A DNA stretch of 64,000 bases from Nostoc sp. PCC 7107. Lineage in GTDB: Bacteria > Cyanobacteriota > Cyanobacteriia > Cyanobacteriales > Nostocaceae. Every line of letters begins with the position of its first letter. Position 1 is the first letter of the stretch. A program made the translations under genes and the position numbers. Shown here in pieces: positions 1-64,000 of the stretch. The stretch lies in assembly GCF_000316625.1 (NCBI RefSeq), contig NC_019676.1, forward strand, positions 2,808,501 to 2,872,500, read 5' to 3'. Under the pieces are notes generated by a model that did no database searches, was not told the DNA's origin, and was given only the letters and a program-made list of their open reading frames with translations.

Positions 1-1091
1 CTAGGATAAGTCTTTTTACCTGGAAAATTATTTTCTAACAACTGCCTTTCTAATGGAAAAATTGGTGATTCTGGAAGGCTACTTGCCTGAATATGTAAAT
101 TCTTAAGAAGATAAGCCCAAATAGACTCTGCTTGGTCTAAATTAATAGACTTGAGTTTGATAGATTTATGAATTCCAGCCTTATCAGCTTGTTGAATACG
201 GTTTTGATGAATATTTAATGTATTAGTTATAATACTAATTATTACTAGAAAATTCTTGAGTGATTCACCATGAATAGTCGTATTTACATCAAAAAAAGGT
301 TGTATATCTAGAAATCCATCCTGCATTTTCGGCATTGTATCTAAATTATCGAAACATAATACAATAGGTTTAGTTTCTGTAGAGATTCTTCCAAAATTAG
401 CTAAAATATTTTTAGCTTCATCTTCTGACTCAATACATTGTTTAACTTTCAGAGCTTGCATCGATTCCTCACTTAAAGAGTCACCTCGCAACCACTCACA
501 AGCTAATGTATACAGTTCTGGATTGGTTAAATCATGTAAAAGTCCAAAAAAGATATCAGGATTGTATATCCGTGATGTTTTATAAGTATCCTTCAGATGC
601 TTAATAAATTTCTGTCTGTCACTTGATAAAAATTCCCATATATTGTCGTTTAAAAATCGCTGTTTGAGACTTCGCTTAGTGAAAGCAGACAAGCTTTTTA
701 GCCATAGCATTAATTGAGATTCTGTCTGCTCATCTGGAATTTGAATTAAGCTATCAACTGTATAACGCAGAATATGTCGCCAAATATTATTGTTATCAGC
801 CCAATCACATAGTATGTAAACAAAAAAAGCTTTAGAATTAAGAGTCCGTTTGAGACGACCTAATAAATGACTTTTACCAGAACCAGGATCACCTACAATC
901 ATGACTGAACGACTGCGATGATCTGTAACAACTAAATCGAGAAATTCTTGAATATCATGAATTACTTCTTGATGAATAGAATCAACATTTAGTGATGCGT
1001 TTTGTTTTTCTTCCCAAAAATTCATCGGTTTTGGGTTGATTCGGTTAAAAGGATTAACCTCTCGGAGAATAATTTCGTTAATATTTGCCAT
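1..1091 (-). CDS. P-loop ATPase, truncated by the left window edge
   Basis: An open frame starts at an ATG at 1091 and runs off the left edge without a stop, giving about 363 residues. A Walker A motif (GDPGSGKS) lies near residues 67-74 and a Walker B-like segment (VLCFDNLD) near 245-252, so it is a AAA/STAND-type ATPase. No transmembrane segment is seen. The winged-helix-like gene at 1140..1976 lies 48 bases upstream on the same strand, so the two are probably co-transcribed. Similar ATPase plus winged-helix pairs occur in prokaryotic conflict and DNA-segregation loci; that role is an inference, because the rest of the locus lies outside the window. Confidence 0.75.
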   Translation of the reverse strand, partial: MANINEIILREVNPFNRINPKPMNFWEEKQNASLNVDSIHQEVIHDIQEFLDLVVTDHRSRSVMIVGDPGSGKSHLLGRLKRTLNSKAFFVYILCDWADNNNIWRHILRYTVDSLIQIPDEQTESQLMLWLKSLSAFTKRSLKQRFLNDNIWEFLSSDRQKFIKHLKDTYKTSRIYNPDIFFGLLHDLTNPELYTLACEWLRGDSLSEESMQALKVKQCIESEDEAKNILANFGRISTETKPIVLCFDNLDTMPKMQDGFLDIQPFFDVNTTIHGESLKNFLVIISIITNTLNIHQNRIQQADKAGIHKSIKLKSINLDQAESIWAYLLKNLHIQASSLPESPIFPLERQLLENNFPGKKTYP

Positions 1092-1139
1092 GCTGAAGCT
1101 TGATAAAATGATGGAATTGCTTTTTACGTAAAACCTGTT

Positions 1140-1976
1140 TTAATTCACTGTAATAAAAAACAGCGAACCACCAATATTTTGATGAATCCCTGCATCTAGT
1201 TGCTCTGCGGTATAAATACTAGCTTCTTGTAAAGTGCTAAAATCAATTTGGTCTTGAGCCTGCAAACGATACAAAGCTTGATCTAATTCATCACGCGATA
1301 GTGGCGGTTGTAATTCTTGACGTAGATGAAAAATTGGTAAATAATTCTCTGTTCCTAATTCTTTATCTAATTTCTCAATAATTTGTAAAATTTCTTCGTC
1401 ACTTATATTAATGCTGTTATCAGATGGTGGCTCAGGCGGCAATATAGGTTTAACTCGCAAAGTCTTGCGTAAAAACCGCAGATAATTACCCAGCAATTCT
1501 AAGCTGATGGCTGGTTGAACGCCTTTGTTAGGGTTGTAGTCATCTCGTAAATAGTCAATTCCTCTTTCAGTTAGCCAAACTTCGGCTTTGGCTTTTTTGA
1601 GTTGTAATTCGACTTCAATTAATCCCCGATCGCTTAGGGTTGTCAATATTGCATCTCGTTCAGCAGCTTTTGGTGCAGTAATTTTGCTGGGTGCGATTTT
1701 ACCAGAAGCTTTACTTATCTTCTCCAGTACCTTGAGTTCTTTGTCTGTAATAGGTAACTCGCCTGCCTCAAGTTTCAGCACCGTTTGACCAGCAGGTATA
1801 ATTTTGACTTTGGCAATCTCACGGGTATAGTCTACCAGTTCACGATCGCCCAACTCTCGACAAATTTTATCCTTACCTTTAAAACTATTAAAAGCAGTCA
1901 ATCCTGCTCGATAATTGGCAAATCCCAATAACTTTAAAAGAAACTTTAGTTCATTTGTATCCATGCTAGTCATCAA
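1140..1976 (-). CDS. Predicted winged-helix protein, partner of the ATPase
   Basis: A 278-residue soluble protein that I cannot assign to a named family. The centre (about residues 70-150) has helix-turn-helix character: short charged helices, a DRGLIEVELQ turn and a WLTERGIDYL strand as in winged-helix domains. A proline-rich linker (about 175-185) leads to a second all-helical domain ending in a hydrophobic GGSLFFITV strand. It is the first gene of the apparent two-gene operon whose second gene is the ATPase at 1..1091. ATG codons at residues 1, 2 and 5 are all possible starts. DNA or protein binding as a partner of the ATPase is likely but unproven. Confidence 0.65.
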   Translation of the reverse strand: MMTSMDTNELKFLLKLLGFANYRAGLTAFNSFKGKDKICRELGDRELVDYTREIAKVKIIPAGQTVLKLEAGELPITDKELKVLEKISKASGKIAPSKITAPKAAERDAILTTLSDRGLIEVELQLKKAKAEVWLTERGIDYLRDDYNPNKGVQPAISLELLGNYLRFLRKTLRVKPILPPEPPSDNSINISDEEILQIIEKLDKELGTENYLPIFHLRQELQPPLSRDELDQALYRLQAQDQIDFSTLQEASIYTAEQLDAGIHQNIGGSLFFITVN

Positions 1977-2158
1977 GCCTGTAGCTAATTCAGCTATACT
2001 CTAGCGCGAAGGGCAACAATTTACACACCTTCTTATCCTAGCTGTAATTATTGCTGATGACTATAACAGAACTAGTGATCGCTGATACGCGACTAAGATA
2101 ACAAATATTAACTTTTGTTTAGAAAATTCAATAGCTATAAAAATAATAAGTGCGATCG

Positions 2159-2752
2159 CTATTTTTTAATTCCCTGCATAAATTGTTTTCTAGCATCAAT
2201 AATCGAAGGCATTAAAACACAACTAGCTAATAATTGTATATCTAAATCTGGGAAGAATTCACTTTGTTGAATTTGCTCATAATTATCATTTTTTAGCCGA
2301 TATAGGTAAAATTGATTATTCTCCCAGAACCAAACTTCAGTAATATTAAACCGTTTATATTTTTCTAGTTTGTCAATACTGCCACTGGTGATATTAACTT
2401 CAATTGCTAAATCTGGATTTTCTTTTTTTTCTCCTATGTAATAAGATTCATCAGGTTCAAAGGAAGCATTTTTTTCTTTAGCGCGACGCGTGGCGCTACC
2501 TACTGAGATAAAATTTATACCTTTTTCAAAAAAGTATAGTGCTAATAATATCCCAATCACGCTTTTAATCATTTCGTGTTGTTCACCCAGCGTCATAAAT
2601 TCAATGCACCCATCAAGATAAGTTATCCGTAAACCTGCTGCATCTGCGGTTAAGGTTTCTATTTTCTCCAATTCTTCCCATGTGTAATAACCAGGTAAGA
2701 GAAATCGCTGTTCTAGAGTTGTGATATTTTTATTTAAGATTTGGAGAGTCAT
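2159..2752 (-). CDS. Uma2 family (DUF820) restriction-endonuclease-fold protein
   Basis: A 197-residue member of the Uma2/DUF820 family, which is hugely expanded in filamentous cyanobacteria and has a PD-(D/E)XK nuclease fold. Family features visible are the N-terminal YTWEELEKIE segment, the central ITYLDGCIEFM strand, the NPDLAIEVN motif (near residues 112-120) carrying the acidic core, and the FNITEVWFWE segment. Function is unknown for nearly all members. It is a single gene with an AT-rich upstream region. Two further Uma2 genes lie at 6158..6889 and 23575..24372. This copy lacks the coiled-coil tail found in those two. Confidence 0.85.
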   Translation of the reverse strand: MTLQILNKNITTLEQRFLLPGYYTWEELEKIETLTADAAGLRITYLDGCIEFMTLGEQHEMIKSVIGILLALYFFEKGINFISVGSATRRAKEKNASFEPDESYYIGEKKENPDLAIEVNITSGSIDKLEKYKRFNITEVWFWENNQFYLYRLKNDNYEQIQQSEFFPDLDIQLLASCVLMPSIIDARKQFMQGIKK

Positions 2753-3210
2753 AGTTAAATTATGTTTATGACTTTATTTTGATTATAATCGGGAATTATT
2801 TTGCAACTAATAAGTTTGATGAGATAAGTTTTGAAAAGCGATCGCCTGTATGAAAGTAGCAATTATAGTTTTGCGACTTGCAAACTTAATTTCTGACTCG
2901 TGAATTAACTTTTGCAAATTGAAGTATTTATGCAGATAAATTCGTTGTGCTACAAATATGCAAGCTTGCACCTCCACCTAACCTACGCATAACTCTAACT
3001 AGGGTTTGCTGGTGATGCTTGGGTAAGAGAAGGGGATACACAATCAAACAAATGGATTTATAATTCTTAATTTATTCTCTATTAACTGATTATAACAAGG
3101 GTTGAACTTAGGCGATCGCACCATATTGACATCATAATAATTGCAACAATACGCACTGGGGTAACAAATGCGAGAAACTGAAAACAGATCCATTAACGAA
3201 GGAGAACGCA
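2753..3210. other. Intergenic region of 458 bases
   Basis: This AT-rich gap separates a leftward Uma2 gene from the rightward Rieske gene. I see no convincing ORF. A TTGACA box at 3126-3131 could be a -35 element for the Rieske gene, but no good -10 box lies at the right distance. HIP1-core GCGATCGC or GATCGC sites are scattered through it. Confidence 0.4.
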
Positions 3211-3567
3211 ATGGGCTGGACTAAAGTTCTGGCGGCTGATGCACTAGCCCCTGGTGCTAGAGAAGTTGTGAATGTTGGCAAGCGAAAAATTCTCTTGTTA
3301 AATCACGAAAATCAACTATATGCGGTAGATAATGCCTGCCCTCATTTAAAATTACCTCTAAAGAATGGCAAAATCGAGGGTGGGGCAATTATTTGTCCCA
3401 TTCACCGCAGTGCCTTTAATCTCAGTAACGGGCAAGTAAATAATTGGTGTCCTTGGCCACCTGGAGTAGGTAAAGTATTGTCATTAATTTCGCAACAAAA
3501 AACACTGCCAGTTTTTCCCATACGCGTGGAAGAAGGCAGTATTTGGATTGATGTAAACGATAACTAA
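3211..3567 (+). CDS. Rieske [2Fe-2S] domain protein
   Basis: A 118-residue stand-alone Rieske protein. The cluster-binding boxes are Cys43-x-His45 (CPH) and Cys62-x-x-His65 (CPIH), spaced as in Rieske ferredoxins. The first box has the CxH form and the second CxxH, both complete. No signal peptide or membrane anchor is seen, so it is a soluble electron carrier or the ferredoxin component of an oxygenase rather than the cytochrome b6f Rieske protein. The start is supported by a GGAG ribosome site just upstream. No oxygenase gene is adjacent, so its partner is unknown. Confidence 0.88.
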   Translation: MGWTKVLAADALAPGAREVVNVGKRKILLLNHENQLYAVDNACPHLKLPLKNGKIEGGAIICPIHRSAFNLSNGQVNNWCPWPPGVGKVLSLISQQKTLPVFPIRVEEGSIWIDVNDN

Positions 3568-3620
3568 ATTGACATTTCAATTGCATTAATTGGGCGGGCA
3601 TCTTGCCTACCCTACAACAT

Positions 3621-4202
3621 CTAACGTTGTTGGATTTTCCAAAAATAGCTAGAAACCCAATTTGTCATAATATGGGCAACAATCGGCACTAACAAATTTC
3701 CACTCAATAGGGCGCTATATCCCAAAATTAACCCAATCACCGTTGCCCATATTACGTAAGGCCATTGTTGGGAACCACTGAGGTGTAACACTCCAAAGCA
3801 GAGGCTAGATACAATCACTGCTACATGGTCTAAGCCCAAAGCTGGCAGCATTACACCTCGAAATAATAATTCTTCGCTTAATCCCGGTAGTAAACCCAGC
3901 CAAATTAAATCCGGCCAGGCTAAAGGTCTCAATACTAGTTCTAGGTAATAGTCTGCACTTTGACGATAGGCAGGCCACAACCGATAAGCTAAACCACTCA
4001 AGCTGGTGATTATCAGTCCTACGCCCAGCCCCCAAAAAAAATCTATTTCGTGCCATTCCCACTTGAATAGGAAAACATTACCAAAGCGCAGCCAAACTTT
4101 AGCAACTGTCCACAACAGGATGGCAGTTACCGCCATTGCGACTAAAACTTGAATACGCGTCAGGTAAGGAATTTCTGGATCTTGTTTTTGTTGTTCTACC
4201 AC
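3621..4202 (-). CDS. CPBP family intramembrane metalloprotease
   Basis: A 193-residue membrane protein with about five hydrophobic segments. The three CPBP (Abi/CAAX-protease-like) motifs are present: EELLFRG at residues 110-116, FGVLH ending at His140, and AHIMTN with His177 and Asn181. These are the glutamates and histidines that bind the metal within the membrane in this family. Substrates are unknown; relatives process prenylated proteins or bacteriocin-related peptides. The start is a GTG at 4202. Heptameric GAAGTAT repeats sit directly upstream, so no ribosome site can be recognised. Confidence 0.85.
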   Translation of the reverse strand: MVEQQKQDPEIPYLTRIQVLVAMAVTAILLWTVAKVWLRFGNVFLFKWEWHEIDFFWGLGVGLIITSLSGLAYRLWPAYRQSADYYLELVLRPLAWPDLIWLGLLPGLSEELLFRGVMLPALGLDHVAVIVSSLCFGVLHLSGSQQWPYVIWATVIGLILGYSALLSGNLLVPIVAHIMTNWVSSYFWKIQQR

Positions 4203-4210
4203 AGGAAAGT

Positions 4211-4242
4211 TATGAAGTATGAAGTATGAAGTGTGAAGTATG
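4211..4242. repeat. Short tandem repeat, heptamer GAAGTAT
   Basis: Four to five imperfect copies of a GAAGTAT/TATGAAG heptamer lie between two leftward genes. Such short tandemly repeated repetitive heptamers are typical of intergenic DNA in heterocystous cyanobacteria. A second array of the same unit lies near 49672-49700. Confidence 0.7.
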
Positions 4243-4302
4243 TAGACACCCTTTGGATGGCTTTCCGTTAGCCTTCAGGGGTTCCCGAAGGGTAGGGTAA
4301 TT

Positions 4303-5352
4303 TTATCCTTTAGCCTCTTGACTATTAACCAAAGCATCTGGATTGATGCCTGCTTTGAGGGCTACCAATACACCTACTGCTTCTAAATACGAGTTTACCT
4401 GTATGGATTTGATTCCCAAGGGTTGGGCAGGAACTTGTATTTGAGTTTGATTATCTTTGACGGTAATTATTGGGCATCTGCTTTGACTTAAACTTAGTAA
4501 AGCGCTGCTACCACAAGCGTTTGCCGGGACAATCGCTGCATCTATTTGATCAGCCCAAATATCTGCTGGATGAGATGTAAATAATTGTTTCTCGACGATA
4601 AATTGGGGGGCGCGACTTAAGCCTACAAGTACGCTTGGTAAAAAAGTATAGCCTAATTCCTCGGCGGCAGAACGCGGAGATAAATCGGGATAAGGCGAGG
4701 TGCTGGCGAGGGCTGGTGAATGGGCGCAAGGAATTTGAAAGTTTCTCACTAGTAAATGGCTAATTACTGCTTCTGCACCTGCCAGAGGATCTACGCCTTT
4801 ACCCTGGTGATAGTTCTGCACAGCATCTTCATCCATATCATCGGGGAAACGGGCGACAACTGCGATCGCTTCTGCTCCCATTTTATTGATTAATATTTCC
4901 GCCGCCCGAAGTAAACTATCAGGGTTGCCAATGGTTCCCCAACTTGCCCCTGATGCTGATGTGCGTAGTTCTACATTTAAAGGAGCATCAGTAATTACAT
5001 AATCTGTAATAGTTAATCCCAGAGTTGCTCTGGCTGCGTCAGCAGCTTGTAAGTGCCTTAACTGCAAGTCTGGTTCAATACTTTGGTCTAAAAGCAAACC
5101 TATTTTATTATTGCGGACTGGTTGTAATCCCCAACATCCAGAGGCGAATTTGTCAAGCCCAAAGCCTTCCACATAGAAAGCATTGGGGATGTTCCAATAT
5201 AAACTTGCGCCATTGAGGACGTTGGGGTGAGTGATCAGGCGATCGCAAACTTGTGCTAATGTTCGAGCAACAGGTATGGCATCGCCAGCATAACCCCCAA
5301 TCGCAGCCCCAACGCCAGTAGGTACAATCAAAATAGCGGTGTATGGACGCAT
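4303..5352 (-). CDS. DUF3326 domain-containing protein
   Basis: A 349-residue soluble protein that fits the cyanobacterial and plant DUF3326 family over its whole length. Its N-terminus carries the family-typical IVPTGVGAAIGGYAGDA segment, followed by a Gly/Ala-rich body of alternating strands and helices. The biochemical role is unknown to me. The ATG start at 5352 places the conserved motif within the first 25 residues, as expected. The gene is followed by the CPBP gene on the same strand with about 100 bases between, containing repeats, so operon membership is uncertain. Confidence 0.8.
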   Translation of the reverse strand: MRPYTAILIVPTGVGAAIGGYAGDAIPVARTLAQVCDRLITHPNVLNGASLYWNIPNAFYVEGFGLDKFASGCWGLQPVRNNKIGLLLDQSIEPDLQLRHLQAADAARATLGLTITDYVITDAPLNVELRTSASGASWGTIGNPDSLLRAAEILINKMGAEAIAVVARFPDDMDEDAVQNYHQGKGVDPLAGAEAVISHLLVRNFQIPCAHSPALASTSPYPDLSPRSAAEELGYTFLPSVLVGLSRAPQFIVEKQLFTSHPADIWADQIDAAIVPANACGSSALLSLSQSRCPIITVKDNQTQIQVPAQPLGIKSIQVNSYLEAVGVLVALKAGINPDALVNSQEAKG

Positions 5353-5353
5353 C

Positions 5354-5415
5354 TCAAGTGCTGAGTGCTGAGTGCTTTTAGCGTAGCAGGGCGTTTAGCC
5401 CGTGCTGAGTGCTAG
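5354..5415. repeat. Short tandem repeat, heptamer TGAGTGC
   Basis: Tandem copies of GTGCTGAGTGC-type heptamers flank a short TTAGCGTAGCAGGGCG segment. This is an intergenic cyanobacterial short tandem repeat, located immediately upstream of the DUF3326 start codon. No promoter is recognisable in it. Confidence 0.65.
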
Positions 5416-5438
5416 AAAAATCTAGCACTGTCATACAC

Positions 5439-5624
5439 TTAAGACTCAACACTTCCTGTAGTAACAACTGCTTCCACAGCAACTTTTTGCTGTTCTTTAT
5501 CCACCGAAGTAATAGCCCAACGCAATGGTTCACCTTGTTTTTTTAACTCAGCCTCAATTGCTTTTTGCAAATCAGTAGGAGTTTCTTGAATATCTATTTC
5601 TGCGGTAATAAAATGAGTAGTCAT
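5439..5624 (-). CDS. Small conserved hypothetical protein
   Basis: A 61-residue protein with a plausible beta-alpha-beta pattern: an ITAEIDIQET strand, a charged helix with LQKAIEAELKKQG, then WAITSVDKEQQKVAVEAVV strands. I believe similar short proteins are conserved in Nostocales, but I cannot name a function. It sits between DUF3326 and a ferredoxin gene on the same strand. The intergenic distances (about 85-90 bases each side) contain short repeats, so a shared transcript is possible but not certain. Confidence 0.6.
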   Translation of the reverse strand: MTTHFITAEIDIQETPTDLQKAIEAELKKQGEPLRWAITSVDKEQQKVAVEAVVTTGSVES

Positions 5625-5713
5625 GCCGTCAATCCCGTGAATTAATTTGTTTTAGGATAGCTGAATGAAGTATAAAATTCTATCTTTCAGACTTCATACT
5701 TCAAACTTTATTA

Positions 5714-6028
5714 CTATTTACCAAATTGCAACTGATAAACGATGTCTTCTTTTTCAGTTTCAATTTTCAAATTAGAACGAGGATAGGAGACGCAAAGTAA
5801 TGCGTAACCTTGTTTTTGCAATTCTGGACTAACACCCATACCCTCGGTTTGGTCTACAGTTCCTTCGATGATTTGGGCGGCGCAAGTTGTACACACCCCT
5901 GCATGACAAGAAGCAGGTAACTCGAAACCAGTAGTTTCAGCTACGGATAAAATAGTTTCATCTTCAGGAACTTGCAGAGTGAGAGTTTTACCTTGGTGAT
6001 GGAGTTCTACGGTGTAAGTATTGGACAT
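5714..6028 (-). CDS. Plant-type [2Fe-2S] ferredoxin
   Basis: A 104-residue ferredoxin. The cluster ligands Cys41, Cys46, Cys49 and Cys79 follow the CxxxxCxxC...C pattern (SCHAGVCTTC, then LLCVSYP). It is slightly longer than photosynthetic PetF (about 98 residues), and its C-terminal end DIVYQLQFGK differs from that of the major ferredoxin. It is therefore probably a minor, specialised ferredoxin in the cytoplasm. It is not the heterocyst FdxH by context, since no nif genes are present. The start ATG at 6028 gives a normal N-terminal strand. Confidence 0.88.
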   Translation of the reverse strand: MSNTYTVELHHQGKTLTLQVPEDETILSVAETTGFELPASCHAGVCTTCAAQIIEGTVDQTEGMGVSPELQKQGYALLCVSYPRSNLKIETEKEDIVYQLQFGK

Positions 6029-6157
6029 ATACTAAAAAATGAGTGCAATAGACAAACTCACTATTATATCTGAATTATTTAATAATATTGCAGATATGGC
6101 CAAACACTACATTTTTACCACTCATCGGGAAGCGATCGCTGAATATAATCAATAATT

Positions 6158-6889
6158 TTAGAGAAAATCGGGGTCAATATTTAATTCGCGCAACTTAGCG
6201 GCTAGGCGTTCCGCACGGTGTTTTTCATCATCAGCACGTTGCTTTTCATCATCAGCACGTTGCTTTTCATCATCCGCACGTTGCTTTTCTTGTGCTGCTA
6301 ATTCTTCTGGTGTCGGCACTAATTCCCCTTGTGCCGTAAAATAGCGTAATTGATTGTTCTGCACACCCAAATATAAATCTAACTGCTGACTCCATAACCA
6401 ACCTTGGGGATTGGCTTTTATGGGTTGGTAATTTCCATCAACTAAATGAAACCCAGCAAATTCTAAATTATTGGGGTCAAACCAAAAATATTCTGGTGTG
6501 CGAAATATATCTTGGTAGATTTGTTTTTTTAAACCTTTGTCTGTAGCTTTTGTGGAAGATGACAGTAACTCGACAATGATATTGGGATACTTACCGTCTT
6601 CTTGCCAGATTACCCAACTTTTGCGAAGTTTTCTTTCGCATTCCCGCACCACAAAAAAATCAGGGCCGCGAAATTCTTCTGATTTAAGTTGACGTTGGCT
6701 GTAGTAAATTGTCAAATTCCCAGCAGCATAAAAGTCATTGCGGTTTTGCCACCACAATTCTAAACATTGTAATAACAGAATAATCTGGCGTAGATGTAAA
6801 TCGCTTTCCAATGGTGGTTCGTGACTTTCGATATCTCCTGGTGGAAATATTATATCTGCTGCTGGTTCTAATTCTTGGGCGACTGACAT
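6158..6889 (-). CDS. Uma2 family protein with coiled-coil tail
   Basis: A 243-residue Uma2/DUF820 protein. The fold core is shown by the RGPDFFVV segment, the NIIVELLSSST motif carrying the acidic residue, and TPEYFWFDPNNLEF. The C-terminal 45 residues are a near-perfect EKQRADD heptad-like repeat (about four copies) ending in LAAKLRELNIDPDFL. This tail recurs in the Uma2 protein at 23575..24372 and should form a coiled coil. The tail repeats are also near-identical at DNA level (about 6210-6290), so copy number may vary by slippage. Function is unknown. Confidence 0.85.
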   Translation of the reverse strand: MSVAQELEPAADIIFPPGDIESHEPPLESDLHLRQIILLLQCLELWWQNRNDFYAAGNLTIYYSQRQLKSEEFRGPDFFVVRECERKLRKSWVIWQEDGKYPNIIVELLSSSTKATDKGLKKQIYQDIFRTPEYFWFDPNNLEFAGFHLVDGNYQPIKANPQGWLWSQQLDLYLGVQNNQLRYFTAQGELVPTPEELAAQEKQRADDEKQRADDEKQRADDEKHRAERLAAKLRELNIDPDFL

Positions 6890-7415
6890 AACTTGATTGG
6901 GGCTAGGGGTGAGACGATCGCATTTATGTAGGATTGTAGATCAATGCAAAGATGTAATTACTATCATAATCTTGTTGACTGATAGTAATTGCGATCGCTC
7001 CTCTTCAAAAACAAGCCGATGGGAGAATCCCACTTTTTTGTATGTCATTGCAAACGTAAAGCCTTCTCTTCTCTTTCAGAGACGCTAACGCGAACGAGAG
7101 GCTTCGCCAACAGCATAGCTTCGCTTAACGAGTTAGCGTCTCGCAGAAAAACGAAGCAATCCCAACCCCTGGGATTGCTTCATTTAGCTTCGCTGCATTC
7201 ACAATGACCGAACAAGGCAAAAGTAAAAAGTTAAAAGGCAAAAGAAAGAAAAAGAATCATGATCGCAAGCTCCGGTCTGGAAAAGTTTTCCGCCGGGAGA
7301 CCAGGACGCACAAACTTTTCGCTAAATTTATTTATGGGGATTATCTTTTTACTTTTTACTTCTTAAGTTGTGCAAACAATTAAGTTTAACTATTTATTGT
7401 TAGCAGCATGAATCA
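6890..7415. repeat. Intergenic region with dispersed repeat sequence
   Basis: A gap of 526 bases between two leftward genes. About 7080-7205 is a dispersed-repeat type with nested inverted segments: GAGACGCTAACGCGAACGAG pairs with CGAGTTAGCGTCTCGCAG, and there is a CCCCTGGG palindrome. AAAGTAAAAAG-type heptamers follow at 7217-7250, and a purine-rich inverted segment at 7270-7320. The short ORFs here are repeat-derived. I see no gene. Confidence 0.5.
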
Positions 7416-8471
7416 CTAGACATTTGCACCAGCCGCTTTCCCGCCTAATTTTTGTTGAATTTTAGCTTTAGCTGCTTTAAATTCTGTAGCTAGTTGCTCA
7501 GTTTGTTGAGTGTTCAAGTTGTTGCGGATTGCAGCAAACATTGTGCTTTCTTCTTGACGAACATGGTCGCTAACGATATCCATCAGATTTTTAACTCTAT
7601 CTTTAAATTCAGCTGCAGAAGGACTGATAGCCTTAATTTGCTCTAAAAGCTGCTTCATTTGGGCTTGTTCATCATAAAGTTCTTGGGTATCGCCTTCGCC
7701 ATAGAAGGAACGAACTCTGGGATAAACTACTTCTTCTTCAGCTTCAGCATGGGCTGTTAGATCTTTGTAGATTTGACCAAAGTACTCTTGAATCTTTTGA
7801 GGATTATTGCTTTGTAGTAGTTCAGTAAACAAGATATTTACCTTGTTGTGATCCAAGCGAATAACGTCTTGGATGTTCATGTCTTGTTTATCAGTACTTT
7901 GGGTAACTGCACTACCTACCGCACCGCTAAAAGCTGCGATCGCATCTTGCACTCTAGCCCAAATTCCTTGGTCTGCATCTTGTCCAGTTAACTCACGCAC
8001 ACCGAGAATTTCGAGAATCCCTTTGAGTTGCTCTTGGTGGGCGCGGTTTTCAAAGTTAACAGGATTGATGGGCCCAATCGCAGCCATCACATCAGCACCA
8101 ACTTTTTGGGCTGCTTTATGTACCAACAAACCACTCATAACTTGTTGATGCTTTAACAATTCGTGCTGAGATACTTTTTCGTAGAAACTTAGTTCTGAGC
8201 TTTGCATCAATTGGCGAACTTTGTTTACCATTTCCTGTACAGTTTTTTTCGGCTCTTGCTGAATACCATACTGCACAATTACTGTTTCGATGATGCCCAG
8301 ATTTTTACGATCATCTTCGAGGAAGTCTCGCATCCGATCTGAAATTTCACTATCTGTAGCTTCTTTCAAAAATAGTTCTTCATTCTCAATTAGTAACTGT
8401 TGAACTAATTTAATACTAGCCAATTTAGTAGCAATAGCATTGCGTTTTGTATCATCTAAAGTAGATACCAT
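7416..8471 (-). CDS. Hemerythrin HHE domain protein
   Basis: A 351-residue soluble protein starting at ATG 8471, chosen because GAGGAG lies 9 bases upstream; an in-frame ATG 11 codons earlier has no ribosome site. The N-terminal 190 residues are helical and resemble a ferritin-like or DUF892-type bundle (KHQQVMSGLLVHKAAQ). A hemerythrin-like domain follows, with DHNKVN, HAEAEEEVVYPR and HVRQEESTMF supplying iron-binding His and Glu residues. Such proteins bind di-iron and are linked to oxygen, NO or oxidative stress sensing. The next gene is divergent (8726..9112), leaving an intergenic region of about 250 bases that probably holds both promoters. Confidence 0.82.
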   Translation of the reverse strand: MVSTLDDTKRNAIATKLASIKLVQQLLIENEELFLKEATDSEISDRMRDFLEDDRKNLGIIETVIVQYGIQQEPKKTVQEMVNKVRQLMQSSELSFYEKVSQHELLKHQQVMSGLLVHKAAQKVGADVMAAIGPINPVNFENRAHQEQLKGILEILGVRELTGQDADQGIWARVQDAIAAFSGAVGSAVTQSTDKQDMNIQDVIRLDHNKVNILFTELLQSNNPQKIQEYFGQIYKDLTAHAEAEEEVVYPRVRSFYGEGDTQELYDEQAQMKQLLEQIKAISPSAAEFKDRVKNLMDIVSDHVRQEESTMFAAIRNNLNTQQTEQLATEFKAAKAKIQQKLGGKAAGANV

Positions 8472-8725
8472 TCTAAGGTTCTCCTCAAAAATTAATCGGA
8501 TCATTACTAATCAAAGTTTGTCATAAGAGTTAATCATCTTTCCTCTTTCTTTTGAGCGATTAATTGCGTAGCTCTAGATAGAAAACAATTTTTTTAACAT
8601 AAGAAAACCTGATTATACTTTTGGACATACACAGATAAAATTTTGACTCCATCGTTAGGTAGATAATTTTTTGACATTATTTTTATAAATTGTCCAAAGA
8701 GAGTCAAACACGAGATGATAATGTA

Positions 8726-9112
8726 ATGTCAGAAAGCCCTAGTATAGGAGAGCAAGCACTTAATAAAGCCACAGAGATAGGATTATCTAGTCAATTAGAT
8801 GAAGTAGAAAATCTAGATGTCAACATCAAAACTGATCCGCTGAAAATGGTTCAGCGACAGGTGAATGCAGTAGAAATATCAGGCGAAGGTTTGGTGATGC
8901 AAAAAGACCTCCGAATGGAGGAGTTAAAAATGCAAATGGGTAATGTTTCCATTAATCCTTTGAGTGCGGCTTTTGGCAAAACCAGCGATATTCTAAATTT
9001 AAGTAACTTCGATTTAGAAGGTATGAGCCTGCGAGTTAAGCAACTACAAGTGGAAGCAGGTAAATTAACTCTGCAAGCTGAAGCTTATGTAGAACAAATT
9101 CCCTCCGCTTAA
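8726..9112 (+). CDS. Internally shortened DUF2993 (LmeA-like) protein
   Basis: A 128-residue protein starting at the ATG at 8726; an upstream TTG at 8690 would add 12 residues. The first part carries the family block DPLKMVQRQVNAVEISG and EGLVMQKDLRMEELKMQ through NPLSAAFGK. The last part, LNLSNFDLEGMSLRVKQL to AYVEQIPS, matches the C-terminal end of the same family. The central region of roughly 80-100 residues expected in DUF2993 proteins is missing and the join is in frame. It is therefore either a natural miniature or an internal deletion. No signal peptide is present. DUF2231 follows 27 bases downstream, so the two genes are probably co-transcribed. Confidence 0.7.
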   Translation: MSESPSIGEQALNKATEIGLSSQLDEVENLDVNIKTDPLKMVQRQVNAVEISGEGLVMQKDLRMEELKMQMGNVSINPLSAAFGKTSDILNLSNFDLEGMSLRVKQLQVEAGKLTLQAEAYVEQIPSA

Positions 9113-9139
9113 ACATAAAGATACTAATTTACGAAAACT

Positions 9140-9688
9140 ATGGATACTTCAGAAACAACATCGGCTTCTACTCCTTTTCCCAATATCCCACCGATGATTG
9201 AAAGTGATGATAGAGAATATCGTGATACTGGCGTACCTAGTACAGTAGCGATCGCGGGACATCCCTTACATCCTTTAAGTGTAATTTTCCCCATAGCTTT
9301 TTTAGCAGCAGCGTTAGGAAGCGATTTTGGCTATTGGTTAACTCGTGATTTCTTCTGGGCGCGGGCTTCTTTATGGTTAATTGGCCTTGGGCTGGTTGGC
9401 GGTTTAATTGCAGCTGCGATCGGAATGAGTGACTTTTTGAAAATTGAGCGAGTCCGTAAGCGCAAGGCTGGCTGGGCGCACATGATCCTGAATGTTTCTA
9501 TCCTGGTTTTAACGCTGTTGAACTTTATTTTGCGTTGGGGAGATGCAGAAGCACACATTTTACCTTGGGGATTATTAATATCTTTGGTAGTTGGGACACT
9601 AACTAGCGTGTCTGGATGGTTTGGTGCAGAACTTTCTTATCGTCACAAAATAGGTGTAGTAGGGGCTGGTAGTAAAATATATCCATAA
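9140..9688 (+). CDS. DUF2231 family membrane protein
   Basis: A 182-residue inner-membrane protein with four predicted transmembrane helices (about residues 48-66, 78-98, 112-130 and 138-158). It carries the family signature GHPLHPLSV with His41 and His44 at the start of helix 1, a possible haem or metal site. DUF2231 proteins are membrane proteins of unknown role, often near redox genes. It follows the DUF2993 gene by 27 bases on the same strand. The acidic N-terminal 35 residues are probably cytoplasmic. The ATG start at 9140 is the only good candidate. Confidence 0.85.
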   Translation: MDTSETTSASTPFPNIPPMIESDDREYRDTGVPSTVAIAGHPLHPLSVIFPIAFLAAALGSDFGYWLTRDFFWARASLWLIGLGLVGGLIAAAIGMSDFLKIERVRKRKAGWAHMILNVSILVLTLLNFILRWGDAEAHILPWGLLISLVVGTLTSVSGWFGAELSYRHKIGVVGAGSKIYP

Positions 9689-9831
9689 CTTTATTTGAGA
9701 TTTGAAAGCTAGAATCTTTTTTAGTCTCTAGCTTTTAGAAAATATGTCATAGCCGTAACTCAAAAATTTTCATCATTGTTTCTTAGAGGATATTTGAAAA
9801 GTTTTGGGCGAATATAATTCGCTACTACATA

Positions 9832-9930
9832 GGCCAAGTCCACCTGCGCGGACTAATGAGAAATCAAGGTTTTTAACCCGCGGCGCGGGTTTTGTCTGTA
9901 TAGCCGCGACTTCTAGTCGCCAGGGCTTTT
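9832..9930 (+). repeat. Dispersed intergenic repeat with nested hairpins, copy 1
   Basis: The segment has three hairpin modules: AGTCCACCTGCGCGGACT, AACCCGCGGCGCGGGTTTT and a CGCGACTTCTAGTCG palindrome, joined by AATCAAGGTTTTT and GTATAGCC. A second copy lies inverted at about 43622-43740 with diverged hairpin loops but compensating stems. This indicates a structured dispersed element. The 92-codon ORF overlapping it is not a believable gene. Confidence 0.65.
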
Positions 9931-10152
9931 CAAACAACCTCTTAGCTCATCATTTTGGCGATGGGCTTTTTATCGTTAGTGGCATACATAAAATTTCTCT
10001 GCTTTGGTATGCGCCAATATTAAAGGCTATACAAGCTACATTGATAAGTAGATTGTTGCTTGGCATTACATTTTTTTGCTAGGATTTCCTTCATTATGTG
10101 TTGAGGTCGATTTTTGGTTGGCTGTGGCGACGACAATTAAAAGAAATAGGCC

Positions 10153-10380
10153 ATGCAAAAAAGAGTGAAAGTCAAACCTAATTCAAAACAACAAAAAATT
10201 GAAGAACAAGTAGATGGGAGTTTAACTGTGCATTTGAAATCGCCTCCAGTTGATGGTAAAGCGAATGAAGAGTTAATTAAACTCTTAGCTGATAAATTTG
10301 ATGTACCGAAGTCTTATATAACTATTAAATCGGGTTTAGCATCTCGACAAAAACTGATTGAAATTAGCACGGATATTTAG
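10153..10380 (+). CDS. DUF167 (YggU) family protein
   Basis: A 75-residue protein of the widespread DUF167/UPF0235 family. The family pattern is visible: a [13 protein letters not shown] strand, [24 protein letters not shown] (the PPVDGKAN core is near-universal), and [21 protein letters not shown]. Members are small soluble alpha/beta proteins of unknown function. It stands alone between a repeat-containing gap and the leftward membrane protein gene. The ATG at 10153 gives the usual family length. Confidence 0.88.
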
Positions 10381-10442
10381 TATTAAGTTTTCATTTTTAC
10401 ATAGTAAAATTATTTAATTTTCTAGTTAGAACTCTATGATAT

Positions 10443-11381
10443 TTATCTATTAATATTAACTAAACGTTCATCTAGCCAAGCTAAAGCTGCGCCAGAGGTT
10501 TCAGCCAAAATACTAATTAGACGATATAGTGTGATCGCACTAATCACTACAGCCGAAGGAAAGCGGTGCTGTAAAAGTGCGATCGCCGTCGCTTCAAATA
10601 CACCTAACCCTCCTGGTGCACCGGGAACTACCAGCCCTAACAACCAAGCAAAACTAAAAGCCCCAACTAATAAAGGTATTTGGCTGAGATTTACAGGGTA
10701 AATGGCAGATATAGTTAAAATAAATCCCAAACTCCGCAATCCTAAAAATCCGAATTCGCCTAATAAAGGACGGAAGGGATAGCGTTCGAGATTGATAGCG
10801 ACTTGTGGCTGAGTATTATTAGCCGATTTTTTGTTTTTCAATTTGTGCAAAAAGCGAATTACCGGGTTTAAAAACCAAGGATGTACGCCACAAAGTATAA
10901 AAATTAAAGCCATAAATTGAAATACTGGGACTGCTAAATTAGTTTGATTTGCCGCAAATTGATTCCCCAATAACACAACAACTATTAAAGCGGCTGCGGC
11001 CATCAGTAGCGGTTCCAATAACACACTTAAGGTAGCCGCACCAGCAGAGACATTAGCATTTTTCGCTGCGATAATTCGCCCATAATAATGCCAAACATTA
11101 CCTGGGAGATACTTGGCGATGTTAGTTTTTAAGTAGACTTGAATGAATGGAACAGATGGTATGGGTTGATTTAAATCGCGCAAAATCCAAGTCCAAATCC
11201 AGCCAGCCCACGTATGTGCTAATAATGTTACACCTGTGGCGATCGCTAAAATTGCCCATCCTCCTGGATTAATTTTGAGAGTTGTCACCCCAACCCAATT
11301 ATCCTTCAGGGCTTTGGCGACAAAAAATAGCGTTCCACCCAAAATCATCCAGCGTAAAAATTGCTTCATCACTTTGGTCAT
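10443..11381 (-). CDS. Lysylphosphatidylglycerol synthase-like (UPF0104) membrane protein
   Basis: A 312-residue polytopic membrane protein with about seven to eight hydrophobic segments. It fits the UPF0104/LPG-synthase transmembrane family, seen in the LPGNVWHYYGR segment (near residue 94), the conserved PGAPGGLGVFE motif (about residues 249-259) and ALYRL-type C-terminal helices. The catalytic aminoacyl-transfer domain of MprF is absent, so this is only the flippase-like membrane module. Substrate is unknown; a lipid or isoprenoid is the usual guess. The ATG at 11381 precedes a second in-frame ATG four codons later. Confidence 0.82.
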   Translation of the reverse strand: MTKVMKQFLRWMILGGTLFFVAKALKDNWVGVTTLKINPGGWAILAIATGVTLLAHTWAGWIWTWILRDLNQPIPSVPFIQVYLKTNIAKYLPGNVWHYYGRIIAAKNANVSAGAATLSVLLEPLLMAAAALIVVVLLGNQFAANQTNLAVPVFQFMALIFILCGVHPWFLNPVIRFLHKLKNKKSANNTQPQVAINLERYPFRPLLGEFGFLGLRSLGFILTISAIYPVNLSQIPLLVGAFSFAWLLGLVVPGAPGGLGVFEATAIALLQHRFPSAVVISAITLYRLISILAETSGAALAWLDERLVNINR

Positions 11382-11909
11382 TTAATAGATTCAGCACCAA
11401 GTCTTGAATATCTTAAATCTTATGGTATATCAGCAATATCCCAAAAAATTTCCAAATTCACTCTTCAGTTATGCTTAAAATATAAGTAATTCTTGTGACA
11501 AATTATTTGTAATTACACTGAGATAAATAAATTATTTGGCAGAATTTATTTAAACTACACTTTATTAGTATTAATTTAAAGCATGATTTTTATCTGAATT
11601 TACGTACTTTTAAATCCATCTTAAGTATGAAATTAAATTAGCTTTAATACTTCCTAAATTTGATTAAAATATAAACTATATTTCAATGATTTAAAAGCTA
11701 TAATATTAATCTCGTCTAACTTAAGAGAGATAAGAATAGCATATTTTTAAGAGATATAATGTAGCTTAAGCCAGATGTAAAGCTATTTTTTTTTGAACTA
11801 CATTAGAGACTGTTGGTTCAATAATAATCAACTATAACAAGGAATTAAGTTTGCTTGATTTAATTAATTAAAAGCAAAAAAACTTGTTTATGGTTGAAAG
11901 GAGGTCTCA
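11382..11909. other. AT-rich intergenic region of 528 bases
   Basis: This gap lies between the leftward UPF0104 gene and the rightward lipoprotein pair. It is very AT-rich and free of ORFs. It probably holds divergent promoters, but I could not choose a -35/-10 pair with confidence. AAAGGAGG at about 11899-11906 is the ribosome site of the first lipoprotein. No repeats or HIP1 sites stand out. Confidence 0.4.
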
Positions 11910-12449
11910 ATGAAAAAAATCACAGCTTTATTGAAAAAACTACGATTGCAGCAAATTGTAACTGTATTTTTTGCAGGTTTATTGTTGATAGTTAGCACTG
12001 CTTGTTCAAGTGGAGATGTTACAGGTGCTAATCCTCAAAATCCGGCTGTACAAGCTGGTGGTGCAAACAATCCTTATAAAAATGGTGGAGATAAATATAC
12101 TAGAAACCCCTCCAGCAATTCTCAAAAGATAGGCAATCAAGCTAACCTACCTTCTGGCTCATTAATTGCTACAAATCAAGAGTCGGAAATACTCTACCCT
12201 GGTGCAGAAACACCCCAAGGCAGAGTAGATAAAGAAAAAGAATTACCAATCATTACAAAGGAAAACTTTAAAACATCCTCTGAACCTGGAGGTTTAATTC
12301 AAAATGAATCTGATTTAGGAAATAGGGTTCAAGACCGTCTCGAAACTGTCAAAGAACAATTTGAAGATGCTGCCAGCTTTGTTAAAGATAAAGCAGCAGA
12401 TGCAAATGCTAGACCAGAATTACAAAAAAATCCGGCACTAAGCAGATAG
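11910..12449 (+). CDS. Predicted lipoprotein, first of a tandem pair
   Basis: A 179-residue secreted protein with a lipoprotein signal: basic MKKITALLKKLR, a hydrophobic core, and lipobox LIVSTAC with Cys32 as the lipidation site. The mature part is hydrophilic, Asn/Gly-rich and probably disordered, ending in a short amphipathic helix region (about 145-168). A strong AGGAGG site precedes the ATG. The next gene begins 98 bases later and shares the same N-terminal plan with Cys32, which suggests an old duplication. I do not recognise the family. It is likely to be periplasmic and membrane-attached. Confidence 0.78.
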   Translation: MKKITALLKKLRLQQIVTVFFAGLLLIVSTACSSGDVTGANPQNPAVQAGGANNPYKNGGDKYTRNPSSNSQKIGNQANLPSGSLIATNQESEILYPGAETPQGRVDKEKELPIITKENFKTSSEPGGLIQNESDLGNRVQDRLETVKEQFEDAASFVKDKAADANARPELQKNPALSR

Positions 12450-12547
12450 ATTTTCTGATTCGTTATGACATTGAAAATGACAAATTGATGCTAAATTTCA
12501 TCTCCATTAATTTGTAAATTACTTACACAAACTCAAGGAGTTAAACC

Positions 12548-13144
12548 ATGAAAAAAGTCATTGATTGGGTAAAAAATATTCGCCCTTTGAAAGTTTTAAG
12601 CGTTTTCTTAGCAGGTATGTTTCTCATCCTGACACAAGCTTGTAACAGACCAACTATTGCAGGTCAACCACCACAACCAGGTGCTGAATCAGGTTATGCC
12701 CAGCCAGGTGCTGAATCAGCTTATACCAAACGTCAAGACCCCACCCAACAGTACAACTTCAATACTCCTGAAGGTGGGATGAACAACTTCAGTGATGTAG
12801 ATCCTAGAGCTAAAAATTTTGAAAAATCTGCTAAAAACAGAGCCGAAGATTTGAGCAAAAATGCCGAAAGAAATATTGATCAAAAAGGCATTGAAAGTCC
12901 ACAGGATTATGCTCGGAATTATCGCCAAGGTACACCCTTGACTGAAAGAGTGAAAAACTTGGGTGAAGACATTGGTAGTTCTGCTCAAGAAACAGCCGAA
13001 GATGTTGCTAAGGGAGCAAAACGTGGTGTTGAAAACCTCAAAGACAATACCAGTAATGCCGCTCAAGACTTGAGTAAAAATGCCCGCAGAGCAGCTGAAG
13101 ATGCAGGCGATACTGTAAATCGGTCATTAAAAAATATTGACTAA
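12548..13144 (+). CDS. Predicted lipoprotein with LEA-like helical repeats
   Basis: A 198-residue lipoprotein: signal MKKVIDWVKNIRPLK, hydrophobic stretch and lipobox LILTQAC (Cys32). A short duplicated PGAESGYAQ/PGAESAYTK segment lies near residues 43-60. From about residue 85 on it is built of 11-residue-like amphipathic repeats rich in Lys, Ala, Glu and Asp (NRAEDLSKNAERN, ARRAAEDAGDTVN), as in LEA or YtxH-type stress proteins. AAGGAG precedes the ATG. A terminator hairpin follows at 13181. A role in envelope stress or desiccation is an inference from composition only. Confidence 0.78.
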   Translation: MKKVIDWVKNIRPLKVLSVFLAGMFLILTQACNRPTIAGQPPQPGAESGYAQPGAESAYTKRQDPTQQYNFNTPEGGMNNFSDVDPRAKNFEKSAKNRAEDLSKNAERNIDQKGIESPQDYARNYRQGTPLTERVKNLGEDIGSSAQETAEDVAKGAKRGVENLKDNTSNAAQDLSKNARRAAEDAGDTVNRSLKNID

Positions 13145-13180
13145 AATTTAGTCAATTCAAAGTAGGGAACACAAAATTTA

Positions 13181-13217
13181 AGGGTCAGAATTTAAAATTA
13201 TTCTGACTCCTTTCTTG
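13181..13217 (+). terminator. Intrinsic terminator after the lipoprotein pair
   Basis: Arms AGGGTCAGAAT (13181-13191) and ATTCTGACTCC (13200-13210) form an 11-bp stem with one G-T or mismatch, followed by TTTCTTG. It sits 36 bases after the lipoprotein stop and also just before the end of leftward larC, so it may serve both strands. Confidence 0.65.
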
Positions 13218-13226
13218 TTAATTCTT

Positions 13227-14498
13227 TTATGAATACCAACTCTGAAGAGCAAGCCGATGGATTTCACTCCAAGGCAGATTATGTTGTCGAGCTAATTCGG
13301 CACAATCTTCATATTCTGGCTGCACATTGGTAATGGATTTAGCTTGTGATTCTCCTTGCCATGCGACTTTGATACGTACATTGCCATATTTTGTTTCGAC
13401 TTGTTGAATTTCTCGTTGGAGGATGGCGCGTTGTTGGGTAGTGCGACGAATACCTAAAGTACTGGTTTCACGGAATAACACTGCTTCACACTTGAGTAAA
13501 TTATCAGGATGACAGATAACTGTTAATAAGATACCTGGACGGGACTTTTTCATACCTATGGGCTGGGTGAAGACATCCACTGCACCAGCGGCAAATAGAG
13601 CTTCAAATACATAGCCAACCGCTTGAGGATTTAAGTCATCAATTTGAGTTTCGAGTACGGAGATGGTTTCTAAAATTGGGCTGATTTGTTGAGAATGGGC
13701 GACATCTGCCTGTAGGCTGGTGCTTTCACCCAGCCACAGGCGTAGTATATTGGGAATAGGAAGATTAATAGTTCCCGCGCCCAATCCCACTTGTTTAATC
13801 GTCATCGATGGCGGATTCCCAAATTCTCTAACTAATGTAGTGGCGATCGCCGCGCCTGTTGGTGTTACCAATTCCTTTTCAATACCGTTACTATAAACCG
13901 GACAACCCCTCATTTCCCATAATTTCAACACTGCTGGCACTGGTACCGCCATTTGACCATGTGCAGCCCGCACCGTACCGCCCCCCGTGGGCAATGCCGA
14001 GCAGTAAACTAAGGGGAATCCTGCGCGATCGCTCTCAATCCCCAACCAATCTAAACCCAAACAAGTGCCGACAATATCCACAATCGCATCCACGGCACCC
14101 ACTTCATGGAAATGTACTTTTTCCGGTGCAATCCCATGCACTGCACCTTCTGCTACTGCTAGTTTTTGGAATACTGCTAAACTCCAAGCTTCGGCTCGTG
14201 GTGGCAATTTTGCCTGAAGAATCATAAGCTCGATTTCTGGCAGATGGCGGCCATGATGGTGATTATGTTCGTGGTCATGGTTATGGTGATGCTTCTCTAG
14301 TAAATCCACATATACCTTAGTTGCCTGTTGACCATTTTTCTGGACAAATTCTGCTCGTAAATGGTACTCCTGGGAAATTCCTAAGTCATTTAATTTTGTA
14401 CTTAAATACTCCACAGGAACACCCAAACTGACTAAGGCTCCCAGGCACATATCACCAGAAATTCCCGTCGGGCATTGAAGATAAGCTATTTTACTCAT
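13227..14498 (-). CDS. larC: LarC, nickel-pincer cofactor biosynthesis protein
   Basis: A 423-residue protein of the LarC/UPF0272 family, which inserts nickel into the pyridinium thiolate pincer cofactor. Diagnostic parts are the N-terminal PTGISGDMCLGAL, a His-rich metal-loading loop at residues 70-85 (HHHNHDHEHNHHHGRH), VHFHEVGAVDAIVDIVG, and the C-terminal IGMKKSRPGILLTV. In many bacteria larC is translated from two ORFs by frameshift; here it is one continuous frame. larB, larE and the lactate racemase gene are not in the window, so the cofactor client is unknown. The ATG at 14498 is clear. Confidence 0.92.
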   Translation of the reverse strand: MSKIAYLQCPTGISGDMCLGALVSLGVPVEYLSTKLNDLGISQEYHLRAEFVQKNGQQATKVYVDLLEKHHHNHDHEHNHHHGRHLPEIELMILQAKLPPRAEAWSLAVFQKLAVAEGAVHGIAPEKVHFHEVGAVDAIVDIVGTCLGLDWLGIESDRAGFPLVYCSALPTGGGTVRAAHGQMAVPVPAVLKLWEMRGCPVYSNGIEKELVTPTGAAIATTLVREFGNPPSMTIKQVGLGAGTINLPIPNILRLWLGESTSLQADVAHSQQISPILETISVLETQIDDLNPQAVGYVFEALFAAGAVDVFTQPIGMKKSRPGILLTVICHPDNLLKCEAVLFRETSTLGIRRTTQQRAILQREIQQVETKYGNVRIKVAWQGESQAKSITNVQPEYEDCAELARQHNLPWSEIHRLALQSWYS

Positions 14499-14593
14499 AT
14501 AGGTTAATCAATGATAAATAGTCAATAGTCATTGGTTATTAGTCATTTGTCCTTTGTTTGCCCCCAGCCCCATTTCCCAAAATACCGTGTTCT

Positions 14594-15253
14594 ATGGCAA
14601 AAATTCTCACAGTGCATCCGGATAATCCCCAAAGCCGCCGAATAGAAGAAATAAAGTCAGCGCTCTCAGATGGCGCAGTCATGCTTTACCCTACTGATAC
14701 GGTCTATGCGATCGGTTGTGATTTAAATGCCAAGTCGGCGGTGGAACGAGTGAGGAAAATCAAGCAGTTAGCGAATGATAAACCATTAACATTTTTGTGT
14801 CCTTCATTGTCAAATGTAGCGACTTATGCGTTTGTCAGCGATACAGCTTATCGATTGATGAAGCGGCTAATTCCCGGCCCTTACACGTTTTTGCTACCAG
14901 CCACTAAGTTAGTACCGCGACTAGTGCAGAATCCTAAGCGGAAAACTACAGGTATTCGCGTGCCGAATCATCCTGTATGCCTAGCCTTGCTCGAAGCTTT
15001 AGAAAACCCGATTATTTCAACTTCGGCACATTTGCCGACCAATGAGGCGGATGATGGGAAATTTGCCTTAGATGTTGAACCGGGGCTATCACGGGTAGAG
15101 CTATTTGATTATCTGGATAACTTAGTAGATGTGATTGTAGACACGGGTGAAGAGCCAACATATCAGGTATCAACAATTTTAGACTTGACAGGAGACGAAG
15201 CAGTAATTACGAGACGGGGGTTAGGTTGGGAAGCCGTAACCGCATGGGTTTAA
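14594..15253 (+). CDS. TsaC/YrdC/Sua5 family L-threonylcarbamoyladenylate synthase
   Basis: A 219-residue protein with the YrdC fold: LYPTDTVYAIGCD (substrate site), KQLANDKPLTFLC, LIPGPYTFLLPAT, and the TGIRVPNHP plus STSAHLPTNE segments. It makes threonylcarbamoyl-AMP for the t6A37 modification of tRNAs reading ANN codons. There is no Sua5 C-terminal domain, so it is the short TsaC-like type. The ATG at 14594 begins the conserved MAKILTVHPDN; an upstream TTG at 14558 would add 12 Pro-rich residues and is less likely. It is transcribed divergently from larC. Confidence 0.85.
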   Translation: MAKILTVHPDNPQSRRIEEIKSALSDGAVMLYPTDTVYAIGCDLNAKSAVERVRKIKQLANDKPLTFLCPSLSNVATYAFVSDTAYRLMKRLIPGPYTFLLPATKLVPRLVQNPKRKTTGIRVPNHPVCLALLEALENPIISTSAHLPTNEADDGKFALDVEPGLSRVELFDYLDNLVDVIVDTGEEPTYQVSTILDLTGDEAVITRRGLGWEAVTAWV

Positions 15254-15625
15254 ACGGCGTACTTCACAAGCTGAAACTTCTGTTTCGGAAACGAGTATTC
15301 AAAATGCTCCAGTTTGGCAATTGTCATACTGAATCACGGCGGGGATGGGGTAATCAGGATAGGAGTAAAAGTATATATAGCAAGGATTTTAACCAGTTGT
15401 GGGCATGATTAATATGTGTGTGCGGCCTGCAATTTGGTTACGGATGAAAAAAGCGACACATTACTTTCACTGTAACTTTTTTAAATTTCCTACAGTCATA
15501 TACATAAGCAGTGCTGGCAATGAATCTTGTATGGATCAATACTTAATAATTTTCCAGACAAGAACGTTTTCAGATGCTATCTTTGCGTTGTAGTTACGGT
15601 GCTATACCCTACCCTAGGAAAATTC
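15254..15625. other. Intergenic leader of the HetZ-family gene
   Basis: These 372 bases contain only short overlapping ORFs that I regard as chance. AGGAAAA at 15616-15622 is the ribosome site of the next gene. No NtcA-type GTA-N8-TAC site with a matching -10 box was convincing. The length suggests a long regulated leader or promoter region. Confidence 0.35.
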
Positions 15626-16843
15626 ATGAAAGCTAACCTTGTAAATCTACCAACCTCCACACCCAATTTTTTTGTTAGCAATGTTGCTATTGAAGAATCA
15701 CCAGCTACAGATACTTTAATGCCACTGCTGTGTCAGGAAATACAGGCGCAGGTCAAAGCCAGTTCTGGATGTGTACAAGCTGTGGCACAACGCATAGCCA
15801 AAGAAGTCAGACGGATTTGTGATAAGAGTTCTCGCATCCAAACCTCTGGACAAATCCAATCTTGGCAGCTAACTTTAGCAAAACATCGTCTGCACAAGTG
15901 TCTGCACTACTACCAACTTGGTTCTCGGCGGGGACGGGTAGAGTTACACAGTAGTTTGGGTGCGATGGTTTACCGCCACGTTACGCCATCTGGGGCAGAA
16001 TATGGATTTGACGCTCGTTACAATTTGATTGAAGATTTTCTCCAAGCTTTTTATATTGAAGCGATTAAAGCTTTCCGGCGGGAAAATGAATTAGCTGAAG
16101 ATTACCAACCCCGTACTCAGCTGCAATTAGCTGAATATATGGCATTTACAGAGCAATATGCCAAGCGCCGGATTAATTTACCTGGTGGAAATAATCAACA
16201 ATTAGTTATCTTACGCGCTCAAGGTTTTGCCCGTCGTCAGCCCCAAGAAACAGCTGTAGATATTGAAATGGCTGTAGAGTCGGCGAAAGGTGAAGATGGA
16301 GAATCTTACCAACGCAATCCCGCGGTGCAACAAATCCGTTCTAAAATGATTGCTCAAGGTCATGTTGATTTATCCGAAGAATCAGAACGCGATCGCGTTA
16401 TTGCTGAATTAGTCAAATATCTGGAATCTCAAGGTCAATCAGACTGTGTTGACTACCTCAGTTTGAAGCTGCAAGATTTATCTGCGCCAGAAATTGACCA
16501 AATTCTCGGTTTAACCAGCCGTCAGCGCGATTATCTGCAACAGCGCTTTAAATATCATGTAGAAAAGTTCTCCAAGCAGCACCAATGGCAATTAGTTCAT
16601 CAATGGTTGGGTGCTGGTTTAGAACAAAAGTTAGGTTTGTCTTCTCAACAGTGGGAAACTTTTATTCAAGTACTTTCTCCCCAACAGCAGCAAATTTTAC
16701 AGTTAAAAGCAGCAAGACATAGTGATCAAGCGATCGCTAAAGCCTTAAAGTGTACTCCTAAACAATTGCAAAAACGCTGGACTCATTTACTAGAAATTGC
16801 TTGGGGAATCCGTAATGGTCACAGCGAAGTACAAACTGGTTGA
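15626..16843 (+). CDS. HetZ-family heterocyst differentiation protein
   Basis: A 405-residue protein starting at ATG 15626 with AGGAAAA just upstream; frames upstream to 15527 lack conserved sequence. It matches the HetZ/HetZ-related family throughout: SWQLTLAKHRLHKCLHYYQLGS, RGRVELHSSLGAMVYRH, EDFLQAFYIEAIKAFRRENE, AFTEQYAKRRINLPGG and RQRDYLQQRFKYHVEKF. HetZ is a predicted DNA-binding regulator of early heterocyst differentiation. The classical hetZ is followed by patU genes; these are absent here, so this is more likely a HetZ-related paralogue. The C-terminal part (LKCTPKQLQKRW) has helix-turn-helix character. Confidence 0.75.
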   Translation: MKANLVNLPTSTPNFFVSNVAIEESPATDTLMPLLCQEIQAQVKASSGCVQAVAQRIAKEVRRICDKSSRIQTSGQIQSWQLTLAKHRLHKCLHYYQLGSRRGRVELHSSLGAMVYRHVTPSGAEYGFDARYNLIEDFLQAFYIEAIKAFRRENELAEDYQPRTQLQLAEYMAFTEQYAKRRINLPGGNNQQLVILRAQGFARRQPQETAVDIEMAVESAKGEDGESYQRNPAVQQIRSKMIAQGHVDLSEESERDRVIAELVKYLESQGQSDCVDYLSLKLQDLSAPEIDQILGLTSRQRDYLQQRFKYHVEKFSKQHQWQLVHQWLGAGLEQKLGLSSQQWETFIQVLSPQQQQILQLKAARHSDQAIAKALKCTPKQLQKRWTHLLEIAWGIRNGHSEVQTG

Positions 16844-17057
16844 GTTTTAACGCAGAGGATTGCTGCGGTAAACGCAAAGTTTCGCAGAGTTTTTGTTCAT
16901 CTAAATTCATGGGCATTTCACTCTCGTTATTTAGTACATAAGTACCAAAAACATCCCGCTTTTTTCTATTTTGAAAATTCATATTAAGTAAGTGTCTATA
17001 CGTCTCTGCTTCCATGAAATTCTAGAATGGATAGTAAGTGTGGCGGAGGGCTTGAGA

Positions 17058-17534
17058 ATGACTATGACTCAAGGCAAGCGGGCAAATCAGGCAGGGAAGA
17101 TTTTAGAAAGTAATGTAGAGGCAATATTAACTGGACATGGTTATTTTCAAGTTGGAAATCACGTCACCAAAGAATATCTTTTGACTGCTAATTTATTAGC
17201 AAAACGTTACGCTAAACAAGTTTATATTGGGGCAGGTATTTATAATACTTTGTTGAAAGTTGATTTTTATATTGTTGGTTTACCGAGCATTCCCACAGGA
17301 TTAATTATTGAATGTAAATGGCAAGAAAGTGGCGGTTCTGTAGATGAAAAATTTCCTTATTTGAGTATGAATATTCAGGAATATTATCCAGCGCCAGCGA
17401 TTGTGGTGATTGGTGGTGAAGGAATGCGGGAAGGAGCGATTCAATGGCTTAGGCAACAAGTCAAACTTAACCATAACTTACTCGGAGTTTACAGTTTAGA
17501 TAGATTTATTGCCTGGGCTAATAAAAATTTTTAG
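17058..17534 (+). CDS. PD-(D/E)XK nuclease-like protein next to DNA methylase
   Basis: A 158-residue protein starting at ATG 17058 (GGAGGG 7-12 bases upstream; the upstream extension to 16992 is not conserved-looking). The nuclease core reads Asp69 in KVDFYIVG, then Glu85-Cys-Lys87 in GLIIECKWQ, the D...ExK arrangement of PD-(D/E)XK nucleases, with Gln89 as a further common active-site residue. Its stop codon overlaps the stop of the convergent adenine methylase gene by four bases. The pairing suggests a cognate restriction enzyme or a repair nuclease. Specificity cannot be read from sequence. Confidence 0.68.
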   Translation: MTMTQGKRANQAGKILESNVEAILTGHGYFQVGNHVTKEYLLTANLLAKRYAKQVYIGAGIYNTLLKVDFYIVGLPSIPTGLIIECKWQESGGSVDEKFPYLSMNIQEYYPAPAIVVIGGEGMREGAIQWLRQQVKLNHNLLGVYSLDRFIAWANKNF

Positions 17535-18364
17535 TAAGATGTAATTAATAATTCGCTAATTATACCACGCTTTTTAGTATTAGAATTAATCGAGCGAGAG
17601 GCTGCGATCGCATAAATATTAAAGTTTATTTCTTTATATATTTTTCTAATAAATTCACAATCAGAATTACAGATCATAACTTTGACACCACGGTTTGCTA
17701 ACTCTGCACAGGTATCTCGCAAATGTGTTTGGTCTTGTTCACCAAAAGAATTGCCATTATAACCTGTAAAATAACTAGTATTGCTGATAGGATGATAAGG
17801 TGGATCGCAAAACACAAAATCATCACTACTATTAGCATAATTCAGCACATTCATAAAGTCTGCCTGCTTTATCTCACAATATGAAAGCGCTTGAGATGCA
17901 GTTCTGAGTAAATCGGCTGGACAAATATTCGGATTTTTATAACTACCTAAAGGAACGTTGAATTTACCTTGAGAATTGACACGATATAAACCGTTATAAC
18001 AGGTTTTATTTAAATAAATTAATCGAGCCGCTTTCTCTAAATCATTCCTACCTGGATGAGAACGGACACTATAATAATACTCTCGATTATGTTTAGATTT
18101 ATGCTCTTGCAATAAGCCAATTAAATCTTCAACCTGATCTCTGACACAGCGATAAGTAGTAATTAGCTCGGCATTAATATCAGTTAAGATTGCCGTTGTT
18201 GGTTGCAAATGAAAAAAAACCGCTCCACCACCTAAAAATGGTTCGTAGTACGTCTGATAAAACTTGGGAAAATAAGGAAGATATTGTTGAATTAACCTAC
18301 TTTTACCACCTGCCCATTTTAAAAAAGGACGAGGGCAAGTTTCAGGAAGCATTTGAATAACCAT
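17531..18364 (-). CDS. DNA adenine methylase (Dam/D12 class)
   Basis: A 277-residue N6-adenine methyltransferase of the D12 (Dam/DpnM/EcoRV) class. Motif X/I FLKWAGGKSRL (14-24), YEPFLGGGAVF (40-50) and catalytic DPPY at residues 187-190 are intact, with the family segment YLNKTCYNGLYRVN (117-130) between them. Enzymes of this class in Nostocales methylate GATC, which is the centre of the HIP1 octamer abundant in this window; GATC specificity here is an inference. The gene converges on the PD-(D/E)XK-like gene with overlapping stops. The ATG at 18364 is chosen. Confidence 0.9.
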   Translation of the reverse strand: MVIQMLPETCPRPFLKWAGGKSRLIQQYLPYFPKFYQTYYEPFLGGGAVFFHLQPTTAILTDINAELITTYRCVRDQVEDLIGLLQEHKSKHNREYYYSVRSHPGRNDLEKAARLIYLNKTCYNGLYRVNSQGKFNVPLGSYKNPNICPADLLRTASQALSYCEIKQADFMNVLNYANSSDDFVFCDPPYHPISNTSYFTGYNGNSFGEQDQTHLRDTCAELANRGVKVMICNSDCEFIRKIYKEINFNIYAIAASRSINSNTKKRGIISELLITSY

Positions 18365-18527
18365 TTGCAGACAAGTTCACTAAAATTAAGCTAATAAATA
18401 TAACAAGATATAACTGCCGACGCATATTCTATATTAGGTGAGTAATTTTCATCTGCATAGATTACAATTGGGTAGATAAAGCATATCAAAACAATCGTCA
18501 TTTCATAACAAGGCAGTTTAGATTTCC

Positions 18528-18734
18528 ATGTTTGACGGATTTTGGGAGAACGTTTTTCGCTACCCCCGCTATTTAATTACTATCCTCGTCGGGCTTTTGG
18601 TGAACACATTTGAGCCATTAATGCCCTTTTTAAAACGTCCAGTCACCTTAGTTGCGGTTGTCGGCTTATTACTGGGCGGTTTGGCTTTCATGACTCTCAC
18701 CCTGCGCGCTATGCTGGGTTTGAGTGCAATTTAG
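18528..18734 (+). CDS. DUF751 (Ycf33-like) small membrane protein
   Basis: A 68-residue protein with two hydrophobic helices (about residues 15-33 and 40-64) and the family start MFDGFWENVFRYPRYL. DUF751 proteins, including plastid Ycf33, are conserved in oxygenic phototrophs and their role is not established. It lies 109 bases before rbfA on the same strand, an arrangement I believe is common in cyanobacteria. The two are likely co-transcribed. Confidence 0.85.
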   Translation: MFDGFWENVFRYPRYLITILVGLLVNTFEPLMPFLKRPVTLVAVVGLLLGGLAFMTLTLRAMLGLSAI

Positions 18735-18843
18735 CTTGGGAAAGCTTGGTGCTATGGCTTTTGGTGTTGTTAGCATTAGGCATAGTCCTTCCCAGATTTC
18801 GATTATTGATGTTTTATAACCTCTGTGAGGAGGCAAAGATTTT

Positions 18844-19248
18844 ATGGCTACAAATCGCCGCGTTTCCCGTGTTGCTGAATTAATCAAACGGGAAGTTAGC
18901 CAAATGTTACTCAACGGAATTAAAGACGACCGTGTGGGTTCAGGTATGGTTAGTGTTACCGATGTAGACGTTTCTGGCGATTTGCAGCACGCCAAAATAT
19001 ACGTCAGTATTTATGGTACAGAGGATGCTAAAGCAGAAACAATGGCAGGCTTAAAGTCGGCTACGGGTTTTGTACGTAGTGAACTTGGTGCCAGGGTACG
19101 GCTGCGTCGGACACCAGAGGTAATTTTTATCGAAGACCGTTCCATAGAACGGGGTAATAAAGTATTATCGCTGTTGAATAAACTCCAGGATGCGCGATCG
19201 CCGGAAACTTTAGATAGCGAAGAAGACATAGGCGCAGAAGAAGATTAA
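18844..19248 (+). CDS. rbfA: Ribosome-binding factor A
   Basis: A 134-residue RbfA, the KH-type 30S maturation factor that binds near helix 1 of 16S rRNA and is needed for cold growth. Family sequence runs through [43 protein letters not shown] and [17 protein letters not shown]. The acidic C-terminal tail ([10 protein letters not shown]) is typical for cyanobacteria. GAGGAGG precedes the ATG at 18844. A terminator hairpin follows 11 bases after the stop. The DUF751 gene is upstream on the same strand. Confidence 0.95.
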
Positions 19249-19258
19249 AAATAGCTGT

Positions 19259-19285
19259 AGTAGGGGCGAACTACGCCCCTATTTA
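19259..19285 (+). terminator. Intrinsic terminator after rbfA
   Basis: Arms TAGGGGCG (19261-19268) and CGCCCCTA (19274-19281) make a perfect 8-bp GC-rich stem with a 5-base loop, followed by TTTAG. It is directly behind the rbfA stop codon. Confidence 0.7.
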
Positions 19286-19360
19286 GTTTGTTTAGTAAAA
19301 CAGTCCCTCCTAAAAAACTGTCTTCTTTAGCCCCTAGTCGCTATTTTGGCAGACTGTAAA

Positions 19361-21244
19361 TCATAAACCACTTTCACGATTAGGACTGGCTGTAGGTGCT
19401 GGTTTTTCAGTTTTGGGAGTTTTTTGATGATTTTGCTGATCTACAGGGGGAAAAGCCTGTTTACCGATATTATCAGCCGCTTGTTGAAATAAAGGCTCGA
19501 TTTTATTGCGCCAGTATTGAGTATCGGGTAACTTTTCGGGATGATTTTTATAATCTAAAACCTTATCCCAATTACCATCATCGATCGCTTTGTTGATGTC
19601 ATTAAACAGTGCATCAGCCTTAGTCCAATCTTGCTGCCATTGACCAATTATCTTACCTGTTTCTTGAATACCAGCAGAAGCATTGGCGGGAATAGACCGT
19701 AATAATGCGATCGCACCGACTAAATCTCCTGATTCGTACTTCTTCCTCGCTTGTTCAACAACCTTGTCGCTGTTCTCACTAGGTTTTGCTGTTTCTGATT
19801 TTCCCGACTCTGAATTTGAGATTTCTGGTAGCGGAGTCGTCACCTTACTCGGTTTTGGTTTGGGAAGCGGTCTAGCTGCAATCACCGTACTATCATCAAC
19901 TGTCTTAATGGCAATACCTTTATCTCGCAGACAACCAATCCATTCATCATTATTGGAGATCACATCTGCATACGCCCAAGCCAAACGCCCAGAATTTAGT
20001 CTAACTTGTATCCAGTTGCGTTTTGTTCGCAGGCCAGTCACCTCAAATTGGGTGTCTTCGCCAATGGTTTTAAGAAGATTATCAGAATTAATTGAACTAG
20101 GTTCAGAACGAATATTAGAATTACCAGTAACCATCGCCAAGCATTTATTCCCAGCCGTGGTATTTTGACCTGTAAAATTAGCAGCAAAATTTCTCACATT
20201 TGGGTAGATATTTGCCACCAACGCCGCCGCACTACCAGCCAAAAGTACACCAATTAACAACGGTAGAGGATCAGATTTGCTAGAAGTTCTGCTGGTTGGT
20301 TTGGTAGTACCAGGATTTGCTGGTGAAACAGCCAGAGTTGGCTGGAAAGACGCAGCTTGTTTAGTCGCTGGATAACCATAATTTATCGCTGGTTCTGGTG
20401 GTGCAGCAGGTGTTAAGACTGGACTCATCACACTCACACAAGCTTGCAGTGCTTCAGTAGCTGTTTGGTAACGGTCTTTAAAATGATAATGCACCATCTT
20501 GGTTAATATAGATGTTAACCGATAGCTAACAGGGGCTAAATGTTGCCAGCGAATCTCTCCAGTATCCTGGTCTTCTTGTAATTCCGAAGCCGATACGCCA
20601 GTCAATGCTTGAATAGCAATAATACCTAAAGAATAAATATCACTATTGGGGCGGGGTTTACCTTGTCCTTGTTCAGTTGGCATATAGCCAGGAGTTCCGA
20701 TAACCACCGTCGCCGTAGGTTGTCCGCCAACCGTCACCATTGAAGAACTTAACTGTTTGACCGCCCCAAAATCTACTAAAACTAATTTATTGTCGGATGA
20801 GCGCCGAATAATATTATCTGGTTTAATGTCGCGGTGAATTACACCTTGCTGATGGACAAACTCTAAAATCCCTAATACTTCCTGCAACATTTGCAGAACT
20901 TGGCCTTCACTCCAGCGTTGACCAGAAATTAATTCATTAGTTAAGGGATGTCCTTCGATGTATTCTTGGACTAAAAAGAATTCTTGATTTTCGTCAAAAT
21001 AAGCCAGCAACCGAGGAATTTGGTCATGATATCCCAAGCGTTCCAAGGTATCCGCTTCGTTTTGGAACAAACGTTTGGCAGTTTCAAAAATTCTGGGGTC
21101 AGAACTGGTAGGCTTTAGGTGCTTGACAACGCAGATAGGGTTTCCCGGCCGTCTGGTATCTTGGGCGATGTAGGTTTGACCAAAGCCTCCCTTAGCCAGC
21201 ACTTGAATTACTTGGTAACGATTATCTAGCAGCTTACCGATCAT
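19361..21244 (-). CDS. Ser/Thr protein kinase with SH3-like domain
   Basis: A 627-residue Hanks-type kinase. The kinase domain (about 10-270) has the glycine loop LAKGGFGQTYIAQD, VVKHLKP lysine, catalytic loop HRDIKPDNII, DFGAVK and the activation segment GTPGYMPTEQGQGKP. A single membrane helix (about 330-350, LLIGVLLAGSAAALVANIY) follows a Pro/Ser/Thr-rich linker. Outside the membrane lie a bacterial SH3 domain (about 370-440, with CLAMVTGNSNIRSEP) and a helical domain (about 490-590). The SH3-like part may bind envelope ligands. GGAGGG precedes the ATG. Substrates are unknown. Confidence 0.9.
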   Translation of the reverse strand: MIGKLLDNRYQVIQVLAKGGFGQTYIAQDTRRPGNPICVVKHLKPTSSDPRIFETAKRLFQNEADTLERLGYHDQIPRLLAYFDENQEFFLVQEYIEGHPLTNELISGQRWSEGQVLQMLQEVLGILEFVHQQGVIHRDIKPDNIIRRSSDNKLVLVDFGAVKQLSSSMVTVGGQPTATVVIGTPGYMPTEQGQGKPRPNSDIYSLGIIAIQALTGVSASELQEDQDTGEIRWQHLAPVSYRLTSILTKMVHYHFKDRYQTATEALQACVSVMSPVLTPAAPPEPAINYGYPATKQAASFQPTLAVSPANPGTTKPTSRTSSKSDPLPLLIGVLLAGSAAALVANIYPNVRNFAANFTGQNTTAGNKCLAMVTGNSNIRSEPSSINSDNLLKTIGEDTQFEVTGLRTKRNWIQVRLNSGRLAWAYADVISNNDEWIGCLRDKGIAIKTVDDSTVIAARPLPKPKPSKVTTPLPEISNSESGKSETAKPSENSDKVVEQARKKYESGDLVGAIALLRSIPANASAGIQETGKIIGQWQQDWTKADALFNDINKAIDDGNWDKVLDYKNHPEKLPDTQYWRNKIEPLFQQAADNIGKQAFPPVDQQNHQKTPKTEKPAPTASPNRESGL

Positions 21245-21407
21245 ATTCCCTCCCCAGAGTTATTACCTAATTTTCCAGCTGGTAATAAATATCTCCAATT
21301 TTTTTTACTTGAAATCCGCTATCTTGAGAAAAGATTTGAAATAAATACGTAGCTTTTTTATAAACCCTGTTTATTAACTTTTCTTTCTATATCGCTGTTG
21401 ACGACCG

Positions 21408-21896
21408 ATGCCACCTAAAATAACCAATCCAATTGCATGGCAACAGGCGGAACTTCTCATGCAACCAGCTTTCATCAGAGTTGTGGATAACATTCGTAAG
21501 CAACTCGACACATCTGCTTGGCAGGGAACCTACCATGATGTACTGATTTGGCCGCCTAGCACCACCGACGAAATGAAAGCCTTGGTAACAGGACTGTTGC
21601 AAGACATAGAAAGTGCCACATTAGAAGAAGCAGACGAAATTCGTGATACCCTGTCTCGGTTGCCAATGCCCCATCCAGGATATCATTTGCAATTGCAACG
21701 TCAAGAGCAGAAAGTCAGTATTGATTTGTGGGAACTGTGTTATCAAGTGTGTTTTGCAAATTACAGCCCAGAGAATGATATTGCTGATATTGATACTAGT
21801 TTAATTGATGAGTTAGGTGAAGTAGATTGGCAGCATCTAGATAATAAGACAAAAGATTTAGTAGCCCAAGTGTTTGCAAATTTACCAATGCACTGA
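21408..21896 (+). CDS. Conserved hypothetical protein
   Basis: A 162-residue soluble, acidic, mostly helical protein that I cannot assign. It has Trp-rich short motifs (WQGTYHDVLIWPP, IDLWELCYQVCFANY) and no signal peptide or membrane segment. It starts at ATG 21408, in a divergent arrangement with the kinase gene, leaving about 160 bases between them for promoters. A decayed toxin gene lies immediately downstream. Its coding character (even codon use, no low complexity) supports a real gene. Confidence 0.6.
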   Translation: MPPKITNPIAWQQAELLMQPAFIRVVDNIRKQLDTSAWQGTYHDVLIWPPSTTDEMKALVTGLLQDIESATLEEADEIRDTLSRLPMPHPGYHLQLQRQEQKVSIDLWELCYQVCFANYSPENDIADIDTSLIDELGEVDWQHLDNKTKDLVAQVFANLPMH

Positions 21897-21929
21897 TTGA
21901 ATTTGCGATCGCCTCAACCTCAAGTAAAT

Positions 21930-22132
21930 CTTAGCCCTGAACTCTGTGAGAAAATTAATAAAACGTGCGAGAGCAAACCCGCAAGGCATATTGCCAATTT
22001 AAACAAGACCCCAACCATCCCAGTTTACGTTTCAAAAAACTGCATCCAGAATTATCTATTTATTCTGCGAGAGTCAGCAGAAGCTATCGAGCCGTTGGAC
22101 AGTTGGAGGGAGACACAATTATTTGGTTTTGA
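21930..22132 (+). pseudogene. Degraded RelE/HigB-type toxin gene
   Basis: In one frame, 21972-22129 encodes REQTRKAYCQFKQD, NPHPSLRFKKLHPEL-like sequence, and IYSARVSRSYRAVGQ ending IIWF. This is the core of small RelE/HigB-like cyanobacterial toxins, whose next residue is a Trp; here that codon is TGA. The preceding NSVRKLIKRAR segment (21938-21970) is in another frame, so there is at least one frameshift plus a nonsense change. No antitoxin gene is adjacent. A 115-codon ORF over this region in the third frame is a shadow. Assignment rests on remembered family sequence. Confidence 0.55.
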
Positions 22133-22366
22133 GTGGTACCAAATGGGTAATATCTCACGCAGCAACGAAGAGGCGCAAAGAATAAGAGATTTATTCCGTA
22201 TTGCCGGATTTTTAACCCAAAATACTAAAATCCAAAATTGGTAAACCGCACCTTTAAGGACGGTAAGCACAACTATTGGGTGATTTTAATATTTGTTACT
22301 TTTCGTTACACTGAATACATCGAGAGGCGAAAATAAATCTCTCGCCAGCATTCAAAGGTGAACGAC

Positions 22367-23485
22367 ATGAATGGCACAATTCGCGTTGGTAATCTCTTCG
22401 GGATTCCGTTTTACATCCATCCGTCATGGTTTTTGGTTCTTGGCTTAGTAACTTGGAGCTATAGTAGTGGACTTTCAGCCCAATTTCCCTATCTGTCTGG
22501 GGGGTTAGCTTTGCTACTAGGATTGATGACAGCGCTGTTATTGTTTGGTTCTGTCGTCGCCCACGAATTAGGTCATAGTTTTGTAGCTTTGCGCCAAGGA
22601 ATTGATGTTAAATCGATTACATTATTTATCTTTGGTGGTTTGGCGAGTTTAGAAAAAGAATCGAATACTCCCGCAGGCGCTTTTTGGATTGCGATCGCTG
22701 GGCCGCTAGTTAGTTTATTATTATGTGGCATCGTGACGATACTGGGTGTAACAACTGCGGTATCTGGCCCACTGGCGGCTGTTCTCGGTGTTTTAGCTTC
22801 AGTTAACTTAGCCTTAGCACTGTTTAACTTGATTCCCGGCTTGCCTTTAGATGGCGGTAATATCCTCAAAGCTCTTGTTTGGAAAATTACAGGTAATCCT
22901 TATAAAGGTGTAACCTTCGCCAGCCGAGTTGGACAAATCTTTGGTTGGGTGGCGATCGCTTCTGGGATAATTCCTCTAGTATTCTTTGGCAGCTTGGCTA
23001 ATGTTTGGAACTTGTTAATCGGTTTCTTCTTACTGCAAAATGCGGGGAATTCAGCCCAATTTGCTAGAGTCCAAGAAAAACTTGATGGCTTAACCGCCGC
23101 AGATGTCGTTAATAATCATAGCCCCATCATCTCTGCAAATGCGAGCTTGAGAGAATTTGCTGATGAGCAAATCATCCAAGGCTGGCGCAGGTTCTTAGTG
23201 ACAGACGACGCAGGACAATTGGTAGGTGCAATTGTTGTAGATGACCTACGAAGCATACCGACAATACAGTGGTCAGAAACTCAAGTTAGAGAAATCATGC
23301 GCCCAGTTGCCGCATCCACTACAGTAAAATCCGATCAACCCCTTTTAGAAGTCATCCAGCTACTAGAACAACAAAAACTCTCCGCTTTAGCTGTAATTCG
23401 AGAAAATGGCGTTCTCGTGGGGATTTTAGAAAAAGCAGCAATTATTCAACTGTTACAAGGTCAACCTATAACTAACCCTGCATAG
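22367..23485 (+). CDS. Site-2 protease family protein with CBS domains
   Basis: A 372-residue M50 intramembrane zinc protease of the Rip3/SpoIVFB-like group. The active-site HELGH is at residues 66-70, and the second motif LIPGLPLDGGNI (about 154-165) supplies the third zinc ligand. About six membrane segments span residues 20-225. Two CBS motifs follow (about 245-365), which commonly sense adenine nucleotides. Start at ATG 22367 is preferred over GTG 22358 because AAAGGTG lies 7 bases upstream. Substrates in cyanobacteria include membrane-bound sigma or stress regulators, but none is adjacent. Confidence 0.9.
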   Translation: MNGTIRVGNLFGIPFYIHPSWFLVLGLVTWSYSSGLSAQFPYLSGGLALLLGLMTALLLFGSVVAHELGHSFVALRQGIDVKSITLFIFGGLASLEKESNTPAGAFWIAIAGPLVSLLLCGIVTILGVTTAVSGPLAAVLGVLASVNLALALFNLIPGLPLDGGNILKALVWKITGNPYKGVTFASRVGQIFGWVAIASGIIPLVFFGSLANVWNLLIGFFLLQNAGNSAQFARVQEKLDGLTAADVVNNHSPIISANASLREFADEQIIQGWRRFLVTDDAGQLVGAIVVDDLRSIPTIQWSETQVREIMRPVAASTTVKSDQPLLEVIQLLEQQKLSALAVIRENGVLVGILEKAAIIQLLQGQPITNPA

Positions 23486-23514
23486 ATATCTGATCACTAA
23501 ATACTCCTTCTCAA

Positions 23515-23546
23515 CCCTCTCTCAGTCAATCTGAGGGAGTTTTTTT
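23515..23546 (+). terminator. Intrinsic terminator after the site-2 protease
   Basis: Arms CTCTCTCAG (23517-23525) and CTGAGGGAG (23531-23539) with a 5-base loop and one mismatch, followed by seven T residues. It lies 30 bases behind the stop codon. Confidence 0.8.
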
Positions 23547-23574
23547 GTGGAAAAAGCATTCAGCCAAAATTTTT

Positions 23575-24372
23575 TTACTCTGAATCTATACCCAATTCTC
23601 GCAACTTTGCTAATAATACTGCTTGACGCTGACGTTCAATTTCTAATTGGGCGATCGCATCATCCGCGCGTTGACGTTCTTGTTCAGCGCGTTGGTGTTC
23701 TTGTTCAGCCCTTTGACGTTCTTGTTCGGCTTGTTCAGAACTCCACAGCAACAAATTACCAGCTTCATCCCACCACCGCAACCAACAAATATTCATCCCT
23801 AAGCGAGTTCCTTGCCAAATTCCTAGAAATAATTCCATTTCAGGAATCCAAAATTGTCCTGATTCTGTCGGTTGTTGCAAAACATATCGTCCATTTTCCA
23901 GACGATGTACTTCTAAACTCACTTCGTAAGGATTAAAAATTGCATAGACGGGAACTTGTAATATTTTCTCGTAAAAGTAGAGTTTCCCATAGGGAAAGGT
24001 GGGACGAATGGAATATTCTCCGTTGTCGGTGTCGGAAAGAAACTCCATCACCACAGCGATATTTTCACCTTCTATATTGGGTGTATAGCTACGCCGAATT
24101 ACACCTGTACCCACTGGTGAAACACTGGGTACGTATAACCAATCTGGTGCTTTAACAACAGTTTTTTGATTGATATTGGCAACGATACCAAAATTAGATG
24201 CAACCAACATCTGAGGTTGAATACGATTGGATGTATGCAAAGCTTCTGTTAAAGCGGCGGCTAGAAACGGTTGTTGAATATTTTCCACTGGATCGTCGGG
24301 GAGAATAAAATCATCTGGGAGTTTTTCCCAAGTGACGACAGGGGTTTGGCGCTGAGGTGCGGCTAGAACCAT
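23575..24372 (-). CDS. Uma2 family protein with coiled-coil tail
   Basis: A 265-residue Uma2/DUF820 protein from ATG 24372; a TTG 14 codons upstream is less likely. The fold is shown by WEKLPDDFILPDDPVENIQQP near the start, NIAVVMEFLSDTDNG with the acidic core, and PVYAIFNPYEVSLEVHRL. About 50 C-terminal residues are EQERQRAEQ-type repeats, then LLAKLRELGIDSE, nearly the same end as in the Uma2 gene at 6158. That shared ending shows the tail is a defined part of this subfamily. Biological role unknown. Confidence 0.85.
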   Translation of the reverse strand: MVLAAPQRQTPVVTWEKLPDDFILPDDPVENIQQPFLAAALTEALHTSNRIQPQMLVASNFGIVANINQKTVVKAPDWLYVPSVSPVGTGVIRRSYTPNIEGENIAVVMEFLSDTDNGEYSIRPTFPYGKLYFYEKILQVPVYAIFNPYEVSLEVHRLENGRYVLQQPTESGQFWIPEMELFLGIWQGTRLGMNICWLRWWDEAGNLLLWSSEQAEQERQRAEQEHQRAEQERQRADDAIAQLEIERQRQAVLLAKLRELGIDSE

Positions 24373-24547
24373 GATAGTTAAAATGTCGCTTGTGGGCTTG
24401 GGGACTAATGCCAATATTTTACAGCGGTTTTTAGATACCTGAAGTCAACAGAGATTGAGAGTTTATCTATGAAAACAAAGTTACTTTTATGTCTAGTTAG
24501 GGAACTCTAGCAATTAAGGTTTTGTTTCACAATACAAGGACTTACTT

Positions 24548-25867
24548 ATGGATAAAACCATTGTTCAGTTGGTTGACGAGTTACCCAGCGATAATATTAC
24601 TGTCAAAGTTTTAAAAGCCCTTGATTATGTAGCACCTGGGCAGTGGGATAATTTGGTGGGTTTTGATAATACAGTCCGTGCGATTACTGGTGAAACAGAT
24701 GCTAACGTGATTAAAAAAATCCGCGATCGCGCCGATAGTATATATCTAGATCCACAAAATGGTTATCAAGCAGCCATCAAACTTTATCAAATCATCGACA
24801 AAGCCGATGCAGCAATGGGAACTGCGGCTTTAGCTAACAAAGTGAGCGAAAAAATCAGTTTTCTCTCTTTTTTAGGCAATATTACGCCCAAAGCCGATGT
24901 TACCCAAACAATTGACTTAGTTCTCAAAATTGCTATCGAAATCATCGCCTTCTGCAAAATCAACGGGATTCCCCAACCAAACCCCCAAGAATTTGCCAAT
25001 ATCCTAGCAAATAACTATCAAAACGCTTCCTTGATGCGGATGGCTGCGTTGGTTTGTATAGATGGCATTTTACCTTTAGGCCCCGACTTTCTGATGAAAA
25101 TTCAGGAAATTATTGGCGGTGCTACTGCTAATGATGCGATTATGCAAAATCCTGTATTCCAAGCTGTCAATAGTTCTTTACCTGGTAATAGTCCTGCTGA
25201 TAAAGTTGGTTTTCTTTCCCAAGCTTTTAACTCTGTCCAAGGTTGGATGAATAACTTAGTCGCCAAGACAGGTATCACACCACAGTCAATTGCTAATGGG
25301 TTGAGTAGTTTTGTACAAATTGCTGACGACAATTTAGATTTTGTCGCCGCATTCTTAGATCAAACTACAAATTATTTTGAGCATACAGGTATTCAAACTG
25401 TCGCCCGCAGCATAATTTTACAAGCTCATACTTTAGTTAAAACAGAAATTGCTGAAGAAGCCAAAAAGCCACAACAACAAGATACTGCATCTGCAAGCAA
25501 GTCTAAGTCAGATACTCCTACTCAGTATGAAGTGAATAGCACAGTAGAAGTTTGGGACGAAGAACAAGAAGAATGGTATAAAGCCACAATTCAGAAAATC
25601 AAAGATGACCAATTCTTTATTAATTATGTTGGCTATGGTTCATCTGCTGATGAGTGGGTTGGTGAGGATGTGATTAGGATTCGCGCCCTGGAATCATCTG
25701 ATGATAATGGATTTGCCGTAGGTCAAAAAGTAAAATGCTGGGATGAAGAAAACGAAGAATGGTATAGTGCAACGATTGAAGAAATTCGCGGTCAGCAATA
25801 CTTTGTGCATTACCAGGGATATGATTCATCTTATGATGAGTGGCTTGATTTAGCAGAGATTCGTTAA
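24548..25867 (+). CDS. Protein with two C-terminal Tudor-knot/chromo-barrel-like repeats
   Basis: A 439-residue soluble protein. Residues 1-310 form an all-helical region that I do not recognise. After a low-complexity linker (about 315-330) come two copies of a 50-residue beta-barrel module: VEVWDEEQEEWYKATI to NYVGYGSSADEWVGED, and VKCWDEENEEWYSATI to HYQGYDSSYDEWLDLAEI. This pattern (W-D-x-E-x-E-E-W-Y, then hY-x-G-Y-x-S-x-x-D-E-W) is that of Tudor-knot or chromo-barrel domains best known in eukaryotic chromatin proteins. Ligand unknown. ATG 24548 is preceded by AAGGA. Confidence 0.72.
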   Translation: MDKTIVQLVDELPSDNITVKVLKALDYVAPGQWDNLVGFDNTVRAITGETDANVIKKIRDRADSIYLDPQNGYQAAIKLYQIIDKADAAMGTAALANKVSEKISFLSFLGNITPKADVTQTIDLVLKIAIEIIAFCKINGIPQPNPQEFANILANNYQNASLMRMAALVCIDGILPLGPDFLMKIQEIIGGATANDAIMQNPVFQAVNSSLPGNSPADKVGFLSQAFNSVQGWMNNLVAKTGITPQSIANGLSSFVQIADDNLDFVAAFLDQTTNYFEHTGIQTVARSIILQAHTLVKTEIAEEAKKPQQQDTASASKSKSDTPTQYEVNSTVEVWDEEQEEWYKATIQKIKDDQFFINYVGYGSSADEWVGEDVIRIRALESSDDNGFAVGQKVKCWDEENEEWYSATIEEIRGQQYFVHYQGYDSSYDEWLDLAEIR

Positions 25868-26073
25868 ATATTTCATGTCACAGGGTTAGCTAATAGAACT
25901 CTTGCACAAATAATTGAACAATCGGAATATATATTTTCTACGTTTGTCTTTGCGCCTTTGCGTGAGCTTTTAAATAATATTGTCAGCGACACCAAAGTAT
26001 TTATGCAAGAGGTCTAATATATTCAAGCCCTGTGCCATAGAATAGTTATTTACTTTGCGTTAAAAATCAAGTA

Positions 26074-27234
26074 TTAATCAGATTTAACTAACAAAATTCC
26101 TTCAGATACTAAGCGCGTAATTAGTGGGATAACATCACCTTCTAAATCTAAATCTGGCGACCAATCAACAATATTAAATAAGCTAAATTCATCACTGTTA
26201 AATAAATTTTCTACTAGGTTTTCTGGAATACCTTTGATGTCAATTTGTTTTGCACCAACCCGCACTTGATATTGGGATTTATCAATTTGCTGAATCCGAA
26301 TGCGGTGTAGTGGAGACCAGCTAAACCGAGTCATAAATAAATCAGGAAAAATATTAGTTCCGATTTGAGTAGGTAGATTAACTAAAAGCGATGGCTGATG
26401 TTGATAATTAAGAGTTTCTATGTATCTTTGGAAAATGTCAGGCTGATGTAGAGTCTCAATCAGATGCTGACGCAATGTATTTAGCTGCTGTTCTATCACA
26501 TTTGTATTACCATTTGCGATCGCTGGTAAGCTTTCGCGCCAACAGACATTTTCTCGTAAATCTTTCATCAGCCAATTCAGCCAGTCCAGCCCTGTCTGAC
26601 ATTCAATTCCAATTGTGAGATGAAGAGATGGCTGTTCGCAAGCTACAGCATAATGCCAATGTCCTCGCGGGATATATAGCAAATCTCCCGCTTTCAGTAC
26701 ACATTCTAGATAAGGTGGTTCTTGTGGTTGCTGTTGTTTTGATGATGGTATATGTGCAGTGGGGTATTGTACCGTTTCTTGGTAAACAAACCATTGCTTT
26801 TCACCATCGATTTGCAGAATTAGGACATCGTGAGTATCGTAGTGACAATCAAAGCCTTGTTGTTTGGCTGGTGAACAATATAAATTAACGTGGGTTTCAT
26901 AGCCAATATCATGTCGAAGATTTGCTGCAAGTTCAGCTACCGTCGCAACCCGATGATGTACCCCGTTGATGATCAGTGTAGCGCCTTGACGCAGGCGATC
27001 GCTCCACTCTTGCCGATTACGTGTCTCAGATAAGGATTTACCATTCATTGAGAATCGTAAATCTGGTTCTTTGAGTTTGTGATAGTTCAGCAGATCATTT
27101 AGACTTTTCCATGTAAAAATATTTTGCAACTTCTGATCATGCTCTGCTGGAATATGAATTGCTTTTTTCGTCCAGAACTCTGTCAAAAACTGATCTATTG
27201 GATAGGGTGCTAGTAGCTGCTGCAATGTCTTCAT
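26074..27234 (-). CDS. JmjC/cupin-4 type Fe(II)/2-oxoglutarate oxygenase
   Basis: A 386-residue protein of the cupin-4 (JmjC-like, RoxA/MINA-related) group. The iron triad is His131-Tyr-Asp133 in CHYDTHDVLILQIDG and His194 in IPRGHWHYAV. The QIDGEKQW segment after the first ligands is typical of this group. Bacterial relatives hydroxylate ribosomal protein or peptide side chains. The C-terminal third has a winged-helix-like character. The gene follows a secreted Asn-Ser repeat protein gene (27439..27762) by about 200 bases on the same strand, which may be coincidence or enzyme-substrate linkage. Confidence 0.85.
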   Translation of the reverse strand: MKTLQQLLAPYPIDQFLTEFWTKKAIHIPAEHDQKLQNIFTWKSLNDLLNYHKLKEPDLRFSMNGKSLSETRNRQEWSDRLRQGATLIINGVHHRVATVAELAANLRHDIGYETHVNLYCSPAKQQGFDCHYDTHDVLILQIDGEKQWFVYQETVQYPTAHIPSSKQQQPQEPPYLECVLKAGDLLYIPRGHWHYAVACEQPSLHLTIGIECQTGLDWLNWLMKDLRENVCWRESLPAIANGNTNVIEQQLNTLRQHLIETLHQPDIFQRYIETLNYQHQPSLLVNLPTQIGTNIFPDLFMTRFSWSPLHRIRIQQIDKSQYQVRVGAKQIDIKGIPENLVENLFNSDEFSLFNIVDWSPDLDLEGDVIPLITRLVSEGILLVKSD

Positions 27235-27438
27235 ATCATATTTTTTCAGAAACTATTTTTTAATTCATCGATTTACATACTCAATAAGTTGAGAAATGGG
27301 GCAATAACAGACGATGGTTTTGATCACCAATTGTGTTATCTTCAACCATCAATTACAGCCCCATATCATAGCTCTAAATTTTAGAGCTACAGTTTAAAAA
27401 TCCCTAAAAAATCCCATAAGTCAATACCTACGACGGTG

Positions 27439-27762
27439 TTAATCATCATCATCATCATCGTCATCTCCACTGTCGCTGTTGCTGTTGCTGTTGCTATTAC
27501 TATTGCTGTTGCTGTTGCTATTACTATTGCTGTTGCTGTTGCTGTTACTGTTGTTGTTACTATTACTATTGCTATTACCTGCAATAATTAGCTCAGAAGG
27601 TTCGCCACCAACTAAGTCAAGTACGCCAAATTCAATAGACGATGTACGTTTTGCCTCAGATTGTGCTGAAATAATAGCAGCATTAGCAGATTGGCTTTCT
27701 ATAGGTAAAAACAATCCAAAACTAGCGCCAATGAGTAATCCAAGGATAACTTTAGGATTCAT
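27439..27762 (-). CDS. Secreted Asn-Ser repeat protein with poly-Asp tail
   Basis: A 107-residue protein. Residues 1-28 are a signal peptide (hydrophobic VILGLLIGASFGLFL, cleavage after SANA). A short unique part (about 29-61, with SSIEFGVLDLVGGEP) is followed by about 18 Asn-Ser dipeptides and a closing run of eight Asp. GAGGTTT lies upstream of the ATG. The repeat is encoded by a GCTGTT-type hexamer array (about 27478-27577), so length should vary by slippage. It is AT the head of a same-strand pair with the JmjC oxygenase. Function unknown; a peptide substrate or a surface protein are both possible. Confidence 0.7.
   Translation of the reverse strand: MNPKVILGLLIGASFGLFLPIESQSANAAIISAQSEAKRTSSIEFGVLDLVGGEPSELIIAGNSNSNSNNNSNSNSNSNSNSNSNSNSNSNSNSNSDSGDDDDDDDD
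27478..27577. repeat. Hexanucleotide tandem repeat inside the Asn-Ser gene
   Basis: About 16 imperfect copies of a GCTGTT unit (read on the + strand), with ACT/ATT variants, encode the Asn-Ser tract. The synonymous variation within the array indicates some age rather than a very recent expansion. Confidence 0.8.
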
Positions 27763-28174
27763 GTTAAACCTCTTGATTGCTAATAGTGAAAGAGAAGGAA
27801 AAAATTTAAGTTTCTCTGTTCATCTCCATTCTTCAATCTATGAATGAAAGTAAGATGAAGAATTAGTGAGAAAATTCTCATGTATTTGTTAATAGCGAGA
27901 TAAGATAAACAGTGCATAGTTAGCTCAAATTGACTTGAGAAACAATATTAATTTGCGTTATTCAGCAGTGTCATCCACCAGTTTGATGCTATAAAAAACA
28001 CCTTTCTTTCCCTACTTCCTATGTTTCGTAAAATTACGGATTTGTTAATGATGAGGAATTGTGTATTTTTACAACATATATGTTACTTACTTTAACAGAT
28101 ACCTAAAATGCTTGCAGAGTTACAAGACTCGTAGACTAGACTAGTAGCACAGGGGAACAATTTAAAGGAAAATT
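27763..28174. other. Intergenic region of 412 bases
   Basis: Divergent promoter region between the Asn-Ser protein gene and the tandem VWA genes. It is AT-rich, with no ORF that I trust. AAAGGAAAATT at 28162-28172 is the ribosome site of the first VWA gene. No strong -35/-10 pair was identified. Confidence 0.35.
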
Positions 28175-28780
28175 ATGATGAGCGATCGCGACTATACATT
28201 AATCCTGGACAAAAGCGGGAGTATGTCTACACCTGACCAGGTAGGTGGTAGAAGTAGATGGGAGATAGCCCAAGAATCTACTCTCGCTTTAGCCAGAAAA
28301 TGCGAACAATTTGACCCAGATGGCATTACAGTTTATGTCTTTTCTGGCAAATTTAGACGTTACGATGATGTGACCTCAGCTAAAGTTTCGCAAATCTTCC
28401 TAGAAAATGACCCAGCCGGTACTACCAACTTAGCTGGTGTCCTTCATGATGCAACTAATAATTATTTTCAACGCAAAGCCGCAGGTAAGACCAAAGCCAA
28501 TGGTGAAACTATATTAGTAATTACCGATGGTGAACCAGATGATCGCAAAGCTGTTTTTGAAGTGATTATCCAAGCAACTCGTCAAATGGAACGGGATGAA
28601 GAATTAGGAATATCTATCATTCAAGTGGGTTCAGATGCACAAGCCACTAAGTTTCTCAAAGCTTTAGACGATCAATTGCAAGGTGTAGGCGCTAAATTTG
28701 ATATCTGCGATACCATTACTTTAGAAGATTTAGAAGATATGAGTCTTGCAGATGTGTTGATGAATGCAATTACAGATTGA
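28175..28780 (+). CDS. VWA domain protein, first of a tandem pair
   Basis: A 201-residue protein that is essentially one von Willebrand A domain. The metal-ion-dependent adhesion site is complete: DKSGS at residues 12-16, a Thr in AGTTNLAGVL, and Asp in VITDGEPDDRKAV. There is no signal peptide or membrane segment, so it acts in the cytoplasm. It resembles the small TerY-type VWA proteins of stress-response clusters. The next gene encodes a close paralogue of equal length after 59 bases. AAAGGAAAATT precedes the ATG pair. Partner proteins are not obvious in the neighbourhood. Confidence 0.88.
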   Translation: MMSDRDYTLILDKSGSMSTPDQVGGRSRWEIAQESTLALARKCEQFDPDGITVYVFSGKFRRYDDVTSAKVSQIFLENDPAGTTNLAGVLHDATNNYFQRKAAGKTKANGETILVITDGEPDDRKAVFEVIIQATRQMERDEELGISIIQVGSDAQATKFLKALDDQLQGVGAKFDICDTITLEDLEDMSLADVLMNAITD

Positions 28781-28839
28781 TCAAACGTTAATGGTCAATT
28801 TAGGTTATCAACACAAATAAATAATTGGAGAAATTAATT

Positions 28840-29445
28840 ATGCTAGACAGCCGAGATTATACTTTAATTATTGATAAAAGTGGCAGCATGGCAACCCCAG
28901 ACCAAAAAGGCGGCAGAAGCCGCTGGGTTGCCGCCCAAGAATCTACTTTGGCTTTAGCTAGTAAGTGTGAACAATTTGATCCCGATGGGATAACTGTTTA
29001 TGTGTTTTCGGGAAGATTTAAGCGATATGAAAATGTCACGACTAGTAAAGTTACCCAAATTTTCCAAGAAAATGATCCATCTGGAACTACAGACTTAGCT
29101 GCTGTCTTAAAACACGCCACAGATGATTATTTTCAACGTAAGTCTTCTGGTCAAACAAAGTCAAATGGAGAAACAATTTTAGTAGTAACTGATGGTGAAC
29201 CAGATGACCGCAAAGCAGTTATGCGAGTAATTATTGAAGCTTCTCGGCGGATGGACAAAGACGAAGAACTAGGAATTTCCTTTATTCAAGTTGGTTCAGA
29301 TCAACAAGCCACGCGCTTTCTCAAAGTATTAGATGATGAACTGCAAAGCGCTGGGGCAAAATTTGATATCTGTGACACCATTACAATGGAAGATATGGAA
29401 GATTTAAGTTTGTCCGAAGTTCTACTCAACGCTATTAACGATTAA
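28840..29445 (+). CDS. VWA domain protein, second of a tandem pair
   Basis: A 201-residue paralogue of the preceding gene, with the same MIDAS residues (DKSGS, SGTTDLAAVL, VVTDGEPDDRKAV) and the same end (LLNAIND versus LMNAITD). The start is ATG 28840 with GGAG 11 bases upstream; a TTG at 28825 would add five residues and break the length match. Clear tandem duplication with many synonymous and some conservative changes, so both copies have been under selection. A small coiled-coil protein gene follows at 29753 on the same strand. Confidence 0.88.
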   Translation: MLDSRDYTLIIDKSGSMATPDQKGGRSRWVAAQESTLALASKCEQFDPDGITVYVFSGRFKRYENVTTSKVTQIFQENDPSGTTDLAAVLKHATDDYFQRKSSGQTKSNGETILVVTDGEPDDRKAVMRVIIEASRRMDKDEELGISFIQVGSDQQATRFLKVLDDELQSAGAKFDICDTITMEDMEDLSLSEVLLNAIND

Positions 29446-29752
29446 AAAGACAAAAGACTAGTACAGCACGGCGGAAATAAACAGACCATAAGGAATTGCT
29501 AAAAAGCTTGTGGGATAACTATTCTTTCTTTTGCCTTTTGCCTTCGGTTCGCCATTTGACGACAGTTGCCTCAAGTCGGGAGACCCGCCCACGGCACTGT
29601 CTCCTTTATGCCGGGAAAGCCGTCCACCGCAATGGCTCACTTTTTACCTTTGCCTTTTTCTACTAGGCGTTAGTCTTTTGTCCTTTTGCATTTTTCAAGC
29701 CTGATCAAAAGTTAATTACAAATTAATAATTATAAATGACAAATTTAAGACA
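29446..29752. repeat. Intergenic region with dispersed repeat
   Basis: This gap of 307 bases is mostly repeat material: AAGAC/CTTTTGCC-type heptamers and, at 29611-29641, a GC-richer block reading on the minus strand GCCATTGCGGTGGACGG then TTCCCGGCATAAA. The same block recurs at 63719-63750. No gene is seen. The 60-codon minus-strand ORF here is repeat-derived. Confidence 0.55.
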
Positions 29753-30151
29753 ATGGACTCTATTGATAAACTCTTAGCTCAAATCAAAGCGGAATATGAC
29801 CCCGTAAAATCCGCACCCGCACCACAACAATCTAAACCAGATGTAATCTCACCATTCATTGCAACACCATCTAAATCGCAATCTATCATCGATAACATTT
29901 TGGCGGAAGTAAAAGCTGATGTCGAAGAACAAGCCGCCGCTGAGGAGTTGCAAAAACAACAAGAACTAGAACAAGAACGCATTCGACAAAAACAAATCAA
30001 AACCCAACAATTAGAAGTTTTGCAAAAACAAGCAAAGGAATGGTTAAAAAAATTAGATCCTCTGTCACCTGAAGGATTATGGTTTGAAAGTTTTGCGGAG
30101 GGCTACCCCTCGAAATTAGCAGCAGCAATTGAATATTTACAAAATAATTAA
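29753..30151 (+). CDS. Small coiled-coil protein
   Basis: A 132-residue soluble protein. It begins MDSIDKLLAQIKAEYD and repeats a related helix near residues 45-57 (SIIDNILAEVKADVEE), which suggests an internal duplication. A Glu/Gln/Lys-rich coiled coil spans about 60-100. It ends with a compact part, WLKKLDPLSPEGLWFESFA and EYLQNN. I believe this pattern is conserved in cyanobacteria, but no function is known to me. It lies downstream of the VWA pair on the same strand with a repeat-filled gap, so a functional link is only possible. Confidence 0.65.
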   Translation: MDSIDKLLAQIKAEYDPVKSAPAPQQSKPDVISPFIATPSKSQSIIDNILAEVKADVEEQAAAEELQKQQELEQERIRQKQIKTQQLEVLQKQAKEWLKKLDPLSPEGLWFESFAEGYPSKLAAAIEYLQNN

Positions 30152-30235
30152 ATAATTAATTTAGAGTTTTTATTGACAATTAATCTGAGATATGAAATAT
30201 TTCCAACAGCATCAAGAACACCATTTAAGTGACTC

Positions 30236-30595
30236 TTATTCTGACTCTTGAATTCTGACTCCTGAATTCTGGGGTAAATGCTCAACCGCCCAATTGTGCA
30301 TAGCATAGAGAATAGGTTTCAGACTTTCGCCCAAGGTTGTGAGTGAATATTCTACCTTGGGAGGTATTTGTGCATAAACTTGTCGATGTACTATCCCATC
30401 TTCTTCCATTTCTCTAAGTTGCTGAGTTAACATCTTTTGAGTAATTCCAGGTAAAGCTCGTTGCAATTCACCAAAGCGTTTTACATCAGTGATTAATTCC
30501 CTAATAATTAAAACTTTCCAGCGTCCGCCAATTACTTTCAAGGTATTTTCTACTTCACATGTTAGCCTGCGATCGCTTTCTGCTTCTGCTTTCAT
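30236..30595 (-). CDS. HxlR family winged-helix transcriptional regulator
   Basis: A 119-residue HxlR-type regulator. The conserved run [57 protein letters not shown] and [16 protein letters not shown] covers the winged helix-turn-helix. The N-terminal Cys (near residue 12) is the position used for redox or aldehyde sensing in some members. Start at ATG 30595 gives the normal family length; an ATG at 30640 would add 15 residues. The last residues ([10 protein letters not shown]) are encoded by an intergenic-type AGTCAGAATTC repeat. A target gene is not evident nearby. Confidence 0.88.
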
Positions 30596-31444
30596 AGTTA
30601 TTTTATAGAATTTCCTAATCTGCTGAATTACTAAATACATTGCTAATAAAATTAGGCAACCCCACCGAAGTTTGCTTGGAGGGAAACCCTCCTGGCAACT
30701 TCTCTCTGCGCCACTCTGCGTTCAAAAACATTAATTCTGTACCTCACTTGACCGAAAATCGCTATACTTAGTGGAAGTGAAGAATACTCGATTACTAAAA
30801 GACTTTATTGTGATCTGTTATAAAGAAGCAACAATATAGTAAAAGAGGCAGAAAGCTTTCCTGCCTCCGTTTAAACTGCTTAAGCAGTTCAGTAATATTT
30901 CCATACTGATTTTCACACGTGTCTATTTCACTTCACAATGTATACGCAACACTGTTTTAACTGCTGTTGATCAAATTATTTTTCCATAAACAAAACTAGT
31001 AAGGGCGTGTTATTGCTACGCCTATACTAGTTTAAGAATATAAATGTTCCTCACGCTGGCGTTCGGAACTCTGGAAGATCTAGACAAACTTAGTTAAGTT
31101 GAACCAAGGCGATCGCATCTGGCGGTAAAATACACAATTGTCGTCATAGTTTGACATATCTGTATAATTTTGCCCTTGTGTGCATCAGGTATACAAAGAT
31201 GCCACTATGTAACTTATTTTTAGTCAACTACCTTAATCACAGCAATTGCTATTCTCCAAGAAGCTGCACCAAAGCGCGTCTACAAATCGGGAAAACACCC
31301 AATATATTAACTCACCGCTATGGGTTTACGCTCTGTCAATCATAGCCACCAGTAATCTTTGATTTAGTCAATCAAAACTCATGGACAATTAAAAATTAAA
31401 AACCAGAAAGTTGATTTTTAATTTTTAATTTCTCCTTGCTAGTC
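30596..31444. other. Long intergenic region with hairpins
   Basis: About 850 bases with no reliable gene. A hairpin GAGGCAG/CTGCCTC with an A-T-rich loop lies at 30846-30869, followed by the palindrome AACTGCTTAAGCAGTT at 30874-30889. These could belong to a small RNA or a terminator without a T-run. A HIP1-core site lies near 31110. A 64-codon ORF at 31151 has no ribosome site or recognisable product and was not accepted. AT-rich direct repeats precede the RRM gene end (31388-31440). Confidence 0.4.
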
Positions 31445-31930
31445 TTAATTTGTGGTTTGTGCTGCTAACATCTGCTTGAGCTTTTCTAGTTCCGATGCCC
31501 AACGGGGATCTGGACGAATTGCATCTGAGTCAGTTGATGTGCTACTTTCGCGCCCACCACTACTGCGTTTAGACTTTTTAGAGCCTTTGTCACGACGATT
31601 GCTTTCTTTATTACTGCTAGGAGTAGGAGTGCTATGTACAGCAGCTTTAGGCGCTTGCTCTTCGCCTTCATCACCCTTGGTGCGGGGCAATGCTTTTTCT
31701 AGCTTAATTGGGGTATCTTTGAACATCTGACCATTATATTTTTCAATAATTTGATCAGCTTGTTCGTCATTGTTGACGGTCAAGAACCCAAAACCACGAC
31801 ACTTACCAGTTTTTCGGTCTTTAATTAGTTTTGTGGTAACAGCATCGCCTTCTGCCGCAAAAACTGCTTGCAGATCTTGACGATCTATTTCTTCTTTTGG
31901 CAAATTGCCTATATATAGGCGAACGGACAT
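31445..31930 (-). CDS. RRM-type RNA-binding protein (Rbp family)
   Basis: A 161-residue glycine-poor Rbp. The single RRM (residues 1-80) has RNP2 LYIGNL at 5-10 and RNP1 KCRGFGFL, both complete. A Ser/Lys/Arg-rich low-complexity linker (about 85-135) and an acidic-aromatic end (RWASELEKLKQML) follow. Cyanobacterial Rbps bind RNA and are often induced by cold through long leaders; the ORF-free 590 bases upstream fit that. ATG 31930 is chosen because GGAGG lies 8 bases upstream; the in-frame extension to 31963 lacks a site. Confidence 0.9.
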   Translation of the reverse strand: MSVRLYIGNLPKEEIDRQDLQAVFAAEGDAVTTKLIKDRKTGKCRGFGFLTVNNDEQADQIIEKYNGQMFKDTPIKLEKALPRTKGDEGEEQAPKAAVHSTPTPSSNKESNRRDKGSKKSKRSSGGRESSTSTDSDAIRPDPRWASELEKLKQMLAAQTTN

Positions 31931-32520
31931 GACTATACCTCCAGAGTTTAATGAACGTAGCAAGGCAAGAGAACAATCACTTGGTTTTGGCTTTTAAATA
32001 GATGCTTTTGATTAAATTTGCCATAAACCAATTTTTTTGACTCCAAACTGTCAACTTATACAATACAGTTTTTCGTTTGGATAAAGCTTGTATATTACAA
32101 AAGCGCATACAACGCTCAGTTAATACCACCTTAATTCTAAAATTTGTAAATTTATTAGCCTACTGTCTGCCACAGTAAACATTTTTTTGATGTCCTTGCC
32201 CGCAGAATTCAACACCATTCCCTACATTATCACGGTATCTTCTACGTAGCTAGTTCACAACACACATTTCCGATTATATTGCGAGTCAATAGTAACATAA
32301 AATACATTTTTTTCTCAAGAACGGATATTTTAAACAAAAACCAGCCATTGGCTGGTCTAGCTGCTGCTGTGTTGGGAGGATAAAAAGATGGATTAGCTTA
32401 AGCAGTTACTAAGCTAGGATGCTTAAGTCATGGTGGTTGTTTAGGACATTGTTAATAAATGTAACACTTGTAAAGAAATGTTGCAAGTTTCGTCATTTGT
32501 GATTTTTTCCCTAAGCCCTA
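31931..32520. other. Leader/intergenic region upstream of the RRM gene
   Basis: These 590 bases separate two leftward genes. The part next to the RRM start is AT-rich and could be a long 5' untranslated leader of the kind found on cold-regulated rbp genes. A minus-strand terminator for the upstream gene lies at 32334-32356. I see no ORF. Confidence 0.4.
32334..32356 (-). terminator. Intrinsic terminator after the M48-like gene
   Basis: On the minus strand CCAGCC and GGCTGG arms (32341-32346 and 32350-32355) enclose a 3-base loop and run into TTTTTG. It lies about 165 bases beyond the stop of the M48-like gene and ends its transcript before the RRM leader. Confidence 0.72.
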
Positions 32521-34731
32521 CTAACCTAGAAGAAAAATGTATGCACCCCAAGCCTGTGCGGCTATGGCCAAAATGGTAGACCAAATCGGATGAGGACTAT
32601 AAAGGGTGGCTCCAGTTTGAGTTTGTACAGACTGGATATCGATCCAAGGTGTTGCGCCACGACGGAACCAGCCTATGACAGTAACTTGCCGTCCAATCAA
32701 ATCTGGAAGATGGACTTTCTGCCCCAAGCATAGCCAAGGAACGTGGTGCAATTTCACCAAACCAGTGCTGGACTTTAATATAAAGTCTTGTGCTACAGAA
32801 TTTGCTGTGCCAGAGCGACCTAACAATTGGCCGACCAAGCAGACACTAGTACTATCTATGGGGATGGCAGAGGGATTAGCTAACAAGTTAGGTAAATTTT
32901 CATTAGCTTGGTAATTAGCAGTTTTGAGATTTGGAAAAAAAGCATTCATCCGAATGACTAAACCAATGCTAAAACCAATCAGTAGGCAACCACTAACAAA
33001 ATTCCAATCTTCATAAATCCATTTCAAGTTCAAAAATTTGAGGCTGAAAGCAGTTTGCCAACTCAACCAAATTAATCCTGCAAATCCAAAACCTATGGGA
33101 ATACCTAAAAAAGGCGCGATTTGCAGTAAAAACGATTGACGTGTAGTTTTAATAAACTGTTCGTTGGCAAGATGGAGTTCAGTTTCTATGTGCCAGTGGC
33201 GGGCTATTTGACACAGCCATTGGATACGCTGACCGATTAACGGATGGCTATTATTAATTGCCATCCAGTGACGATAGGGATTGATGTGATCCCACATCAA
33301 GGCTGACTCAAAGGGAATATGACCAGCAATACTACCCAAAGATAGGCTTTGTTGATAGCTGATGGGCATGAGGAGATTTAGACATTCTAGCTGACAATTG
33401 GTATGTTGTACTTGTTGAATATCATGGGCAATGCCGATCGCAATTTTCAAGAAAGCCCGAATTAAAGCGTTAGGATTACCAGTGATTTCGGCAGCTAGGC
33501 GATCGCTATAATAATGCCGCGATCGCGATAACCATAAAGCTGTCCCCGTAAATAAACACCAAATTCCATAAGTCAGACTAGAGAATATATTAAACGGCCA
33601 CTGCCCAAAACCAGGCGAGATATTGTTTCCCCACTGAGAAATTTGCTGATATAAACGATAAATAGGCAAAGTCAGCAGTAATACCAAGGACATAACTAAA
33701 TAATCACCGTGGGCAATATGTCCCAACTGTGTAGCATAGATAGTCGCAATTTCATCATCTGCCAGTTGATTTAATAGCCCTTGACTGACGACAATCCGCG
33801 CATTGCGGGGCAAATTGCCGTAGGTTAAAGCTATGGGTGTATTGATGGGTAAAATTCGCAGATGAGGTAATTGCCAGCGTTTTTGCTGACAGTATCGCTG
33901 GAGGACTCTGGCTGTTTCTCTGCTGCGGCTGTGCAAGATATCTTTTGATAGGGGTTGCTGACTACAAAACCGAGTTAGTAACCAATCCAATAGCCAAGGG
34001 GAAAGGGCGATCGCACTAAACAAAATTCCTATTACCACCAGCTTGGGGTCGCGGTAGAAAAACGGCAATGGTGCCAAATAGGGTAACTTGTCTAAAATTA
34101 CATTCACCGATACCATTACGACCTTCAAGAGAAACTCCATCACCCAAAACAAAGCAACGATGGTGAAGAGTGCCTGTAAACGCAAGAGCAGTAATTTCGG
34201 TTTACGTAAAGGTTGCCATACCTTGGCGCGTTTTGCTTGTCGCCAGTAAATATTTAGCCGTTGAGTTGGTGTATATTCATCTGACTCTGTAACCCGATTT
34301 TGTGATGCTACAGGCGTTTCTATGAAACTATTTTGATAATGACTTGGCTGTGTCGGTTTTTCTAGCAAAGACTGTTGTATGCGTCCTGATACCACAGTCG
34401 ATGAGTTGCCAGAATTTGTAGTTTCTTTTGATGTTTGTGGAGATACTTTTTTTGTTTTTTTACGTTTTGTTAAATGTGTTAAAGCGCGTTCTGCCCACTC
34501 TTGAACTTGGGGATTTTGGCTATCTCTGAGAGTTTGACACAGGGCGATCGCCTTGCGGGCTTCGCCAGTACGGGCATAGGCCATAACTAACCCAACACGA
34601 GCTTGTAAGCTAGTAGTACTATTGCCTTTACTACTAGCAACAGGCTCTAGTTGAGCGATCGCTGTTTGATAATCTCCCTGCTTGAGGGCAGTTAAACCAG
34701 CCTCCAAAGATGATTCAGAATATGAAGGCAT
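32521..34731 (-). CDS. M48-like membrane protein lacking the zinc motif (pseudoprotease)
   Basis: A 736-residue membrane protein. Residues 1-95 form a TPR-like helical pair (AGLTALKQGDYQTAIAQLEP). Membrane helices lie near 175-260 and 340-400, with others later. The region RILPINTPIALTYGNLP and IVVSQGLLNQLADDEIATI is that of M48 metallopeptidases, but the HExxH box reads TQLGHIAH (about residues 335-342), lacking the first His and the Glu. The downstream third-ligand region reads RHYYSDRLAAE instead of REYxAD. It should not bind zinc as M48 enzymes do. Role unknown; a scaffold or substrate-binding role is possible. Confidence 0.78.
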   Translation of the reverse strand: MPSYSESSLEAGLTALKQGDYQTAIAQLEPVASSKGNSTTSLQARVGLVMAYARTGEARKAIALCQTLRDSQNPQVQEWAERALTHLTKRKKTKKVSPQTSKETTNSGNSSTVVSGRIQQSLLEKPTQPSHYQNSFIETPVASQNRVTESDEYTPTQRLNIYWRQAKRAKVWQPLRKPKLLLLRLQALFTIVALFWVMEFLLKVVMVSVNVILDKLPYLAPLPFFYRDPKLVVIGILFSAIALSPWLLDWLLTRFCSQQPLSKDILHSRSRETARVLQRYCQQKRWQLPHLRILPINTPIALTYGNLPRNARIVVSQGLLNQLADDEIATIYATQLGHIAHGDYLVMSLVLLLTLPIYRLYQQISQWGNNISPGFGQWPFNIFSSLTYGIWCLFTGTALWLSRSRHYYSDRLAAEITGNPNALIRAFLKIAIGIAHDIQQVQHTNCQLECLNLLMPISYQQSLSLGSIAGHIPFESALMWDHINPYRHWMAINNSHPLIGQRIQWLCQIARHWHIETELHLANEQFIKTTRQSFLLQIAPFLGIPIGFGFAGLIWLSWQTAFSLKFLNLKWIYEDWNFVSGCLLIGFSIGLVIRMNAFFPNLKTANYQANENLPNLLANPSAIPIDSTSVCLVGQLLGRSGTANSVAQDFILKSSTGLVKLHHVPWLCLGQKVHLPDLIGRQVTVIGWFRRGATPWIDIQSVQTQTGATLYSPHPIWSTILAIAAQAWGAYIFLLG

Positions 34732-34770
34732 AGAAATTCTGGCACTCCAATCTCTGCTAACTGATCGAAT

Positions 34771-34810
34771 AAGGTAAAAGGAAAAAGGTAAAAGGTAAAA
34801 GGCAAAAGTA
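34771..34810. repeat. Short tandem repeat, AAAAGGT heptamer
   Basis: About five copies of AAGGTAAAAG/AAAAGGC-type heptamers lie just upstream of the M48-like gene. The same heptamer family recurs at 7217-7250, 50598-50665 and 63704-63718. Confidence 0.65.
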
Positions 34811-34972
34811 AAGAAGAATAAAGTTGCTCACCAGTAACTAGACTGCTGCGCCTCGCGTTTTAGATATAAGATTTTCTTTTTACTTTTCACTTTTAGCTTT
34901 TGACTTTTGATCCACGGTGATATAACAACGCGACCCCGCGATGCCGTGGACATCAACTATACCCGATAAGTA

Positions 34973-35009
34973 GAATTCAGGAGTCAGAATTCAGGAGTCA
35001 GAATTCAAA
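34973..35009. repeat. Tandem repeat, AGGAGTCAGAATTC unit
   Basis: Two and a half copies of a 14-base AGGAGTCAGAATTC unit lie 34 bases beyond the prfC stop codon. The same unit, inverted, forms the 3' end of the HxlR gene at 30236-30270. Confidence 0.7.
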
Positions 35010-35042
35010 ATTTGTACTGAATTCTGGATACTGGATACTTTT

Positions 35043-36671
35043 TCAAGATTCCACTGATGATTGACCATAAAGTACCGGGGCGATCGCGCTTAATTTTAAA
35101 TCTGGATGGTCTTCTTGTAACTGATGGCAATTCCACTCATTGCGGAATAGCAGCACTGGTCGATCCATACTGTCTTTGACTGTGGTGGTGTTGAATAAAC
35201 GTCCCACCTTATTCAAAGCTTCCCACCCACCGGCTACCCAACGGGCGACGCTGTAGGGTAATACATCGAGAATTGTTTCTACACCATACTCATTTTGTAG
35301 GCGAAACTGCACCACTTCAAATTGCAACTGACCCACCGCGGCCAAAATTGGGTCGCGTTTGGCTTCATCAGTTGAGTACATAATCTGCACAGCACCTTCT
35401 TCGCGCAATTCCGAAATACCTTTTTGAAATTGCTTAAACTTTGAGGGGTTGGGGTTTCTCAGGGTAGCAAACAGTTCTGGTGAAAAATAGGGAATCCCCT
35501 CATATTCCAGCTTCTGCCCTGTATAAATGGTATCGCCGATCGCAAACACGCCAGGGTTGTTTAACCCGATGACATCACCTGGATATGCTGTATCAATCGA
35601 TTCCCGTTCTTGAGCAAAAAGTTTTTGCGGACGAGATAAACGCACAACTTTGCCTGTGCGGGCGTGATTGACTGTCATATCTTTTTCAAATCTGCCAGTG
35701 CAGACCCGGACAAAAGCGATGCGATCGCGGTGTTTTGGATCCATATTGGCTTGCAACTTGAACACAAAACCGGAAAATTCCGGATAGGTGGGGGGAACTT
35801 CACCAACGCTGCTGTTGTGAACACCTGGTTTTAAGGCACAGTCAAGGAAAGACTTGAGGAATAACTCTACGCCAAAGTTGGTCATGGCGCTACCAAAGAA
35901 CACCGGAGTCATTTTGCCTTGATGCACTAATTCCAAATCTAGTTCCGGGCCGACCCCGTCTAAAAGTTCCAGATCATTTTTGAGTTGGTAGTACAATTCT
36001 GGTTCTAGTAGTTGTTCAATTGTGGCATCACCCAAGTCAACAACAGTATCTAGGGCTTCTTTACTACCGTGGGCGCTACGTTCAAACAAGTGAATTTGTT
36101 GTTGCTGACGATCAAAAACACCCTTAAAGCGATCGCCCATCCCAATTGGCCAATTCACTGCATAAGTCTGCAACCCTAGTTCCTGTTCAATTTCATCTAA
36201 CAGTTCTAAAGGTTCTCTACCCGGACGGTCGAGTTTATTTACAAAGGTGAAAATTGGCAAACCCCGCAATTTGCATACTTCAAATAATTTGCGGGTTTGG
36301 GGTTCCAAACCTTTCGCCACATCTATTAACATCACCGCATTATCGGCGGCGGCAAGAGTGCGGTAAGTATCTTCACTAAAATCTTGGTGTCCGGGGGTGT
36401 CTAATAAGTTAATCTGACAATTACGGTATTCAAACTGTAAGACGGTGGAGGTAATGGAAATACCCCGTTGTTGTTCCATCGCCATCCAGTCGGAAGTAGC
36501 CTTGCGCTGCGCCCGTCTCGCTTTTACCGCACCAGCTTCATGAATCGCACCTCCGTACAGCAGCAATTTTTCTGTCAGTGTCGTTTTACCCGCGTCAGGG
36601 TGCGAAATAATCGCAAAATTGCGTCGCAGTTCTACTGCTTGATGGAGTTCTGATTGAATTTCCGTTGACAT
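35043..36671 (-). CDS. prfC: Peptide chain release factor 3
   Basis: A 542-residue RF3, the GTPase that recycles RF1 and RF2 from the ribosome after termination. The G domain has [15 protein letters not shown] (G1), the switch region [27 protein letters not shown] (G3) and FVNKLDR (G4). The following RF3-specific domains include [15 protein letters not shown] and [20 protein letters not shown]. Length is normal for RF3 and distinguishes it from EF-G. ATG at 36671. It is monocistronic by spacing, with repeat-filled gaps on its 3' side. Confidence 0.95.
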
Positions 36672-36835
36672 AATTGACCTAAATGTACAGCTGACCTTGT
36701 TACTTTACTTAACTTAATTTTTCTCTACTTTAGTAAGTCTTTTAATCTTAAAACAACGAGGCTCGTGATAGGGTCAACAATAGTGCTGAGTGCTGATGAT
36801 AAAGTTCTGCCCCTACCCCCTCAAAGGAGAAATGT

Positions 36836-37177
36836 ATGTACGACCCAGACAAGCGAAAGCTGTTATCTGCCTTATGTCATGGAGCAATTTTTTTCAGTAC
36901 GACTTTTGTGTCAGTTGGGATACCGATCGCGATGCTGTTTATTGCTAATGATCCGGTAGTGCTAGAAAATGCCAAAGAATCTATTAATTTTCACTTTAAT
37001 GTTTGGATTTATGGAATTATTATTACATCATTCATCTGGCTCACTTTTGGTTTGTTATTTCCCCTAATTGGTATCGGCTATTTGCTGCATTGGGGATTAA
37101 CAATTTGGGCGATCGCCAGTGTTTTTACCGATCCAGACCAACCCTTCCGCTATCCCTTCATTTTCCGTGTTCTATAA
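36836..37177 (+). CDS. DUF4870 family (Tic20-like) small membrane protein
   Basis: A 113-residue protein with three membrane helices (about 12-35, 55-80 and 84-102) and the DUF4870 start DPDKRKLLSALCHGAIFFS. The conserved ESINFHFN stretch lies between helices 1 and 2. Members are small membrane proteins of unknown role, distantly like Tic20. AAGGAG lies 10 bases before the ATG. It is divergent from prfC. Confidence 0.85.
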   Translation: MYDPDKRKLLSALCHGAIFFSTTFVSVGIPIAMLFIANDPVVLENAKESINFHFNVWIYGIIITSFIWLTFGLLFPLIGIGYLLHWGLTIWAIASVFTDPDQPFRYPFIFRVL

Positions 37178-37527
37178 TCCTCTGCCTTCAGAATCAAAAA
37201 TTAACATCTTTTTTCCCAAACTATTAGCTAGATACAAGGTTGGGTTAGATGATCGCGCAACTCAACAAAGTCTTGATGATGTTGAGTTACCCTGCGGAGT
37301 GCGTCTACGTTTCTCAATCCAACCTGCGCCACTCGTGAACGAGTTTCCAATACTCGTGCGTGATATCATGTTCGGTAAATTACTTGTGATATGTCATTGC
37401 GAGTGGAACGAAGTGGAACGACGCAATCGCCAAGTCTTTGCGATTACTTCACTTCGCGATCGCTCCGTACCCTTCGGGAAGCAAGCTACGTAATGACTTT
37501 ATGTAATTAATTATGTTTAACTACTGA
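37178..37527. repeat. Intergenic region with a dispersed GTCATTGCGAG-type repeat
   Basis: A gap of 350 bases between convergent genes. At about 37395-37500 a dispersed repeat begins GTCATTGCGAG and ends CTACGTAATGAC, with inner inverted parts (GAACGAAGTGGAACGA, TTGCGATTACTTCAC). Such MITE-like elements of about 100 bases are common in Nostocales. A related CTTCGCTTAACG-rich element occurs at 7080-7205. The ORFs here are chance. Confidence 0.6.
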
Positions 37528-40500
37528 TTACGACCTTGGCCGTAACAACTGCACGAAGGTATCGCTCACAGTATGATCCTTCGTATCAGCCGCGTATTGA
37601 ATTAACTTTTCCCGCAGTTCCTTCGCCGCATCTAAAGGTAATAGCGTCGCCAGCAAAAAGTATACACCACGAAAACGCGGGTCGCCTATATGGTCGATGA
37701 GATGTTTTTCCGCGTCGTCACCCTCACCGAGAAAGTTCTGCACTAAGAAAAATTCCATAATTTTATCGTGGCGGAAGTACCATTCCTTTTTCGCTGCGCC
37801 TTCTTCGTTTTGCCATTGACGGCTGACGACCATTTTATACTTCTCATCTTCCAAAGACTGTAAAACTTGATGAAATTCTGCCGCAGGTAGCGCCTGTTCA
37901 TCATCCAGCCGCATTTGATAAACCGCATCGGAGAATTTTTTTAATGGAAATTCTTGCTTCCACTCTTGCAAATACTCCGCCGCCATCAATTTATATTGCT
38001 GTTGTTGCAGGTGAAATAAGTTAGGAGACTCACCTTGAGATAACATCAAAGCCACTAGTGATAAATCCATCGGGTTAGAGAGAATTCTTTGATTAGCGGC
38101 TAACTCCTCCGGTGGTTGTTGCTGGCTGAGAGTTTGAGTTAAATAACTTGTGCAGGCTTGTTTGTAATTATCACCTTGAATGTTGGCATCTTTGGGTAGT
38201 TGTGGCTGACGGGAAAGTAAAAATTGCTGAATCTGTGCTAACTCCAGGGGTTGTAATTTATATATCTTGGCGGTGGAAGGTGGTATCCACTCTAGGGGTT
38301 GGGTAGCCATGATGATGTTACCCCGGAAATAGCTTTCGACAAACTGGCAGATTTTCGCCCTGGTGTCGGCTGTGACTTCGTTCAGCCCGTCGATACAGAT
38401 ATCTAACGCGCCACTGTAAATCAAATTCTTGAGAAAATCAGCGTCTTGTGCTTGTCCGTGCAGCTTGGCTTGAATCGCTTCAATTACCCCATTGTCGCAC
38501 TTGCGGGCGGGGAGATAAACGACAATGCGGGGTGAGGTTTTGACTAAATACCGCAGAAACATCGACTTACCCAACCCGGAATCACCTTCCAGAACGATTT
38601 GCCCGGTGATGCTGGGTAGAACTTGGTTAATCGCTTGGGGTTTCTCTGCGCCGGGAACTTTTACAAGAGATTCTGGGAAGTAAGCTTCCGGGTGAAAATT
38701 ATCTAACCCAGCATCGGCTAACAGCGAAGGCTTGAACGGTTCAAATAATTTGCGGCGGAAAAACGGAATCCAGGTGAGGAGAAAGCCGACGTAACCCACG
38801 CCTAAGATGCGGCGCACCCAAGGATTCCAGAAAAAGATGGCTTGCACTTGGGGAAATTTGGGATAAGCGAAGATGAGCGCCAGCCAAACCAGAGCATGAG
38901 AGATGATAGTAAGTCTGGCGTTGATAAACCACTGCCAACCTTTGAGGCTAACTATGACTGATTGCAGTGAATCCGCTTCGTTGAATCCGGCTTTTTTGAG
39001 GTTGTTGTAATGAGTTTCTAAGATGACAATATCTTGTGGTTGCCAAGAGATTTTTCTGGCGACGACAGCGATTTGTTTGGCTAAGTCTTGTTGTAATCGT
39101 GTGAAATCTTTGCTCGGTTCCCAGGCTTGGGCGAAAATTTGGAGAGTTTTCACACCTTGCTCATGGGTTAAGGAAGTGGGAATTGTTTTAGTTTCAGGAA
39201 AACCCAGCCATGTCAGCAGTGTTTTGACTTCCTCAGTGCCACCACCAAGGAAATAGGTTAAAAATCGCCACTGTGCAATTTGTAATTGACCATCGTAATA
39301 AACATTATCTAAAATTACAACAATATTATTCAGCTTGAGTTGTTCTATTTTTCCCAACGCCACTGCTGCGCCGTAACCAACACCATTGTCAACAGATTTA
39401 TCCTTGAGGATGTCGAGGATGTCTTTGACATAAGGTTGAGCAGCATCGCCCAAATTTCCCAACGCCTCTGCGGCACTACCACGAACATTATTGTCAAGAG
39501 ATTTATCCTTGAAGAAGTCGAGGATGTCTTTGACGTAGGGTTTGGCAGCATCGCCCAGATTTCCCAACGCCTTTGCTGCACTACCACGAACATAACTGTT
39601 AACAGATTTATCCTTGAGGATGTCAGCGATGTCTTTGACATAAGGTTGAGCAGCATCGCCCAAATTTCCCAACGCCTCTGCTGCATAGTAACGAACATCA
39701 TTGTCAACAGATTTATCCTTGAGGATGTCGAGGATGTCTTTGACATAAGGTTGAGCAGCATCGCCCAAATTTCCTAACGCCACTGCTGCACTACCACGAA
39801 CATAAATGTTAACAGATTTATCCTTGAGGATGTCAGCGATGTCTTTGACATAAGGTTGAGCAACATCGCCCAGATTTCCCAACGCCTCTGCGGCACTACG
39901 ACGAACATTATTGTCAAGAGATTTATCCTTGAAGAAGTCGAGGATGTCTTTGACGTAGGGTTTGGCAGCATCCCCCAGATTTCCCAACGCCTTTGCTGCA
40001 TTACCGCGAACATAACTGTTAACAGATTTATCCTTGAGGATGTCAACGATGTCTTTGACATAAGGTTGAGCAGCATCGCCCAAATTTCCCAACGCCTCTG
40101 CTGCATAGTAACGAACATTATTGTCAACAGATTTATCCTTGAGGATATCAGCGATGTCTTTGACATAAGGTTGAACAGCATCGCCCAAATTTCCCAACGC
40201 CTCTGCTGCATAGTAACGAACATAAATGTTAACAGATTTATCCTTGAAGAAGTTGAGGATGTCTTTGACATAAGGTTTGGCAGCATCCCCTAGATTTCCC
40301 AACGCCTTTGCTGCACTACCACGAACAGAACTGTTAACAGATTTATCCTTGAGGATATCAGCGATGTCTTTGACATAAGGTTGAGCAGCATCGCCCAGAG
40401 TTCCCAATGCCTCTGCTGCACCGGCACGAACAGAATTGTCAACAGATTTATCCTTGAGGATTTTGGCAGTTTTGAGTGCAATATCCTCTGGTTTGTCAAA

Positions 40501-40731
40501 CACCAATCTCAAATTTTGCAAATCATATTCATTGAGCTTGTCAAAAGCGAGTTTCTTCACATTGTCATATCCATCATCCAGGGCGGCGACTATACCGTTA
40601 ATCTGCCACGCTTCTGGTTTGGGCTTGGGCTTTTCTTTGGCGCTCACCCAAGGTAAACACAGCAAAAGTGTCAGCAGCAGGGTAAGCAGAAAGAGGAAAA
40701 GGGGCGATTTTCTTTTAATATACGTATACAT
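37528..40731 (-). CDS. Membrane-anchored HEAT-repeat and NACHT-type NTPase protein
   Basis: A 1067-residue protein from ATG 40731; a GTG at 40785 would add 18 residues encoded by repeat-like DNA. Numbering here is from that GTG. An N-terminal signal or anchor (28-49, ending WVSA) precedes ten near-identical 35-residue HEAT-like repeats (126-475, ALGNLGDAAQPYVKDI). A divergent helical part leads to two hydrophobic segments (about 624-642 and 660-676). A STAND/NACHT NTPase follows: Walker A GDSGLGKS (734-741), Walker B ALDICIDGLNEV (793-804) and a sensor-like IIMATQPLEW. The C-terminus is helical (YFRHDKIMEFFLVQNFL). It looks like an NLR-style sensor; the trigger and effector are unknown. Confidence 0.82.
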   Translation of the reverse strand: MYTYIKRKSPLFLFLLTLLLTLLLCLPWVSAKEKPKPKPEAWQINGIVAALDDGYDNVKKLAFDKLNEYDLQNLRLVFDKPEDIALKTAKILKDKSVDNSVRAGAAEALGTLGDAAQPYVKDIADILKDKSVNSSVRGSAAKALGNLGDAAKPYVKDILNFFKDKSVNIYVRYYAAEALGNLGDAVQPYVKDIADILKDKSVDNNVRYYAAEALGNLGDAAQPYVKDIVDILKDKSVNSYVRGNAAKALGNLGDAAKPYVKDILDFFKDKSLDNNVRRSAAEALGNLGDVAQPYVKDIADILKDKSVNIYVRGSAAVALGNLGDAAQPYVKDILDILKDKSVDNDVRYYAAEALGNLGDAAQPYVKDIADILKDKSVNSYVRGSAAKALGNLGDAAKPYVKDILDFFKDKSLDNNVRGSAAEALGNLGDAAQPYVKDILDILKDKSVDNGVGYGAAVALGKIEQLKLNNIVVILDNVYYDGQLQIAQWRFLTYFLGGGTEEVKTLLTWLGFPETKTIPTSLTHEQGVKTLQIFAQAWEPSKDFTRLQQDLAKQIAVVARKISWQPQDIVILETHYNNLKKAGFNEADSLQSVIVSLKGWQWFINARLTIISHALVWLALIFAYPKFPQVQAIFFWNPWVRRILGVGYVGFLLTWIPFFRRKLFEPFKPSLLADAGLDNFHPEAYFPESLVKVPGAEKPQAINQVLPSITGQIVLEGDSGLGKSMFLRYLVKTSPRIVVYLPARKCDNGVIEAIQAKLHGQAQDADFLKNLIYSGALDICIDGLNEVTADTRAKICQFVESYFRGNIIMATQPLEWIPPSTAKIYKLQPLELAQIQQFLLSRQPQLPKDANIQGDNYKQACTSYLTQTLSQQQPPEELAANQRILSNPMDLSLVALMLSQGESPNLFHLQQQQYKLMAAEYLQEWKQEFPLKKFSDAVYQMRLDDEQALPAAEFHQVLQSLEDEKYKMVVSRQWQNEEGAAKKEWYFRHDKIMEFFLVQNFLGEGDDAEKHLIDHIGDPRFRGVYFLLATLLPLDAAKELREKLIQYAADTKDHTVSDTFVQLLRPRS
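39361..40410. repeat. Ten tandem 105-bp units encoding HEAT repeats
   Basis: Ten consecutive 105-base units, all in the reading frame of the HEAT/NACHT gene. They fall into two or three alternating subtypes: DIADILKDKSV, DILDFFKDKSL and DILDILKDKSV. Units of the same subtype are more alike than neighbours, pointing to duplication of multi-unit blocks. Long antisense ORFs over this stretch are by-products. Confidence 0.88.
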
Positions 40732-40932
40732 TTTTAATTCGTAATTCGTATGTGTAGGGTGTGTTAGGCGTAAGCCGTAACGCACCGCAAACTTTGTGGG
40801 TTTCCTATTAAAAATAACCGTCTGTAATGAACAATTTTTGTATTAAATAATGCTACTAATATTACTTTAATTCCACAGTATTTATCTGTGTAAAAACGGG
40901 TAAATTTTTCCTAAAAATCTTGGAAATAATAG

Positions 40933-40961
40933 TTGACAAGTATAAAATTATACCTTAGCAT
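40933..40961 (+). promoter_or_regulatory. Possible promoter of the HIP1-leader small gene
   Basis: TTGACA at 40933-40938 is followed after 17 bases by TAGCAT (40956-40961), a weak -10 box. It would start a transcript that includes the HIP1 hairpins upstream of the small gene at 41111. Confidence 0.35.
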
Positions 40962-40970
40962 ATAGGTATG

Positions 40971-41078
40971 AGAAAGGCGATCGCTCAATTCAACAAAGAA
41001 GAAAGCGATCGCCTTTCTCAAAACCCCCAAAAAGGATAAAAGCGATCGCTCCATTCCCGCAAAGAAAATAGCGATCGC
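40971..41078. repeat. Two HIP1-based inverted repeats in a gene leader
   Basis: Four HIP1 octamers (40977, 41005, 41042 and 41071) lie within about 100 bases. The first two form a perfect 15-bp inverted repeat, AGAAAGGCGATCGCT (40971-40985) with AGCGATCGCCTTTCT (41004-41018). The second pair forms a similar imperfect hairpin. They end 32 bases before the ATG of the gene at 41111. Confidence 0.8.
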
Positions 41079-41110
41079 CTTTATAACCCCCCGAAAGGAG
41101 CATAAACACC

Positions 41111-41389
41111 ATGTTCGCACAATTACTAAAATTTGCCCAATTCAAATTTGCCCAGTTCTTACGCGAAAATTTCAATTTTCCCGTTCGTCAGCAAGTTTCT
41201 GAACTCCCATTTGCCCACAGAGAACCAATTAAACATTTGCTAATTGGTTCACCCAAAGCCGTCACCAGCACAATTCACTATTTGCATGTGCTTGGCTACG
41301 CTAACGTCGGAGATTGGAGTCCACTGCTACCAACAGAGAAGTCCGGTGAGGTAATGAGTATTTTAACTCGGCAAATTTTGATCCAATAA
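41111..41389 (+). CDS. Small hypothetical protein
   Basis: A 92-residue soluble protein with GAAAGGAG 9-16 bases before the ATG. The central block EPIKHLLIGSPKAVTSTIHYLHVLGYA and DWSPLLPTEKSGEVMSILTR looks conserved in cyanobacteria, with a predicted helix then a beta-turn. Function unknown to me. The N-terminal FAQLLKFAQFKFAQF is a three-fold repeat. It is transcribed divergently from the HEAT/NACHT gene and is followed by a strong terminator, so it is a single-gene unit. Confidence 0.7.
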   Translation: MFAQLLKFAQFKFAQFLRENFNFPVRQQVSELPFAHREPIKHLLIGSPKAVTSTIHYLHVLGYANVGDWSPLLPTEKSGEVMSILTRQILIQ

Positions 41390-41396
41390 TTTAAAT

Positions 41397-41432
41397 TGAG
41401 AGACGTTGTAGTGCAACGTCTCTCACGTTATT
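41397..41432 (+). terminator. Intrinsic terminator after the small gene
   Basis: Arms TGAGAGACGTTG (41397-41408) and CAACGTCTCTCA (41414-41425) form a perfect 12-bp stem with a 5-base loop, followed by CGTTATTTT. It lies 7 bases after the stop codon. Confidence 0.78.
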
Positions 41433-41478
41433 TTAAAATCAAAATGATAGATTTAGTTCAAAAATAACGTAATAAAAA

Positions 41479-41699
41479 TGACACAAAAAACACAAATGGC
41501 TGCTATCATTGAGCGCGAAGGAAATGGCTATGTAGCATTATGTCCCGAATTAAATATAGCCAGCCGCCAAGATGACACAATTGAAGAACCACGAACTAAT
41601 TTAATCGAAGCATTGTAATTATTTTTTGAGACAGCATCACCTTCTGAAATCCAGGAAAGATTGCACACAGAAATGTTGATTACATTTGAAGTCAATTAA
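41479..41699 (+). pseudogene. Decayed hicB-type antitoxin gene
   Basis: Translation from the ATG at 41496 gives AAIIEREGNGYVALCPEL and TNLIEAL, then TAA (41616-41618), then in the same frame LFFETASPSEIQERLHTEML to the natural stop at 41697. HicB antitoxins have Glu at the interrupted position (EALELFFET), so a nonsense change is likely. An upstream MTQK start (41479) is in another frame, which suggests a one-base deletion in an A-run. No hicA partner follows. An intact hicBA pair lies at 43009-43450. Confidence 0.7.
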
Positions 41700-41932
41700 A
41701 AGGAAACATAAATCTCTGCGTAAGAATCAAAAATTAACATCTTTTTTCCAAAACTGTGAGCTAGATACAGTCCTACAAAGTTGTAGAATACAAAATTGCC
41801 CCACAGCTTTATCAAGAGTAGGGCAAAGGACAGTTAAGCACTGTTCGTAGTTTGTCTGACAAAAGTAGAGAAAAACTCTACTTTTGTGCCGCTTTGACTT
41901 GTGTCCATTACATCGTTTCCTTGCCAAAAATT

Positions 41933-42913
41933 ATGTTTCCCATACAACGTCCCCGTCGTTTGCGTAGCCACCCCCAACTGCGCCGGATGGTACGTGAAAC
42001 CATCCTCACCACCAACGATTTAATTTACCCACTGTTTGCCGTACCAGGCGAGGGAATTGCCAAGGAAGTTAAATCTATGCCGGGAGTCTACCAACTGTCG
42101 GTAGACAAAATTGTGGAAGAAGCCAAAGAAGTGTACGACTTAGGCATTCCCGCCATTATTTTATTTGGCATTCCCGAAGATAAAGATGTTGATGCTACTG
42201 GTGCTTGGCACAATTGCGGAATTGTCCAAAAAGCTGCTACTGCGGTAAAAACGGCAGTCCCAGACTTAATTGTCATTGTTGACACTTGCTTGTGTGAATA
42301 CACCAGTCACGGTCACTGTGGTTACTTGCAAGTGGGTGATTTAACAGGCAGAGTTCTCAACGACCCCACCCTAGAATTACTCAAGAAAACCGCTGTTTCT
42401 CAAGCCAAGGCTGGTGCAGATATCATTGCTCCTTCTGGGATGATGGATGGCTTTGTCCAAGCAATTCGGGCGGGATTAGATGAAGCAGGATTCCTAGATA
42501 TCCCCATTTTGTCTTACGCTGCTAAGTATGCTTCCGCTTACTATGGGCCATTCCGGGATGCAGCCGATTCTACACCCCAATTTGGTGATAGAAGAACTTA
42601 TCAAATGGATCCTGGCAATAGTCGGGAAGCCATTAAGGAAATTGAATTAGATATCGCCGAAGGTGCGGATATGCTCATGGTTAAGCCTGCTTTGGCTTAC
42701 ATGGATATTATCTGGCGGGTGAAGGAAGCGAGTAACTTACCTGTGGCAGCTTACAACGTTTCCGGTGAGTATTCCATGATTAAGGCTGCGGCTTTAAATG
42801 GCTGGATTGACGAAGAGCGTGTCGTTATGGAAACCTTAACTGGCTTTAAACGGGCTGGTGCAGACTTGATTTTAACTTACCATGCCAAAGATGCCGCTAG
42901 ATGGTTGCGGTAA
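41933..42913 (+). CDS. hemB: Delta-aminolevulinic acid dehydratase (porphobilinogen synthase)
   Basis: A 326-residue HemB that condenses two 5-aminolevulinates to porphobilinogen, feeding haem, chlorophyll and bilin synthesis. The two active-site lysines lie in [15 protein letters not shown] and [13 protein letters not shown]. The [14 protein letters not shown] segment has three Cys, the pattern of zinc-binding HemB. ATG 41933 begins the conserved [11 protein letters not shown]; the in-frame extension to 41852 shows no homology. It is a single gene flanked by a decayed hicB and an intact hicBA pair. Confidence 0.96.
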
Positions 42914-43008
42914 GTGCTTTTTGCTGAGTTATTTTTAAATCTCACGCAAAGGCGCAAAGTATTTTTTTGTGTTTTGGTGTTTAGGCGTGAGATTATTTTT
43001 TTTGGTAT

Positions 43009-43233
43009 TTAATCTTCATTCTCAATAGTTTCATCGTCAGAAGTACCAATAGCTTGTAGAACTTGTTTAACTATCTTAGGGTGCAGGACTTTTCCTGTAT
43101 GAAAGGGAATTACAACCCTTACTTCTTCTCGGAAATAAATTCTATGACTTCCTTTACTTCTAATTTGAACAAAGCCTGCTTCTAGTAAAAGTTTTTCAGC
43201 TTCTATTGCAGTAAGCCGAGGCTGTTTAGGCAA
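43009..43233 (-). CDS. hicA: HicA-type mRNA interferase toxin
   Basis: A 74-residue HicA toxin. It has the dsRBD-like HicA fold with AIEAEKLLLEAGFVQIRSKGSH, catalytic His in SKGSHRIYF, and VVIPFHTGKVLHPKIVKQVL. HicA cleaves mRNA and tmRNA when free. The acidic tail (TSDDETIENED) is unusual but follows the conserved domain. Its start overlaps the end of hicB by eight bases, the normal translational coupling of antitoxin-first hicBA operons. Confidence 0.9.
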   Translation of the reverse strand: MPKQPRLTAIEAEKLLLEAGFVQIRSKGSHRIYFREEVRVVIPFHTGKVLHPKIVKQVLQAIGTSDDETIENED

Positions 43234-43450
43234 CTTTAACCTCCAAAGTCATGGTTAATACTTCTTTGTTTTGCAGTGCTTGTTTTTCTGCATTAGATAA
43301 TGTTTCTATGTATAGTTCCACTGCTTCTTTGATGTTTTCTTGTACTTCTTCTAGTGAATTACCTTGAGATTGACAACCAGGAAGTTCAGGACAATAAGCA
43401 TAATATCCATATTCATCTTTTTCAATCACAATGCTGACTTTATAAGACAT
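43226..43450 (-). CDS. hicB: HicB-type antitoxin
   Basis: A 74-residue HicB antitoxin from ATG 43450 (TAAGG 9 bases upstream; a TTG two codons earlier is less likely). The partial RNase H-like fold is seen in VSIVIEKDEYGYYAYCPELPGC and LEEVQENIKEAVELYIETL. There is no C-terminal DNA-binding extension, so regulation of the operon may depend on another region. It neutralises the HicA encoded just downstream. Confidence 0.9.
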   Translation of the reverse strand: MSYKVSIVIEKDEYGYYAYCPELPGCQSQGNSLEEVQENIKEAVELYIETLSNAEKQALQNKEVLTMTLEVKVA

Positions 43451-43621
43451 ATCCAATTTACCTTATATTGAAATCAAGCGTAACTCCATAACTACTTATG
43501 ATATGTCGTTACAGCTATATCTAATATGTCGTTACAGCTACATCTGGTGAAATTCCTAGCTTGCTTTCAGCCGTCAGTGTTGAAATTTATCACGTCTTAA
43601 CACACATCTTGCACCTGACGA

Positions 43622-43745
43622 TTAAAATCGCAGCTACACGAACAAAGCCTGCCTTCGCAGGCTCAAAAACCTTGATTTTACGTTAGTCCGCGTAGGCGGA
43701 CTTCGTTTTTATAGCCGCGAATTCCATTCGTCGGGGCTAGGTGCA
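43622..43745 (-). repeat. Dispersed intergenic repeat with nested hairpins, copy 2
   Basis: This is an inverted copy of the repeat at 9832-9930. It shows AAGCCTGCCTTCGCAGGCT, AGTCCGCGTAGGCGGACT and a CGCGAATTCCATTCG module, with the shared AACCTTGATTT linker. Stems differ from copy 1 while pairing is kept. The rest of this gap (43451-43766) also holds a duplicated TATGTCGTTACAGCTA segment at 43501-43540. Confidence 0.65.
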
Positions 43746-43774
43746 AGATATGAGTTAAGGTTGTTTCTATAGGA

Positions 43775-44374
43775 CTAATATTTGATTTCTGAAAAAGCTC
43801 CGTACATTTGAAGGGTGGCAAAATCAAAAGTAGTGTGTCGAATAAACCACTCGAACATCCATTTGAGATGAGAGAACGAAGGAATTAAAGCACAGAAACG
43901 CCGCACCCAAGTTTTAGCTTGTAACCAAATATCCTCCATCGGATTTTGTGATGGGCAATTAGGAGCAAAACGGACGCAGTGAATTTGCCATTGTTCTTCC
44001 GGTAAACCAAGGTTTACCTCGGCTAAAAAGTCTTGGACAAGATGGGAACGATGGTAAGAAGCACCATCCCAAAAAATCAGTAATTGTTGGTGAGGTGACT
44101 GGTCTAATAAATAACGTAGATAATCAATCGTATTGTCTGAATTACCTGCATCATAAGCTTTAAGAAGTAATTCACCTTTGAGATAGTCAACTGCTCCGTA
44201 GTACGTCTGTTTGTCTCGTTCATTGACAACCGGAACTCCTATTTCTTGGTCAGTTTTACCCCAGACTTACCCACTCAAGTCTCCCCACAATAGATGACAC
44301 TCATCTATCAACAATACTCTCAATAATCCTGCTTCTATTTCTTTTCTGCGGCTTGCCAACAATGTCTCAATCTG
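43775..44374 (-). pseudogene. IS630 transposase, DDE-domain part with nonsense codon
   Basis: Reading on from the A9 run in the shifted frame gives LLASRRKEIEAGLLRVL, IDECHLLWGDLSG, a stop (TAA at 44267-44269), then VWGKTDQEIGVPVVNERD, QTYYGAVDYLKGE, LLIFWDGASYHRS and CPSQNPMEDIWLQAK, to a natural stop at 43775. These are the IS630 catalytic DDE regions: the Asp in LIDECH, the Asp in FWDGASYH and the Glu in NPMEDIW. A Tyr codon is expected where the TAA stands. The first part is reached only by slippage from orfA. Confidence 0.8.
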
Positions 44375-44853
44375 TTTTTTTTTACTGCCACAGCTTCCGG
44401 ATCGGCTTTTGGATTCAGTTTTGTAGTTTTCTTCCAACTAATTCCTGCTGCATCAAATAAGTCATAATAGCTGCGTTTTGACTCATAAGTTACATCGTAT
44501 TCAAAAGCCAATTTATCTTCAAGTTCCCCAAGCTCCCAACATTCCTTTGTTTGCAACCAACTTAAAACTTCTTCTCGTTGTTGAACAGTTAAGTAGCTTT
44601 TTCTTCCCTTGTGGTTCAGGCACAGTCCCGAAATTCCATACTCTTCGTAGGCTTGTTTCCAGCTTGTTATCGAACCAAGTGACACATCTAAAATTGTTTG
44701 AATTTCCTCATACTTGTAGCCTTGATAAACCAGTTTGACTGCCAATGCTTTCCTCACCTCACGCGCATCTGGCCGATCATCTATAAATTCTTGTAGTTCT
44801 GCGATGGCTACGCCCACCTCAGATATCGCGGTTTGTATATGCTGGTTTATCAT
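44335..44853 (-). CDS. IS630 transposase OrfA (helix-turn-helix part)
   Basis: A 172-residue N-terminal transposase part. It carries two helix-turn-helix modules: VRKALAVKLVYQGYKYEEIQ with LDVSLGSITSWKQAYEEYG, and YLTVQQREEVLSWL. The segment AGISWKKTTKLNPKADPEAV leads to the catalytic half. A run of nine A residues (44374-44382 on the opposite-strand count) near KKNRLRHC allows slippage into the orfB frame, as in other IS630 members. The product alone may bind the inverted repeats. Confidence 0.85.
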   Translation of the reverse strand: MINQHIQTAISEVGVAIAELQEFIDDRPDAREVRKALAVKLVYQGYKYEEIQTILDVSLGSITSWKQAYEEYGISGLCLNHKGRKSYLTVQQREEVLSWLQTKECWELGELEDKLAFEYDVTYESKRSYYDLFDAAGISWKKTTKLNPKADPEAVAVKKNRLRHCWQAAEKK

Positions 44854-45205
44854 TGTTCTCTGTTAGACAGATATCTCCCTCCGTATTATCTCGTGGTTCT
44901 TTTCATAAATCAAATATGATTCCTATAGCTTTCCTTCAGATGTAACTTTAGCCACAATATTTGTATTCATAGTTTAATTTTTCCACCTTGATAAATTTTA
45001 GCCTTGATTAAGGTTGCATTGCCTGCCGCTAAAAATAACAACATCATTCACCAGAATGAAAATTCAGCAGCCGCTTATATCAACAAAGATTAAACTCTAT
45101 TAGAAGAATTCAACAATCGCCCACTTCAGTATCATCTGGGTGGTATAAAAAATTTATCAATATACTTTAAACCAATTGCTCACAGCAAGCATAGCAAAAC
45201 AATTT

Positions 45206-47332
45206 ATGAAATTTAACTATCTATTAACACCAGCACTGATTGGAGTTTCAGTTGCTTTTGTGCAACCACAAATAGCTGTCGCGCTTTCTTCAACGGAAGT
45301 CAGCAAAATCGCTAAAGCTATGACGGTGTTGATTGAAAATCAAAATGGTTCTGGTTCTGGGGTAATTATTCGCCGCAACGGCGAGACTTACACTGTATTA
45401 ACGGCTAAACACGTTATCGACAACCCAGATAAATATGCAGTTGTCACTCCCGACGATCGCCGTTATGAGTTAAAGTACAATACGGTGAAAAAACTGCCAG
45501 GGGTAGATCTAGCGATGGGGCAGTTTACCAGTAATAAAACTTATCCTGTGGCTAAGTTGGGTAACTCCGATGATATCAGCGAAGGTGCAACATCTTATGT
45601 TGCGGGGTTCCCTCAACCTAGTGCAGCAATTTCTATCTCAATTTACAATTTCATTGAAGGGCGAATCACTGCCAATGCTTCCAAAGCTCTGCGTGATGGT
45701 TATGCTTTAGTTTATAATAACGACACTCTACCGGGAATGAGTGGCGGCCCAGTACTGAATGATAAAGGCGAATTAGTCGGTATTCACGGTAGAGGTGACA
45801 CCGCCGAGAACTATCAAATTTCTGATAAAAATCCCGACGTAATTATCAAAACTGGCTTTAATTTGGGAATTCCCATCAATACTTTTTTGCGAACCTTACC
45901 AAAAGCCGAGGTAGGTGCTGTCAGTCAACCAACACCCACCGCACCCAAAGCGGATGACTTTTATATTCAGGGTGGGGATAAGTATAAGAAAGGTGATTAC
46001 AAAGGGGCTATTGAAGCTTACAACCAGGCAATTAGCATCAATCCCAAATATTCTTATGCTTACAATGATAGGGGAAATGCCCGTTATTATTTAGGTGATA
46101 AACAAGGTGCATTAAAAGATTACAACCAAGCCATAAAAATTAATCCTGAATATGCCTTTGCTTACTATAATCGAGGCAATATTCTCTATGATTTTGACGA
46201 TAAGCGGGGGGCGTTAGCTGATTATAACCAAGCTTTGAAACTGAATCCTAATTATTCTTCTGCTTATAATAATCGTGGTAACTCACACTATGCTTTAGGC
46301 GATAAGCAAAGGGCGCTGGCTGATTATAACTTAGCTATTAAAGTTGATCCGGGTAATTCTGAAGCTTATTACAATCGGGGAAATACTCGTGCTATTTTAG
46401 GAGATAAGCAAGGGGCAATAACTGATTACAATCAAGCGATTAAGATTAACCCTAATTATGTTTTTGCCTACAACAACCGAGGTAATACCCGCTATGATTT
46501 GGGTGATTATCAAGGAGCGATCGCAGATTACACCCAAGCTGTTAAAATCAATCCTAATCATTCATCGGCTTACAACGGGAGAGGGAATTCTCGTTATTAC
46601 TTGGGCGATAAGCAAGGCGCACTGAACGATTACACTTTGGCTCTAAAAGCTAATCCTAACAATGCTGAAGCTTATTATAACCGAGGCAATGCTCGCTCTG
46701 ATTTGAAAGATTCTCCGGCGGCGATCGCTGATTACAACGAAGCAATTAAACTTAATCCTAACTATTCTGCTGCTTACAATGGTAGAGGTAATGCCTTTTA
46801 TTATTTAGGTGAAAAGCAAAAGGCACTTGCAGATTATAGCCAAGCTATCAAAAGCGATGCTAATAATTCCGAAGCTTACTATAACCGAGGCAATGTCTAC
46901 TTTGATTTAGGTAATAAAAAAGGAGCGATCTCCGACTATACCCAAGCGATTAAAATTAATCCCAATTATGCCTATGCTTACAATAATCGCGGTAATACTA
47001 AATATGATTTAAATGATTTACAAGGAGCCTTAGCTGATTATAATCAAGCATTGAAGCTTCTACCTAATTATGCCTTTGCTTACTACAATCGAGCTAATGT
47101 TTACAAAAATCTGGGAGACTTAGAAGGAGCGATCGCCGATTATAATCGAGCAATTATCAATAACTCCAACTATGCCCAAGCTTATCAAAATCGTGGTCTA
47201 GCTCGTTATGATTTAGGCGAACAGCAAGCAGGTATTAGTGATTTAGAAATAGCAGCTAATTTGTATAAAGAACAAGGAAATGCAGCAGCTTATCAACAAA
47301 CCGTACAAGCAATTATAAAACGTCAACGTTAG
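45206..47332 (+). CDS. Secreted trypsin-like serine protease with 13 TPRs
   Basis: A 708-residue exported protein from ATG 45206; a TTG at 45176 would add ten residues. A signal peptide (about 1-27) is followed by a trypsin-like domain with His69 (LTAKHVID), Asp101 (LPGVDLAMG) and Ser179 (GMSGGPVL). From about 255 on come 13 tandem 34-residue TPRs with a strict AYYNRGN signature. The combination suggests a periplasmic protease with a protein-docking solenoid. This architecture is frequent in Nostocales. Neighbour genes do not indicate a substrate. Confidence 0.88.
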   Translation: MKFNYLLTPALIGVSVAFVQPQIAVALSSTEVSKIAKAMTVLIENQNGSGSGVIIRRNGETYTVLTAKHVIDNPDKYAVVTPDDRRYELKYNTVKKLPGVDLAMGQFTSNKTYPVAKLGNSDDISEGATSYVAGFPQPSAAISISIYNFIEGRITANASKALRDGYALVYNNDTLPGMSGGPVLNDKGELVGIHGRGDTAENYQISDKNPDVIIKTGFNLGIPINTFLRTLPKAEVGAVSQPTPTAPKADDFYIQGGDKYKKGDYKGAIEAYNQAISINPKYSYAYNDRGNARYYLGDKQGALKDYNQAIKINPEYAFAYYNRGNILYDFDDKRGALADYNQALKLNPNYSSAYNNRGNSHYALGDKQRALADYNLAIKVDPGNSEAYYNRGNTRAILGDKQGAITDYNQAIKINPNYVFAYNNRGNTRYDLGDYQGAIADYTQAVKINPNHSSAYNGRGNSRYYLGDKQGALNDYTLALKANPNNAEAYYNRGNARSDLKDSPAAIADYNEAIKLNPNYSAAYNGRGNAFYYLGEKQKALADYSQAIKSDANNSEAYYNRGNVYFDLGNKKGAISDYTQAIKINPNYAYAYNNRGNTKYDLNDLQGALADYNQALKLLPNYAFAYYNRANVYKNLGDLEGAIADYNRAIINNSNYAQAYQNRGLARYDLGEQQAGISDLEIAANLYKEQGNAAAYQQTVQAIIKRQR

Positions 47333-47375
47333 CAAGTAAAAAATAATGATCATTATCCTGGATTGCTTTTAAATT

Positions 47376-47537
47376 ATGAATTATTACGAGTTATTTCACA
47401 TTAACACTCGAAATTATGACAACCTTACCGGAGTAAATCCTAAGCGCTGGAAAATTACCAAGAAACATCAGCAACAATCAACCCCAATCATCCGTCAATC
47501 CACTTACTCAGAAAACACTGCTCCTAGAACTGTCTAG
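47376..47537 (+). CDS. Possible 53-residue small protein
   Basis: A short ORF (MNYYELFHINTRNYDNL to NTAPRTV) lies between the TPR protease and the four-repeat protein. It has no clear ribosome site and I do not recognise it. Composition is polar and basic in the middle (NPKRWKITKKHQQQS). It could be a remnant. Kept only as a low-confidence call. Confidence 0.2.
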   Translation: MNYYELFHINTRNYDNLTGVNPKRWKITKKHQQQSTPIIRQSTYSENTAPRTV

Positions 47538-47581
47538 CAATAATAAGGCAGTGATTTTCTCATGTTTTGAGGTATAACGTG

Positions 47582-48892
47582 ATGAAATTGAATATTAAGT
47601 TATTTACAGTAATCAACAACACCAGCCATTTTCCTAAAGGTGTTGTTTTTACCCTAGCTTTAAGCAGCTTGCTATCTTTGGGACAGGGATTTATCGGTAG
47701 TTATTCAGCTGAAGCTGCACCGCGTGGCGAACCTATACAAATTTCGCAACGCTTACCTGACCACTTTCGGAATCGCTCTAATGGACTACCTCGAAGAATT
47801 GCCAACATCATAATTAATGATGCGGCTCGGCGTGGTAGAGTAACAAGCAATCAAGTGAGAATTACTCAAGTCCGTTCTCAAACTTTTGCTAATCCTTGTA
47901 TTTTTAATTTTGGTGAAGCTTGTACAAGAGAATATAACCCGATCAAAGGCTGGGAAGTAATTGTTACAGTTCAAAATCAGTATTTTACTTACCACATTGA
48001 TGAATCCGGTTCTCGGATTGTTTTAGATCCAAAAACTACAGATTCAGGTTCAGACAACAGTTATCAATTACCAAGAGCGATCGCCAATAACATCTTACGA
48101 GATGCTTCCCGTCGTTCTGGTGTCAGCACTAGTAATTTACGAATTACCCAAGCGACACGCAAAACTTTTGGTAATGCTTGCGAGTTTAACTTTGGCGAAG
48201 TTTGTACACAACAATATGATCCTATTCAAGGTTGGGAAGTAATTGTCCAGGTTGAAAGACAGTCTTGGACTTATCACAGTAATGAATCTGGTTCCCAAAT
48301 TGTTTTAGATCCGCAAATTAGCAATTCAGGTTCCGAAAACAATGGACAACTACCACGAGCGATCGCCAATAATATTTTAAGAGATGCTTCCCGTCGTGCT
48401 GGTGTCAACACTAGTAATTTAAGAATTACTCAAGCGACACGCAAAACTTTTAGTAATCCTTGTGAGTTTAACTTTGGCGAAGTTTGCACCAGAGAATACA
48501 ACCCCGTCCAAGGTTGGGAAGTAATTGTCCAAGTTGAAAGACAGTCTTGGACTTATCACAGTAATGAATCTGGTTCCCAAATTGTTTTAGATCCGCAAAT
48601 TAGCGATTCAGGTTCAGAAAACAGTGGACAACTACCAAGAGCGATCGCCAACAATATTTTAAGAGATGCGGCGCGTCGTTCAGGAGAAGATGAGAGTGAT
48701 TTAAGAATTACTCAAGCTGAACGCAAAACCTTTGGTAATCCTTGTGAGTTTAACTTTGGTGAAGTTTGTACTAGGGAATATAACCCCATCCGAGGCTGGG
48801 AAGTGATTGTGCGAGTGCGTCGTCAGACTTGGACTTATCACGTTGATGAATCTGGCTCGCGTATCGTTTTAGACCCGGATATTAGACGCTAG
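47582..48892 (+). CDS. Secreted protein with four 94-residue repeats
   Basis: A 436-residue exported protein from ATG 47582 (TGAGG 8-12 bases upstream). Signal peptide about residues 1-45 (VVFTLALSSLLSLGQGF, cleavage near AEA). The mature part is four tandem repeats of about 94 residues, each with LPRAIANNILRDA, LRITQ, CEFNFGEVC, GWEVIVQVERQSWTYH and ESGSQIVLDP. The two Cys in each unit probably form a disulfide. Linkers are Ser/Gly/Asn-rich. I do not know the family; the repeat may be a small alpha/beta inhibitor- or PepSY-like fold. Followed by a GC-rich hairpin. Confidence 0.78.
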   Translation: MKLNIKLFTVINNTSHFPKGVVFTLALSSLLSLGQGFIGSYSAEAAPRGEPIQISQRLPDHFRNRSNGLPRRIANIIINDAARRGRVTSNQVRITQVRSQTFANPCIFNFGEACTREYNPIKGWEVIVTVQNQYFTYHIDESGSRIVLDPKTTDSGSDNSYQLPRAIANNILRDASRRSGVSTSNLRITQATRKTFGNACEFNFGEVCTQQYDPIQGWEVIVQVERQSWTYHSNESGSQIVLDPQISNSGSENNGQLPRAIANNILRDASRRAGVNTSNLRITQATRKTFSNPCEFNFGEVCTREYNPVQGWEVIVQVERQSWTYHSNESGSQIVLDPQISDSGSENSGQLPRAIANNILRDAARRSGEDESDLRITQAERKTFGNPCEFNFGEVCTREYNPIRGWEVIVRVRRQTWTYHVDESGSRIVLDPDIRR

Positions 48893-48921
48893 ATTGGTTA
48901 AGCTGGCGACTAATATCCACA

Positions 48922-48954
48922 AAATCCCCGGCTTCTCAAAGAAGCCGGGGATTT
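48922..48954 (+). terminator. GC-rich terminator hairpin
   Basis: Arms AAATCCCCGGCTTC (48922-48935) and GAAGCCGGGGATTT (48941-48954) form a perfect 14-bp stem with a 5-base loop. There is no long T-run, so it could also be a dispersed repeat hairpin. It lies 30 bases behind the four-repeat gene. Confidence 0.65.
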
Positions 48955-49063
48955 GAGCATCTCGATTGTTTTAATTCAAATAGGATTGCTATATTGGCAT
49001 TTGAGTAATTTGAATAGTATATAATGATGGATTGTGTCGAATCGTCAAATTTAGAGCCAGACA

Positions 49064-49261
49064 ATGCCTAAACTAAAAACCCGTAAAGCAGCAGCGAAAC
49101 GGTTCCGCGCTACTGGAAGCGGTAAAATCGTCCGTCGCAAAGCCTTCAAAAATCACTTGTTAGAACACAAGACCACTAACAAAAAGCGTAAATTCTCCAA
49201 AATGGCAGTTGTCAACGAGCGCGACGAAGAAAACGTGCGCTTGATGCTGCCTTATTTGTAA
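49064..49261 (+). CDS. rpmI: 50S ribosomal protein L35
   Basis: A 65-residue L35 with the family pattern [37 protein letters not shown] and [10 protein letters not shown], basic throughout. It is followed 24 bases later by rplT, the standard L35-L20 operon. No infC is directly upstream, as usual in cyanobacteria. The ATG at 49064 is unambiguous. Confidence 0.97.
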
Positions 49262-49285
49262 TGTAAATCTTTTAGGAATTAAAAA

Positions 49286-49642
49286 ATGACACGGGTAAAA
49301 CGCGGTAACGTAGCTCGTAAACGCCGCAATAAAATTCTCAAGTTAGCTAAAGGTTTTCGTGGTTCTCACTCAACGCTGTTTAGAACCGCTAACCAGCAAG
49401 TAATGAAAGCACTCCGCAGTGCTTACCGCGATCGCAAAAAGCGCAAACGCGATTTTCGCCGTCTGTGGATTACGCGGATCAATGCTGCTGCTAGACAGCA
49501 TGGTTTAAGCTATAGCCAGTTGATTGGTAACTTGAAAAAAGCCGAGATCCAACTCAACCGTAAAATGTTGGCACAATTAGCAGTCTTAGATCCTACCAGC
49601 TTCAGCAAAGTTGCTGAATTGGCAATCCAAGCTAAAAAATAA
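49286..49642 (+). CDS. rplT: 50S ribosomal protein L20
   Basis: A 118-residue L20: [60 protein letters not shown] and [20 protein letters not shown]. It binds 23S rRNA early in 50S assembly. TTAGGAATT upstream of the ATG serves as ribosome site. It is the second gene of the rpmI-rplT operon. No L20-leader pseudoknot was searched for. Confidence 0.97.
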
Positions 49643-49806
49643 CGGCGGTAACAGATGAATAACCTTTGAAGGATAAAGTATGAAGTATGAAGGTTGAAAC
49701 TTACCCCAAGCATCAATCAAGGGGTTGGCAAAAATTTGGCTCGTTGCTCAAAAAATTGGTGACGCAACAAGTCTGTTTTTCATCCTTTATTCTTTATTCT
49801 TTATCC

Positions 49807-50592
49807 TTGAATCGGTTATATCGGGTATTATCCACCGCCATTTTGGGGATTTTTTGCTGTTTATTTTTAGTCACAGGATTACCTGCATCTGCCGCAGAAA
49901 TGCCAGAAATTCAGCGGCGGGGCTATTTTACAATTGCTGTTAAAGATAATCTGCCTCCTTTGGGATTTAGGGATGGTAATGGTAATATCCAAGGCTTAGA
50001 AATTGATTTGGCGCAACGTTTAGCCGCAGATTTACTAGGAAAAGCCGAGGCTGTAAAATTGCAACCTGTAGCGAATAGCGATCGCTTATCTGTAGTGTTA
50101 AAGCAGAAGGTGGATTTAACTATTGCCAGAGTCACAGCTACTGAGTCACGCTCTCGGTTAGTAAGTTTTAGTGTGCCTTATTACTTGGATGGCACTTACT
50201 TGATTACAAAGGATAACACCGTCAAAGAACTGCGGGATTTAGCCAAGCGTAAAATAGCCGTACTCAATCACTCAAATACAATTGCCCAAGTGCGTTATTA
50301 TGTTCCCAATGCGGAATTAGTGGGAGTAAATTCTTACCAGGAAGGACGAGAGCAGCTAGAAAGTAACACAGCAAACGCTTTTGCAGCCGACGCGAGTGTC
50401 CTCAGCGGTTGGATAAAACAATATCCCCAATATCGGCTATTACCCACCAAGCTATCGACTGAACCTTTATCTGTAGTTATGCCCAAGGGCTTGCAATACG
50501 ATGAACTGAGACGTAAAGTAAATGAAGCGATCGCTCGTTACACAGTCGAAGGTTGGCTGAAGCAACGCGCTCAATATTGGGGATTACCCTAA
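49807..50592 (+). CDS. Periplasmic solute-binding protein (PBP2, amino-acid type)
   Basis: A bacterial type-2 periplasmic binding protein. From TTG 49807 it has 261 residues with a textbook signal peptide (MNRLYRVLSTAILGIFCCLF to PASAA). An in-frame ATG at 49687 would add 40 residues partly encoded by a CTTTATT repeat array, so the TTG is preferred. The mature part begins EIQRRGYFTIAVKDNLPPLGFRD and has the ligand-binding LEIDLAQRLAADL and VDLTIARVTATESR segments. It matches amino-acid ABC transporter binding proteins; no permease or ATPase gene is adjacent. Confidence 0.82.
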   Translation: MNRLYRVLSTAILGIFCCLFLVTGLPASAAEMPEIQRRGYFTIAVKDNLPPLGFRDGNGNIQGLEIDLAQRLAADLLGKAEAVKLQPVANSDRLSVVLKQKVDLTIARVTATESRSRLVSFSVPYYLDGTYLITKDNTVKELRDLAKRKIAVLNHSNTIAQVRYYVPNAELVGVNSYQEGREQLESNTANAFAADASVLSGWIKQYPQYRLLPTKLSTEPLSVVMPKGLQYDELRRKVNEAIARYTVEGWLKQRAQYWGLP

Positions 50593-50721
50593 ATAAGGCA
50601 AAATGTAAAAGGTAAAAGTCAAAAGAGTTATTGTACTTTTGCCTTTTAACTTTTAACTTTTAACTTCTCTACAGTTGATAATAGATAGAGAAAGTAGTTT
50701 TAATATGTGTCTTGACAGGCG

Positions 50722-51246
50722 ATGGATAATAATCTAGCTGTTGTTTACCTCTCGATTGTAGTAGCAATTTTGGCATTTGCGGTTGTGAGTGTTTTCCGCC
50801 AAATTCTCAAAACTCGGAAATTGGAAGGCTCATTCGCAAAACTGCGAAAAAAATTGGAGAAAGAAAAAGGTACAACTCAGGAATATTACGAGTTAGCCTG
50901 TATTTATTCTGAGAAAAAATTGTACGCTCAGGCGATCGCATTATTTCAAAAAGCTCTCAAAATGGCTGAAGAAGAAGGAGAAGAAGCGATTGCTCCTATT
51001 TACAATGGACTAGGATATACTTACTTTGCTCAAGAACAGTATGATTTAGCAATTCGTCAATACAAAGAAGCTTTGAAAAATAAACCAGATTATGTGGTGG
51101 CATTAAATAATATCGGTCATGCTTATGAACGAAAAAAATTAAATGCTCAGGCGCTACAAAGTTACGAAGAAGCACTGAAATTTGCTCCTAATAATTCCAC
51201 TGCAAAACGTCGCGCTGAATCTCTCCGCCGCTTGGTATCTGCTTAA
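50722..51246 (+). CDS. ycf37: Ycf37-like TPR protein, photosystem I assembly/stability
   Basis: A 174-residue protein with one N-terminal membrane helix (about 6-26, LAVVYLSIVVAILAFAVVSV), a charged linker and three TPRs (about 50-165: YYELACIYSEKKLYAQAI, YNGLGYTYFAQEQYDLAI and LNNIGHAYERKKLNAQAL). Length, single anchor and TPR number fit Ycf37/Pyg7, a thylakoid factor for photosystem I. The assignment is from domain plan rather than unique motifs, so another membrane TPR protein is possible. Followed by a strong terminator. The ycf4 gene is 13 kb away. Confidence 0.6.
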   Translation: MDNNLAVVYLSIVVAILAFAVVSVFRQILKTRKLEGSFAKLRKKLEKEKGTTQEYYELACIYSEKKLYAQAIALFQKALKMAEEEGEEAIAPIYNGLGYTYFAQEQYDLAIRQYKEALKNKPDYVVALNNIGHAYERKKLNAQALQSYEEALKFAPNNSTAKRRAESLRRLVSA

Positions 51247-51278
51247 TTCATAACTGTGCAATTCTGAATAAAAAACTC

Positions 51279-51313
51279 AAAAACCAGGTTTATTTAGGAA
51301 ACCTGGTTTTTCA
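51279..51313 (+). terminator. Intrinsic terminator after the Ycf37-like gene
   Basis: Arms AAACCAGGTTT (51281-51291) and AAACCTGGTTT (51299-51309) pair perfectly with a 7-base loop and end in a T-run. It lies 35 bases after the stop. Confidence 0.82.
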
Positions 51314-51593
51314 TATAATTAAGTATAAATTAGCGTGAGTTAGACGATTAGGAAAAACCCCTCTCCACATCAGATAGGGTTTGGGTTAAGGTTCGTGAAA
51401 TTAACGTTAAATTCATCAATCTATGACACATATATACTTACAAATTTTCAACTTCTTCAAGAAATTGAAAATCTATCTCCTGACTATTTAGCCTTGAATT
51501 TGAAAAATCTAATATTACTCACCATAAATCTATCGGTTTTTGATTTCAGATTTAGAATTAGATAATTATAAGTTCTTGGTTGGCTCATTACAA
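51314..51593. other. Intergenic region before the amine oxidase gene
   Basis: About 280 AT-rich bases with a short CCCCTCTCCACATC/GGGTTTGGGTT repeat-like stretch at 51355-51390. I see no ORF or clear promoter. It follows the terminator at 51279. Confidence 0.35.
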
Positions 51594-53573
51594 ATGTTTA
51601 AAAGATTCCGGTTTCCTTGGTTAGCCATTATTATAATCATCTGCATAGCAATATTTTTTGGTTGTATTAGCAAACTATCTGCTCAACAATTGCAGATTTC
51701 TCATCCGCTAACTCCATTAACAGAATCAGAAATTACAACAGCAGTGGGGGTTATTAGAAAGCAAAAAACCTTAAGCGATGTGGCCGCATTTTCTATTGTT
51801 GCTTTACAAGAACCAGAGAAAAAAGAAGTTTTAAATTTTACACCAAATAAAGAATTTCAAAGGCAAGCTTTTGTAGTAATATATGAGCGATCGCAAAACA
51901 AAACCTACGAAGGTGTCGTTGATTTAAAACAGCAGTCCCTCAGTTCTTGGAAGGAAATTACTCATGCTCAACCAGCTTTGAGCTATTCAGAATGTGAATT
52001 AACGTCTCAAGCGGTGAAAGCTGATACACGATGGCAAAAAGCCATGCAGAAAAGGGGAATTCAAGATTTTGATGATGTCAAAGTTAGTTGTTGGGCTCCG
52101 GGAATTTTAAGTAAACAGGAAGAAACAACAGGCGATCGCTTGGCTCGTGGATTATCTTATTATCGAGGCGATCGCTGGAATTATTACGGTAGTCCAATTG
52201 AAGGTGTACTAGCAACTGTAAATTTAAATACAGGTAAAGTAGTTAGTTTTACAGATAGAGGTATAGTCCCATTCTCTAAAGAAAACTGGAACTACGATCT
52301 CAAATCTTTAGGTAAATTACTAACACCACCCAAGCCATTAAAAATACTCCAGCCTAATGGTAGAACTTTCCAAATTAATGGCAATGAAATTAGCTGGCAA
52401 GGTTGGAAGTTCCGCTATTTAATGCACCCGCGCGATGGTTTAGTTTTGTATTTAGTAAATTACCAAGATGGAGAAAATATTCGACCAGTTTTATATCGTG
52501 GCAGTCTATCCGAAATGGTAGTGCCTTATGGTCATCCTGATCCTACTTGGTCATTTCGCAATGCTTTTGATGTTGGTGAATATAACTTCGGTGTGTTAGC
52601 TAATGCGCTGGAGTTAGGTAAAGACATTCCCGAAAATGGGGTTTTACTAGATGCTATATTTGCTAATGAACAAGGCGAACCTGTGACAATGCCGCGAGTT
52701 GTTGGTATTTATGAGCGTGATAATGGTATTCTTTGGAAACATTATGGATATGATACTCAGCGTAATGATGTGCGTCGTAATCGTGAATTAGTTATTACTA
52801 TAACTGCAACAGTTGACAATTATGATTACAGCGTTAATTGGATTTTTCACCAAGATGGCACTTTAGAAGTACAAAACGAATTAAGCGGAGTTGTTCTAGC
52901 GCAAGGAACAGCTTTAGAAAAAGAGTCTTCAGATAATCCCTATGGAAGGCTATTAGCTAAAAATATTTTTGGCGTGAATCATCAGCACTTTTTTAACTAC
53001 CGCCTAGACATGGATGTAGACGGACAGGCAAACTCTGTAATGGAAATGAATGTTAATTCTGTGCCAATTAGTGGTAAAAATCCTTTAGGAAATGCGATCG
53101 CAGTAGCAGAAACTCCGTTAACAAAAGAAACGACGGCTGTACGTGATATTGATACAAAACATAGCCGAGAATGGATGATTAGCAGTGCCAATAAAAAGAA
53201 TAATCTTGATGTTGGAACTGCATATATGCTAATGCCAACAGGAAACACAATATTTTTCCCAACAGAAGGCGCAGAAATTCGCAAACGAGCCGAATTTGCT
53301 ACCCATCATCTCTGGGTAACAAAATACAAATTAGATGAACTTTATGCCGGGGGGAATTATCCTAATCAAAGCCAACCAAAAGAAGGTTTACCGACATATA
53401 TTTCTAACGATGAATCATTAACAAATGAAGATGTCGTACTGTGGTACACAATGGGAATGACACACGTCCCTCGTCCTGAAGATTGGCCTGTAATGCCTGT
53501 TCACCGTGTTGGTTTTAAGTTAGTTCCACGCGGTTTCTTTAGCCGTAATCCTGCCATCAATTTGCCTGAGTAA
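51594..53573 (+). CDS. Copper-containing primary amine oxidase
   Basis: A 659-residue copper amine oxidase from ATG 51594; a TTG 18 codons upstream is less likely. An N-terminal hydrophobic export signal (WLAIIIIICIAIFFGCI) has a possible lipobox Cys. The topaquinone precursor Tyr is in VDNYDYSVNW, the catalytic Asp in RNAFDVGEYNFG, and copper ligands are His-x-His (VNHQHFFNYRLD) and the His of GMTHVPRPEDWP. It deaminates primary amines oxidatively to aldehyde, ammonia and H2O2, probably in the periplasm. No dedicated transporter or aldehyde dehydrogenase gene is adjacent. Confidence 0.92.
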   Translation: MFKRFRFPWLAIIIIICIAIFFGCISKLSAQQLQISHPLTPLTESEITTAVGVIRKQKTLSDVAAFSIVALQEPEKKEVLNFTPNKEFQRQAFVVIYERSQNKTYEGVVDLKQQSLSSWKEITHAQPALSYSECELTSQAVKADTRWQKAMQKRGIQDFDDVKVSCWAPGILSKQEETTGDRLARGLSYYRGDRWNYYGSPIEGVLATVNLNTGKVVSFTDRGIVPFSKENWNYDLKSLGKLLTPPKPLKILQPNGRTFQINGNEISWQGWKFRYLMHPRDGLVLYLVNYQDGENIRPVLYRGSLSEMVVPYGHPDPTWSFRNAFDVGEYNFGVLANALELGKDIPENGVLLDAIFANEQGEPVTMPRVVGIYERDNGILWKHYGYDTQRNDVRRNRELVITITATVDNYDYSVNWIFHQDGTLEVQNELSGVVLAQGTALEKESSDNPYGRLLAKNIFGVNHQHFFNYRLDMDVDGQANSVMEMNVNSVPISGKNPLGNAIAVAETPLTKETTAVRDIDTKHSREWMISSANKKNNLDVGTAYMLMPTGNTIFFPTEGAEIRKRAEFATHHLWVTKYKLDELYAGGNYPNQSQPKEGLPTYISNDESLTNEDVVLWYTMGMTHVPRPEDWPVMPVHRVGFKLVPRGFFSRNPAINLPE

Positions 53574-53703
53574 GTATATATAAAGTGGTGTTGCTGAATA
53601 GGGTATAAACTTATTTGCGTCTTTGCGCGAAGTAACTTCATACTCTAAATCAGCAACACCAAATTTTTATCCAGATTGACTACGCAAGGGTCTTGAATCA
53701 ACA

Positions 53704-54040
53704 TCAATTGCTAATTTCCACAATCATTTCTCCTTGACGTAATTGTTCCAGTGCATCAGGCAAAGTAATTGTCAAAAGTTGACGCAAATAACGATTAGTC
53801 ACATTTCCACAAGTCAACCAAAGAATTTGAGGAGGTATCCCTAGCCGACAAACCAAGTCAACGAAATCACTATCTTTTGTCATTAATGATCACATTGGCG
53901 ATTCTTGCAGCCTCAAAAATTTCTATATCTTTAGCATCGCGTAAACCAATATCTCTTAACGATAAAGCTTCTATACTAAAACTACTTGTTACCCAACTGG
54001 CTAATGTCGGAGGTAACTGTGCATCAATCCAAAGCTTCAT
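53704..54040 (-). pseudogene. DUF5615 PIN-like toxin gene with frameshift
   Basis: The ATG at 54040 opens KLWIDAQLPPTLASWV, then SLRDIGLRDAKDIEIF and ARIANVIIND, then stops at TAG. In the next frame DSDFVDLVCRLGIPP, ILWLTCGNVTNRYLR and ALEQLRQGEMIVEI continue to 53704. Removing one A near GTGATCATTAATGAC restores one 111-codon frame with the expected VIMTKDSDF motif (the acidic PIN-like core). The total length is 337 bases, one more than a multiple of three. Its ATG overlaps the stop of the DUF433 gene as ATGA. Confidence 0.78.
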
Positions 54041-54261
54041 GCTGTCAACCGCACAAAATCAGTCCGTCGTGCAGCAAACAGAAGACAAGCTTGAATATCT
54101 TCTGGTTCTAAATCGGGAAAGTCTTCTAAAATTTCGTTAATAGTAACACTTTCCGCTAACATTTCTAAAATGTCAGTAACTCTAATTCTCATACCTCGAA
54201 TGCAAGGACGACCCCCACATTGACCAGGAATTTGAGTAATACGAGTCAATAGTTCATTCAT
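54037..54261 (-). CDS. DUF433 antitoxin-type protein
   Basis: A 74-residue DUF433 protein from ATG 54261; the in-frame 54303 start has no ribosome site. The family core is ITQIPGQCGGRPCIRGMRIRV, followed by ILEMLAESVTINEILEDFPDLEPEDI and LLFAARR, a predicted winged helix-turn-helix. DUF433 genes are paired with DUF5615 toxin genes, and here the two overlap by four bases. Because the toxin gene is frameshifted, this antitoxin may be an orphan. Confidence 0.87.
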   Translation of the reverse strand: MNELLTRITQIPGQCGGRPCIRGMRIRVTDILEMLAESVTINEILEDFPDLEPEDIQACLLFAARRTDFVRLTA

Positions 54262-54303
54262 TGAGTTAATTACTGATTTGACTAGTAAATAATATTTTAC
54301 CAT

Positions 54304-54662
54304 GTCAACAGTTTGGCACTTTATTTAACCCCTATTCCTCAATACACTTGATCACAGAAGGAAGTAGTGGATATATAGAAATATTGAGAATACTTTCTCA
54401 AAGTTCATGAATAAATATTAACTAGTGACTTTATCTTGATAACAAGATTTGCACAACACTAAGAATTATTTCGTTAAACAATATATATCTTGTTTAAATT
54501 AGAAGCTGAACGCCAATCATCAACAAGGTTTCAGCGATCGCCACAGCAATTAACTAGTAAATAGTCCTATTTCTTCGACGCTACAAGTTTTGGGACAATC
54601 AAAGACTAATAATTCCGCAATCATAGTCCACCTCTGAATTCACCTACAAGGGAGAACGCCTG
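54304..54662. other. Upstream region of chlB
   Basis: This region of about 360 AT-rich bases lies between the divergent DUF433 gene and chlB. GGGAGAACGCCTG is the ribosome-site region of chlB. A palindromic TTATCTTGATAACAAGAT stretch at 54430-54447 could be a regulatory hairpin. A HIP1-core site lies near 54535. No ORF seen. Confidence 0.35.
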
Positions 54663-56189
54663 ATGAAATTGGCTTACTGGATGTATGCAGGCCCAGCCCA
54701 CATTGGTACTTTACGAATCGCTAGTTCGTTTAAAAACGTTCATGCGATTATGCACGCCCCAATAGGCGATGATTATTTTAACGTGATGCGCTCCATGTTA
54801 TCGCGGGAGCGAAATTTTACACCAGTTACAACTAGTGTGGTCGATCGCAACGTTTTGGCGCGTGGTTCTCAAGAAAAGGTGGTTGATAACATCACTCGCA
54901 AAGATGCTGAAGAACACCCCGATTTAATTGTGTTAACTCCTACCTGCACCTCTAGCATTCTGCAAGAAGATTTGCACAACTTTGTGGAACGCGCCCGGAT
55001 TGAAGCTAAAGGCGATGTCCTTCTAGCGGATGTGAACCATTATCGCGCCAACGAACTGCAAGCAGCCGATCGCACTCTCCATCAAATCGTTCAATACTAT
55101 ATCGAGAAAGCCCGTAAAAAAGGCGAACTACCTACAACCAAAACCGAAAAGCCATCAGTTAACATCATCGGTATGTCTACTCTTGGTTTTCACAACAACC
55201 ACGACTGCACCGAACTGAAAAAACTCATGGGAGATTTAGGAATTGAGGTTAACTCAGTCATTCCCGAAGGCGCTTCCGTTCATGAATTAAAAAATCTGCC
55301 GAAAGCTTGGTTTAACTTAGTTCCTTACCGGGAACTCGGTTTAATGACAACCGATTACCTCAAAGCAGAATTCGGCACACCTTGTATAGACATTACCCCG
55401 ATGGGTGTGGTGGAAACAGCCCGTTGCATCCGCAAGATTCAGCAGGTAATTAACGAACAAGGCGCAAACGTTAACTACGAAGAATATATCAACGAACAAA
55501 CCTTGCACGTTTCGCAAGCTGCTTGGTTCTCCCGTTCCATCGACTGTCAGAATTTAACTGGTAAAAAAGCTGTGGTATTTGGCGACAACACCCACGCCGC
55601 CGCCCTCACCAAAATTCTGTCACGGGAAATGGGGATTCATGTAGTTTGGGCAGGAACTTACTGCAAATATGATGCTGATTGGTTCCGCGAACAAGTTAGC
55701 GAATATTGCGATGAAGTGCTGATTACTGATGATCATGGCGCAATTGGGGATGCGATCGCCCGTGTTGAACCTTCAGCCATTTTCGGTACGCAAATGGAAC
55801 GCCACGTTGGGAAACGCTTAGACATTCCTTGCGGTGTAATTGCTGCACCGATTCACGTCCAAAATTTCCCCATTGGTTACAAACCATTTTTGGGTTACGA
55901 AGGTACAAATCAAATCACAGATTTAATCTACAATTCCTTTACTTTAGGAATGGAAGACCATTTATTAGAAATATTTGGTGGACACGATACTAAGGAAGTA
56001 ATTACGAAAGGTATTTCTGCCGAATCTGATTTGAGTTGGACAAAAGATGGTCTAGCAGAATTGAATAAAATACCTGGATTTGTGCGCGGTAAAGTGAAGC
56101 GAAATACTGAGAAATTTGCCCGCGATCGTGGTTTCAAAGATATCAATGCTGAGGTGCTATACGCCGCCAAAGAAGCAGTAGGAGCGTAG
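54663..56189 (+). CDS. chlB: Light-independent protochlorophyllide reductase subunit B
   Basis: A 508-residue ChlB, the size expected for the beta-like subunit of dark-operative protochlorophyllide oxidoreductase (ChlN-ChlB, with ChlL donating electrons). Family marks are [20 protein letters not shown], the cluster-ligand region [45 protein letters not shown] and the C-terminal [20 protein letters not shown]. It allows chlorophyll synthesis in the dark. chlN and chlL are not in the window, so the operon is split. A terminator hairpin follows at 56229. Confidence 0.97.
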
Positions 56190-56228
56190 TTTTACGGTTA
56201 ACTGTTAGCTTTAACCCGATTTATGATG

Positions 56229-56267
56229 TAAGAGCGTTTGTATACAAAAACGCTCTTACTATTTTTT
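56229..56267 (+). terminator. Intrinsic terminator after chlB
   Basis: Arms TAAGAGCGTTT (56229-56239) and AAACGCTCTTA (56248-56258) form a perfect 11-bp stem with an 8-base loop, followed by CTATTTTTT. It lies 40 bases beyond the chlB stop and just before the RNase III-like gene, which therefore needs its own promoter. Confidence 0.85.
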
Positions 56268-56293
56268 GGGTGCTGAAGCTAGATAACAAAGCT

Positions 56294-56998
56294 ATGAATG
56301 ATCAAGATTTAGCTCGATGGTTTCAAATTAAATTTGGTTTTATCCCAAATGATCTAAGTAAATATAGAATGGCAATCACTACTAGACAATATGAAGTTTT
56401 AGAGTTTTTTGGAGATTCAATACTTGGTTTTGTCGTTGCTGATTATCTAGTAAGAAATTTTTCTATAGATCAACCAGGGTGGTTCACCGAAGTAAAATCT
56501 AAGCTTGTAGAAGATAGAAATTTATCAAAAATAGCTCAAAGCATTAATTTAGCCTCAATTATTACAATTCCTAGTACCAGTAGGAGAGAACAAATTACAG
56601 ACAGAGTACTTGCTGATGTTCTAGAAGCCATAATAGGGGCAATTTATTTAGATCAAGGTTTAGATAAATGCAAACAAATTATTTTCCGGTTATGGAGTTT
56701 AGACAGAATACGAAATTCATCTTTAATTAGAAACCATGTTCATCCAGATATATCTAATAATTTAAATATAGAAAATCCTATTTCTACATTGCAGGAATTA
56801 CTCGCTCAATATGGTATTTCTCCTCCTACATATACTGACATAGATAGAGCAGGTCGTGATCATGCTCCCATATTTACTATAAGAGCAACTTGCACTTTTA
56901 GAGGAAGATATTTAACGGCTGATGGTGATGGTAATTCAAAGAGAGAAGCAAAAAAGAAAGCAGCAGAAAAATTACTTTTATTAGTTCTTAGAGAATAA
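56294..56998 (+). CDS. rnc: Ribonuclease III family protein
   Basis: A 234-residue RNase III with both domains. The catalytic signature is EVLEFFGDSILGFVVADYL (acidic pair Glu and Asp), with the second acidic site in VLADVLEAIIGAIYLDQG. A C-terminal double-stranded-RNA-binding domain (about 155-232) runs NPISTLQELLAQYG, PIFTIRATCTFRG and KREAKKKAAEKLLLL. The sequence is AT-rich and divergent at RMAITTRQYEVLEFF (normally a THRSY block), so it is probably a paralogue and not the housekeeping copy. ATG 56294 is preferred over GTG 56270. Confidence 0.85.
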   Translation: MNDQDLARWFQIKFGFIPNDLSKYRMAITTRQYEVLEFFGDSILGFVVADYLVRNFSIDQPGWFTEVKSKLVEDRNLSKIAQSINLASIITIPSTSRREQITDRVLADVLEAIIGAIYLDQGLDKCKQIIFRLWSLDRIRNSSLIRNHVHPDISNNLNIENPISTLQELLAQYGISPPTYTDIDRAGRDHAPIFTIRATCTFRGRYLTADGDGNSKREAKKKAAEKLLLLVLRE

Positions 56999-57205
56999 CA
57001 AAGTTTGCAGATCATATCAAAATGATTGAAGGGCAGAATATATCTTTTCTTTTAGACGCAATCTTTACCAAATAGTAGAATTTATAGTGGTTATTTTAAG
57101 CACTATTCTTTACTACTCACTTTGGCGTAGTAAAAGTAATCGCCTTTCTAAAACTTCTTGTTATGATGTATTGGAAAACCTACAGCATTAGAAAAATATC
57201 CCATC

Positions 57206-57496
57206 ATGTCCAATCAGACAAACTTAACTGATGCTTGTAATAACCTAGCCGAACTCTGCGAGCAAGTAGTTGTAGATAGAGATGTAGTAATTATTAATCG
57301 CCAAGAAGGTGAAAGTGTTGCTTTAATTGCTGTTGATGAACTAAACAGTTTATTAGAAACATCTTATTTACTTCGCTCACCTAAAAATGCAGAACGACTA
57401 TTAACTGCTTTAGAAAGAGCAAAAGCAAGAACTTTAAAACCGCAAAGTATAAACGAACTGCGTCAGGAGTTGGGTATTGGCGAAGAAGAAGAATGA
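57206..57496 (+). CDS. Phd/YefM-type antitoxin
   Basis: A 96-residue antitoxin of the Phd/YefM family: LTDACNNLAELCEQVVVDRD, VVIINRQEGESVALIAVDEL, NSLLETSYLLRSPKNAERLL and a toxin-binding acidic tail. The N-terminal part makes the DNA-binding dimer that represses its own operon. The YoeB toxin ORF overlaps its end by 20 bases. The ATG at 57206 is clear. Confidence 0.92.
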   Translation: MSNQTNLTDACNNLAELCEQVVVDRDVVIINRQEGESVALIAVDELNSLLETSYLLRSPKNAERLLTALERAKARTLKPQSINELRQELGIGEEEE

Positions 57497-57776
57497 AACC
57501 CAACCTCAAGAAAATAAAGCCAGAGATGCTGTGTTCCATCCAGAATTCAGAGAAGACCTTGTTTATTGGATTGAAACAAACCGAAAAACTGCGCTTCGTG
57601 CTTTTGATTTGATTGAATCGATTATGCGAGATCCTTTTTCAGGAATTGGTAAACCTGAACCATTGAAATACTTGGATTCAGATGCGTGGTCACGACGACT
57701 TACTCAAGAATATCGTATTGTTTATCTAGTAAGTGATGACCGGATTGATTTTCTTCAAGCTCGATATCACTACTAA
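57477..57776 (+). CDS. Txe/YoeB-type mRNA interferase toxin
   Basis: A 99-residue toxin starting at TTG 57477 inside the antitoxin gene; a GTG at 57531 gives a shorter alternative. YoeB-fold signatures are AVFHPEFREDLVYWIETN, FSGIGKPEPLKYLDSDAWSRR, EYRIVYLVSDDRI and the C-terminal ARYHY, where the terminal His-Tyr is catalytic in YoeB. It cleaves mRNA on the ribosome when the antitoxin is degraded. Both genes look intact, so this pair is probably active. Confidence 0.88.
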   Translation: MAKKKNETQPQENKARDAVFHPEFREDLVYWIETNRKTALRAFDLIESIMRDPFSGIGKPEPLKYLDSDAWSRRLTQEYRIVYLVSDDRIDFLQARYHY

Positions 57777-58186
57777 GTATTAAAGGAATATGTAAAACCA
57801 TTTTGTCAGTTTTGCAAGTTTATACATAACTCTAAATTTACAGTTATTTTTATTACATTTTCCTAACGGGCAATATTTTGATCGCAGAGTATTGCTAGTC
57901 TCTACACCTTGACATAGCAAGGATTTTGCGGTAATCGAGCGAACCATTAACTGCTATTTACGGATTAATACTGGTAAATAAAATTTAATGCTCATCAATT
58001 ATTACAATACAAGCTTATTAGTTGAGCGATCCCGCAAGCTAAAATCGCTTACCTACTGATTCACCGTTGTATTTCCAGCAACGAGGTATAAAAAATATTC
58101 AAAAAAACATAGTAGTTGCTGATCAAAAAAATCCGGATGGGCATGATAAGGTTTAAATCCAACCCATTCTGTTCGCGCTTCTCATC
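57777..58186. other. Intergenic region of 410 bases
   Basis: An AT-rich gap between the toxin pair and the plasmid-replication-type gene. I see no reliable ORF and no iteron-like direct repeats of 10 bases or more, such as an origin next to a replication gene would be expected to carry. The segment around 57890-57960 has short inverted parts (AGCAAGG, CGAGCGAACC). A search for degenerate repeats would be needed to exclude an origin. Confidence 0.35.
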
Positions 58187-61100
58187 ATGTATCTACACTA
58201 TTTACAACCCAAACACCTTGAAGAATTAGTCAAGGGCAGTAGTATAGATTTACACCTAGCGCAAATGAATTTTAAATCTTTTCAAGGTGCGATCGCCTAC
58301 GAATACCTGTTAATTTCCGAACTACTACCACGCACGAACACAGGTATGGTAAAAAGCGGCTGGTTGCAGCGTTACAGTCATATCACTGCTGGCGGCTGGT
58401 GGTGTGGGGGACTAGATCCACTAAATAATTGGCAAGCAATGGAATGGGGATGCTTTAAGCCAAATCAACCGCGCATCAAGGATAATGGCAAACAAATAAA
58501 ATATGAACATCCTCCCAGCACACCAACCAGAGTATTTTGTTTACGGGTGACGCTGGAAGTGTGGCAAGAAGCTGCACAGCGTTACAATCTCAACTTACCT
58601 GTAAATATCAGTGTTGATGCTAACGGTGAAGCGGTGGGTTTTTGGGAATGGGTAATGGAACAGAACATCCCCCTGATTATCTGCGAAGGTGCAAAAAAGG
58701 CGGCTGCACTGTTAACGCAAGGATACGCAGCGATCGCAATTCCCGGAATTACCAGTGGTTATCGAGTTGTCAAAGATGGATTTGGTAAAGTTACCAGTCG
58801 TCAACTCATTCCTGATTTAGCTTTATTTGCGACTGCAAAACGCACTATATATATATGTTTTGATTTTGAAACTCAACCTAAGACTATAGCAGCAGTGAAT
58901 AATGCGATCGCGCAACTTGGCTGCTTATTCCAAGAAAAAAATTGCTTAGTCAAAGTTATAGAACTTCCCGGCCCCGAAAAAGGTGTTGATGAATTAATCG
59001 TGGCTAAAAATGGTCACGCCTTCGATAAAGTTTATCGCCAAAGTGTTGATTTAGAAATTTACCTAGCACACACCAAACCACATACAGAATTAACGATTCC
59101 GGCTGCACTCACAATCAACCGTCCTTATTTAGAAGAGATACCTGTTCCCAACTCAGGATTAGTAGGAGTGAAATCAGCCAAAGGTACAGGTAAAACCACA
59201 GCTTTACAAAATATTGTCAAACAAGCCAAAATCAAAAATCAGCCTGTATTGTTAATTACCCATAGAATCCAGCTTGGTAAATTTTTATGCGATAAAGTTG
59301 GTATTCAATGGGGCTTAAATACTAATAATTTCCATTCTTACTTTGAAAATCAAACTACTGAATCGCTAGGTTTATGTATTGATTCTATTTGGAAAATAAA
59401 CTCAGATAATTGGCATGGTGGCATTATTATCTTAGATGAAGTAGAGCAATTGTTATGGCATTTATTAAATAGTGATACTTGTAAAAACAAACGCGTCAAA
59501 ATTTTAAAAAATTTCCAAAAATTAATCAGCACAGTATTGAAAACTGGCGGTTTAGTAATTGCCCAAGATGCTGATTTATCAGATGTATCATTAGAATATT
59601 TACAAGGGTTATCAGGAATTAAAATAACGCCGTGGGTACTTATAAATCAATGGCAACCAGAACGCGGTTGGGACATAACTTTCTATGATTCACCTAACCC
59701 AACACCTTTAATTCATCAATTAGAATTAGATTTACTTGCAGGACGTAAATGCTATGTCACGACCGATAGTCGATCTGGTAGATATAGCTGCGAAACCATT
59801 GAAAATTATCTCAAAGAACGTTTAGAAAAATTACGCTATCAATTTCCTAAAAGTTTAGTCATTAGTAGCAGAACTACTAATACACCTGACCATCCAGCAG
59901 CGGATTTCGTCGCAACTATTAACCAGAAAATAGAAGATTACGACACAATTTTTGTCACGCCTAGTCTAGGAACTGGTATTAGTATTGATGTGCAACATTT
60001 TGATAGAGTTTATGGTATTTTTCAAGGCGTAATTCCTGACTCAGAAGCACGACAAGCATTAGCCAGAGTCAGAGATAATGTACCTCGAATTGTGTGGTGT
60101 GCTAAAAGAGGAATTGGTTTAATTGGTAGTGGAAGTACAAACTATCGTTTATTGTCTGATTGGTATCAAGCCAATCAAAAAGAAAATTTAGCATTACTTA
60201 GTCCATTACATAAAATAGATGTCGATTTACCTTTAGTATATGACCCGATTCATTTACGTACTTGGGCTAAATTATCTGCGAGAGTTAATGCTTCTATTCG
60301 TCTTTATCGTCAATCTATGCAAGATGGATTAACGTGTGACGGACATCAAATTTGGCTGCGGAGTAATGCAGTTCACAATAATATTATTCGAGATTTACGT
60401 TTAGCATTTTTAGCCACTGACGCTGATGATTTAGCCACGCGCAAACGGTTAATTTTAGAAATTGTGAAAGTTCAAAGAGATTGGACAGATAAGCGTCAAA
60501 AAGCTAAAGATATTAAACGTCAAATGCAGGAAATTAAGCAAAAAAATCAATTAGGGAGTGCCAAAATTATTGCAGAAACGCAAGATATTGATTATGTAGA
60601 ATATCAACAACTAACATCTAAAAATTCTCTTACAGATGTAGAACGTAATCAAATACATAAATATACACTCAAACAAAAGTATGGGGTAGAAGTTACACCT
60701 TTACTAAAAATAAAAGATGATCAAGGCTATTATGCCCAATTATTAATTCACTATTATTTAACCCACGAAAGTGATTATTTTCATGTTAGAGATCAGCATG
60801 AATGGCAACAGCAATTGCAGTGGGGTGAAGGGAAAGTTTTTTTACCTGATATCAAAACTTATACTTGCAAAGTTGAAGCGATGAAAGCTCTAGGAATGCT
60901 AGAGTTTCTCGAACCATCCAGAAATTTTACTGAAAATGCTCCTGATTTACTCTGGTTGCAAGATGTTGTTTATCAGCATAGTAAACATATCAAACGGGTT
61001 TTAGGAATTGACTTGGTTAGGGAAGAAGAAGCGACTTCACCAATTAAAATACTTGGTAAATTACTCAAGTTATTGGGATTAAAGTTGAAATCAGTTAAAG

Positions 61101-61288
61101 AAGGTTATCAATTAGACCATGAAACTTTATATGATGGCAGAGAAAAAATATTTGCAGTTTGGTATCAACGAGATGAGTTGATGTTAGCAAATCTGAAGGG
61201 TGTGCAACTAGAAATAAAGGATTTCTCCAATTGGAAGTTTGAGCCTGTAAAGCAGCAATCTGTATTAGCAAGCTTATCAACAAGATGA
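58187..61288 (+). CDS. CyRepA1-family plasmid replication protein (DUF3854)
   Basis: A 1033-residue protein fitting the cyanobacterial CyRepA1 group. The N-terminal part has the DUF3854 toprim-like region (LIICEGAKKAAALLTQGY, IAIPGITSGYR, TIYICFDFE, about residues 160-230). A helicase-like region follows with Walker A SAKGTGKTT (about 328-336), ITHRIQLGKFL and Walker B IIILDEVEQLL (about 410-420), and VTPSLGTGISIDV plus QALARVRD as later helicase motifs. Such proteins initiate replication of cyanobacterial plasmids. Here it lies among chromosomal genes, so an integrated plasmid or a chromosomal homologue is possible. Confidence 0.78.
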   Translation: MYLHYLQPKHLEELVKGSSIDLHLAQMNFKSFQGAIAYEYLLISELLPRTNTGMVKSGWLQRYSHITAGGWWCGGLDPLNNWQAMEWGCFKPNQPRIKDNGKQIKYEHPPSTPTRVFCLRVTLEVWQEAAQRYNLNLPVNISVDANGEAVGFWEWVMEQNIPLIICEGAKKAAALLTQGYAAIAIPGITSGYRVVKDGFGKVTSRQLIPDLALFATAKRTIYICFDFETQPKTIAAVNNAIAQLGCLFQEKNCLVKVIELPGPEKGVDELIVAKNGHAFDKVYRQSVDLEIYLAHTKPHTELTIPAALTINRPYLEEIPVPNSGLVGVKSAKGTGKTTALQNIVKQAKIKNQPVLLITHRIQLGKFLCDKVGIQWGLNTNNFHSYFENQTTESLGLCIDSIWKINSDNWHGGIIILDEVEQLLWHLLNSDTCKNKRVKILKNFQKLISTVLKTGGLVIAQDADLSDVSLEYLQGLSGIKITPWVLINQWQPERGWDITFYDSPNPTPLIHQLELDLLAGRKCYVTTDSRSGRYSCETIENYLKERLEKLRYQFPKSLVISSRTTNTPDHPAADFVATINQKIEDYDTIFVTPSLGTGISIDVQHFDRVYGIFQGVIPDSEARQALARVRDNVPRIVWCAKRGIGLIGSGSTNYRLLSDWYQANQKENLALLSPLHKIDVDLPLVYDPIHLRTWAKLSARVNASIRLYRQSMQDGLTCDGHQIWLRSNAVHNNIIRDLRLAFLATDADDLATRKRLILEIVKVQRDWTDKRQKAKDIKRQMQEIKQKNQLGSAKIIAETQDIDYVEYQQLTSKNSLTDVERNQIHKYTLKQKYGVEVTPLLKIKDDQGYYAQLLIHYYLTHESDYFHVRDQHEWQQQLQWGEGKVFLPDIKTYTCKVEAMKALGMLEFLEPSRNFTENAPDLLWLQDVVYQHSKHIKRVLGIDLVREEEATSPIKILGKLLKLLGLKLKSVKEGYQLDHETLYDGREKIFAVWYQRDELMLANLKGVQLEIKDFSNWKFEPVKQQSVLASLSTR

Positions 61289-62434
61289 ATTACCCAAGGC
61301 GATGACTGCATTTTGACCACCAAAGCCAAAGCTAAAGCACAAGATATTTTGAACGGCGTTTTGTTGTGAAGTCATCACGAAATTTAAATCAAGTTCTGGT
61401 GTTTGCAAGCCGACACATGGAGGTAAAACTTGCTGCTGTAATGCTTTTAAAGAAAAAGCAATCCCTAACGCACCTGAAGCGCCTAGAGTGTGGCCTGTAG
61501 CGCCTTTGGTGGAGCTTACGGCTACTGTTTCGGAAAAAAACTGTTTTATAACTTTGCTTTCAATTTCGTCGTTTAATTTTGTAGCTGTACCGTGAGCATG
61601 AATATAATCAATATCATTGGGAGTTAAATTGCTGCGTTCTAGACATTGTTTAATCGCTGCGATCGCACTTTTTCCGTTTGGTTCTGGCTGATTGGTATGA
61701 TAAGCATCGGCAGTCAAACCAAAACCGAGAATTTCACCATACACTCTCGCTTGGCGCTGCTTGGCTAACTCTGCTGACTCTAAAACCAACACCGCACCAC
61801 CTTCACCCAAAACTAAACCTTCTCGCTGCACATCAAAAGGATAAGCACCAGTCTTGGCTAAAGCATTCATCTGCTGAAATCCGCAGATAGTTAAAGGTGT
61901 AATTGGCACTTCCACAGCCCCAGCAATTACCCGTTCACATTGTCCAGTTTGAATTAAAAAAGCTGCTTGAGCAATAGCCCAAATTCCTGTAGCACAAGCC
62001 GCCATCGGTGCAGAAACTATCCCAGTAGCCCCAATTTGTCTAGCAGATGCGATCGCATTTATATGGGGTAAAACATCAAGCCAATTTTCTAAACCTATTT
62101 CCCCTTTCAAATCAGGATCTTTCCCATACATTTGTCTAGCCAGCGATTCCCAAGCACCTTGATAGCTACGACTCGATCCAATCACTACTGCACAATCAGG
62201 TAGAGGAGGAGATAAACCAGCATCTTTTAACGCAGAAGTCACAACCAGTTCAGTAAGCCTTTTTAACTCAGTTGGTTGTTTACCAATCAAGCCGAGGGGA
62301 ACTGCTTCAAGTTCTGGAAATGGTTGCTGTAATTTAATTCCTGTTTTACCTGCTAACAAATTTTGCCAGCTATTCTCCAAACCTTCGCCTAAAGCGGAAA
62401 CTAAACCAATACCAGTGACAACAACCTTAACCAA
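61277..62434 (-). CDS. Beta-ketoacyl-ACP synthase (KAS II/FabF-like)
   Basis: A 385-residue condensing enzyme starting at a TTG (62434) that opens VKVVVTGIGLVSALGEG; the ORF to 62500 continues into repeat-like DNA. The thiolase-fold triad is intact: Cys in APMAACATGIWAI (about 146), His in HAHGTATKLNDE (about 280) and His in KGATGHTLGASGALG (about 315). It condenses malonyl-ACP with acyl-ACP. It is shorter and more divergent than FabF, resembling KAS genes of specialised or lipid pathways. Its end overlaps the convergent CyRepA1 gene by 12 bases. Confidence 0.85.
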   Translation of the reverse strand: MVKVVVTGIGLVSALGEGLENSWQNLLAGKTGIKLQQPFPELEAVPLGLIGKQPTELKRLTELVVTSALKDAGLSPPLPDCAVVIGSSRSYQGAWESLARQMYGKDPDLKGEIGLENWLDVLPHINAIASARQIGATGIVSAPMAACATGIWAIAQAAFLIQTGQCERVIAGAVEVPITPLTICGFQQMNALAKTGAYPFDVQREGLVLGEGGAVLVLESAELAKQRQARVYGEILGFGLTADAYHTNQPEPNGKSAIAAIKQCLERSNLTPNDIDYIHAHGTATKLNDEIESKVIKQFFSETVAVSSTKGATGHTLGASGALGIAFSLKALQQQVLPPCVGLQTPELDLNFVMTSQQNAVQNILCFSFGFGGQNAVIALGNSSC

Positions 62435-62859
62435 TTTTCTGAAGTCTGAAGTCTGAAAATATATCAAATAAGCGCTTTTAACAAACCACAAAGTTTGCAA
62501 AGTGCGCTAAAAAAAAGAGCGATCGCTTGGTAACATAAAATTTTATTGCTGCTGTTGCAACCAAGCCACTAAATCAGATTCCGAGGTGAAATCTAGTAAA
62601 AACCATTATCGGCACTGTTATATTTATGATCTTAATTGGCGTTCTGCAACTGCGACAAGATGACCGTCTGTCTGAAGAAAATTTTGTCGAGTTAACAGTA
62701 AGAGTAATTAAACATTTTCCTTTAATTGGAAATTTGATTGAGTCATTGAAAGGAAATAAGTATACTTGATCCCCCCTAAATCCCCCTTAAAAAGGGGGAC
62801 TTTAAGAATCTCTTAGCCCCCCTTAAAAAGGGAGGTTGGGGGGATCTAATCATCTCAAT
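62435..62859. other. Intergenic region with repeats and gene fragments
   Basis: It starts with a GACTTCA heptamer array (62437-62460). A 47-codon + strand ORF (62626..62769; MILIGVLQLRQDD to LKGNKYT, one hydrophobic helix) may be real or a remnant. On the minus strand a short end (DFTSESDLVAWLQQQ, stop at 62543) looks like the tail of a lost gene. At 62770-62847 lies a repeat with CCCCCTTAAAAAGGGGG twice, a common cyanobacterial hairpin repeat that may end the cyclophilin transcript. Confidence 0.45.
62768..62850. repeat. Hairpin repeat with paired CCCCCTTAAAAAGGGGG modules
   Basis: Two hairpin modules, AATCCCCCTTAAAAAGGGGGA and GCCCCCCTTAAAAAGGGAGG, are enclosed by outer GATCCCCCC and GGGGGGATC arms. 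The whole 80-base block can fold as a nested cruciform. It is a dispersed repeat type in filamentous cyanobacteria and also a good terminator candidate for the leftward cyclophilin gene. Confidence 0.75.
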
Positions 62860-63651
62860 TTATTGAGGAACTTTTAGGTTTTCTGCGCCTTGAGTGACTT
62901 TAGCAGATTCAATGCGATCGCCTTGCTGAATTTTGTTCACTACATCAAAACCTTGAGTGACCTGACCAAATACAGCGTAGTTACCATCCAAGAAACCCAA
63001 ATCAGCTAACGCAAAGTAAAACTGTGAAGAAGCTGAATCTGGTTGTTGCGATCGCGCCATTGCGATCGCGCCTTGTTTATGAGTTAATTCGGGTGTTGTA
63101 GTTACCCTAGCCATTTCAAATGTTTTACTGTAAATCGGGCTGGCTTCACCTTTGGGTTTGATTTCTAAAGGTATATAGCGTTCGTTGCCAGTTTTGGGAT
63201 CAATATAACCGCCTGTCCCTAATCTGCTGGCAGGAAATTTTGGATCTTTCCCTTGGGGATCGCCACCTTGAACAACAAATGGTTGCGGATCACGCACTAC
63301 TCGATGGAATGCTAAACCATCGTAAACGCCTTTTTGGACTAGATCGACAAAGTTACCGGCTGTAATAGGTGCATTTGTGCCATCTACTTCGATAGTGATC
63401 GGTTTACCGTTTACCGTCATCACCACAGTAGCTTTACCTTCGAGCCGTGGTAAATTGTTCATTCCTGGGATACTCTCACTTGTAGTTTCAGATACAGACG
63501 TTGCTTCAGCAGTAGTTGTTGTAGTACTTGTCTGGGATGCTGTTGCTGGAGAAGAGGAGTTAGAACCAACTTGCTGTGTGGAACATCCTCCCAACATTAA
63601 AGCAGCAACCATCAAGAACGTAACTAAAAATTTTGTCACTTTTAACCGCAT
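62860..63651 (-). CDS. Cyclophilin-type peptidyl-prolyl isomerase, lipoprotein
   Basis: A 263-residue lipoprotein from ATG 63651; a TTG six codons earlier is less likely. The signal [20 protein letters not shown] ends at lipobox LGGC (Cys23). A Ser/Thr-rich linker (about 24-60) precedes a cyclophilin domain: [60 protein letters not shown]. The FHRV...QGGDP core is catalytic. The loop between 125 and 175 ([19 protein letters not shown]) is longer than in cytosolic cyclophilins. It probably folds or assists proteins in the periplasm or thylakoid lumen. Confidence 0.92.
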
Positions 63652-63718
63652 TTTCAGGTACTGACTCAACCAGAGTATCTTATCTTCTCAAGTGAATAAA
63701 GTTAAAAAGTAAAAAGTA

Positions 63719-63750
63719 AGCCATTGCGGTGGACGGATTTCCCGGCATAA
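63719..63750. repeat. Dispersed block shared with 29611-29641
   Basis: AGCCATTGCGGTGGACGG followed by TTTCCCGGCATAAA repeats the block seen inverted at 29611-29641. It is flanked here by AAAAAGTAAAAAG heptamers. This is an intergenic dispersed repeat. Confidence 0.65.
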
Positions 63751-63819
63751 AACAAATGGCGCACCCAAAGAGCAAAAGATTATTTTCTTTGAGCTTTTGC
63801 CTTTCTACTTTTAACTTAA

Positions 63820-64000
63820 TTAAAGTCCTTCCAAAGGTACTTGCAAAAAGCGGGCTAACTCTGCGCCTTTTGTTTCTATTTCCGTCAAAGACAGTGGTTG
63901 ACCTACTCTGGTTAAAGGAATATCTCGCCGACCTTTAAGGCGTAGGTAAACTGCACGACGCGGATTTAAACCCTCTTTAATTTCTAGTCGCACAGATTGG
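63820..64000 (-). CDS. ycf4: Photosystem I assembly protein Ycf4, C-terminal part
   Basis: The last 59 residues of a protein cut by the right edge. The sequence [41 protein letters not shown] and [16 protein letters not shown] is the C-terminal signature of Ycf4, a thylakoid membrane protein that helps assemble photosystem I. The stop is TAA at 63820-63822. The N-terminal membrane helices lie outside the window. The ycf37-like gene lies 13 kb to the left on the other strand. Confidence 0.88.

Follow-up and report, generated by a model that had tools for sequence, protein, structure and literature searches.

In excerpts of two published accounts, NACHT and NLR proteins are described as intracellular, carrying N-terminal effectors and C-terminal sensors (PMC10907252, PMC4986451). 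The fungal HET-D/E/R proteins and the NWD family possess near-identical repeats that evolve in concert and change in number, with diversifying selection acting on a few positions of the binding face (excerpts of PMC4986451). Among the targets of diversity-generating retroelements (DGRs), one with NACHT and CLec domains is predicted to be periplasmic (excerpts of PMC10907252). The designed alphaRep binders took the diversity at their variable positions from natural HEAT-like repeats (PMC3754942). Here, we analyzed a gene of Nostoc sp. PCC 7107 that has features of all these systems, located in a 64,000-nucleotide stretch of contig NC_019676.1 (hereafter the window).

Gene architecture and the ATPase domain

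The gene encodes a single chain (Table 1), for which a first-pass annotation had proposed an NLR-like receptor with an N-terminal HEAT sensor outside the membrane and a NACHT-type ATPase inside. This main idea holds, the topology being predicted from sequence. The suggested export signal was borne out by a clean signal peptide, ending between LPWVSA and K when translation starts at the annotated ATG; an alternative in-frame GTG lies 54 bases upstream. A loose signal-peptide rule, which asks for a small-x-small motif after a hydrophobic core, was satisfied by 44 of 46 homologue N-termini, and the other two are a fragment and a sequence with a run of N. The ten near-identical 35-residue HEAT-like repeats recognized earlier were recovered as ten exact units plus one partial unit, detected by TRF as a 105-bp tandem array (10.6 copies, score 1559, positions 39350-40461) and matched by Pfam HEAT models at up to 2e-43.

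Table 1. Features of the receptor gene, in window positions
Feature	Residues	Positions	Strand	Basis
Whole coding sequence: signal peptide, HEAT array, membrane segment, NACHT ATPase (frame verified, ATG at 40731, stop end at 37528)	1067 aa	37528..40731	-	ORF and sequence
Signal peptide: KRK, long hydrophobic core, VSA cleavage motif	1-31	40639..40731	-	sequence
Ten 35-residue HEAT units	95-444	39400..40449	-	TRF, Pfam, unit parsing
Conserved region from array to membrane, no own Pfam match seen	463-606	38914..39345	-	alignment A1
Predicted transmembrane helix, invariant H612 and W616	607-624	38860..38913	-	alignments, hydrophobicity
Segment FFWNPWVRR-ILGVGYVGFLLTWIPFF-RRKLFEPF, read as interfacial/re-entrant	625-666	38734..38859	-	alignments, charge pattern
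NACHT ATPase and winged-helix part	~708-1003	37723..38610	-	hhalign, PDB profile search
P-loop GDSGLGKS		38563..38586	-	sequence, alignment
Walker B ICIDGLNEV		38374..38400	-	sequence, alignment with NACHTs
Winged-helix motif FRHDKIMEFF (aligned counterpart in NACHTs: FxH...E-Y-F stretch)		37747..37776	-	alignment

As had been noted before, no N-terminal effector or adaptor domain was seen among the Pfam, NCBIfam, and PADLOC matches of the protein. No known defence model matched the ATPase part, the three PADLOC matches peaking in residues 43-407 on the array side. Matches to DnaJ-X, CpcE, NrdF, RT_UG20, and HEAT_CxxC_PDDEXK (Pfam/NCBIfam/PADLOC) were dismissed as repeat cross-matches with their best stretches in or beside the HEAT array. 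A phycobilisome-lyase-like housekeeping role was rejected because the scores of CpcE (59.7 of 330 bits) and NblB (45.8 of 300 bits) fall far short and are confined to the array.

NACHT and STAND ATPases are characterized by a P-loop GxxGxGK[ST], a Walker B DGxxE, and a winged-helix motif FxH...E[FY]. GDSGLGKS, ICIDGLNEV, and FRHDKIMEFF of the receptor all align with their NACHT counterparts, and 19 diverse sequences show no variation at the P-loop G, G, and K or at the Walker B D. Alignment A2 omits five of the 43 prepared modules (L018, L019, L020, L068, and L082). The proposed check against a NACHT profile gave a divided answer: searched with the single sequence, Pfam NACHT stays below threshold (E=0.14, 12.4 of 26.7 bits), which is why the assignment rests on family profiles, while profile-PDB and profile-profile comparisons support it. 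Against 177,635 PDB sequences, the family profile retrieved the NACHT of NLRC4 first (E=0.0017; next matches, unrelated, 0.021). With hhalign, the family aligned to 13 of the 15 NACHT-model matches of its own genome with a probability of 99.2 over 328 columns, the values for two further sets of ATPases being 0.4 and 0.1. We regard the NACHT kinship of this predicted ATPase as shown by computation. The protein also resembles KAP NTPases, in being a P-loop NTPase with membrane segments. This identity was rejected because of the place of the membrane segment (607-666), which precedes the P-loop (716), whereas in KAP NTPases such segments are, reportedly after Aravind in 2004, inserted inside the NTPase domain; KAP is absent among the Pfam matches listed for the receptor (25 of 26 families).

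Membrane topology and side of the sensor

Both hydrophobic segments of the first-pass annotation span 17 columns, with Kyte-Doolittle means of 1.78 and 1.64. A transmembrane helix is plausible for the first. The other, a weaker candidate, has R/K on both flanks, and we read it as probably interfacial or re-entrant rather than crossing. In two translated rhizobial relatives it contains D and H, which speaks against a crossing. Acidic residues are missing from columns 30 to 68, apart from column 54 in 5% of the sequences, and column 69 is mostly Glu. An anchor plus two segments had been seen as a problem of odd number, to which this reading is the likely answer: the charges favor one crossing plus an interfacial segment, so that the ATPase would stay inside. 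Hydrophobicity and charge are the basis of this predicted topology.

Cysteines are absent from the receptor between residues 25 and 745. Among homologues, 33 of 37 parsed sensors contain 0, 2, or 4 Cys (nine of the 46 rows were not parsed by the motif, and some duplicates remain among the 46), while the post-sensor part keeps 3-13. Three rhizobial relatives show two Cys pairs at conserved spacing, and two of these three have a secreted-looking downstream protein. In a Parabeggiatoa relative (L078), the place of the HEAT array is taken by Peripla_BP_6 (8e-37), a periplasmic ligand-binding domain. Signal peptide, Cys pattern, this replacement, and the charge pattern together indicate that the HEAT sensor is probably extracytoplasmic.

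Variable positions, repeat evolution, and distribution

Beyond the first-pass annotation, we found a hypervariable five-position code, sensor swaps, and a spread into other phyla. The hypervariable columns are 5, 6, 9, 10, and 13 of the 35-residue unit (pattern xxVRxxAAx); column 30, outside these five, is also variable. They equal alphaRep positions 18, 19, 22, 23, and 26, and 13 of the 16 PDB sequences matching the array at E<=1e-10 are named alphaRep. New is that the natural variable positions match exactly five positions randomized in alphaRep designed-binder libraries.

Within proteins, pN/pS at the five columns, a ratio that recombination among repeats can distort, was 2.48 versus 0.40 elsewhere in a first set (10 proteins) and 2.82 versus 0.57 in a second (6 proteins), the columns having been chosen after inspection of these first sets. 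Fresh sets analyzed later gave 2.25 versus 0.48 for 35-residue units (13 proteins) and 1.29 for 31-residue units (interval 0.84-3.53, not significant alone; the smallest of the four sets). Both rounds together, amino-acid change at the five columns exceeded overall silent change in 33 of 34 arrays, and a single fresh protein of the 18, L151, lacked the excess. The first-round sets exclude seven duplicate loci (L001, L035, L043, L046, L058, L062, and L064) and loci with fewer than five exact-period units; among the 36 loci of the fresh round, two duplicates and 16 without five exact-period units were left out. Codons at the variable columns include TCC, GCC, GAG, CAA, and others; a DGR origin was rejected, as they do not appear to fit an adenine-only source.

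Unit identity amounts to 0.61 in the receptor array versus 0.15-0.32 in four own-genome HEAT proteins with at least four motif hits, the scan of 21 own-genome HEAT loci (L114-L134) being a weak control because diverged arrays escaped it. Array units are homogenized, their number changes, and two unit types are swapped on similar modules. Our computations demonstrate concerted evolution and array switching of the repeats, as in fungal NLRs, along with the architecture, the five-position code, and the sensor swap.

A module match was present in 99 of 192 family genomes (about five of them weak, E 1e-9 to 1e-13, and possibly ordinary NACHTs) and in 39 of 388 class genomes by a less sensitive protein query, leaving 93 and 349 genomes, respectively, without one. 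The spread is patchy, with shortened and plasmid copies, and relatives reach other phyla. A sister clade has a further, nSTAND1-like ATPase and, downstream, an ATPase gene (the tree covers 10 of the 19 loci with a second ATPase motif). Many hosts of homologues bear names of filamentous cyanobacteria; a filamentous habit is no proof of nonself recognition. Locus L031 has the same two neighbors as the window, read as a DUF4870-type gene and prfC, which suggests a copy stably inherited at its place. A PADLOC scan of 10 window proteins, eight of them without any match, revealed no clear defence island around the gene: a trypsin-TPR protein 4.4 kb away matched RT-Protease_XI (3.7e-15) and LmuA (4.3e-14), and another protein weakly matched a DRT model (7.3e-6). 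No adjoining partner gene was recognized within the window. Related genes are grouped together in L038, L044, L060, and L084/L113 (one plasmid), their orientation differing, and L110 has a Trypsin_2 protein upstream. The secreted trypsin-TPR gene was rejected as partner, since other genes intervene over the 4.4 kb in the window and the association is too loose.

Candidate function and comparison with known systems

We consider it fairly probable that the gene encodes an inner-membrane NLR-type receptor of reversed order, whose exported sensor serves nonself or rival recognition; a putative extracytoplasmic nonself receptor is the most likely reading. The signal peptide would export an alpha-solenoid of near-identical HEAT units, whose concave face, with five variable residues per unit, may bind, much as alphaRep binders do, a protein ligand beyond the cytoplasmic membrane. 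One transmembrane helix and the very conserved basic interfacial segment could relay this event to the NACHT ATPase in the cytoplasm; the ATPase might then swap its nucleotide and oligomerize. As to the output, we can guess at the oligomer, its membrane segment, or a recruited STAND partner. The specificity would keep changing as repeats are shuffled and diversified by selection, which points to recognition of a phage, a predator, or a non-kin cell at the cell surface. It is possible, if doubtful, that the protein is a membrane-spanning bacterial NLR whose exported array forms a natural, self-renewing alphaRep library, with the conserved FWNP membrane segment as killing or signalling element. 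Ever new binding faces would then come from recombination and selection at the five positions of each repeat, amounting to an evolving surface recognition repertoire of multicellular bacteria wired directly to a NACHT switch.

Alternatively, a membrane NACHT could monitor the state of the envelope (septal junction, peptidoglycan, S-layer, or sheath) and control a stress response, the repeat variation tracking a self structure rather than an enemy. The predicted periplasmic sensor, the presence in about half of the family genomes, and the stable inheritance in place at L031 agree with this, but the many genomes without a match in family and class, the plasmid copies, and the positive diversifying pattern make it unlikely. 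We give very little credence to both hydrophobic segments crossing, which would place the entire protein outside and turn the ATPase into a dead relic: the two stretches are indeed hydrophobic, but the invariant P-loop and Walker B residues, the R/K flanks of the second segment within a nearly acid-free region, its D and H in rhizobial relatives, and the cysteines kept after the sensor while sensors hold few all speak against it.

Arrays might also act as self or kin markers, neighboring cells recognizing each other's arrays or ligands and responding to a mismatch by death or avoidance, as in fungal incompatibility. The presumably filamentous habit of many hosts would suit such a role. The concerted evolution of the repeats, their changing number, and the diversifying positions do resemble those of fungal NLRs (excerpts of PMC4986451), but contact between cells is hard to picture for an array predicted beneath the outer membrane, and we hold this role to be very improbable. 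Nor does it seem at all probable that the variable columns are simply surface positions under loose constraint, as in any HEAT repeat, with the repeats diverging by neutral recombination. The repeats do recombine, natural HEAT-like repeats supplied the alphaRep designers with the diversity at these positions (PMC3754942), and the ratio of 1.29 in the fourth set would fit; such relaxation, however, predicts a ratio near 1, against 2.2-2.8 in three of four sets and the excess of amino-acid change in nearly all arrays.

NLR-type switches known so far are intracellular sensors; a NACHT whose sensor lies beyond the inner membrane would combine NLR and transmembrane receptor logic in one chain. The alphaRep match pinpoints the residues that probably choose the ligand, making ligand hunting practical with the array as soluble bait. 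If true, the family is a candidate nonself-recognition repertoire for filamentous cyanobacteria, addressing a gap in multicellular bacterial biology, and this reversed-order relative of animal NLRs may let them recognize foreign cells or viruses at their surface.

Searches of an open-licence paper library brought up no comparable receptor system. Animal NLRs (NLRC4) and bacterial NACHT/Avs proteins share with the receptor a superhelical repeat sensor and a NACHT bearing the P-loop, the Walker B motif DGxNE, and the winged-helix motif FxH; unlike theirs, its sensor stands at the N-terminus and is predicted to lie outside the membrane, and an effector domain is not seen. Rather than lying C-terminal to the NOD, as in NLRs, the array occupies residues 95-444 and the NACHT begins at ~708. 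DGR-diversified NACHT/STAND sensors likewise combine multicellular hosts with a diversified sensor on a NACHT, but vary a C-type lectin fold by a retroelement (excerpts of PMC10907252), whereas the receptor has tandem HEAT units, with codons at the variable columns that do not look derived from adenine alone. Fungal NLRs with repeats of high internal conservation show the same homogenization, number change, and diversifying positions (excerpts of PMC4986451); they carry their repeats, mostly WD, ANK, or TPR, at the C-terminus, while those of the receptor are HEAT, N-terminal, exported, and bacterial. AlphaRep binders have the HEAT-like repeat and five variable positions per unit in common with the array, yet they form a soluble laboratory library in which position 30 is varied too, whereas the receptor carries a natural array wired to a membrane and an ATPase.

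Receptor gene and identity of its ATPase

The ORF proposed in the first-pass annotation proved real and complete, with an ATG start (table). Its product opens with a signal-peptide-like stretch ending LPWVSA/K, and the ten HEAT-like 35-residue repeats noted earlier were recovered as ten exact units plus a partial one, encoded by a 105-bp tandem array (10.6 copies, score 1559) and matched by Pfam HEAT models at up to 2e-43. Two hydrophobic stretches, a P-loop (GDSGLGKS) and a Walker B motif (ICIDGLNEV) follow, and no further domain match was seen in the C-terminal part. The part after the sensor, hereafter the module (membrane segment and ATPase), is single-copy at E 0.01 or better in the 6.33 Mb, single-contig genome. 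In Fortiea sp. LEGE XX443 (locus L031) the receptor has the same two neighbours, which we take from their sequences to be a DUF4870-type gene and prfC. A 66-bp tandem repeat with GCGATCGC-like words lies directly upstream of the receptor gene, and the modules of two relatives (L066, L079) carry in-frame insertions, low-complexity or intergenic-repeat-like, between membrane segment and P-loop and also before the SNPM motif.

The earlier suggestion of a NACHT-type ATPase held for family profiles, although Pfam NACHT alone matched the window receptor under its cut-off (E 0.14, 12.4 of 26.7 bits); the best value among six scanned proteins was 7.6e-5 (L023, 23.0 bits, also under the cut-off). Searched against 177,635 distinct PDB sequences, a profile built from 38 modules (A2) ranked the NACHT of NLRC4 first (E 0.0017), the alignment running from the P-loop past Walker B, and the next unrelated matches were dehydrogenases (E 0.021). 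Profiled by itself, the ATPase part aligned over 328 columns with 13 NACHT-model proteins of the same genome (probability 99.2), taking in Walker B, the SNPM region and the winged-helix motif FRHDKIMEFF. The probability was 0.4 for a control set of 19 nSTAND1-like sequences, 0.1 for a control set of 18 ATPase2 sequences, and 18.8 when the NACHT set was compared with the nSTAND1-like set. Some of these 13 proteins presumably resemble NB-ARC (GMGGIGKT). Because of the PDB rank and the own-genome alignment, the profile check by which the annotation could have been refuted favours NACHT, and the window receptor's ATPase is predicted to be one by family profiles only. Two frames of the same genome (1256 and 1262 aa) place NACHT first and HEAT after, offering a built-in comparison to the reversed order of the window receptor.

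Coordinates of the receptor gene, neighbouring genes and relatives
Feature	Location	Strand	Remark
Receptor ORF	window 37528-40731	minus	1067 aa
66-bp tandem repeat	window 40973-41106		
Trypsin-like peptidase with TPR array	window 45176-47332	+	Trypsin_2 8.7e-23; PADLOC RT-Protease_XI and LmuA matches
441-aa ORF	window 47567-48892	+	282-bp tandem repeat (3.6 copies); no Pfam match at 1e-4
Extracellular solute-binding protein	window 49687-50592	+	SBP_bac_3 2.7e-23
1033-aa protein	window 58187-61288	+	DUF3854 2.7e-49; weak PADLOC DRT match 7.3e-6
NACHT-then-HEAT frame, own genome	G000:C1:4939109-4941721	+	
NACHT-then-HEAT frame, own genome	G000:C1:3834696-3837002	-	
Trypsin_2 plus Exo_endo_phos protein	L110:1233-3347	+	upstream of Mesorhizobium receptor
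334-aa protein	L110:3360-4364	+	upstream of Mesorhizobium receptor; no assigned family
Small downstream gene	L110:9262-9768	+	4-bp overlap with receptor gene
Small downstream gene	L111:9007-9507	+	4-bp overlap with receptor gene
Small downstream gene	L112:9007-9507	+	4-bp overlap with receptor gene
Relative without P-loop	L138:1267-3312	-	order of Ca. Parabeggiatoa
Near full-length relative	L176:655-4494	+	high-GC IMG/VR contig

Predicted placement across the membrane

Four lines of support argue indirectly for an exported sensor. A loose, home-made signal-peptide rule, which asks for a hydrophobic core and then a small-x-small motif, fits 44 of 46 homologue N-termini; of the other two, one is a fragment and one contains a run of N. 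The module of Candidatus Parabeggiatoa (L078) has Peripla_BP_6 (E 8e-37) and ANF_receptor (5.8e-24) where HEAT would be; Peripla_BP_6-type domains bind ligands outside the cytoplasm. Among 37 parsed sensors, some of them duplicates, 22 are free of Cys beyond residue 30, ten contain two, one contains four and four a single Cys, which by our reading falls in the signal peptide in two of the four; the non-sensor remainder of each chain holds 3-13. The window receptor has Cys only at positions 25, 745, 779, 795 and 860, and several members carry a Cys pair directly after the signal peptide. Three rhizobial-plasmid relatives (34-37% identity) have another solenoid, for which the two proteins scanned gave no Pfam match, and all three keep two Cys pairs with conserved spacing; the overlapping gene downstream of them has a secreted-looking product in the two cases translated (see below).

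The annotation had worried that an odd number of hydrophobic segments left the topology uncertain. The second segment is indeed present (columns 47-63), but R/K on both sides and a hydrophobicity lower than that of the first (columns 12-28) disfavour a crossing by it. Columns 30-68 lack acidic residues except for column 54 (5% of rows), and column 69 is mostly Glu. We infer one membrane crossing plus one interfacial or re-entrant segment, which would therefore place the ATPase inside. The membrane segment may be more than an anchor and possibly itself the output element, because it is richer in invariant positions than what follows in an alignment of 19 diverse modules including rhizobial ones (A3; 12 of 55 positions in 17-71 vs 43 of 401 after) and because one relative (L138) keeps solenoid and membrane segment with a short remainder devoid of a P-loop.

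The variable face of the repeat array

Within-protein pN and pS were scored at columns 5, 6, 9, 10 and 13 of the unit (xxVRxxAAx). In 10 proteins having at least five units of 35 residues, pN was 0.405 and pS 0.163, a ratio of 2.48 (bootstrap 1.83-4.11) vs 0.40 at all other columns. Six proteins with a different 31-residue unit gave 2.82 (1.74-5.12) vs 0.57 elsewhere, a set that was not blind because the columns had been picked after a variability table covering both unit types. Amino-acid change at the five columns exceeded overall silent change in all 16 proteins. A fresh test took 36 further loci, comprising two duplicates, 16 without an array of five exact units and 18 that were scored: the 35-residue arrays (n=13) gave 2.25 (1.86-2.85) vs 0.48 elsewhere, the 31-residue arrays (n=5) 1.29 (0.84-3.53) vs 0.51, the latter not significant alone, and the excess over silent change recurred in 17 of 18, the exception being L151. 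Column 30 of 35-residue units, outside the five, is variable too.

The window array matched 16 PDB sequences at E 1e-10 or better, 13 of which are named alphaRep (artificial HEAT-like repeat binders from a laboratory library). Another, bGFP-A, figures among the alphaRep binders of PMC3754942. BGFP-C is named in the same style, and 9sah, the first match, is a named synthetic fusion with the same repeat in the alignment. We assume the register D17-x-x-V20-R21-x-x-A-A-x26 from the PDB alignment and the alphaRep motif. alphaRep positions 18, 19, 22, 23 and 26 are then columns 5, 6, 9, 10 and 13 of the window-type unit, and position 30 is column 17, where variability is slight. According to PMC3754942, alphaRep libraries are randomised at 18, 19, 22, 23 and 26 and partly at 30, concave faces bearing these residues make the contact in the A3/bA3-2 alphaRep complex, and the diversity built into the design was drawn from natural variation; variability at these positions thus belongs to the wider repeat family. 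What is particular to these arrays is the within-protein amino-acid excess on a near-identical backbone. Judged from sequence, the sensor appears to be a natural alphaRep with a DIVERSIFYING face.

The pattern of the units points to concerted evolution and to exchange of sensors. For nine of ten window units the nearest unit lies in the same protein, not in the array of the syntenic L031 (13 units, module 96% identical); for the tenth the values were 0.91 against 0.90. Array type differs between modules 85-91% identical (35-residue in L066 and L068, 31-residue in L065, L077 and L079), and exact 35-residue spacings differ in near relatives (window 10, L031 13; L032 6, L034 1).

Distribution, partners and relation to known systems

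In the class, 39 of 388 genomes have a module match; in the family 99 of 192 do, about five of them weakly, and truncated or interrupted members are numerous there. The genome_contigs collection holds 56 loci with a match, including a Planctomycetota MAG, a Nitrospina MAG, Ca. Parabeggiatoa and a Fibrobacter MAG fragment. Counting the query's own genome, 2 of 246 genomes match in the phylum of the Planctomycetota MAG and 3 of 42 in the order of Ca. Parabeggiatoa (one like a soluble NACHT, one lacking the P-loop); in the latter's class (1 of 369) and the phylum of the Nitrospina MAG (1 of 77) only the query's own genome matches. Four of 72,556 plasmid records match, and none of 50,697 phage records does. 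A relative is encoded by 3 of the 50 pattern stretches in viral_contigs; nearly the whole module is matched only in L176, where a hydrophobic stretch and a HEAT array stand ahead of the module. Patchy presence, plasmid copies and decay are consistent with a conflict gene.

No adjoining partner gene was recognised in the window. An extra C-terminal ATPase marks a clade in which all 10 of the 10 members placed in the tree group together (support 1.0); in L079, the one scanned, it matches nSTAND1 (1.5e-6). Of 19 loci with this second ATPase motif, 18 have a same-strand ATPase gene whose ORF overlaps the receptor ORF end, the other (L071) being a cut contig. Because of the extra ATPase and this overlapping gene, relay to a second STAND would be one natural output in that clade. 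All three rhizobial plasmids carry a small gene downstream of the receptor gene, without Pfam match over the cut-off; the L110 and L111 products (166 and 168 aa) look secreted. Relatives of the window trypsin-TPR protein lie near homologues in L038, L044, L060 and L084, and a loose association with the receptor is possible.

By analogy with alphaRep and from the architecture, a ligand outside would bind the concave face of the array, and bending or clustering of the solenoid might be relayed via the helix and the basic FWNP segment. From what is known of NACHT, the ATPase would then swap nucleotide and oligomerise; that the membrane segment or a partner acts last is a guess.

The annotation knew of no characterised system with this plan, in agreement with the part of the published literature surveyed, where an exported N-terminal HEAT sensor on a membrane NACHT was not found; this includes passages of PMC7159879, PMC10907252, PMC8195603, PMC13236601 and PMC4986451, and a term search within PMC12169576 gave no match. 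A NACHT/CLec target predicted to be periplasmic is mentioned in PMC10907252, and further conflict systems associated with membranes, among them ones with PBP domains placed after TM helices, are described in PMC7159879. For fungal NLRs, PMC4986451 describes repeats of high internal conservation that are shuffled and, on their binding face, under diversifying selection; the HEAT arrays here resemble these repeats in their homogenised units, changing number and variable face.
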